From: Flavobacteriales bacterium
Lineage (GTDB): Bacteria; Bacteroidota; Bacteroidia; Flavobacteriales_G; Salibacteraceae
Length of the DNA: 33,650 nucleotides
Assembly (NCBI GenBank): GCA_020435995.1
Contig: JAGQYO010000038.1
Location: 1 to 33,650 of the forward strand
Direction: 5' to 3'
In this document: positions 1-33,650 of the stretch, piece by piece
Layout of the letters: the number at the start of each line of letters is the position of its first letter
Position numbering within the stretch: the first letter of the stretch is position 1
The notes under the pieces: generated by a model
The model's input: the letters and a program-made list of their open reading frames with translations, nothing else
Told to the model about the DNA's origin: nothing
Databases searched by the model: none
Translations under genes and position numbers: made by a program

Positions 1-1
1 C

Positions 2-238
2 TTACCTCCCAAATTGTTTTGGGATTTATGGGAGCAAGGAAAAATTACTCGGAATGAACTTAAAAACAAAAAAGTGAAATTCACGCTAAATATCCCATAT
101 CAAGACATATCGGGGAATAGGAAACTGAGGGAAGTCCCTTGCCTAAAAAAAGTAAACGGATCCAAGACCCGTTTACTTGAACAACTATCGGTACAAAAGT
201 CACCTTCGGTTGCCCTTGCCGATACAATGTTATTGTGA
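2..238 (+). CDS. unrecognised reading frame, 5' end off the window
   Basis: The frame is open from the left edge to a TGA at 236-238. The only internal start near the edge is a TTG at 14, so if this is a gene it is probably the 3' part of a longer one. The product is basic and polar (motifs such as WEQGKITRNELKNKKVKF), with no signal peptide or membrane segment, and I recognise no family. A strong hairpin with a leftward T-run lies inside it at 150-178, which is unusual inside a real coding region. It may be a remnant or a chance frame in the decayed left-edge region. Confidence 0.2.
   Translation, partial: LPPKLFWDLWEQGKITRNELKNKKVKFTLNIPYQDISGNRKLREVPCLKKVNGSKTRLLEQLSVQKSPSVALADTMLL
150..178 (-). 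terminator. leftward intrinsic terminator
   Basis: A 10-bp perfect stem (AAGTAAACGG at 150-159 against CCGTTTACTT at 169-178) is extended by two inner pairs around one mismatch, with a CAA loop. Read leftward, the stem is followed directly by a run of seven T (bases 144-150). It lies about 100 bases beyond the stop of the truncated glycosyltransferase on the same strand, so it probably terminated that transcript or a lost neighbour. Confidence 0.55.
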
Positions 239-277
239 AAATTATGTATTATTGATTTGGAAAAGTAAATTGTCCGA

Positions 278-1033
278 TTAATAGGGGGCTAGACCAGGGT
301 CAAAAGTTTGATGACTAAATTGCTTTGTGATAGCGGCTTTGACCAATTTCCAACCAAACCATAAAAAAATTGCAAGAAGCCCCATTAACCATTTGACTAA
401 AACACTTATGCCAGCAAATAAACCAATCGCAACCAGCCATTTTTTACTACGAGTCATTTCGTATTCAGTAAGAGCCCAAAAACTTCCTGTTACAAAAACC
501 AAGAATGCCAAGTCGTTATGGTCAGTTGAGAATTTGCCACAAACCAGTTCATTAATATAGTAGGATGTCGCAATAAGGCATGCGCCATACATTCCGATTT
601 TTGCGTTCGAAACGTTTTTTCCAAGTTTAAAAACTAATAGAGGAAGTAGAGCATGAAGAATAATACTAGGAACTCTTACCGCGATTTCGGAATTACCAAA
701 TATTTTAATGGAAATAGCCATCAACCACAAGAAGAAAGGTTGTTTATGGAGCCAAATATGATTTCCTATCCAGTTTTGATAATCATAAGACAATAGAGGT
801 TGTTGATACAATGTAGGTTTAAAAAAATTAGTACTTAAATTCTTTGCTACAAGAGCATGGTACTGTTCATCCCATAAATTAAGGTAGGGGTCTAGAAGCG
901 CAGCAAATAATCCGATAAAAAAGGAGCCTAAAACTAGAAGGGCAATTGATAGTCTTGGTTTATATTCATATATGATTAAGCAAAGAATAACACATGTGAG
1001 TGATGCAAAAAATAATTCAGTATTCGGAAGCAT
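278..1033 (-). pseudogene. truncated GT39/ArnT-type membrane glycosyltransferase (N-terminal half)
   Basis: This 251-residue frame matches the N-terminal half of family 39 (dolichyl-phosphate-mannose or ArnT-like) glycosyltransferases. It has a double hydrophobic N-terminus, then a luminal loop with the family's acidic pair in DPYLNLWDEQYHALV (about residues 47-61), then further membrane segments. Full-length relatives are usually about 450-600 residues. Here the frame stops soon after SHQTFDPGLAPY and the remaining helices and C-terminal domain are missing. No continuation is visible in the 277 bases to the left edge. These enzymes transfer sugars from polyprenyl-phosphate donors on the outer face of the inner membrane. 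With the broken RhuM gene next to it, I read this as a deletion or rearrangement remnant. A short functional variant is less likely. Confidence 0.65.
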
Positions 1034-1133
1034 TATTTTCTATTGAGTGTTATGATTGTTGCGAATCTAAACCAATATTCGGCTCCACACGATAACAGAT
1101 TCTCCGATTTCTGGTATTATCTACGGAATAAAC

Positions 1134-2152
1134 TCACTTCAAGGCAATGTGAGTCTTATCTTTTAGTCTTTTTATAGCTTCATCAATATCTTCAGCTTTT
1201 TGGCTTTCAAAACTCATACGATCATGATGAAACTGTTCATATTTTTCATTCGCTAGTTTATCTGCCATGGTTTTAGATATTTTTCCGCGTGAAGTAATAT
1301 TTTTTGACCATTGAACTGTAAAAAGGCATTGAGTTTTTCTCGCCAATCTTTCATAAACATTTGTCTATGGTTTTTAGCTTGAAGCTCAGCATAATCCAAA
1401 CATGGTTACAATTCTATTTAAAGAATCTAGCTCTTCTTTATTGAGGTAGTTTTTAGACACGGTTATATCTTGCTTTCGAACTTTATGGCCCGACCAAGTT
1501 GTTAAACCCATATTGTTTTTTAAGGATCAGATCGCTCTGCAATAACTTCGGCTGCGGTATTGCCAGTTGCGGCAAAAATGAGTTTCTTTGAACGATTTGG
1601 AAAAATGCCTGGGTTTCTTCTACCTTGGGCGGGTAATCTACTTCCGAAGAATAAATGGCGGTTATTTTGCGATAAAAACGTTTCTCGTTCGAACGAATAT
1701 CACGTATTTGTTCTAATAACTCATCGAAATAACCTTTGCCAAAATGATTGTCATGGTTTTTAAGTTTTTGGCTGTCGAGCACAAAACCTTTAATGATGAG
1801 TTCTTTGAATTGATGGGTTGCCTAAATTCTAAAATGTGTACCGCGCATGGAGTTTACTCGATACCCAACTGAGATAATCATATCTAAATTATAGAAGTCG
1901 ATTTGGTAGGTTTCACCATCTGTGGCAGTTGTTGCAATTTTTGCAACAACTGAGTTTCTTTCTAGTTCGCCAGTTTCTGTTACGTTTTTGAGATGCCGTG
2001 AAATCCCAATTTTATCGATGCCAAATAGCGCAGCCATTTGATTGATAGTAAGCCATATAGTTTCGTTTTTTAATAATAAATCTACCTTTGAGGCACCATC
2101 GGGATTGGTGTAAAGACGGCAAATTGTTGCCGTGATTTAATTCAATGCTCAT
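1134..2152 (-). pseudogene. RhuM family protein, broken by a nonsense codon and frameshifts
   Basis: Pieces in all three leftward frames line up in order as one RhuM-family protein (named for a Salmonella pathogenicity-island gene, function unclear, common in mobile accessory DNA). From an ATG at 2152 come YTNPDGASKVDLLLKNETIW and INQMAALFGIDKIGISRHLK (a helix-turn-helix-like start), then YNLDMIISVGYRVNSMRGTHF. A TAG at 1822-1824 stands where the family has Trp (RI-stop-ATHQFKELIIKGF). Next come FGKGYFDELLEQIRDIRS, FAATGNTAAEVIAERSDP, NMGLTTWSGHKVRKQD, SKNYLNKEELDSLNRI, MKDWREKLNAFLQFNG and KISKTMADKLANEKYEQF. Frame changes are needed near 2115, 1590, 1525, 1400 and 1300. The family assignment is clear from these blocks. 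The gene is almost certainly dead. Confidence 0.85.
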
Positions 2153-2431
2153 TTTACTTTTTTTACCTTGCTATTGTTGCGCCTGTTTTGCATTTTTTTA
2201 GCCAATTGAAATGCCTTCTCCTTGGAAATTTATTTTTTCAAAAGATTATAGTGTCATCAATAATGCTGTTAAATTACTGTGTGGAACTTTCGCGAATTTT
2301 ATAAAAAATGAAATACTAAATTAATCCATAAATCATTGGTGTGAGTCGCTCATGGTTTAACCTATCATTGTTCAATAAAAAACAAGACGGAGAATTCCAA
2401 TGGCCTTGTTGCTCTTACTTTAGCCAACCTT
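2153..2431. other. gene-free stretch upstream of the symporter
   Basis: No RNA gene, strong hairpin or coding frame that I can support. It is A+T-rich and must contain the promoter of the rightward symporter gene, but I see no exact TAnnTTTG element close to the start. The nearest exact match on that strand, at 2084-2091, lies within the dead RhuM gene and may be chance. Confidence 0.4.
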
Positions 2432-4204
2432 ATGATACTACAAACCCTCGATTGGATCATTATTGCGTGCTACTTCGCGTTGTCGTTGTTTATTGGATTC
2501 TGGTACAGAAAGCAGGCGGGAAAAAGCCTTACAGATTTTTTTCTTGGTGGTCGGAATATGCCCTGGTATGTGGCCGGTATTTCGATGGTTGCTACCACCT
2601 TCGCTGCTGACACCCCGTTATGGGTTACTGAAGTAATTGCCCAGCACGGTATTAGTGGAAACTGGCTTTGGTGGAATATGCTCATCGGGGGAATGCTCAC
2701 CACATTTTTCTTTGCCAAACTCTGGCGCAGAGCCGATATTCTTACCGAGTTGGAGTTTATCGAATTGCGATACGGTGGCGCGCCAGCTCGTTTTTTGAGA
2801 GGGTTTAAGTCGGTGTATATGGGTTTGTTCCTCAACGTCATTATTATAGGATGGGTCAATTTTGCTTTGATGACCATATTGTCGGTATTTTTTGATATTC
2901 CGTTTTACGACAACACCATTCCCTTCTATGAAAACCAAGTACTCTGGTATGTAGGTGGAGCCATGCTAATAACGGCGTTTTATAGTTTACTTTCGGGCCT
3001 CAAAGGTGTGGCTATGACGGATACCATTCAGTTTATAATTGCCATGGGAGGATGTATCATCATGGCCATCTTGGTATTAAATGCCCCCGAAGTAGGTGGA
3101 ATTACTGGATTGAAAGAAAAATTACCAGCGTGGAGATTCGACTTTTTTCCGAATTTGGATACCGGTGGAGGAATAGTTGAAAAAATAGGTACATACAGCA
3201 TTACGGTTGGGGCCTTTTTGACATTTGGAATGGTGCAGTGGTGGGCCAGTTGGTACCCAGGAGCCGAACCCGGCGGTGGAGGATATGTTGCTCAAAGAAT
3301 GATGAGTACCCGAAGCGAAAAGGAATCTTTGTGGGCCACTTTGTTTTTTCAAATTGCGCATTATTGTTTGCGCCCATGGCCCTGGATTATTGTAGGGCTA
3401 TGTGCCTTGGTGCTGTATCCCGATTTGCAACCCGAGCAAGCTGGGCAAGGCTTTGTATTGGTTATGCGCGATTACCTTCCTACTGGCATAAAAGGGCTTC
3501 TACTTGTGGCTTTTCTTTCGGCTTATATGAGTACCATTTCTACCCAGTTGAACTGGGGGGCAAGCTTTTTAACCAATGATTTGTACAAACGATTTATCAA
3601 GCCAGAGGAAAAATTTGAGTCAGAAGAAAAGGCTCAGGATAATTATGTAAAGGCAGCCCGAGCATTTACTGTTTTGATCATGGTGGTAGCTTTTTTTGTT
3701 ACAACTCAGATCAGCACCATTGATGCCGCTGCTAAGTTTTTAATACAAGCTGGAGCGGGCTTGGGCATGGTATTAATTCTTCGATGGTATTGGTGGCGAA
3801 TAAATGCTTGGAGCGAAATTTCGGCATCCTTGGCACCCATGCTGGGTTACGCATTTGCCAATTATTACTTGCATCTTGATTTTCCAGGCAATTTTTTGAT
3901 CACCGTTGCATTTACCACTGTAGTATGGCTTGTAGTCACCTTTGCAACCAAACCAGAGTCAACAGCGACATTGGAGGTGTTTTATAAGCGTGTTCGTCCG
4001 CCTGGATGGTGGGGTGTATTTAAAAACAGCACCGTTACCCAATCTGTTTCTGGTTTGGTGGTCTCGTGGTTAGCTGCGATTGTGATGACTTATTCCATTT
4101 TGTTTTTTATGGGTTACCTCATTTTTGGAAATACAATGCTTTGTGTGTTGTGGCTCGCGGTGGCAGTCGTTTCACTTTTTGTTTTGGCAAAAAGTATGAA
4201 GTAA
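2432..4204 (+). CDS. sodium:solute symporter (SSS family)
   Basis: A 590-residue polytopic membrane protein of the sodium/solute symporter family. It begins with a hydrophobic helix (LDWIIIACYFALSLFIGFWY), followed by the family's early motif TDFFLGGRNMPWYVAGISM, where the unwound first core helix contributes to sodium binding. About 13-14 hydrophobic segments follow, with a conserved block around QWWASWYPGAEPGGGGYVAQ and LLLVAFLSAYMSTISTQLNW. It would use the sodium gradient to import a small organic solute. The substrate (sugar, sialic acid, amino acid or other) cannot be read from the sequence. The ATG at 2432 is the only ATG in frame after the stop at 2342-2344. It converges on the histidine kinase gene with only five bases between stops, leaving no room for a separate terminator. 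Confidence 0.9.
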   Translation: MILQTLDWIIIACYFALSLFIGFWYRKQAGKSLTDFFLGGRNMPWYVAGISMVATTFAADTPLWVTEVIAQHGISGNWLWWNMLIGGMLTTFFFAKLWRRADILTELEFIELRYGGAPARFLRGFKSVYMGLFLNVIIIGWVNFALMTILSVFFDIPFYDNTIPFYENQVLWYVGGAMLITAFYSLLSGLKGVAMTDTIQFIIAMGGCIIMAILVLNAPEVGGITGLKEKLPAWRFDFFPNLDTGGGIVEKIGTYSITVGAFLTFGMVQWWASWYPGAEPGGGGYVAQRMMSTRSEKESLWATLFFQIAHYCLRPWPWIIVGLCALVLYPDLQPEQAGQGFVLVMRDYLPTGIKGLLLVAFLSAYMSTISTQLNWGASFLTNDLYKRFIKPEEKFESEEKAQDNYVKAARAFTVLIMVVAFFVTTQISTIDAAAKFLIQAGAGLGMVLILRWYWWRINAWSEISASLAPMLGYAFANYYLHLDFPGNFLITVAFTTVVWLVVTFATKPESTATLEVFYKRVRPPGWWGVFKNSTVTQSVSGLVVSWLAAIVMTYSILFFMGYLIFGNTMLCVLWLAVAVVSLFVLAKSMK

Positions 4205-4209
4205 TGCAA

Positions 4210-5865
4210 CTAAAGGTGGGTAAGCATTTTTTGCATAAGATCGCTTAGATCAATAGGCTTGGAAATAAAATCATTAATTCCTGATTTTACATATTTTTCT
4301 TTTTGAAGCACCTCTACCGAGGTAGCTGAGATGGCCAATACGGGCAACTCTTTTGCGCTGTATTTCTTCCGAATCTTCATAGTAGCTTCAAAACCATCCA
4401 TTTCAGGCATTTGTAAATCCATCAGAATGAGATCGTATTTTTTTGCCTCTAATTTTTCCAAAGCAATTTTGCCATTCTCGGCGTGTTCCAACCCTGGAAA
4501 TGTTTTTTCAAGGTATTTTGATATGATCAAGCGGTTTATTCTATTGTCATCAACAAGGAGAATTTTCTTTGACTTCACTTCCAAGATGCTAGGTGTGATT
4601 TCACTAGCTTTAAGTTTCGTTTGGCCAATCTTTAATTGAAGGGTAAATGAAAAAGTACTTCCCTTATTCGGTTTTGATACCAGATGAATTTCACCATGGA
4701 ATAGTTCTACCAGTTTTTTGGTAATGGTGAGCCCAAGACCTGTTCCGGCCATCTCTTCATTTGTATGGTTTCGACCACCTACAAATCGCTCAAAAATAAA
4801 TTCCTGTTTTTCTTCTGGAATACCAATCCCAGAGTCTTTCACGCTAAATTTTACCTCTGCATACTCTTCGCTAATTGAGAGCATGCCAATTTGCAATTTG
4901 ACATATCCGTCAGGGGTAAACTTAATGGCATTGTTGATCAGGTTAAATGCGATTTGGCTTAGCCTTGTGCGATCACTTTCGATATAATCGGGCAATCGGT
5001 CATCAAATTCAAAAAGAAGTTCAAGGTTTTTGGCGTGGGCTATAGGCGTCAACGTATCTACTATTTTTTGAAAATGAGCCTTAAAGGCGAACTCCTTATT
5101 TTGGAGTATCAGGTTATCCGATTCCATTTTTCCGAAATCCAAAATGTCATTTACCAAGGAGTGTAAATTCTCTGCAGAAAACTTAATAAGTTGAAGGTTG
5201 TGGTTTTTATCCCTTGGAGTAGTAATTTCAGGTTGTAATTGAACCAAACCAATAATGGCATTGATGGGGGTGCGAATCTCATTGCTTAAAAAACTGATAA
5301 AATCTGATCGTGCATTTATCGCTCTTTTGGCGACAGCCACGGCATGGGTTAACTCCAAATTTTTGGATTCTAACTCGCGTTTGTTTTGAAAAAATTGTAG
5401 TGCGAAATAAGAAATTAATATGGCAAACAGACAGGAAATGATGCCGAGAATACTGATCAAAACCCATCGGAACTTTAGCGCGTTGCTGATGTCACTAAGA
5501 TCTTGACGGATGAGCTGAATACGTTTATTGATGACTACTGTAGTTTTAAAAAACAGGGTGGGATTGCTTGTTGCACCAATATCAGACAGAAAAGCGTCTA
5601 ACTCGCGGTCTGGCTCAAGGTCGTTGAGGCTATTGGCCAATTGATAATCGGCCAAAATACTTTTTTGATCTATTTGATCGAGGTAGGTAACGTCGTCAAC
5701 TATTTTGCTTAATTCGAGATTAACTTGGTTTAAAAGGCTGATAGATGCAACATACTTTTCTACCTTATTCTGAAGTTGAACCACGTCCGCAACCACAAAA
5801 ATTACCGCGATAATAAATCCGGTGGACAACAAAGGGAAGAACCAGAGTTTATTGTTTCTCTTCAT
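4210..5865 (-). CDS. membrane hybrid histidine kinase with Asn in place of the H-box His
   Basis: A 551-residue hybrid sensor kinase. It has a membrane helix at about residues 10-28, an extracytoplasmic sensor of about 100 residues, a second helix at about 133-158, a short coiled linker, a dimerisation/phospho-acceptor segment at about 185-250, an ATPase domain at about 290-410 and a receiver at about 434-550. The ATPase has its N box (NLINNAIKF), G1 (DSGIGIP), F box (FERF) and G2 (GTGLGL). The receiver keeps D439/D440, the phospho-acceptor D483 (LMDLQMP) and K536. The H box reads FLSNEIRTP, so residue 195 (codon AAT, plus-strand 5281-5283) is Asn where the family has the phosphorylated His. 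The domain calls are secure. Normal autophosphorylation is doubtful. No response-regulator gene is adjacent. Confidence 0.92.
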   Translation of the reverse strand: MKRNNKLWFFPLLSTGFIIAVIFVVADVVQLQNKVEKYVASISLLNQVNLELSKIVDDVTYLDQIDQKSILADYQLANSLNDLEPDRELDAFLSDIGATSNPTLFFKTTVVINKRIQLIRQDLSDISNALKFRWVLISILGIISCLFAILISYFALQFFQNKRELESKNLELTHAVAVAKRAINARSDFISFLSNEIRTPINAIIGLVQLQPEITTPRDKNHNLQLIKFSAENLHSLVNDILDFGKMESDNLILQNKEFAFKAHFQKIVDTLTPIAHAKNLELLFEFDDRLPDYIESDRTRLSQIAFNLINNAIKFTPDGYVKLQIGMLSISEEYAEVKFSVKDSGIGIPEEKQEFIFERFVGGRNHTNEEMAGTGLGLTITKKLVELFHGEIHLVSKPNKGSTFSFTLQLKIGQTKLKASEITPSILEVKSKKILLVDDNRINRLIISKYLEKTFPGLEHAENGKIALEKLEAKKYDLILMDLQMPEMDGFEATMKIRKKYSAKELPVLAISATSVEVLQKEKYVKSGINDFISKPIDLSDLMQKMLTHL

Positions 5866-5938
5866 GTATAACGCGCATCACTCGGTGTGGACTAAAATAG
5901 CATTATATCGATGACAAAAACACATGAAATGAAAATAA

Positions 5939-5967
5939 AAAGGCCTTGATAAAATACCAAGGCCTTT
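5939..5967 (-). terminator. strong leftward terminator of the ccm operon
   Basis: A perfect 10-bp stem (AAAGGCCTTG at 5939-5948 and CAAGGCCTTT at 5958-5967) with a 9-base loop. Read leftward it is followed by TTTTATTTTC. It lies 11 bases after the stop of the MuiA-like gene, closing the long leftward operon. Confidence 0.85.
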
Positions 5968-5978
5968 GTGAAAATCTG

Positions 5979-7592
5979 CTAAAGGTTTATCCGCCGGTCT
6001 TTGGGATACTCCACTGAGTATTTGAATTTGATTAACTCGCTTTTACCTGGTTTTAAACTCACGTTCCACAAGAGTTTACCTGTGTTAACGTCATATTTAG
6101 CCTTGTCACTTTCGAGCAGTTCAACCGTAATGTTGTTATCTGAAGATACGGGTATTTGATCCACTACTTCGATGACGGCATCAATATTTCTGTTGTTCAC
6201 AATGGTGATTCCAATGCCAATACTTTCTTTTTTGGTACTTCCAAATGAGCGTGTTTTGCAAAAATCTTCGAGTCTTTCTCTTTTTACAATCAACCCACGG
6301 TCTATGCCTAAAGAAATATCTAGGGTATCGGTTGCCGAGTTCATGTTTATTACTGTGTTTCCTACGTAAGTGTTTTCAAAGAATATATTGGCTTGGCCGG
6401 GTAAGAAATTGTATTTGTACCAATTTGCTGCGCGTGCCAATAAAAAGGCTTGGCTGCTCGATTTAGGTGCGATAAAATAAGTGTAATCGGCAGGTATTTC
6501 ATATTCGGCAACATTTACAGAGTGGTGTTTTCCATCACTAGGAACATTATAAGGCACTTTGATTGAAAAGCTGGTAGACGTTTGATGGTTGACAGCAGCA
6601 ATGAGAGGCGCTTGAAAATTCACGCCTCCAGCCGCTTCATCGTCCGACTCTGCTTTATCGGCGGATATAGCTTCGGCAGTGCTCATTTTTGACATTCGAT
6701 TGGAGTAGGAGTAATTCTGAACTTGAACGTCGGCAATAAACTGCAACCTCCAAGGTGCAAAGGTGGGCTTAGCAATACTGCTCAATGGCGCCGCAGAAGA
6801 TAAAGTGAGGTTAATGTTCTCCCAATCTTGTCCTGTACTTTGGTACACCTTGGCATTATAAGATAATTTGAGAGGTTCGGTAACCGAAGAAGCTCTTATA
6901 TCATACACCGGATACCATCCCGCATTGTTGATGGTGTAAGAAAATTCAAAATTGGCATTGCTTGTTTTTTTGGCATCGATTTCAACAACAATTTCTCCCT
7001 TTCTGATCCCTCCATTTCGCAATTCGCTTATTTGTCTTCTTAGAGCTGTGATGCGCTCGTTATGCCATTTTTGTTTCTTTTGAATAGAACTCAATTCATC
7101 AAAAATGTTGTTCATTCTACTTCTGAAAAAATTGGCTCGTTTTACCAAATCATCGGTGCTGTTGCTGCCTTCGGCACTAGTTACTATTTTGTTTTTTAGG
7201 AGGAGGTCTTTTTCCTCGGTATAAAGCCAAATTTGGTTGTTTAAATCGGTCAAATTTTCGGTTAATAGCTTTACTGAATCTTCTAAGATTTTCACTTTAG
7301 GCGATTGCTCCTTATTGCTAAGATGATCGAGTCGATAGGTAACGGAGAGAATCATTAAGTCGCCATTGCCGCCAACTTGAATTGAATTGGCATTGATTCC
7401 CTGTGGTAAGTCTGTAAACACCAAAAACTGGCGGCCTGCCGTAATTGATTTTTTTGCTGTATGGAAGATTTGCGCGCCTTGGGTGAAGAGGGTTACATTG
7501 TCAATTTTACTGTCAATTCTAGTTTCTTTTTCGACGCTTTTTGCCGATAAAAAGACCAAAATAAATGAGAGGATACAAGCTATTTTTTTCAT
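5979..7592 (-). CDS. MuiA family protein (DUF4140/DUF4139), exported
   Basis: A 537-residue protein of the mucoidy-inhibitor MuiA family, with an N-terminal DUF4140-type domain and C-terminal DUF4139. The start is set at the ATG at 7592 because the protein then begins with a good signal peptide (MKKIACILSFILVFLSAKS); a longer frame upstream would bury it. After the signal come the typical SKIDNVTLFTQGAQI opening, a coiled-coil stretch (about residues 100-200, KILEDSVKLLTENLTDLNNQ), and the beta-rich C-terminal half with NNAGWYPVYDIRASS, TGQDWENINLTLSSAAP and a final immunoglobulin-like LKPGKSELIKFKYSVEYP. The molecular function of the family is not established. It is last in the ccm operon, 46 bases after maf and just before the terminator. 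Confidence 0.85.
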   Translation of the reverse strand: MKKIACILSFILVFLSAKSVEKETRIDSKIDNVTLFTQGAQIFHTAKKSITAGRQFLVFTDLPQGINANSIQVGGNGDLMILSVTYRLDHLSNKEQSPKVKILEDSVKLLTENLTDLNNQIWLYTEEKDLLLKNKIVTSAEGSNSTDDLVKRANFFRSRMNNIFDELSSIQKKQKWHNERITALRRQISELRNGGIRKGEIVVEIDAKKTSNANFEFSYTINNAGWYPVYDIRASSVTEPLKLSYNAKVYQSTGQDWENINLTLSSAAPLSSIAKPTFAPWRLQFIADVQVQNYSYSNRMSKMSTAEAISADKAESDDEAAGGVNFQAPLIAAVNHQTSTSFSIKVPYNVPSDGKHHSVNVAEYEIPADYTYFIAPKSSSQAFLLARAANWYKYNFLPGQANIFFENTYVGNTVINMNSATDTLDISLGIDRGLIVKRERLEDFCKTRSFGSTKKESIGIGITIVNNRNIDAVIEVVDQIPVSSDNNITVELLESDKAKYDVNTGKLLWNVSLKPGKSELIKFKYSVEYPKDRRINL

Positions 7593-7638
7593 AATAATAT
7601 TTTTAGACGATGGCCGCGGCAAGCCAAAAATGATGCCA

Positions 7639-8223
7639 TCATTTGCTAACCGTTTTGAGTTGTTCATAAAGCCGTTGGACTGGAAGACCCATTACATTGT
7701 AATATGAACCCTTTATAGACGTAACCCCAATTTTTCCAATCCACTCCTGAATGCCATAAGCACCTGCTTTGTCCATCGGTTTGAACTGACTCACGTAATA
7801 ATGAATTTCTTCTAAGCTAAGTGGCTTAAAAGTAACTTCCGTAATTTCATGAAAAGTAGAAATTACATGTTTGTGGCATATAGTAACAGCCGAAATTACT
7901 TGGTGTGTGTCGCCAGAAAGTGTTTGAAGCATGTTGATGGCTTCTACTTCCGATACTGGTTTCCCCAATATCACTTGCTTATGTACTACAATGGTATCTG
8001 AAGTGATCAGAAGGTCTTTTTTTAAAATGTGTTTTTGACCTTCCTTCGCTTTGAGTTCGGATAAATATTCTGCAATTTGAATAGGGGATAACCCTGCATC
8101 ATAAACTTCCTCAACGTCGATGTTTAGAACTTCAAATTTTGGAATCAGCTCACCTAATAATTCTTTTCTACGGGGAGATTTTGAACCTAGATAAACTTTT
8201 ATTCCTTGCAGGTTTTTGAGCAT
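7639..8223 (-). CDS. maf: Maf family nucleoside triphosphate pyrophosphatase
   Basis: A 194-residue Maf protein, the usual length. Family motifs are LGSKSPRRKELL near the N-terminus (nucleotide and metal binding), LLITSDTIVVHKQVILGKP in the middle (the catalytic Asp is in SDT), SGDTHQVISAVTI, and DKAGAYGIQEWIG near the C-terminus. Maf proteins hydrolyse non-canonical or canonical NTPs to NMP and pyrophosphate and are proposed to clean the nucleotide pool or restrain septation. The ATG at 8223 shares one base with the TGA of the prenyltransferase gene (TGATG), indicating translational coupling; a GTG one codon upstream is possible. Cytoplasmic. Confidence 0.93.
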   Translation of the reverse strand: MLKNLQGIKVYLGSKSPRRKELLGELIPKFEVLNIDVEEVYDAGLSPIQIAEYLSELKAKEGQKHILKKDLLITSDTIVVHKQVILGKPVSEVEAINMLQTLSGDTHQVISAVTICHKHVISTFHEITEVTFKPLSLEEIHYYVSQFKPMDKAGAYGIQEWIGKIGVTSIKGSYYNVMGLPVQRLYEQLKTVSK

Positions 8224-9266
8224 CACATCTGGTATGTGAGGATGTAATACACAATGAGGGTGTATCCAATTCCCACAAGCGTAGCCAGTTTATTCATCTG
8301 AGCCGGAAAGTAAAATTGGGCATCCGTTCGGGCTCTGGCCGTTAGGTAAAATGTAAGAAGAAGGACAGGCCCTAACAAGAACAAGATGTACATTAAGGTC
8401 AACCTATCGGGAAGTAAATAATGCTGGATGGCCAAGGCACCGAGTATGGTAATGATATATAATGAATTAACCAATCTTACAGAAAATTTGTTGCCCATCA
8501 CAATCGGTACGGTTTGGCACTTATATGCCATATCTCCTTTTTGATCCACAATGTCTTTGGTAATTTCTCTGGCCAACGTGAGTAAGAAGGCGAAGCCTGC
8601 AAATCCCATACACCAGAACAGAATCGAATAAATAAGCCCCTGAAATTGCTCATAAGCTTGGGGGTTGTTTTCTAAAAAACCTCTAGAAGTTTCAACTAAG
8701 GGTGGGATTTCGTAAATGGCAATTGACAATGGAATGAGTGCGGTAACAAAAGCAATAGAAACATTTCCCCACACAAAGCGCCTTTTTAAATCAGTTGAGT
8801 AAAACCACAAGATAATGATACAAATAACCTGAATAAGCGCAAATTCAATGCTGCCCGCACGCCAAGCCACATACCCAGCAAGTAAAACCGAAAAGCCATT
8901 CATAATGACATGGGAAGCCATAGCCACTCTACGTTTTATATAACGACCAATCACCATTTTATCAGGTTTATTAATCCGATCAATTTTTAAATCAAAATAG
9001 TCGTTGATAATGTTTCCTGCGGCAGCCAGAAGCAAGAAGCTCAAAACGAGAAGGGAAAAATCCAAATGGGTTAATTGAAGTTCAAATAGTTTTTCATGGT
9101 TTTGTGCTACTTGTTGGCCATTTATATTGAGCACTTGTTGGAAACGGTAAGGGACTTTTTCTAAAAGTGGAATGAGCACGGCATAGCGAATACCGTACAT
9201 TGTAAAAACCCCAATAACAAGATTTTGGATTCGAATTGCTTTAAAAAATGCTGAAATAGGGTTCAT
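8223..9266 (-). CDS. UbiA-type prenyltransferase
   Basis: A 347-residue integral membrane protein of the UbiA superfamily. The first aspartate motif is NIINDYFDLKIDRINKPDK and the second is REITKDIVDQKGDMAYKCQT. About eight or nine hydrophobic helices surround them. UbiA enzymes move a prenyl chain from its diphosphate to an aromatic or glycerol-phosphate acceptor. Bacteroidota homologues are often labelled geranylgeranylglycerol-phosphate geranylgeranyltransferase, but the acceptor cannot be decided here and a quinone-related role is also possible. The start is the ATG at 9266, which overlaps the TAA of the KdsC gene by one base. A TTG two codons upstream is the only rival. Confidence 0.88.
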   Translation of the reverse strand: MNPISAFFKAIRIQNLVIGVFTMYGIRYAVLIPLLEKVPYRFQQVLNINGQQVAQNHEKLFELQLTHLDFSLLVLSFLLLAAAGNIINDYFDLKIDRINKPDKMVIGRYIKRRVAMASHVIMNGFSVLLAGYVAWRAGSIEFALIQVICIIILWFYSTDLKRRFVWGNVSIAFVTALIPLSIAIYEIPPLVETSRGFLENNPQAYEQFQGLIYSILFWCMGFAGFAFLLTLAREITKDIVDQKGDMAYKCQTVPIVMGNKFSVRLVNSLYIITILGALAIQHYLLPDRLTLMYILFLLGPVLLLTFYLTARARTDAQFYFPAQMNKLATLVGIGYTLIVYYILTYQM

Positions 9267-9814
9267 TACCAAGTAAATTCATTAAAATTAGAATGTTCCG
9301 ATTTTGGAACGAACCAATCACCACGCAATTTTAATACCTTCTCTATCACATCGCGCACACAACCTTCACCTCCGTTCACGTCCGACACATATAGGCTATT
9401 TCCAATAATCTCTGGCGCGGCATCTCTCGGGCATGTGGCGATGCCAACCTTTGTCATTACTTCATAATCGGGAATGTCGTCGCCCATGTACAAACAATGG
9501 GCAGGGTCAATCTCATGGATCAAGCAATGCTCTTCGAATATTTCTAGCTTATTACTCGATTTCAAGTATACTTTATTCGCCCCTAAATGTAGCAAAGCCT
9601 GTTTGATATCTTCTGAGTTTCCACCGGTAATAATGGTCACTGAATAACCTTTTTTTACCGCCAGTTGAATAGCGTACCCATCTTTGGATGAAAGTACCCT
9701 TATCGGTTTTCCATCCTGAAACACCATTACCCTTCCATCGGTAAGCACGCCATCCACATCAAAAAAGAAGTGTGAAATTGACGCGAATTTGTCTTTTAGT
9801 TCAAGCTCAGTCAT
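9266..9814 (-). CDS. kdsC: KdsC-type HAD phosphatase (Kdo-8-phosphate phosphatase)
   Basis: A 182-residue HAD-superfamily phosphatase without a cap domain, the length and layout of KdsC. Motif I is FFFDVDGVLTDG (nucleophile Asp19, acid Asp21), motif II is IITGG, the Lys lies in the segment YLKSSNKLEIF, and motif III is YMGDDIPD. KdsC removes phosphate from 3-deoxy-D-manno-octulosonate 8-phosphate, the third step of Kdo synthesis for the lipopolysaccharide core. The same fold in Bacteroidota can also act on sialic-acid-type nonulosonate phosphates, so the exact substrate is inferred. It overlaps the DUF2520 gene upstream by 8 bases and touches ubiA downstream. Confidence 0.85.
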   Translation of the reverse strand: MTELELKDKFASISHFFFDVDGVLTDGRVMVFQDGKPIRVLSSKDGYAIQLAVKKGYSVTIITGGNSEDIKQALLHLGANKVYLKSSNKLEIFEEHCLIHEIDPAHCLYMGDDIPDYEVMTKVGIATCPRDAAPEIIGNSLYVSDVNGGEGCVRDVIEKVLKLRGDWFVPKSEHSNFNEFTW

Positions 9815-10583
9815 CAGTCTTCTCGGTTTTGTTCAAGATATAATGGGTAAGCACTTTATAAAGTTCGCTTAATTCAGGCTTATTTTCAAGGTGGTCCATG
9901 TGTTGGTTAATTGTTCCCATATCGCGCCTTTTGGCTGGGCCAGTTAGCGCCGATTCTAGGTTCATTTCCACCGACTTGCTTACCGTTTCTTTGAGCAGTG
10001 GAAGGAGCGTATCCACCGATATGTTTTGGCTATTTAATAATTGCTTCGCTTCTTCAATAAGCACCGTAGTAAAATTGTTAGCGAATACACCAGCTATGTG
10101 AAGTACTTGCCTAACGTCCGCAGTCATTTCCTTGGGATGCGCATTGAGATGCTTTGCCAATTCAAATAACAATGCTTTGGCAGCCGTGCTTTTGGATTCA
10201 ATGAAAATAGGAATTTCGTTGAAACTTTTAATGCGATTTCCTGAAAAAGTTTGGAAGGGATAGAAAACACTCGAATGATTTCCAAATGACGAAACCAATG
10301 GAACCGCACCGCTGGTATGACAAACAATTTTGGCTTTCGCAGCAAGTTGTGCTCCTAAAGCTTCAATAGCGTCATCCTTTACACAAACAATGGCTAACTC
10401 TACTTGGTCAAGCATTTCAATTGACGAGGTGCAGCTTACGCCAAATTCACTTCTAAATAATTGTAACCGATCGTTATTTCTACCATGAACTTGAAATACA
10501 AGCCCACTCACATGAAGTGCCGACGCCAAAGAAAAGGCTACATTTCCCGTCCCTACAATGAGGGGCTGAAGGTTATTTCGCAC
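9807..10583 (-). CDS. DUF2520 Rossmann-type putative oxidoreductase
   Basis: A 258-residue protein. The N-terminal Rossmann domain has a dinucleotide-binding loop (LIVGTGNVAFSLASAL, residues about 8-23), and the C-terminal helical DUF2520 domain contains VLHIAGVFANNFTTVLI and ALTGPAKRRDMGTINQHM. It resembles the fold of F420- and NADP-dependent reductases and pyrroline-5-carboxylate reductase, but I know of no proven reaction for the family. The central FYPFQTFSG segment is typical of the family. Its ends overlap ccmF (11 bases) and kdsC (8 bases), so it is translated as part of the operon. Cytoplasmic. Confidence 0.85.
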   Translation of the reverse strand: MRNNLQPLIVGTGNVAFSLASALHVSGLVFQVHGRNNDRLQLFRSEFGVSCTSSIEMLDQVELAIVCVKDDAIEALGAQLAAKAKIVCHTSGAVPLVSSFGNHSSVFYPFQTFSGNRIKSFNEIPIFIESKSTAAKALLFELAKHLNAHPKEMTADVRQVLHIAGVFANNFTTVLIEEAKQLLNSQNISVDTLLPLLKETVSKSVEMNLESALTGPAKRRDMGTINQHMDHLENKPELSELYKVLTHYILNKTEKTDD

Positions 10584-12990
10584 GGCTCTTTGAATTGAGT
10601 TTTACCCTTGAGTAGATTGCGATTATGGTACCAATGATCATGACTATACAGCCCAGCCACAGCACATTTATAAATGGAAACTGAGTAGCTTGCATCACAA
10701 TAAAATCTTGTTGTTTTCCTTTTTTAAACGAAATACCTAGATCAACGCTTCCATCACTGGGGTTAATTTTATCAAAGGTGACCCTAATATTGGCCTTTTC
10801 ATTTTCAGCGGGGATACTAAAGGTTGAATTGGTATCTCTCAATACCCAAAGTGGTTCAAGAATAAATTCTTCGGTGTCGAAATTCCAAAAGTGAATTTTT
10901 GCACCAACAACAATGTCATTGGCCCTCAATTCGCTTTCGTCTACACTCAAGCGCCTTATGCTGTCCAATACAAAAATTCCTTGCTTTAGGTATACTGTAT
11001 CTCCGCTTTTTAGATTTTGAATTTCTGGCTCATCATACTCATTTGGATCGTCTTTTTCTTCTTCCAATATGGCCCACGTAACGTGCGTATAAATATCCTT
11101 CGATAAAAAATGACGGGTATCTGGTTCTGCCACATTTCCCATTCGTGGATTCGTCTGAACCCTCGGTTTCAATTGAAAAGCATGTTGGTAGGTACCATCA
11201 TCATTTTTCAAAAAGTAATCGATGATGAAGTAGATGTTTACCCCTTCGCGTTCTTTCCCCAAGTAGCTCACATGGTAATCACCCATTTGAAGCGTATCTC
11301 CCTTCATAAGTAGGATGTTTTCAGCATTCGAAAAAGCTTCGCCCAATTGAGCAACATCGAATTTGGAAGTATTGGTTGAAATGTTTTCCTGTGAACTCAT
11401 TGATATCAGCGCCCCCAACATCATTAACCCAAAGCCAATATGGGCAATGGTAGACCCTGCTTTCGCCACTTTACCCTTCAATATTTTAATGAAATACGCT
11501 ATATTGCCAATGACGGCAAAAAGAGAAGCGAACATAAAAAACAAATGAAATGGTTGTTTGATTTTTAAAGCTAAACCAATAGCAATGCTTAATACCAAAC
11601 TAGCTATTAACGCCGTAAAAACCCCATTCAAAAATTGTTTGAAGTTGTTGTTTTTATACCTCAAATGCTGACCGAAACCAATTATGATGAGAACAACTAT
11701 TCCAAACGGAATTTGCCAACTGTTATAATGTTCAATAGCATTTGTTGGAGGTGCTAAGTTGAGCGAAAATATTTTGTTGATGACTGGAATCGACGTACTA
11801 AAAGTGATTTGGAATGCCGAAATAAATAGGACCAAGGCACCAGTAAACATCCAAAATTCCCTTGACCAAAATGGCTCTTCAACCTGTGTGGATCGCAGTG
11901 ATTTGAAATTGACCGCGACAAGTACGATTGAAAGTGCCAAATAGAACACCAAGTAAAGCAGCAGTTGCCCCGACATACCCAAATCGGTAAAGGCATGAAC
12001 TGAAGTTTCGCCGAGCACACCGCTGCGAGTTAAAAAGGTGCTGTAAAGGATGAGTACAAAGGAAATTAATACCAAACCAAACATGGCTAAACCGACATTT
12101 CCTCGGTTTTTTTGAAGTAGCATTAAGTGGCCAGCGCCCACCAATGTGAGCCAAGGAACCAAAGAAGCATTTTCAACTGGATCCCACGCCCAGAAACCAC
12201 CAAAGCTAAGCGCTTCATAAGCCCAAGCACCACCCATTAGAATTCCTGTTCCCAAAATCATAATACTGAAAAAGGTCCAAGGCAACGCGGGTTTTATCCA
12301 CTCATTAAATTTTTTGGTCCAAAGACCTGCAATAGCAAAGGCAAATGGGATGAGGGTAGAGGCAAAACCGAGAAATAGCGTAGGTGGGTGAATGGTCATC
12401 CAATAGTTCTGAAGCAATGGGTTAAGTCCTCGTCCATCCAAATTCTCCAAATAATCGGGCATGGTGAACAATGGGAGATGGGCAAATTCAGGATCTTCTC
12501 GAACAAGAATCGTAAACGGATTTGATCCTATTTTGTGTTCCAAAATATAGATACCAAGGAGCATGGAACTCAGGAAAACTTGCACCGAGGAAAAGGTTGC
12601 CATTACGGGTGCTTCCCACTCTTTTTCTCTCCAAATAAAAATAAGCCCTAGCACTACATGCCAAAAGCTCCAAAGCAAAAAGCTGCCTTCCTGGCCCTCC
12701 CAAAAGCAGGAGAAGATATAGCGCATGGGCATTTCATTATTTGAATGCTTCCATACATAGTGATATTCATACATCTGGTTGGCCAGCATGTAAAATAGCG
12801 TGCTCACAATTCCAATTACTGCCAAACTGTGCAAGTAAAAGGAGTAGCGAGCTAAAAATTTCCAATCGCTATTCTTTTTGGCCACTGCCAAATAATATCC
12901 CACAGCCGCCAATAGCGAAGTGCAGAATGAAAGGATAACAAAGAAGTGCCCAAGTTTCCCTGGCAAAAGGTGTTCGCCGACGTATTCCAT
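10573..12990 (-). CDS. ccmF: CcmF-type cytochrome c haem lyase subunit
   Basis: An 805-residue polytopic protein of the CcmF family. It has many membrane helices, the haem-handling block NPLLQNYWMTIHPPTLFLGF (about residues 190-209) with its conserved His, and the tryptophan-rich WWD motif GGFWAWDPVENASLVPWL (about 264-281). A periplasmic beta-rich region follows (about 550-770), then a last helix before the C-terminus. CcmF receives haem from CcmE and joins it to apocytochrome c CXXCH sites outside the inner membrane. It is longer than the roughly 650-residue enterobacterial protein. The start ATG lies 8 bases after the ccmE stop. CcmH/CcmI-like partners are not encoded in the window. Confidence 0.93.
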   Translation of the reverse strand: MEYVGEHLLPGKLGHFFVILSFCTSLLAAVGYYLAVAKKNSDWKFLARYSFYLHSLAVIGIVSTLFYMLANQMYEYHYVWKHSNNEMPMRYIFSCFWEGQEGSFLLWSFWHVVLGLIFIWREKEWEAPVMATFSSVQVFLSSMLLGIYILEHKIGSNPFTILVREDPEFAHLPLFTMPDYLENLDGRGLNPLLQNYWMTIHPPTLFLGFASTLIPFAFAIAGLWTKKFNEWIKPALPWTFFSIMILGTGILMGGAWAYEALSFGGFWAWDPVENASLVPWLTLVGAGHLMLLQKNRGNVGLAMFGLVLISFVLILYSTFLTRSGVLGETSVHAFTDLGMSGQLLLYLVFYLALSIVLVAVNFKSLRSTQVEEPFWSREFWMFTGALVLFISAFQITFSTSIPVINKIFSLNLAPPTNAIEHYNSWQIPFGIVVLIIIGFGQHLRYKNNNFKQFLNGVFTALIASLVLSIAIGLALKIKQPFHLFFMFASLFAVIGNIAYFIKILKGKVAKAGSTIAHIGFGLMMLGALISMSSQENISTNTSKFDVAQLGEAFSNAENILLMKGDTLQMGDYHVSYLGKEREGVNIYFIIDYFLKNDDGTYQHAFQLKPRVQTNPRMGNVAEPDTRHFLSKDIYTHVTWAILEEEKDDPNEYDEPEIQNLKSGDTVYLKQGIFVLDSIRRLSVDESELRANDIVVGAKIHFWNFDTEEFILEPLWVLRDTNSTFSIPAENEKANIRVTFDKINPSDGSVDLGISFKKGKQQDFIVMQATQFPFINVLWLGCIVMIIGTIIAIYSRVKLNSKSRAK

Positions 12991-12998
12991 TAGTGAAT

Positions 12999-13421
12999 TT
13001 ACACAGTTACTTTTTTAGCCTCTATTTCTTCAGGAGTCTGAAATTCAGGTGAACCGTCTTCATACTTAGAGGGGCATTTTAATAGGATTTGGTTTGCGTG
13101 AAATTCCTGTTCAAGCGCTTTTCCAATAATCACTATTTGGTCTGATCGTTCAAAGTCTTGGGGTTTGTTTTTATGTAAAACCACCTTTTTTTCTAGGCTG
13201 TCTTTGTCAAGCATATAAAACACAAAAAGATCGGGATTGGTTTCGGGGTCATACTCAGTGGGTTTTTCTTTGCTCAAAGTTCCCACTACATGATATTCCC
13301 TTCCTTGGTTTTCGAATGCCTCGGTAAAGTTGGCATAAGTGCTTGAATCTGACAAAGAACCAATGATGGCAGCAATGGCAACCGCAATCACAATAATACC
13401 TACAATGTGAGTTCTTTTCAT
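12999..13421 (-). CDS. ccmE: CcmE haem chaperone, CxxxY type
   Basis: A 140-residue protein with one N-terminal membrane anchor (residues about 6-22) and a beta-barrel periplasmic domain, the CcmE layout. CcmE covalently holds haem on its way from CcmC to CcmF. In proteobacterial models the haem is attached to the His of an HxxxY motif. Here the matching site reads ILLKCPSKYED, with Cys116 (codon TGC at 13074-13076) and Tyr120, so this is the CxxxY variant known from archaea and some bacteria such as Desulfovibrio. ATG overlaps the ccmD stop by 4 bases. The family call rests on position, topology and this motif. Confidence 0.88.
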   Translation of the reverse strand: MKRTHIVGIIVIAVAIAAIIGSLSDSSTYANFTEAFENQGREYHVVGTLSKEKPTEYDPETNPDLFVFYMLDKDSLEKKVVLHKNKPQDFERSDQIVIIGKALEQEFHANQILLKCPSKYEDGSPEFQTPEEIEAKKVTV

Positions 13422-13627
13422 TTTTTTAATTGCTTTTCGAGTTTCGAAATTTTTCTTTCCAAATAAACTAGGAAAGCCACGATTCCTGCAAATATGACAG
13501 ACATAACGGCAATTACAACATAAATTTTTCCTTGACTTCTCATATCAGTAGCCATTTCAATTTCTTGCGATAAAAGCACCATCGTACTGCAGATGAGGAG
13601 TGCCGTAAGCGTGAGTTTTTTACTCAT
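13418..13627 (-). CDS. ccmD: CcmD-like small membrane protein
   Basis: A 69-residue protein with an N-terminal hydrophobic segment (possibly a signal peptide), one clear membrane helix (YVVIAVMSVIFAGIVAFLVY, about 36-55) and a short basic tail rich in Lys and Glu (LERKISKLEKQLKK). CcmD proteins are small single-helix partners that release holo-CcmE from the CcmABC complex. Sequence conservation in the family is low, so the call rests on size, topology and its position between ccmC and ccmE, with 8- and 4-base overlaps. Confidence 0.8.
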   Translation of the reverse strand: MSKKLTLTALLICSTMVLLSQEIEMATDMRSQGKIYVVIAVMSVIFAGIVAFLVYLERKISKLEKQLKK

Positions 13628-14285
13628 ATATCAAGTGGTTCTTTATTTTGTTTAATCTCATTCTGAGTTGGATGAACCAAACGCCCAAGAGTGTCCAACC
13701 AATAACTGCCGGGTAGAAAACCATTCGCATGGTGCTATCCATATCGTATTCACCAAAGGCAGGGTTTCCTCCATTTCCAGGGTGTAAGGAATCGGTAAGG
13801 CGTGGAAGCACCATGATGAACAACATCATCATTACATAGGCAAATATGTTGTATACCGCAGCCACTTTAGCTCTTTTTTGCTCTTCTTCAATGGAGTTTC
13901 GCAATACCAAGTAAGCCAGATATACAAGCATACTAATTGCCGTACCATTGAGTTTAACATCATTGGTCCAGAAAGTTCCCCAAGTGTATTGAGCCCAAAT
14001 CATGCCCGTTAAAAGCCCCAAAACCCCCATAAACAGGGCTACATTTGCCGACTCGGCAGCCAAATGATCTTTTTTCATATCAAAGCCACTCAAGTACCTA
14101 ACGCTACTCACTAAAGACACCGTCATGAGTATCATCATCGAAAACCACATGGGGATATGAAAAAAAGTATTTCGGATGGATTCGTTAAGAATTGGAAGGG
14201 CAGGAACGGGAATTAGGAGACCCGCGATGATGGTGTAAAACACGAGAATTACTGCAATCACTTTCCACCATATTCCTACCTTCAA
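13620..14285 (-). CDS. ccmC: CcmC haem-handling membrane protein
   Basis: A 221-residue protein with six membrane helices and the haem-handling features of CcmC: the first periplasmic His in FFHIPMWFSMM (about residue 43), the tryptophan-rich WWD-type motif AQYTWGTFWTNDVKLNGT (about 103-120), and a second His in DSLHPGNGG. CcmC loads haem onto CcmE at the outer face of the inner membrane. The tryptophan motif is close to, but not identical with, the classical WGxxWxWD pattern. It starts 12 bases after ccmB and overlaps ccmD by 8 bases. Confidence 0.92.
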   Translation of the reverse strand: MKVGIWWKVIAVILVFYTIIAGLLIPVPALPILNESIRNTFFHIPMWFSMMILMTVSLVSSVRYLSGFDMKKDHLAAESANVALFMGVLGLLTGMIWAQYTWGTFWTNDVKLNGTAISMLVYLAYLVLRNSIEEEQKRAKVAAVYNIFAYVMMMLFIMVLPRLTDSLHPGNGGNPAFGEYDMDSTMRMVFYPAVIGWTLLGVWFIQLRMRLNKIKNHLIYE

Positions 14286-14297
14286 AACCGCCTCGTT

Positions 14298-14945
14298 TTA
14301 GTCGCGCCAAAGGTATGGAAATAATATAAAGCTCAAGGCAATCACTACCGTTGAAAGCCCCCCAAGAGCTATAATTAATCTTAAACTTTCAAAGGTTGTT
14401 TTTCCATCTAAGGCATTTGTTGAAAGGCTAATGGTAGCCAACAAGATGGGCAATATAATGGGGAAACCTAGTATGGATACAAGTGTTGGGTTATTTCCGC
14501 TTTTGGCCCCGATCGCCGAAATCAAACTCATCGCCGAACCAATAGCTATCGACCCCAATACGGTACACCCTAAAAACAACATCATATTTTTGATGGGGTT
14601 GCCAAGCAAAACAACAAAAAGCAAAAGAGAAATAGCGGCCAAGGCAATGAGAAATAGCGTATTAAACAAAATTTTGGAAAGGATGAAATCCGAAGGCTTT
14701 GCAGTGGTGTAATAGTAGAGTCTTCTCGCTTCGCTTTCTTGCATAAAACTTTTGGAAGTACTGTTTACCGAGGCAAAAAGGACGACTATCCAATATAGCG
14801 TGATATATGTTTTGGCTTCGATATATTGATTGAATGCTAAGTAGCACAAGAATATTGTAGAAATGATATACAAGAATAGTCCTGCTATGGAGGATTTGTT
14901 TTTGAACTCTGACTTGAGTTCTTTTTGAAACAATGAGTAGATCAT
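14298..14945 (-). CDS. ccmB: CcmB haem-exporter permease
   Basis: A 215-residue protein with about six membrane helices and the CcmB opening (LFQKELKSEFKNKSSIAGLFLY), a short cytoplasmic loop (QESEARRLYYYTTAKPSDFILSKILFN) where CcmA would dock, and the C-terminal LSFILFPYLWRD typical of the family. In the CcmABCD complex the CcmA ATPase drives release of holo-CcmE. No ccmA is found here. It is the first gene of the leftward operon, about 40 bases after a likely start site. Confidence 0.92.
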   Translation of the reverse strand: MIYSLFQKELKSEFKNKSSIAGLFLYIISTIFLCYLAFNQYIEAKTYITLYWIVVLFASVNSTSKSFMQESEARRLYYYTTAKPSDFILSKILFNTLFLIALAAISLLLFVVLLGNPIKNMMLFLGCTVLGSIAIGSAMSLISAIGAKSGNNPTLVSILGFPIILPILLATISLSTNALDGKTTFESLRLIIALGGLSTVVIALSFILFPYLWRD

Positions 14946-14966
14946 CTAATAATTACTACAAGAAAT

Positions 14967-14999
14967 AATTAGCGCTAATTTCTTAACCTTGCAAAGGTA
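14967..14999. promoter_or_regulatory. divergent ccm/bshB1 control region with 14-bp palindrome
   Basis: Between ccmB and bshB1 a leftward -7 element TACCTTTG (complement of 14992-14999, exact TAnnTTTG) abuts a rightward near-match TAACCTTG (14984-14991). A perfect 14-bp palindrome, AATTAGCGCTAATT, covers 14967-14980. It would fall just downstream of the ccm start site and within the spacer of the bshB1 promoter, so it is placed to act as an operator for a dimeric regulator. Motif presence is seen in the sequence; function is inferred. Confidence 0.5.
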
Positions 15000-15010
15000 A
15001 TCATGAGAAT

Positions 15011-15736
15011 ATGGTAGAAGATAAAGTTGACATATTAGCCATTGCGGCTCATCCCGATGATGTGGAACTGGCCGCTTCGGGTACTTTGCTCAAGCATATT
15101 GCTAAAGGATTGAGTGTGGCAATTGTTGATCTCACCTTGGGCGAACTTGGCACACGTGGAAATGCGGAACTGAGAACCATTGAGGCTCAGCGAGCCTCGG
15201 AGATTTTAGGTATTTCGTCGCGCCATCAGCTAGATTTAGGCGATTGTTTTTTTGATTTTTCGGAAGAAAACCTCAAGCAGGTTGTCACACAGATTAGAAG
15301 ATACCAACCCAAAATTATACTTACCAATGCATTACATGATCGCCATCCAGATCACGGACGTGGCGGTGACTTAGTTGCCAGGGCATGCTTTTTATCTGGT
15401 TTGGTGAAAGTAAAAACTGAGTGGAATGGTGCCGACCAAGATAGCTGGAGACCAAACTCGGTATATCGTTTTGTTCAAGATAATTATATTCAGCCAGACT
15501 TTGTGGTAGATGTAACTGAGTTTTGGGAAACCAGGATGAAGTCCGTATTGGCTTATTCAAGTCAGTTTTATGATCCCTTGTCGGTGGAAAGAGAATCGCC
15601 AATATCGAGCAAGGAGTTTCTTGCTTTTCTTGAAGGAAGAGCTATGCAATTTGGTCGGCTAATTGGGGCCAAATACGGTGAAGGATTTACCGTTGAACGA
15701 CCTATCGGAGTTGAAAACCTTATAGATATAAAATAA
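15011..15736 (+). CDS. bshB1: bacillithiol biosynthesis deacetylase BshB1
   Basis: A 241-residue LmbE/PIG-L-family zinc deacetylase. Zinc ligands appear in AIAAHPDDVELAASG (HPDD, residues about 13-16) and DRHPDHGRGGD (the later His), and LTLGELGTRGNAELR is the substrate-side motif of the BshB1 group. It removes acetate from N-acetylglucosaminyl-malate to give the amine that BshC joins to cysteine, producing the low-molecular-weight thiol bacillithiol. BshA and BshC are not in the window. It starts at ATG 15011, divergent from ccmB. An out-of-frame ATG at 15003 was discounted. Confidence 0.93.
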   Translation: MVEDKVDILAIAAHPDDVELAASGTLLKHIAKGLSVAIVDLTLGELGTRGNAELRTIEAQRASEILGISSRHQLDLGDCFFDFSEENLKQVVTQIRRYQPKIILTNALHDRHPDHGRGGDLVARACFLSGLVKVKTEWNGADQDSWRPNSVYRFVQDNYIQPDFVVDVTEFWETRMKSVLAYSSQFYDPLSVERESPISSKEFLAFLEGRAMQFGRLIGAKYGEGFTVERPIGVENLIDIK

Positions 15737-15738
15737 AA

Positions 15739-15766
15739 AAGGCGGCCTAGTTTCCTAAGCCGCCTT
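15739..15766. terminator. bidirectional terminator between bshB1 and the T9SS gene
   Basis: An 8-bp stem AAGGCGGC (15739-15746) / GCCGCCTT (15759-15766) is extended by inner CTAG-type pairs. Read leftward it closes on a GAAA tetraloop and is followed by TTTTTTATTTT, which makes it a strong terminator for the secreted-protein gene. Read rightward the stem is the same but the T-run is poor. Confidence 0.85.
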
Positions 15767-15791
15767 CCTCAATTAATTTATCAAATCAAGT

Positions 15792-18700
15792 TTACTCAAT
15801 CACAATTTGTTTTGTGACTTTGCTTGAGCCATTTTCAACAGTTAGGAAATAGACTCCGCTTTCTACATTGTTTAGCGAGATCTTTTGATCAGTGGTGCCA
15901 ACTACTGGAAACTCGTTGGTGTAAACCACCTGTCCTACAACGCTTGTAACTACTACATTAGCGTTGAAAACATCCAAACCTTCGAATCTCAAGTTAAACT
16001 CACCATTGTTGGGGTTAGGGAAAACCTGAACCGAAGTAGAAACGCCTAATTCAGCATTGATACCCACGGTGAACGCAATTAAATTAGAGTTTTCTGATTT
16101 ACAACCGTTTGATTCAATGATGGCCGCAACCAACATTCCGTTTTTCAAGTTAGTAGGCGCGTATGTTAATCCAGTTTGGCCAGCTGCCTTCCAAAAACTA
16201 CCTTCCTTGTAATACCAAATTGAGTTTGCATTATTTGAAGTAAATACTCCCTCAGAATAAGTTATTACAGGAGCTATGGGAGCCGCTTTTACTTCAACCG
16301 GAATTGATGTAGAAATACTGTCGCCACAAGTGTTGTAGGAAGTAACAGAATAGCTTGCTGTATGCACAGAGTCTGTATTTATTGCCAAGAATGGTCCAGT
16401 TTTACCTGTCGACCACTTAAATGTGGCACCATTTTGACCTGATGCGATTAGGGTAAGTGACTCACCAGATTTTTCACACAATACTGTAGGTCCTTGTGGT
16501 GTAATGCTAGCAGTAACGGTTGGCTCCACATCAACATAAATAGAAGTAGTATCCTGATAAAGACCTGCGCACGCCGTTGCTAAAAGGTAATATCTTCCAG
16601 TTTGTTTTGCATTAATTGAAATATCGTTGCTAATTACATTAGAATTAAAAGTCCAAGTATAAGAGCCTGCAGGATTTTTAGCAGCAGTTAAAACACTTGA
16701 ATCCCCAGGGCAAATAAAAGCACGACCTGTAACTGATGCTTCGGCACTTTTTATTTCCGCAACTATTATGTTAGCCGTCGACTTATCACCGTTACAATTA
16801 ATAACTTCTACGTTATAAGTACCAGGTGATGTAACTACATTGGTATCAACCTGACCAGAAGGAATTCCGCCCCATGAAATCGAACCAGCAGTACCAATAC
16901 TACCTGTTTGTAATCTTAAAACTGTTGAGCTACCACTTGGGCAAATGGCATTGTCATCAGCGGAAAGAGAAATTTTTGGACCAATGCCGCCAATTGGATT
17001 TCTTACCACGGCACTGTCTACAATTGCACCACACTTAGTGGTAATGGTACACTTGTATTTTCCCGCGGTTTTAACCCAAATGCCAGACGCACTTGACCCA
17101 GAACTCCAGCTATATGCCGAACCACACGATCCTGAAGCATCTAAGTACACTGAGTCACCTGGGCATAGTTCTCGGTCGCCTTTGATAACAGTAACACATT
17201 TGTAATTGTTACTTGGAATACTACTTACCGGTTCTTCAACGTAAAGCATTTGGTTGCTGGTACCGGTATGAGCAACAGGGCCTACTGCCGTACCAGGGTT
17301 AATGTCTTCCATATAAGTAAATCGAATTTTGCTGTCTACATCGGTTGCCATTGCTCCATAAACACATTCCTCATATCCGCTTCCTTGATCGGTAAAGTCT
17401 TTTGGTGCTCCCCAAGTACAACCACCATCCATCGATTTCATTACAAATTGATGTCGGTAGTGAAGGTTATTAAAATTGTAAGGTTTTCCAGAAGGGCCGG
17501 TAGCACCGCTTTCCATTACGCCATGAAAAAGCACATATATGTTTCCTGCTAGGTCAATTCCTGCTGAAGGTGCACTATTTAATGCCTTAGATCCGTAATC
17601 CGCAATCGGGTTTGTGCTCACGAATGAAAGTCCATTTGGGTTTCCATCTTGGTCAATAATTCCTTGTAATCTAATATGGTTTCCATCACCATATCCTTCT
17701 TTCCAATAGTGAAGACCATTATCAAAACGAAAAACGGTATAAACAGAATCTGTAATATCATCATCTAACCATTTCCAAGAACCGAAGAATACGTGTAATT
17801 TACCGTTATTATCAATCAACACATCACCTGTGTTATCACTGGTTTCAACAGTATCGGTAATCTTATAATCACCAAGGTTGAAACGGTTGTAACGGAAAAG
17901 AAGTGGACGATGAATGGTCCAAGAGTCTCCATTGTCCGTAGACTTAAGAACAGTAACATGGCCAAATCGGTGGTAAACGGCAATGGCAATAGTATTTCCT
18001 TTAGCCGTAATAGAATAGGCATCACCACCAATATCATCATAGGCAGTAGTGTCAATTCCTTTCAATACTTGGTGTTTAATATCCCAAGTTTTTCCGCCAT
18101 CTTTACTTCGGTTGTACAACAGACATCCATCCATTCCTGCGTACCTAGACCCAGAAAAAGTTCCACCAGAAGGCTCCGAAAGCGCTATCATGTGAATGGT
18201 GTTTCCGTCAGAACCACCGTTTGCGGCTCTTGGCCAAAGTAGGTAACCATTTCCTACACTCCCAACTGCTCCAGTAGGATCCAAAGTTGGTGTCCATGTT
18301 CCTGTACCTTTTACAGGGCGTGTAGACATAATGAGTTTTTTACTTGTAGTGGCATGGGCAATAATCACTTCAGATCCATTTCCAAGCGTCATAACCGAGG
18401 GCCAACCTGTTCTTTCATTTTCGATTCGCGCAGTAGGCTTTGCACTCCACGTACCTGATGAATAATAGGAATAACCCGTTCCTCGGTTGTTGTAGGCAGG
18501 GCCTTGGTCGCTCGACCAAATGTAAGTAGCTGTGATAGAGCCATCCGCATTTTTAATCGTGCGATCATCAATTGCAGCATTTGTCATTAAGTCATAATAT
18601 GAATCGGCAAGTACAACAGCGGCTGTGTTGCCATTTGTAGCGGCCCTTGCAGCTGGTGCATTAGATGAGGGTGCTTTGAGAGGAATTGTAGGATGTAAAA

Positions 18701-18836
18701 TACCTCTGTCGTATTTTAAAACCTCCTCAATGGAGGCCTTCTCCCCAGTTGAGGGAGTCGGGTAAAATTGCGCACTTACCGGTGTAGCTAACGCTCCGGC
18801 TGCATAAAGTGCTATTATTGATAAACTTTTTTTCAT
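15792..18836 (-). CDS. secreted BNR/sialidase-like protein with Ig-like repeats and T9SS sorting domain
   Basis: A 1014-residue secreted protein. Residues 1-22 form a signal peptide ending SAQF. Residues about 60-540 form a beta-propeller-like region with three Asp boxes (SKDGGKTW near 244, STDNGDSW near 299, SMDGGCTW near 468), as in BNR/sialidase-fold proteins. Residues about 550-870 hold four Ig/PKD-like units, each opening with a phrase like ELCPGDSVYL, AICPSGSSTV, FICPGDSSVL or VLCEKSGESL and a later paired Cys. The last 90 residues are a type A T9SS sorting domain (VFPNPNNGEFNLRF, then GVYFLTVENGSSKVTKQIVI). It should be exported by Sec and T9SS to the surface or medium. Asp boxes alone do not prove sialidase activity. 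The catalytic residues were not identified, so a binding or other hydrolase role is open. Confidence 0.9.
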   Translation of the reverse strand: MKKSLSIIALYAAGALATPVSAQFYPTPSTGEKASIEEVLKYDRGILHPTIPLKAPSSNAPAARAATNGNTAAVVLADSYYDLMTNAAIDDRTIKNADGSITATYIWSSDQGPAYNNRGTGYSYYSSGTWSAKPTARIENERTGWPSVMTLGNGSEVIIAHATTSKKLIMSTRPVKGTGTWTPTLDPTGAVGSVGNGYLLWPRAANGGSDGNTIHMIALSEPSGGTFSGSRYAGMDGCLLYNRSKDGGKTWDIKHQVLKGIDTTAYDDIGGDAYSITAKGNTIAIAVYHRFGHVTVLKSTDNGDSWTIHRPLLFRYNRFNLGDYKITDTVETSDNTGDVLIDNNGKLHVFFGSWKWLDDDITDSVYTVFRFDNGLHYWKEGYGDGNHIRLQGIIDQDGNPNGLSFVSTNPIADYGSKALNSAPSAGIDLAGNIYVLFHGVMESGATGPSGKPYNFNNLHYRHQFVMKSMDGGCTWGAPKDFTDQGSGYEECVYGAMATDVDSKIRFTYMEDINPGTAVGPVAHTGTSNQMLYVEEPVSSIPSNNYKCVTVIKGDRELCPGDSVYLDASGSCGSAYSWSSGSSASGIWVKTAGKYKCTITTKCGAIVDSAVVRNPIGGIGPKISLSADDNAICPSGSSTVLRLQTGSIGTAGSISWGGIPSGQVDTNVVTSPGTYNVEVINCNGDKSTANIIVAEIKSAEASVTGRAFICPGDSSVLTAAKNPAGSYTWTFNSNVISNDISINAKQTGRYYLLATACAGLYQDTTSIYVDVEPTVTASITPQGPTVLCEKSGESLTLIASGQNGATFKWSTGKTGPFLAINTDSVHTASYSVTSYNTCGDSISTSIPVEVKAAPIAPVITYSEGVFTSNNANSIWYYKEGSFWKAAGQTGLTYAPTNLKNGMLVAAIIESNGCKSENSNLIAFTVGINAELGVSTSVQVFPNPNNGEFNLRFEGLDVFNANVVVTSVVGQVVYTNEFPVVGTTDQKISLNNVESGVYFLTVENGSSKVTKQIVIE

Positions 18837-18886
18837 AACCTGATTTTGATAAATTAATATAATGTTAACGATTCATTAAATCCGTT

Positions 18887-18917
18887 CAAATTTAGTGATT
18901 CGACTCAAGTATACAAA
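18887..18917 (-). promoter_or_regulatory. consensus Bacteroidota promoter of the T9SS gene
   Basis: Read leftward, TTTG (complement of 18914-18917) is followed after exactly 19 bases by TAAATTTG (complement of 18887-18894). This matches the Bacteroidota sigma-ABfr consensus at both elements and at the usual spacing. It predicts a start near 18880 and a leader of about 45 bases. Confidence 0.75.
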
Positions 18918-18956
18918 CTTAATAAAACACGGATTTTTGATTGGTAACTAATTTGA

Positions 18957-20216
18957 TTACATCTTGATTTTGAGGATTTTGAGCAAATCTATAATATCAG
19001 ATGCAGTTGGGTAAAACGCTATTAAGCTTATTTGATTTATCCTGATAAACATGGTGAGCTGCAAGAGTGCCTGAAAAGTGTAGCTAACACTTACTGTTAT
19101 TCCAGCTCCTTCAATTCCATAAGTTGGAATAAGAAAAAGGCCTCCTCCCACGGTGAATGCCAAACCAACTCCAGATACAACGGTATTAAATTGGTGTTTC
19201 CCAAAGCCCGCAAAAAACTGACTTAGTGAAAAGGACAAGGAGAAAAATACTACGCCAGGGATGAGGTAAAGGAATAGATTTTTTACGGTTTTGAATTCTG
19301 AGCCAAATACCCAACCAAAAAATGCTTCTGGAATTAGATAAACCATCAGAACTCCGACAAGGCTCATCAATACCGAAAGTTTACAAAGGTTTATGGTCAA
19401 TCGAATGGCATCATTTTTTCTTTGGTCGTTGGATATATGCGCGTATTGGACCAAGCCCATGCTCCTCCCAGGAATCCACAGAGATTCTGAAATTTGTGTG
19501 GCCACGGAAAAGAGTCCGAGTCCATATTTTCCAAGGTATTTTTCTATCAAGATGTAGACAAATCGGTAGTTAGCTAATTGAATGAGATTGGTTATCTGAA
19601 TAAGCCCCCCATACTTTAAAAGTTGTTTAATTGCGGAACTTGAATTAGGGTGGCTAGTGTTGGATTTTAGAAATGATACACGAATCATTGAAATGAGTAA
19701 AACAATAAAATGTGCAAGTAAAAGTGAATAAAGAAAGGTGGAAATGCTGGCCCCCGAAATGAATGTATACCCTAATAATAAATTGATAATAAGCAACATT
19801 ACTTGTAATAGGCTAATAATGTTGTAACTGAAAATTTGCTCACGCCCTACCAAATAATGGTAGTTGCAATGGTTAATCGACTGAAGTATGGAAATGCCCA
19901 TTATCATATATACATATTGAAAATCAAAAAATTGAAATTGTGACAATGCCAAAATGGTTAGGCTTGGGCCTAAAACCGCAAAGAGGTAAGAAGGAACTAA
20001 AATTTTTATTTTTTCAAATCGGGGAGCGAGGTACACCAAACCTGATCCGCCAATAAATTCATTGGTCAACACGGCAACCTGAATAGACAACACGAGCATG
20101 GCTACTTCTCCGAGCTTTTCAGCCCCAAGAAAGTTAGAATTAACGATAATAATCAAGAAGCTTATAAAAGCAATTCCAATCCTAGAAAAAGTTGTTCCAG
20201 ATAGTTTTCTAATCAA
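18957..20216 (-). CDS. polysaccharide flippase (Wzx/MATE-like)
   Basis: A 419-residue protein with about 12 hydrophobic helices, spaced as in polysaccharide-export flippases of the MOP superfamily. It opens with a basic segment and RIGIAFISFLIIIVNSNFLG, then GAEKLGEVAMLVLSIQVAV, the recurrent pattern of the family. Such proteins flip lipid-linked oligosaccharides across the inner membrane. The four-base gap from the upstream GT4 gene indicates co-transcription and a shared surface-glycan job. The substrate is unknown. Few charged residues lie within the helices. Confidence 0.82.
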   Translation of the reverse strand: MIRKLSGTTFSRIGIAFISFLIIIVNSNFLGAEKLGEVAMLVLSIQVAVLTNEFIGGSGLVYLAPRFEKIKILVPSYLFAVLGPSLTILALSQFQFFDFQYVYMIMGISILQSINHCNYHYLVGREQIFSYNIISLLQVMLLIINLLLGYTFISGASISTFLYSLLLAHFIVLLISMIRVSFLKSNTSHPNSSSAIKQLLKYGGLIQITNLIQLANYRFVYILIEKYLGKYGLGLFSVATQISESLWIPGRSMGLVQYAHISNDQRKNDAIRLTINLCKLSVLMSLVGVLMVYLIPEAFFGWVFGSEFKTVKNLFLYLIPGVVFFSLSFSLSQFFAGFGKHQFNTVVSGVGLAFTVGGGLFLIPTYGIEGAGITVSVSYTFQALLQLTMFIRINQISLIAFYPTASDIIDLLKILKIKM

Positions 20217-20220
20217 ACCA

Positions 20221-21354
20221 TTAATTTTTTAGTAGACTAGAGTAATGCTCGAAAAGAAGCCTGCCGATGCTTTCAGAGCTAAAATTTTCGCGAATGTATT
20301 CTTGTTCTTCCTTAAGGCGGTATTTGCTAAAATTTGCCGTCATGTTTTCCATTGCTGCTATGAGCTCGCCTTCTTTATTTGGACGAATCATAAGGCCCAT
20401 TCCTTCCCTAAAAAATTCTTTAGGGCCTCCACAATCAGTGGTAATTATCGGTAAACCCGAAAGTACAAATTCGGCGCCGACCATCGAAAACGTTTCATAC
20501 TGTGAGTTAATAATACCGAAGTCAAAGCGAGACATTAGTTGCAGAACCTCTGAATTGGCCAACCTACCGTGGAAAACGACTTTTCTATCCATCGCTTCCA
20601 ATTGATTGGCAAGTGACAATAATGAATCGAAGTCAGGACCATCTCCTATAATATGCAATTCGGCATTGCCGATATTAGCTTTATAAAATGCACTGATAAG
20701 CCCACTAATATTTTTGATTTCATCGTTCAAGTCTGAAACATTCAACATTCGTGTTGTACCATTATTGTGTTTTTCGGTATTCGAATCGATGTTGTCGATG
20801 ACATTGCCCACCACTTCAAAATGGCCGCTCACTCCAGCATTTTGCATTTCTAACTGAAGAAATTTAGAAACGGTCAGGATTAAATCGGCTTTTTTTGAAA
20901 GCCGTTGAATTATTTTCATTTTATAAAAAGGAATACTCTTTTTATTCACAAATCCCGACCACGATTCAGAATAAATAACGGGAGTATTAAACCGTTTTTT
21001 TATGGTTTTGATTAACCAGCCTATAGGAAAAGCATTGTGCACGTGTACCAGATCTGGTTTTGTGTTGGCCTCTAAGAATGCTTTTTTGTAAGTTTTTTTC
21101 CAGCTCTTTAGGGCGCTATACTTTCCTAGAATTCCTTCTGTTTTTTTGAAGTAAAGGATGCGCTCCACAAAATGCTCGTTTATCACAGTTGTTTCTTCCG
21201 AGCTATCACTTCCTGACGTGACATAAATTACCTCAACATTCACATATTGTGAAACTGCCAGTGCCTGCTTTTTGACAAAAATGCCCAACTGAGGATCCTT
21301 TTTATTTGGATACCAAGATGTTAGAAAAAGTACTGACGGTTTTTTTGTAGACAT
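20221..21354 (-). CDS. glycosyltransferase family 4 enzyme
   Basis: A 377-residue GT-B glycosyltransferase. The N-terminal half opens with VLFLTSWYPNKKDPQLGIFV and has PDLVHVHNAFPIGWLI. The C-terminal half carries the nucleotide-sugar site of family 4: ELHIIGDGPDFDSLLSLA, VVFHGRLANSEV, and the EX7E-like stretch around EFVLSGLPIITTDCGGPKEF. It is cytoplasmic or membrane-associated and transfers an activated sugar to a glycan chain. Donor and acceptor are not predictable. A TAACTTTG element on this strand (complement of 21385-21392) could be its -7 box. It is followed closely by the flippase. Confidence 0.9.
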   Translation of the reverse strand: MSTKKPSVLFLTSWYPNKKDPQLGIFVKKQALAVSQYVNVEVIYVTSGSDSSEETTVINEHFVERILYFKKTEGILGKYSALKSWKKTYKKAFLEANTKPDLVHVHNAFPIGWLIKTIKKRFNTPVIYSESWSGFVNKKSIPFYKMKIIQRLSKKADLILTVSKFLQLEMQNAGVSGHFEVVGNVIDNIDSNTEKHNNGTTRMLNVSDLNDEIKNISGLISAFYKANIGNAELHIIGDGPDFDSLLSLANQLEAMDRKVVFHGRLANSEVLQLMSRFDFGIINSQYETFSMVGAEFVLSGLPIITTDCGGPKEFFREGMGLMIRPNKEGELIAAMENMTANFSKYRLKEEQEYIRENFSSESIGRLLFEHYSSLLKN

Positions 21355-21431
21355 TTCAAATAGCTATGACAAACCTAAATAAACCAAAGTTATTGTAGAG
21401 AAAAGCATGCATTTCAAAAAAGAAATTATTA

Positions 21432-21439
21432 TAGATTTG
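21432..21439 (+). promoter_or_regulatory. -7 element of the tRNA-His gene
   Basis: TAGATTTG is an exact TAnnTTTG element 13 bases before the tRNA. I see no clear TTTG at the matching -33 distance. Confidence 0.4.
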
Positions 21440-21452
21440 CAGCCCTTTAAAT

Positions 21453-21527
21453 GGTGGTTGTAGCTCAGTAGGTTAGAGCGCCTGATTGTGGTTCAGGAGG
21501 TCGTCGGTTCGAGACCGATCTTCCACC
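21453..21527 (+). tRNA. tRNA-His (anticodon GTG)
   Basis: Cloverleaf: D stem GCTC/GAGC, anticodon stem CCTGA/TCAGG around the loop TTGTGGT with anticodon GTG, and T stem GTCGG/CCGAT around TTCGAGA. The base before position 1 (21453) is G and the discriminator (21527) is C, giving the G-1:C73 pair that identifies tRNA-His. CCA is not encoded (the next bases are CAA). The acceptor stem has five good pairs, but positions 5-68 and 6-67 (21458/21522 and 21459/21521) are both T opposite T, which is odd. Confidence 0.93.
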
Positions 21528-21537
21528 CAAAGAGAAT

Positions 21538-21569
21538 AAAAAAGGAGTTCAGGGATGGGCTCCTTTTTT
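21538..21569. terminator. bidirectional terminator between tRNA-His and the DUF4924 gene
   Basis: AAAAAAGGAG (21538-21547) pairs with CTCCTTTTTT (21560-21569) around a 12-base loop. The stem ends in a T-run in either direction, so it can end the rightward tRNA transcript and the leftward DUF4924 operon. Confidence 0.8.
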
Positions 21570-21588
21570 AGTTATGGCATATTTAATA

Positions 21589-22149
21589 CTAGTTTTTTCT
21601 TTCGAAATTGAGGTGGAGGTTTCCTGATTTCATCTCCCTGTAACGGATAGATAACAAGGCCATTAAATCAGAAATGGTTTTAATGCTTTCGTTGGTTTCG
21701 GTGCTTATGTTTTTCTTTTTCATACGAAGCAACATAATGCCATACAGTCCATTGAGGCCGGCCTCAATAGGTGTGATGTTTTTTACCTTCGATTTTTCAG
21801 ATAATGCTTTTATGTTGTTTTCTGCTTTATCGAATAGGGCTGTATATTGGTTGTCGATGTATAAATGAAGCAGGCTTTGGTGAAGCATATTTAATTCCGA
21901 AATTAATTCTACGATGTCTTCTATATGGCCTTTTTCTTGTAGTCGGTTGTCCTTCATTTCGTCTACTATGTTACTGTACCACTGTTTGATTTCAGTTTTA
22001 ACTTTTTCATCTACATCATATTGCGAAACAATCAATCTCTCCACCTCAGCCATATTGAGTTTTACTGAACGCAGTATATCTTCTACATTCCACATATACA
22101 GAATGTACTCAACAATATTGGATTTCCTTTTCTCTCGAGCAATTATCAT
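21589..22149 (-). CDS. DUF4924 family protein
   Basis: A 186-residue, mostly helical cytoplasmic protein that matches the Bacteroidota DUF4924 family: start MIIAREKRKSNIVEYILYMW, then VEDILRS, VKTEIKQWYSNIVDEMKDNR, EKGHIEDI, and the late GLNGLYGIMLLRMKKKNIST. The ATG at 22149 is chosen because it gives the family's usual N-terminus and lies 4 bases after the ompH stop. A frame open 20 codons further upstream overlaps that gene. Function is unknown. It is the last gene of a four-gene leftward cluster, just before a terminator. Confidence 0.82.
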   Translation of the reverse strand: MIIAREKRKSNIVEYILYMWNVEDILRSVKLNMAEVERLIVSQYDVDEKVKTEIKQWYSNIVDEMKDNRLQEKGHIEDIVELISELNMLHQSLLHLYIDNQYTALFDKAENNIKALSEKSKVKNITPIEAGLNGLYGIMLLRMKKKNISTETNESIKTISDLMALLSIRYREMKSGNLHLNFERKN

Positions 22150-22153
22150 TGAT

Positions 22154-22780
22154 CTACTTTTTGCTTTTTGAAGCTTGGTAGCTTTTATTGAGGCCAAGAA
22201 TAAGTTCATCAGTAATGTCTAATCCTTTGTCAGCATACAGAATGCCGCTCAAATTGCTTTTTCCTAAAACGAAATTGTATTTTTTCTCCTTGTTCAATTC
22301 AGTAATGTAAGTTTCCAAACTTTTGCGAATTCTCTCAACCAATTCAGTTTCCTTTTTAACAAATTTGGAGGATAAATCTTGCTCCATTTCTACAAGATCC
22401 TGTTGTTTTTTCATGAGATCTGCCTGGGCCGCTTCCCCCTGCGATTGAGTCATAAACGGAGCTTTTTCTCTTAATTCGTAATATTCTTTTTCTAGTTTTT
22501 CTAGCTCTTTTTTGTACTTGGCTTCGAGTTTTATTTTTTCAGCCAACAATTCCTCTTGTAAGTCCTTATACATATCGTATTTGTTGAAGAGCGAATCGGT
22601 ATTGATAAACACAATTTTGTTCTCTTTTTGGGAGCCGACATTGGAGGTGTCGTTTTCAGCATATTCGATGTCGGCTATTTCTGCAGCATCTATAGGGGCA
22701 TCATTTACAGGCTTGTTAAACCAAAGGATGCAAACTAACACAGTAAGAACTGCATTCCATACAATAAGAGCAATTTTCAA
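22154..22780 (-). CDS. OmpH/Skp-like periplasmic chaperone with N-terminal anchor
   Basis: A 208-residue OmpH/Skp-family protein. It has an N-terminal hydrophobic helix (IALIVWNAVLTVLVCILWF) without a clear cleavage site, so probably membrane-anchored, and an acidic linker rich in Asp and Glu. Then come the family's IVFINTDSLFNKYDMYKDLQ opening, a long charged coiled-coil (about residues 75-165) and the closing beta strands KKYNFVLGKSNLSGILYADK with GLDITDELILGLN. Skp trimers hold unfolded outer-membrane proteins. The anchor is unlike soluble Skp of Escherichia coli but common in Bacteroidota paralogues. Confidence 0.88.
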   Translation of the reverse strand: MKIALIVWNAVLTVLVCILWFNKPVNDAPIDAAEIADIEYAENDTSNVGSQKENKIVFINTDSLFNKYDMYKDLQEELLAEKIKLEAKYKKELEKLEKEYYELREKAPFMTQSQGEAAQADLMKKQQDLVEMEQDLSSKFVKKETELVERIRKSLETYITELNKEKKYNFVLGKSNLSGILYADKGLDITDELILGLNKSYQASKSKK

Positions 22781-22798
22781 AATATTTGGAATTTGGGT

Positions 22799-23161
22799 TT
22801 AGTATTCTTTTGTGAATATAGATTCTTTAGGAATCCCAGTATCTTTGGGATTAGTGGATCCTTTTGCTTTAAGTTCCAAGTGGCCATTGTTGAGTGTAAT
22901 GGTAGCATCACAAATGGCAAAATGATTAGCATCTCTAATGGTAACCTTCGCTTCCGCATCTTTGATAAGACCTGACATCATAAATGTTTCGCCCGCTTCA
23001 TTGTAAAGGTATGCGATCAAGTCATTTCGATCCACCCGAATTTTCATACGAAGTGAGGCCTTTTCGGACTTTGATTCCCAAGAACCTGCAAAATCTTCGT
23101 TTCCAGCGAACGTAGTACTTCCTACAATTAGCAAAACACTTAAGAATAGCAATCGAATCAT
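22799..23161 (-). CDS. small exported protein, function unknown
   Basis: A 120-residue protein with a cleavable-looking signal peptide (MIRLLFLSVLLIVGSTTFAG). The mature part is short, beta-rich and polar: DFAGSWESKSEKASLRMKIR, DRNDLIAYLYNEAGETFMMS, then DATITLNNGHLELKAKGS. The GSWES opening and alternating strands resemble small lipocalin-like or DUF2147-like domains, but I cannot assign a family. It sits between the GDPD and ompH genes (gaps of 14 and 18 bases), so a periplasmic role in the same transcript is likely. Confidence 0.7.
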   Translation of the reverse strand: MIRLLFLSVLLIVGSTTFAGNEDFAGSWESKSEKASLRMKIRVDRNDLIAYLYNEAGETFMMSGLIKDAEAKVTIRDANHFAICDATITLNNGHLELKAKGSTNPKDTGIPKESIFTKEY

Positions 23162-23175
23162 GGCGCCAAATTTAG

Positions 23176-23943
23176 CTAACTTTTAACTGACGTTGCGTTA
23201 AGTATCGTTTTTAATCTGTCGGGATAATCGGTGATGATCCCATCAACGCCAAGTTGAATGAGTTTATTCATACGTTTTGGCTCATTTACGGTCCAGCAAA
23301 AAATTTTTTTATTAAACCTATGTATTCTGGCTATGAGAGCAGGAGTGGCAAATCTATGGTTTACGTTGATGGCCTCATAATGCTCTTTTTTAAGCACATT
23401 TTCGAGCATAACTCTTTGATCTAATTGAATACCCAGCAATGGAATTTTCCACACAATTAATTTTTGAATCCTGAAACTTGGGTCTAATTGTTGAATTCGC
23501 GTGAGTATATATGAATCAAAAGATTGTAAGATAACCCAATCCTTTGCCGCGTGCTTGTTGATCGTCTTAAATAGGTTCTTGAAAAATGGGGTAGAAACTC
23601 TTTTTCCGTCACTTTTTATTTCAACAAGTACTTCACATCTACCTGCGATAATTTCTAGGGTCTCTGAAAGGGAAGGTATTTTTTCATTGAAATAATCAAC
23701 GTTTCCAAACCACTCTCCTGCTTTTATGGTTTGAAGTTTTTGGAGGTCATGTTCTATTATTTTTCCCTTATAGTTAGTGGTTCGCGATAAATCAGAATCA
23801 TGGTAAACCACCACTTGATGATCTAGGGTTTCTCTTACATCAAGCTCAATCATGTCAGAACCCAGACTTATGGCCTTTTTGAAGGCTCCAAGTGTGTTTT
23901 CTGGTGCATGCCCTGAAGCGCCGCGATGTGCAATTATTTTCAT
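23176..23943 (-). CDS. glycerophosphodiester phosphodiesterase (GDPD)
   Basis: A 255-residue GDPD TIM barrel with no signal peptide. Motif KIIAHRGASGHAPENTLGAF carries the first catalytic His (about residue 6) and the Glu-Asn pair. MIELDVRETLDHQVVVYHDSDLSRTT gives the metal-binding Glu-x-Asp and the second His. VEIKSDG and the C-terminal FCWTVNEPKRMNKLIQLGVDGIITDYPD follow. It hydrolyses glycerophosphodiesters to an alcohol and glycerol 3-phosphate, recycling phospholipid head groups. It is the first gene of the leftward cluster and divergent from miaE. Confidence 0.93.
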   Translation of the reverse strand: MKIIAHRGASGHAPENTLGAFKKAISLGSDMIELDVRETLDHQVVVYHDSDLSRTTNYKGKIIEHDLQKLQTIKAGEWFGNVDYFNEKIPSLSETLEIIAGRCEVLVEIKSDGKRVSTPFFKNLFKTINKHAAKDWVILQSFDSYILTRIQQLDPSFRIQKLIVWKIPLLGIQLDQRVMLENVLKKEHYEAINVNHRFATPALIARIHRFNKKIFCWTVNEPKRMNKLIQLGVDGIITDYPDRLKTILNATSVKS

Positions 23944-23998
23944 TTCTGTGTGTTCCTATTCCTATTCTAGCAAAGTAAACAATTTCGTAACGCTATGG

Positions 23999-24006
23999 TA
24001 CCTTTG
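23999..24006 (+). promoter_or_regulatory. -7 element upstream of miaE
   Basis: TACCTTTG is an exact TAnnTTTG element 16 bases before the ATG at 24023. No clear TTTG is seen at the -33 distance. Confidence 0.4.
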
Positions 24007-24022
24007 TCAAAAAAAGAACAAG

Positions 24023-24607
24023 ATGTTAAACTTGAAACTTCCCACGGATCCTAGATGGGCCAATATTGCAGAACAAAATCTTGACGAGGTTTTGATAGAT
24101 CATGCCTTTTGCGAGCAAAAAGCGGCTTCAACAGCCATTTCTTTTATCGTAAATTATCCCGAATATGAAGAATTGGTCATTGCGATGGCCGATTTGGTAA
24201 AGGAAGAAATGACTCATTTTCAAATGGTACATAACATCATGATGGAAAGAGGATACAAAATGGGATGGGAGAGAAAAGATGAGTATGTAGCCCGATTGAA
24301 AAAATTTATTCCTCAAGGTTTAGATCGTAAAAAAGCTCTGATTTATAGGCTACTTTTTGCGGCAATCATCGAAGCTCGCAGCTGCGAAAGGTTTAAAGTG
24401 CTTTCTGAAAATATTAAGGATAAAGAATTGTCGGAATTCTATTTCGATTTAATGAAAAGTGAAGCTACCCACTATACCATGTTTCTTGCATTTGCGAGAA
24501 AATATGGTGTAGGAATAATTGACGTGGAGAAGGTATGGGAGAATTTTTTAGAAGAGGAGAAAAAAATTATCGCTGATTTTGGTAAAAAAGAATTTATCCA
24601 CGGCTAG
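24023..24607 (+). CDS. miaE: tRNA-(ms2io6A37) hydroxylase MiaE
   Basis: A 194-residue diiron four-helix-bundle enzyme of the MiaE family. The iron ligands are visible as Glu in DHAFCEQKAAS, a first ExxH in KEEMTHFQMVH, Glu in AIIEARSCERF and a second ExxH in KSEATHYTMFL. MiaE uses oxygen to hydroxylate the isopentenyl chain of ms2i6A at tRNA position 37, so it implies aerobic growth and MiaA/MiaB elsewhere. The ATG at 24023 is used because the longer open frame overlaps the divergent GDPD gene and the family starts near LNLKLPTDPRW. Its TAG overlaps the TAG of the converging dehydratase gene in a shared CTAG. Confidence 0.9.
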   Translation: MLNLKLPTDPRWANIAEQNLDEVLIDHAFCEQKAASTAISFIVNYPEYEELVIAMADLVKEEMTHFQMVHNIMMERGYKMGWERKDEYVARLKKFIPQGLDRKKALIYRLLFAAIIEARSCERFKVLSENIKDKELSEFYFDLMKSEATHYTMFLAFARKYGVGIIDVEKVWENFLEEEKKIIADFGKKEFIHG

Positions 24608-26487
24608 GATTCCTTATGGTCTAATCTGGAATACACAGAGTTTTGACTTTTGTATTCAGGTACCAATTCTTTGATGAGTTTAACCAACTCATAATTGTCC
24701 GTGTTGCTTGGTTCAGCAATTAGCTTATCCATTCGCGGTTGCAACTCTTCTACTGAATAGGCTTTTAATTTGGCTTTCAATATCTGAGGGTGATGAGTTG
24801 GAATTGTATTTTCTTCATTAGCTAGCAATTCTTCGTAGAGTTTTTCTCCTGGCCGAAGCCCAGTAACCTGTATTTGAATGTCTTTGCCAACGCTCAAACC
24901 GCTCAACTTAATCATCTTTTTAGCCAGATCCATAATTTTAATCGGCTGCCCCATGTCGAATATAAAAATCTCACCGCCCATACCCAGAGCTCCAGCCTCA
25001 AGAACCAATTGGCACGCCTCAGGAATAGTCATAAAGTATCGAGTGATCTCCGGATGGGTAATCGTAACAGGACCTCCGCTTTCTATTTGCTTTTGAAACA
25101 GCGGAATCACAGAACCATTACTGCCCAGCACATTTCCGAAGCGGGTGGTGATGTAGTTCGTTTTCGAATTGGCATTAACTGCCTGGGCATACATTTCGGC
25201 AACTCTTTTGCTCGCTCCCATAACATTCGTGGGGTTCACCGCCTTATCTGTCGAAATCATTACAAATTTTTCAACGCCAAATTCGTTTGATAAATCGATG
25301 GCAATCTTGCTTCCTCTAATGTTGGTTAATACTGCCTCCGATGGATTTTCCTCCATAATGGGAACATGTTTGTAGGCCGCAGCATGATAAACAACTTGAG
25401 GTTTAAAGGTTTCAAACACTTTTCGCATTCTGTTATAGTTGGAAACATCCGCTATAACTGGTTCACATATTCCCTTTCCTATTTTTTCAGCAAGTTCAAT
25501 ATCAATTTCGTAGAGCGGGCTTTCGGCTTGGTCTAGTAAGTAAATTTTTTCGGGGAAATAGTCGCAAACCTGTCTTGCAATCTCGGAACCGATAGAGCCT
25601 GCCGCACCTGTTATCAAAACAACCTTTCGTTTGATTTGAGTCTCAATATTTAGGGTGTCTAAACGAATTGGCTCGCGCCCAAGCAAGTCAACTATTTTTA
25701 CTTGTTTGATCTGGTTGTGGCTCAATTCACCGTTTATCCAACTTCTCACTGGTGGTACATGGAAGATTTTAATATTGTAGGGAAGGCATGTTTCTACGAT
25801 TTCTGTTTTTCGAGCTTTGGGTAATTTCTGAACTGAGATGATTAGTTCATCTACTTTTACTTTTTGCAGCAACTCGTTGAGTTTTTCACCTCCATGAATT
25901 GTGACACCCTCTACTTTTTTTCCACGCAGTTTTTTGTTGTCGTCCACAAAAGCGATCACATCATAGTTTAGCGAATTGTCGTGATCAAGGGTTCGCTTGG
26001 TTAACACGCCCGCCTCTCCTGCTCCAAAAATGATGACTTTGGATTTGACTTTGGTAATATTTTTAAATTCTGAGAAGATCATTTTTACGCTCATTCGAAA
26101 CGAGATCATTAGAAAAATAGTAGCTAAATAATCGATGATAACTATCGAAATAGGAAGCACAAATTTTCCATCTAATAGATAAAAGCGCGCATAATTGAGA
26201 ATGAAAAAAAGAAGGCTTCCGAAGGTAATTGTTCTAAAAATACGCTGCGTATCGCTGCTGCCAGTGTAGCGAATAACCCCAAAGTGAGTTTTACCCAGCA
26301 TAAATGAAATAGACCTCACAACAAGTACCACCGAAAATGCAATAGGGAAAGTCTCTATTTCTATTCTGGGAATCGAAAAATTAAAGCGCACCAAGTAGGC
26401 TGCAAGTAGCGAGGCTGTGCAAATAGCTAAATCAATAACGAAAATAATCCACCGAGGTGTTCCGTATCCTTCTAAATATCCTTTCAT
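24604..26487 (-). CDS. membrane nucleotide-sugar 4,6-dehydratase (CapD/WbpM/FlaA1-like)
   Basis: A 627-residue protein. It has four N-terminal membrane helices, a first Rossmann-like domain (VIIFGAGEAGVLTKRTL, about residues 152-168) and a C-terminal extended short-chain dehydrogenase domain (VLITGAAGSIGSEIARQV, about 290-307) with VVYHAAAYKHVPIMEENP and ISTDKAVNPTNVMGASKR. In the last block Met (about 423) takes the place of the usual catalytic Tyr before Lys 427, the SMK triad described for WbpM. Such enzymes turn UDP-N-acetylhexosamine into the 4-keto-6-deoxy sugar for surface glycans. The ATG at 26487 (MKGYLEGYGTPRW) fits homologues better than one 19 codons upstream. Confidence 0.9.
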   Translation of the reverse strand: MKGYLEGYGTPRWIIFVIDLAICTASLLAAYLVRFNFSIPRIEIETFPIAFSVVLVVRSISFMLGKTHFGVIRYTGSSDTQRIFRTITFGSLLFFILNYARFYLLDGKFVLPISIVIIDYLATIFLMISFRMSVKMIFSEFKNITKVKSKVIIFGAGEAGVLTKRTLDHDNSLNYDVIAFVDDNKKLRGKKVEGVTIHGGEKLNELLQKVKVDELIISVQKLPKARKTEIVETCLPYNIKIFHVPPVRSWINGELSHNQIKQVKIVDLLGREPIRLDTLNIETQIKRKVVLITGAAGSIGSEIARQVCDYFPEKIYLLDQAESPLYEIDIELAEKIGKGICEPVIADVSNYNRMRKVFETFKPQVVYHAAAYKHVPIMEENPSEAVLTNIRGSKIAIDLSNEFGVEKFVMISTDKAVNPTNVMGASKRVAEMYAQAVNANSKTNYITTRFGNVLGSNGSVIPLFQKQIESGGPVTITHPEITRYFMTIPEACQLVLEAGALGMGGEIFIFDMGQPIKIMDLAKKMIKLSGLSVGKDIQIQVTGLRPGEKLYEELLANEENTIPTHHPQILKAKLKAYSVEELQPRMDKLIAEPSNTDNYELVKLIKELVPEYKSQNSVYSRLDHKES

Positions 26488-26551
26488 TGAGCTGGTCACA
26501 AAAGTAGACGAATTGCCAACATACAGATTATCCTTACAATTCACTTTGGAT

Positions 26552-26559
26552 TACATTTG
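26552..26559 (+). promoter_or_regulatory. -7 element of the gcvT-comB transcript
   Basis: TACATTTG is an exact TAnnTTTG element. It overlaps a possible upstream ATG at 26557, so that codon is probably not translated and the start at 26581 is preferred. Confidence 0.45.
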
Positions 26560-26580
26560 CCCACCTTAAAATTTTTTGAA

Positions 26581-27666
26581 ATGAAAAATACAGCACTTAC
26601 ACAGGTTCATGTTGAATTAGGAGCCAAAATGGTCCCCTTTGCGGGTTATAATATGCCTGTGTCTTATATAGGAGTAAATGAAGAGCACCTAACAGTTAGA
26701 GAAGGTGTAGGGGTTTTTGATGTATCGCACATGGGTGAGTTCTTTTTGAGCGGTGAGAAAGCTATTGATCTAATTCAGAAAGTTACGACGAATGATGTTT
26801 CGTTATTGGTAGATGGAAAAATTCAATATTCGTGCTTGCCCAATGGTAAGGGAGGAATTGTAGATGACCTCTTAATTTACCGCATTAGTGCTACGGAATA
26901 TATGTTGGTTGTAAATGCAAGCAATATTGAAAAAGACTGGGATTGGATTTCTTCGCACAACACCTTTGGTGTAAAAATGGAAAACAAAAGCGATGCTTAC
27001 TCACTACTTGCAGTTCAGGGGCCAAAAGCTGTGGAAGCACTACAATCATTGACCGATGTAAACCTATCGGAAATGGTTTATTACACTTTTAAAACAGGAA
27101 AATTTGCGGGTTTAAATGATGTTATTATCAGCGCTACGGGATATACTGGTGCTGGAGGATTTGAAATTTATTTTAAAAATGAAGTTGCCCAAGAAGTTTG
27201 GGATGCAGTATTTAAAGCTGGTGCTAAGTGCAACATCAAACCCATAGGATTGGCAGCACGCGATACCCTGAGATTAGAAATGGGTTTTTGCCTTTACGGA
27301 AATGATATTGATGACACCACATCCCCTTTAGAAGCTGGGCTAGGATGGATTACAAAGTTTAATAAAGGTGACTTTATTGATTCTGATAAAATGTTAGCCC
27401 TCAAAGAAAGCGGATTGAGCCGTAGATTAGTGGGCTTTGAAATGGTTGATCGTGGAATTCCACGACATGGCTACCCAATTCAAGATGGAGATGGAAATGT
27501 TATTGGAGAAGTAACTTCAGGCACCATGTCACCTTCGCTCAAATTGGGAATTGGAATGGGCTACGTAGCACCACCTCACCATAAAACAGATACCGAAATA
27601 TTTATTGAAGTACGCGGAAAAGCTTTAAAGGCTCAAGTGGTTAAAACCCCTTTTTATAAAGGATAA
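26581..27666 (+). CDS. gcvT: aminomethyltransferase, glycine cleavage T protein
   Basis: A 361-residue GcvT of normal length. Family motifs are [16 protein letters not shown] at the N-terminus, [15 protein letters not shown], the folate-site block [36 protein letters not shown], and [20 protein letters not shown] (with the catalytic Asp). It transfers the aminomethyl carbon from lipoylated H protein to tetrahydrofolate, releasing ammonia. H, P and L proteins are not in the window. It is three bases upstream of the ComB-like gene and probably co-transcribed. Confidence 0.95.
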
Positions 27667-27669
27667 AAA

Positions 27670-28389
27670 ATGGCGCAAATAGAAGTTTGCTTTACCCCTG
27701 AACAGTTTTCTTTTTACGAGAACGATGATGCCGTTGCAGTAGTTATTGACGTATTCAGGGCTACAAGCGCTATGTGTGTTGCGTTTGATAATGGAATGAA
27801 AGAGATTATTCCAGTAGAGCGTGTAGAGGAAGCTATTGACTACAAAAAGAAGGGTTATTTGGTGGCTGCGGAGCGCAAGGGCGAAGTAGTGGAGGGATTT
27901 AATTTGGGTAATTCTCCATTTCACTATATGAACAGTGACTTTGTTGGACAAACACTCGTGATTACCACCACAAATGGTACTAGGGCCATCAAAACTGCGG
28001 GCAAAAGAAACGAAGTGGTGATTGGCTCTTTTTTAAATCTTGAAGCAGTTTGCACTTATTTAAAGGAGCAAAACAAGGATGTGATTCTTGTATGCGCGGG
28101 TTGGAAGGGACGTTTTAATCTCGAAGATTCATTGTTTGCCGGTGCTGTGGTGTCTAAACTTATGGGTTTTGGGTTTTTTCCTGAAATGTCTGATTCGTCT
28201 ATCGCGTGTAAGCACTTTTATGAAATGGCATCCGGTGATTTGTGCGGTTTTTTGGCCAATTCATCGCACCGAAGAAGACTGGGAACACTTAACCTTGACA
28301 AGGACATAGAATATTGTCTTCAAGAGAGTGTTTTAAATGTCCTTCCAATTCTCAAAAACGGGCGGCTGGTAAATGCACTAAAGGCCTGA
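27670..28389 (+). CDS. comB: 2-phosphosulfolactate phosphatase (ComB-like)
   Basis: A 239-residue ComB-family protein. Motifs are VVIDVFRATSAMCVAF near the N-terminus, LGNSPFHYM, LVITTTNGTRAIKTAG (phosphate-binding turn) and ILVCAGWKGRFNLEDSLFAG. ComB removes phosphate from 2-phospho-3-sulfolactate. In methanogens this is a coenzyme M step; bacteria use sulfolactate differently, and many homologues are uncharacterised. The sulfolactate-related partners (ComA, ComC) are not seen. It follows gcvT by three bases. Confidence 0.88.
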   Translation: MAQIEVCFTPEQFSFYENDDAVAVVIDVFRATSAMCVAFDNGMKEIIPVERVEEAIDYKKKGYLVAAERKGEVVEGFNLGNSPFHYMNSDFVGQTLVITTTNGTRAIKTAGKRNEVVIGSFLNLEAVCTYLKEQNKDVILVCAGWKGRFNLEDSLFAGAVVSKLMGFGFFPEMSDSSIACKHFYEMASGDLCGFLANSSHRRRLGTLNLDKDIEYCLQESVLNVLPILKNGRLVNALKA

Positions 28390-28481
28390 TTGCACCGAGA
28401 TTTAAGCCAATTTGGTTAAAATCCTATTTGTTGAAGTGGCTGCAAAACAGTTAGATAGATTCGGAATTATTCCTACTTTGG

Positions 28482-28513
28482 GTTATTAACAAAATCCCAA
28501 AATCGTTAATAAC
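28482..28513. repeat. inverted repeat upstream of the unknown gene
   Basis: GTTATTAAC at 28482-28490 and its exact complement GTTAATAAC at 28505-28513 are separated by 14 bases. A second, overlapping pair, TTTGGG (28477-28482) and CCCAAA (28496-28501), could form a competing stem. The region lies between the ComB-like gene and the next start. Function is unknown; an operator or attenuator is possible. Confidence 0.45.
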
Positions 28514-28599
28514 TTTGTTGACAATTGAAAAATCAGTTTAAAAAGAAGGGCATAGTGTAACGTGTAGTTTTGTTCAAATACCCAAAATGCAGAGCTTTG

Positions 28600-29142
28600 A
28601 TGTTATCCATCTTTACTAAAAAGAAATTATCTGAGGAAAAACTTCAAAAACTTTTTGTTTCAGGAATTCTGCAATTGGTAGATAAGGGTTTTCCCGATGT
28701 AGCTGAATTAATCAACACGGACCCTGAATTTGAAATCAATCCGAATATTCAGCCCAATGATGCCGATAAGTTTTTAATGATTGTGGTTGCGGGAAATTTA
28801 GCCTTAATTCCCAAGCATTTTAATGATTACCAAGACGTAAGGTTAATTGATGGTATAATTAAGCAAATGGCCAATGTGCTCAATATAGACCATGAAAAAC
28901 TAAAATCACTTGTAGCGAAATACCAAAGCTTTATTCATAAAGTGAACATGCCGAGCAAAAACATTTTATATGGCATGTCAAAAGCTGTTTTTCACAAGTA
29001 CGAACTCAACCAGTTTCAAATTGAGTATTTCAGAAACATGAAGTCTCCAAACCCCTTGTTTATTAAAAGGTTGGACGATATCATGCTGAATTTTCAATGG
29101 GACTGGGAAGTGATTCGGAACAAATATAAAATTACTGAGTAA
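28600..29142 (+). CDS. protein of unknown function
   Basis: A 180-residue protein I cannot place. It has no signal peptide or membrane helix. The sequence is mixed alpha-helical with charged N-terminus (MLSIFTKKKLSEEKLQKLFV), then GILQLVDKGFPDVAELINTD, a hydrophobic core helix (KFLMIVVAGNLALIP), LIDGIIKQMANVLNIDHEKL, and a tail FQIEYFRNMKSPNPLFIKRL. I chose the ATG at 28600; a TTG ten codons upstream overlaps an exact TAGTTTTG promoter-like element (28565-28572), so the shorter start is favoured. It stands alone between the gcvT pair and a lipoprotein gene. Confidence 0.75.
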   Translation: MLSIFTKKKLSEEKLQKLFVSGILQLVDKGFPDVAELINTDPEFEINPNIQPNDADKFLMIVVAGNLALIPKHFNDYQDVRLIDGIIKQMANVLNIDHEKLKSLVAKYQSFIHKVNMPSKNILYGMSKAVFHKYELNQFQIEYFRNMKSPNPLFIKRLDDIMLNFQWDWEVIRNKYKITE

Positions 29143-29191
29143 GTCATACTGGCCCGTCCTTTGCCTTCGGCGAAAACTTAATTTTATTGTT

Positions 29192-30055
29192 ATGAAAAAT
29201 TGGATTGGCATGTTTGGCTTGTTTTTTCTATTGGGATGTTCTCCCAAAACGCCAAGGACTTTAAAAACCGTAAATAAAGAAACCTCGTGGCAGGAAATAG
29301 ACCTCGACCGCGAAGACATTAAAACCATTCGAATTTCCTACCATATTTTTAATCGATCCGATGGTTCGGGCAATTTTCAAAAGGGAAATGTAGACCACAC
29401 CTATTTTTTAAAGGAGAAAATTCGAGAAGTAAATAAATATTTATCTCAATTAAACCAGCACATTCCATCACATATCGAAAGTGCGGCAGACGCTAAAATC
29501 AGATTGAAACTTGAAGAGATTTATTATTGGGATAATGATACTGCATTCAACTGCAGCACTGTGGGAGATTATACCCACAACAACCTTTATAAGCAATATG
29601 TTACAACAAACTCAGCATTAAGCGAGGATCAACGAGATTACACACTACACATTTTATTGCCCGGAAAACGTCCGAATAAATATGGGGGGCGAAATTTAAC
29701 TGGATTGGGCTTTATCACTAACGCACTTTATTTTGAGGGCTGGTTTCAGGTGTTTGAAAATACTCTTTGGGGAGATATTTCAGGAAATTTTAGCCATGAG
29801 CTAGGCCATGGTCTTGGACTACCTCATTACGAGTCTCAATATTTTCCCTGCTACTGTTGTGATGATCCCCAAGAGTGTCCTCAAGAAAACTGTAATAATT
29901 TAATGCTCAGAAATGGCGGCGGACCTGCTCTCACCTTGTGTCAGCTAAAAGTAGCTCACTTTCTTTTAAAAAATGGCCCATCTGGTCTGGAGATTTACAA
30001 CCAGCAAGCGAGAGCGCATAAGCTCTTAGAGGGTTATAATGAACCTACAGATTAA
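29192..30055 (+). CDS. metzincin-type zinc metalloprotease lipoprotein
   Basis: A 287-residue protein with a lipoprotein signal (MKNWIGMFGLFFLLGC, Cys16 the likely lipidation site) and the metzincin zinc motif HELGHGLGLPH (His202, Glu203, His206, His212). A Met in NNLMLRNGG (about 238) fits the Met-turn. Between them is a Cys-rich loop (PCYCCDDPQECPQENC), reminiscent of the pappalysin group, though the family is not certain. It probably sits in the cell envelope and cleaves extracellular or periplasmic proteins. Its last 11 bases overlap the end of the converging oxidase gene. Confidence 0.82.
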   Translation: MKNWIGMFGLFFLLGCSPKTPRTLKTVNKETSWQEIDLDREDIKTIRISYHIFNRSDGSGNFQKGNVDHTYFLKEKIREVNKYLSQLNQHIPSHIESAADAKIRLKLEEIYYWDNDTAFNCSTVGDYTHNNLYKQYVTTNSALSEDQRDYTLHILLPGKRPNKYGGRNLTGLGFITNALYFEGWFQVFENTLWGDISGNFSHELGHGLGLPHYESQYFPCYCCDDPQECPQENCNNLMLRNGGGPALTLCQLKVAHFLLKNGPSGLEIYNQQARAHKLLEGYNEPTD

Positions 30056-31259
30056 AATGTTTCTGAGCCATTTTAACCACTTCGTCGCCTATCGCTAAAC
30101 AGGCAGTAGCCGCTGGTGAAGGTGCGTTTAAAACATGAATGGAATTTTCCTTGTACTCAATCCTAAAATCGTCTCTAGTGTCACCGTTTTCACTCAACAA
30201 CATTGCTCTTACTCCGGCACGTCCGGGCTTAATGTCGTCCATGGTAAGGCTAGGAATCATCCGTTGGAGGGTTTTTAAGAATAGTTTTTTGGAAAAAGCT
30301 CGGCGATATTCATCAATGGCAAATTTAAAGTTCCCCAAAAGCAAGTTCCAAGTTCCTTTATACGATAGCGCGTCGATGGTATCCCTCCAGCTAAAATCTG
30401 TTTTACCGTATCCCTCTCTTTTAAAAGTGAACACCGCATTGGGGCCACATTCTATTTCACCGTCAGTCATTCTTGTAAAATGAACCCCTAAAAACGGAAA
30501 GGCAGGATTGGGGACAGGGTAAATAAGATGTTTTACTTTGTGTTTTCCTTGCGCTGTAAGTTCATAGTAATCACCTCTGAACCCCACCACTTTTTCTTTG
30601 ATCTTCACCCCATCTTTTCTGGCTAATCGATCTGCTTGAAGCCCTCCACAAAAAATAATTCTTTTGGTTTTAAAGTCGCCTTTGTTGGTAATTACGGTAG
30701 TGGTTTCATTAGCCCTTTTGATATCCAGTACCTCATGGTTTACTAAGGCCTGTGATTCCGGATTAATTTTTTGCACCAATTCAGCAAGTTTGTTGGTAGT
30801 GGCCTTAAAATCGATTATTCCGGTGCAACCAACCCTCAATCCTCTTAGTCCAACGCAATGTGGTTCAATTTCCCTAATTTGCTCTGGACCAAGAATTTCA
30901 ATATTTTCTACTTCATTTTTGATTCCATTTTGATGAATCAAGTCAAGAAATGGGAATTCTTTTTCGTCAGTGGCAACAATGATTTTCCCGCAGATATCGT
31001 GGTCTATGAGATGTTCCTTTGCAAATGCCACTAATTGATGCCTGCCATCAACACAATTTTTCGCCTTATATGACCCTGGCTTGTAGTAGATTCCCGAATG
31101 AATAACACCTGAGTTGTTTCCAGTTTGGTGCGGGGCAAAATGGCCCTCTTTTTCAAGTACGGTTATCCGAATGTTGGGATATGCTTTTTGGAGTTTATAC
31201 GCCGTAGCCAAGCCTACAATTCCACCACCTACTACTATAAAGTCGCTTTCCTGATTCAC
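30045..31259 (-). CDS. lhgO: L-2-hydroxyglutarate oxidase
   Basis: A 404-residue FAD enzyme of the LhgO family. It has the dinucleotide motif IVVGGGIVGLATAYKLQ, then LEKEGHFAPHQTGNNSGVIHSGIYYKPGS typical of the group, VDFKATT-like substrate-site residues in GIIDFKATTNKLAEL, and the closing GRAGVRAMLL and LNAPSPAATACLAIGDEV. It oxidises L-2-hydroxyglutarate to 2-oxoglutarate and passes electrons to the quinone pool or to oxygen. It is preceded by rpmH and a terminator and converges on the metalloprotease gene. Confidence 0.92.
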   Translation of the reverse strand: MNQESDFIVVGGGIVGLATAYKLQKAYPNIRITVLEKEGHFAPHQTGNNSGVIHSGIYYKPGSYKAKNCVDGRHQLVAFAKEHLIDHDICGKIIVATDEKEFPFLDLIHQNGIKNEVENIEILGPEQIREIEPHCVGLRGLRVGCTGIIDFKATTNKLAELVQKINPESQALVNHEVLDIKRANETTTVITNKGDFKTKRIIFCGGLQADRLARKDGVKIKEKVVGFRGDYYELTAQGKHKVKHLIYPVPNPAFPFLGVHFTRMTDGEIECGPNAVFTFKREGYGKTDFSWRDTIDALSYKGTWNLLLGNFKFAIDEYRRAFSKKLFLKTLQRMIPSLTMDDIKPGRAGVRAMLLSENGDTRDDFRIEYKENSIHVLNAPSPAATACLAIGDEVVKMAQKHFNL

Positions 31260-31302
31260 TTGTTCGAAATTTTAATTCACTCTTGATTTACAGAAACAAA
31301 AA

Positions 31303-31324
31303 AAGGAGCGATAAATCGCTCCTT
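31303..31324 (-). terminator. intrinsic terminator after rpmH
   Basis: AAGGAGCGA (31303-31311) pairs with TCGCTCCTT (31316-31324) around a TAAA loop. Read leftward a T-run (complement of about 31298-31304) follows directly. It would end the rpmH transcript before lhgO. Confidence 0.8.
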
Positions 31325-31353
31325 AATATATGAAAACGTACATGTTCCAACTA

Positions 31354-31509
31354 TTATTTTCTAGGAATAGTGTCAGACACGGTTAATACCTTTCTGCCCT
31401 TTGCTCTTCTTCTTGCCAACACCTTTCTACCATTCTTGGTAGCCATTCTCTCTCTGAAACCGTGCTTATTCTTTCTCTTCCTATTCGAAGGTTGAAACGT
31501 TCTTTTCAT
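31354..31509 (-). CDS. rpmH: ribosomal protein bL34
   Basis: A 51-residue very basic protein, clearly bL34: start [20 protein letters not shown], then [20 protein letters not shown] and the end [11 protein letters not shown]. It belongs to the large ribosomal subunit and contacts 23S rRNA. The usual bL34 length is 44-50; the extra C-terminal residues are common in Bacteroidota. An exact TATTTTTG element (complement of 31547-31554) lies about 40 bases upstream, and a terminator follows. The rnpA neighbour seen in many bacteria is not next to it. Confidence 0.97.
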
Positions 31510-31546
31510 CTTTAAATTCTTTTATATCGTCGTGAAAAACGGAGCG

Positions 31547-31554
31547 CAAAAATA
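31547..31554 (-). promoter_or_regulatory. -7 element of rpmH
   Basis: Read leftward this is TATTTTTG, an exact TAnnTTTG element, giving a start near 31540 and a leader of about 30 bases. No clear -33 TTTG is seen. Confidence 0.45.
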
Positions 31555-31627
31555 GAATTTATCTTAATATAAAAACTGTGTTCTTCAAAAATCTGATAAA
31601 TATCTAAAAAACCCATTAATCTACATC

Positions 31628-32299
31628 CTAAACACTTGTTTTGGAAATGAATTTTCCAATAATAATTGCCACTACAATGGCCATATAAAACTGGCCAAAA
31701 ACAGTGAGAACAATTGATAAACTTTTAGCAAATGACGAAATGGGAAGAACATCTCCGTACCCTAGTGTTGAAATTGTTACAAAGCTGAAGTAGAGAAATT
31801 CTGAAAACTCAGAGTTAGCTGGTAAGGAAAATGCAGTTGGAACCATTAAATGCAATTGATATGCTGCAATTGCCCCGGTAATTCCCATCATTATGTATCC
31901 ACTTATTGCTCCGAAAATAGTGTCTGAATTCACTTCGGATTGTTTGAAGATATGCATGATAATTTTGTAAGAAATAAAGCTGAAAAACAACGAAAAGGGT
32001 AAAAGGCCAATAGGACTCGAATGCCCAGAGCCGAAAATTGTAAAATCAATCCAAGGTATAATAATGGTTAATGTACCAAGTGAGCCAAACAAGTAAAATT
32101 GTTTTTTGGTAGTGCTAATACAATACACATTGAGAAGCACCAAAGTGGTAAATAGACCTAGAAAAAGATGCGGTTTCAGCCGTTCTATTGGATCTAATGG
32201 GGGAAGTAACAGTATAAGTATACAGTTGACAAATAGCCAAAAAAACTTATGTTTTTGCTTTATTACTTGTTCAAGAAGCATCAAAGCGAAAGTATACAT
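31628..32299 (-). CDS. two-pore-helix potassium channel family protein
   Basis: A 223-residue membrane protein ending in a potassium-channel pore unit: an outer helix (TIFGAISGYIMMGITGAIAAY), a pore helix and selectivity filter FVTISTLGYGDVLP (TLGYGD about 178-183), and an inner helix (LSIVLTVFGQFYMAIVVAII). Four hydrophobic segments precede it (about residues 19-115). There is no cytoplasmic RCK/TrkA domain, so gating is unclear. The ATG at 32299 is used; a second ATG at 32281 is almost as good. Divergent from the ABC transporter gene. Confidence 0.9.
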   Translation of the reverse strand: MYTFALMLLEQVIKQKHKFFWLFVNCILILLLPPLDPIERLKPHLFLGLFTTLVLLNVYCISTTKKQFYLFGSLGTLTIIIPWIDFTIFGSGHSSPIGLLPFSLFFSFISYKIIMHIFKQSEVNSDTIFGAISGYIMMGITGAIAAYQLHLMVPTAFSLPANSEFSEFLYFSFVTISTLGYGDVLPISSFAKSLSIVLTVFGQFYMAIVVAIIIGKFISKTSV

Positions 32300-32351
32300 T
32301 CAATTTTAAGGAATGATATGACAAACGGCTACTCATTCTTACTTCGAAAAG

Positions 32352-32359
32352 TACTTTTG
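32352..32359 (+). promoter_or_regulatory. -7 element of the ABC exporter gene
   Basis: TACTTTTG is an exact TAnnTTTG element. It places the transcript start near 32366, 20 bases before the proposed TTG start codon of the ABC gene. No clear -33 box. Confidence 0.4.
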
Positions 32360-32385
32360 CAGCCGAATTAAAAATTTTAAAATCT

Positions 32386-33650
32386 TTGAAAGACAAGGAA
32401 AAAGAAAAACCCCCTAGGTTTAGTAAAGATCTAATATTGAAATCTGTTCGACTTTTCAGGTTCATTGCCCCTTATAAGGGATATTTTATTCTTGGCTTAT
32501 TGTGCCTTCTGGCTTCAAGTATAACTACCCTAGCTTTTCCCATGTTATTAGGGCAACTCTTTGATTCAACTGGATTTGGAAGTATCAATCAACTTGCTCT
32601 GATTCTGTTGGCGATTTTTTTCATTAATGCGATATTCTCTTATTTCAGAATTGTGCTTTTCGAAAATGTTGCCCAGCGCTCCTTGGATCTGCTGAGGAGA
32701 ACTACTTATGATCATTTGATCCGCTTGCCAATGACTTTTTTTAGCTCTAGGCGAGTAGGTGAGCTGAACAGCAGAATTAGTTCTGATATCTCCTTATTAC
32801 AGACAACCTTTACAACAACCTCGGCAGAGTTTCTTCGGCAAATTTTGACCATCATAGGAGGGCTTATATTACTCATGAGTATTTCTATAAAACTTACCTT
32901 GTTTATGCTTGGTATTGTGCCCGTTATTTCAGTAATCGCAATGATTTTTGGTCGATTTATTCGACGGCTATCTAAAGAAACGCAAACTGCGGTGGCCGAT
33001 TCAAATACCATTGTGGAAGAAACACTTCAGGGAATTGCGAGTGTAAAATCGTATGCCAACGAACCCTATGAAACCAGCAGGTACTCCAAAACCACTTCTA
33101 AAATAGTGGAATTGGCGATTGGTACCGCAAAGTATCGAGGCGCTTTTGTCTCCTTTATCATATTTGGACTTTTTGGCTCCATTGTAGGAGTTATTTGGTT
33201 CGGGCTTATTTTAAGAGAATCAGGCGATATTTCGGATGGAAGCCTTTTTTCATTCGTACTTTATACCGTGTTTGTTGGGGCTTCTATTGGTGGTATTGCC
33301 GATTTGTACTCACAATTAGTAAAGGCGGTTGGCGCTTCAGAAAATTTATTGGAAATTTTAGATGAAGAAAGAGAAGAAGATAGTGGAGATGCCAAGTTGG
33401 TTCTGAATGGAAACCTGTCCTTTAAGAATGTGTCGTTTGCTTACCCATCGCGGTCCGAATTGCCAGTTTTGTCCAACATATCATTTGATGTAAAATCGGG
33501 GCAAACCATTGCATTGGTTGGGGCTAGCGGAGCGGGAAAGTCTACAATCGCTTCCTTGCTTCTGAAGTTTTACAATCCACAAAAGGGCGAAATATTATTT
33601 GATGATAAACCAGTAACAGGCCTTAGTGCTAGGGCTTTACGAAATGAAAT
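32386..33650 (+). CDS. ABC exporter (fused permease-ATPase), 3' end off the window
   Basis: At least 421 residues of a type IV ABC exporter half-transporter. The permease opens with a charged tail then FIAPYKGYFILGLLCLLASS, has the signature coupling segment FFSSRRVGELNSRISSDISL, and about six helices. The ATPase begins near NLSFKNVSFAYPSRSELPVL and has the Walker A GASGAGKST (about 33521-33547). The Q-loop, signature and Walker B lie beyond the edge. The reading frame has no ATG before the first transmembrane helix, so a TTG at 32386 (KDKEKEKPPRF) is proposed as start; the promoter-like element supports this. It resembles lipid A or multidrug exporters; substrate unknown. Confidence 0.88.
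   Translation, partial: MKDKEKEKPPRFSKDLILKSVRLFRFIAPYKGYFILGLLCLLASSITTLAFPMLLGQLFDSTGFGSINQLALILLAIFFINAIFSYFRIVLFENVAQRSLDLLRRTTYDHLIRLPMTFFSSRRVGELNSRISSDISLLQTTFTTTSAEFLRQILTIIGGLILLMSISIKLTLFMLGIVPVISVIAMIFGRFIRRLSKETQTAVADSNTIVEETLQGIASVKSYANEPYETSRYSKTTSKIVELAIGTAKYRGAFVSFIIFGLFGSIVGVIWFGLILRESGDISDGSLFSFVLYTVFVGASIGGIADLYSQLVKAVGASENLLEILDEEREEDSGDAKLVLNGNLSFKNVSFAYPSRSELPVLSNISFDVKSGQTIALVGASGAGKSTIASLLLKFYNPQKGEILFDDKPVTGLSARALRNE

Follow-up and report, generated by a model that had tools for sequence, protein, structure and literature searches.

A hybrid histidine kinase with asparagine at the phospho-acceptor position, found in one lineage of Bacteroidia and possibly working without autokinase activity

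Can a hybrid histidine kinase still serve its host once the phospho-acceptor histidine is gone, or is such a gene a kinase in decay or an error of the assembly? This question is raised by a gene on the minus strand (positions 4210-5865, 551 amino acids) of a 33,650-nucleotide stretch of DNA, hereafter the window, which corresponds to contig C139 in a genome of 3.76 Mb and 207 contigs, the sole genome of its genus in our sample. The encoded protein comprises an N-terminal membrane/sensor part (residues 1-175, 5341-5865), a HisKA (DHp) domain (residues 185-249, 5119-5313), a HATPase_c domain (residues 298-412, 4630-4974) and a C-terminal receiver domain (residues 435-546, 4228-4563), all encoded on the minus strand. 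Pfam searches returned 45.6 bits for HisKA, 94.8 for HATPase_c and 92.5 for Response_reg, all above the curated cut-offs and in that order, so that the three domains and the arrangement of a hybrid histidine kinase are present. The H box lacks the phospho-acceptor histidine, since residue 195 is Asn within ARSDFISFLSNEIRTPINAIIGL, as read from the translated minus-strand frame 4210-5865. Judged from its sequence, the window protein belongs to the hybrid histidine kinase family by descent and not as an active kinase.

The translated gene bears out the original prediction of Asn for His at residue 195, encoded by AAT at 5281-5283, except that this codon had been placed on the plus strand; the gene is read from the minus strand, and the plus-strand letters at 5281-5283 are ATT. 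One base change suffices for the replacement, as had also been proposed, and all five syntenic orthologues described below have CAT or CAC at this codon. Asn195 should abolish normal autophosphorylation and, if the base call is right, the residue essential for autokinase activity is missing and the protein would be a histidine pseudokinase by this residue criterion. In NtrB, His-to-Asn mutants lose autophosphorylation while phosphatase activity can persist, and the window protein, if real, would be a natural counterpart of such laboratory mutants. The source genome contains 22 HisKA matches. In 13 of them the H box was recognised by a motif search, and of these only the window gene lacks His; the other nine matches lie outside the motif.

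The remaining catalytic features were then compared with what had been claimed for them. The statement that all ATPase boxes are intact is correct for the N, G1 and G2 boxes and fails for the ATP lid (residues 362-375, minus strand 4741-4782), where GG replaces a near-invariant QA at 363-364 and the near-invariant Gly373 is also substituted, the departures in the lid being Q363G, A364G, R370E and G373A. The receiver Asp483 (4417-4419), likewise said to be intact, was found in a domain that passes its Pfam cut-off, and D440, D483 and K536 are invariant among nine aligned sequences. Within the HisKA domain, E196 and T199 make up an ExxT motif and supply the acidic residue and the Thr/Asn required of a HisKA sensor phosphatase, but the motif is non-discriminating, as ordinary kinases carry the same residues. 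An AlphaFold2 model computed with nine sequences (mean pLDDT 80, pTM 0.49) gave the secondary structure expected of the DHp, CA and receiver domains and a mostly helical N-terminal part, with the ATP lid below a pLDDT of 50.

Full-length relatives of the window protein were found in genomes G008 (43%), G026 (36%) and G034 (33%), and two more, in G031 and G033, were added when the first 175 residues served as query; a search by this N-terminal part finds the gene in 6 of the 42 genomes of the order. These five syntenic orthologues span three other genera and share a common locus, consisting of ccm genes, DUF2520, a KdsC-like gene, UbiA and maf, followed by the kinase convergent with a sodium:solute symporter (SSF); upstream, the comparison reaches to the end of the fetched stretch. 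The symporter, which occupies 2432-4204 on the plus strand of the window, served as syntenic anchor. All five orthologues keep His at the acceptor position. The alignment of orthologues that had been put forward as a check thus points to a single-lineage lesion or an error and away from a conserved pseudokinase, and the loss of His is confined to one lineage as far as sampled. The kinase is absent from the syntenic locus of G032, a member of the genus of G031, G033 and G034, where maf and the symporter occur with no kinase between them, and from that of G027, which carries maf, DUF4139 and the symporter. Within 2432-5865 of the window the stops of kinase and symporter are 5 bases apart, and their convergence is kept in all six kinase-bearing genomes. 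In G008 the symporter (L119:8311-10121) is split into two frames of 331 and 225 aa, by a frameshift or an assembly error.

A contig scan yielded 80 further relatives, mostly matching the kinase/receiver part only, and every aligned one has His. The genes that neighbour the window kinase were found beside none of these 80, and for this reason they were used only as a conservation reference. The pattern N-E-I-R-T-P-[hydrophobic]-N-[AG] has a single match in the 42 genomes of the order and again a single match in 395 genomes of the class Bacteroidia, in both cases the window gene. With His in place of Asn, the pattern has 86 matches across those 42 genomes. A somewhat longer His pattern gave 161 matches in 80 genomes sampled from the class (summed from the table), from which about 590 His boxes are expected by extrapolation in a 295-genome class sample. 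In those 295 genomes, the His position is filled by a codon beginning with A, G or T in three matches, of which the window gene is the only kinase; the survey was defined by these three initial bases, with the C-initial codons for Leu, Pro, Arg and Gln outside it. The two other matches, with Gly for His in G094 and G105, were rejected, since they have in common only a conserved stretch of 76 bases with short, non-kinase frames, and the motif there looks like part of a tRNA. Kinases that lack His but have a receiver and an H box complete in all other respects are very rare in the sampled Bacteroidia genomes. No conserved Asn subfamily was seen beyond the window in the 42 order genomes or the 395 class genomes, and no relatives were found among virus contigs.

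At the 96 columns conserved in at least 90% of 83 reference homologues, a conservation that is overstated because the relatives were chosen by exact peptide patterns, the window protein departs from consensus 18 times, G008 9 times, G026 12 times and G031, G033 and G034 27-31 times; at the 68 columns conserved in at least 97% of them, the counts are 6, 2, 2 and 11-15. On a tree fixed by the neighbouring proteins, the branch length of the DHp and CA domains is 0.82 for the window against 0.44 for G008, and that of the receiver 0.33 against 0.43. Relative-rate tests with three outgroups gave uncorrected p values of 0.016, 0.015 and 0.088 for faster change of DHp and CA in the window than in G008, and no difference between the two for the receiver, which is the most conserved domain of the window protein (61% identity to G008). 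A direct contrast of the DHp and CA rate with the receiver rate was not significant (p 0.06-0.57). These comparisons are suggestive only, and would be consistent with a kinase core, and not a receiver, that has changed faster in the window protein than in its closest orthologue.

The orthologues of G031 and G033 (L129:6325-7983 and L130:7819-9522) present the mirror image of this loss, as they keep His and have lost one or two glycines of the G1 box, where DTGIGI has become DNTIAV in G031 and DNAIGI in G033. The G1 glycines are present in G034 of the same genus (DTGNGI), and the damage in G031 and G033 may stem from a single event. Such damage would presumably abolish kinase activity. Between G031 and G033 the dN/dS ratio is 0.29 for the whole gene (bootstrap 95% 0.21-0.42) and 0.27 for DHp and CA (0.125-0.54), compared with 0.03-0.14 for four neighbouring genes; both orthologues are therefore under purifying selection, weaker than that on their neighbours, despite the damaged ATP site. 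From these ratios, selection still acts on an orthologue whose ATP binding is doubtful. The selection test covers this G1-damaged, His-keeping pair, and the Asn form is known from one genome. These orthologues seem able to dispense with autokinase activity. The original prediction had offered two readings, signalling without autophosphorylation or an assembly error, and the His-to-Asn reading stood up; what it lacked was a third option, suggested by these data, of a lineage-specific loss of His in an orthologue group whose autokinase activity is weakly constrained. In the same G031 and G033 comparison, dS differs strongly by gene, with about 0.2 for the kinase, 0.46 for the symporter and over 1 for DUF4139, perhaps by recombination.

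How far, then, do these results separate the possible origins of Asn195? One would be a single wrong base in a fragmented, 207-contig draft of an organism that has His. It fits that one change is enough and that all five orthologues have CAT or CAC, and a reading of DNA that seeks oddities tends to select such errors. Other near-invariant kinase sites are also altered, however, which one miscall cannot account for, no other change of this kind occurs among the 395 genomes, and by our own estimate, assuming 1e-5 to 1e-4 errors per base and some 600-800 His codons in the surveyed genomes, far less than one such case is expected. We consider this explanation unlikely, and Asn195 is probably real in the organism and not only in the assembly. 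At the other extreme, a conserved subfamily of Asn-type histidine kinases with a chemistry of its own, such as phosphorylation at another site of the protein, has in its favour that the other boxes look usable, and nothing else; with a single occurrence in the class genomes and His in all syntenic orthologues, it is highly improbable.

A more serious rival is early decay, in which His was lost by drift from a dispensable kinase that serves no function under selection in this lineage and whose frame is not yet broken. The scarcity of the gene within the order, its absence from the otherwise syntenic loci of G032 and G027 and the excess of departures at the 90% columns over G008 and G026 all fit this account, but the frame is open across 551 codons, the receiver is both the best conserved domain and no faster than that of G008, and the eroded orthologues of G031 and G033 are under purifying selection. 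Decay is a real possibility to which we would give rather less than an even chance. Our preferred reading, itself tentative and somewhat short of even, is a working histidine-less hybrid sensor, whose phospho-acceptor was lost in one lineage and which functions without autokinase activity. Still present are its membrane sensor, its ATP-binding boxes, the complete receiver and a DHp domain that carries the ExxT phosphatase motif, and the protein might work as a regulated phosphatase or as a docking or heterodimer partner of another kinase-regulator pair; alternatively, its receiver might be fed by another kinase. Any remaining function would then be that of a phosphatase, of docking or of phosphate acceptance. 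Against a working pseudokinase, the conserved H-box residues are by themselves no sign of a phosphatase, as ordinary kinases share them, the family can do without the gene, and no second Asn genome was found among the 395. A role independent of autophosphorylation is still credible because the two G1-damaged orthologues are under purifying selection, and since these sister orthologues are selected despite a compromised ATP site, the balance tips slightly from decay to a working pseudokinase. A bolder version of this histidine-less sensor, which we hold to be doubtful, is that a hybrid sensor at a fixed locus gave up autokinase activity in two lineages through different parts, the acceptor His and the G1 box, with phosphatase motif and receiver kept under selection, and that the conserved job of the group would be the removal or reception of phosphate.

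Histidine pseudokinases are already known, and the window protein is a further example and not a new kind of system. DivL of Caulobacter crescentus carries Tyr550 at the His position, has no kinase activity and works through binding to DivK~P (PMC4211667). The window protein resembles it in having a DHp/CA core with the acceptor replaced, from which autokinase activity would not be expected, and differs, when compared by description, in having Asn and a C-terminal receiver where DivL has Tyr, the partners DivK~P and CckA, and weak ATP binding (PMC4211667). RcsC of Pseudomonas aeruginosa PA14 is a phosphatase by virtue of a Thr four residues after His, and adding the His mutation to T506A changed little, so that its negative role rests on this Thr and little on His (PMC3842833); RcsC has His, however, and acts as a phosphatase and in phosphorelay within the known PvrS/RcsB network, whereas a phosphatase role of the window protein is putative. 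RcsD (YojN) of E. coli, as cited in PMC3842833, is a natural sensor-like protein with a transmitter domain without His, but by its description it has another architecture and another role, phosphotransfer in the Rcs relay. The kinase-dead ChrS variant of Corynebacterium glutamicum still matters, heterodimers with its paralogue HrrS being one proposed route (PMC9491836), although it arose in laboratory evolution through a CA-domain frameshift and not through loss of His. If the window case is real, the group of orthologues provides intact, acceptor-less and G1-damaged cores from nature, with which one could probe what a hybrid sensor does in the absence of autokinase activity; a miscall or a decaying gene would be an ordinary case.

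Two other minus-strand genes lie elsewhere in the window. A RhuM-family gene (PF13310, 1483-2136) is split between at least two frames (1822-2136 and 1483-1821) and is likely a pseudogene near the left end of the contig, and a frame of 251 aa (278-1033) encodes a PMT_2-type glycosyltransferase, possibly truncated.
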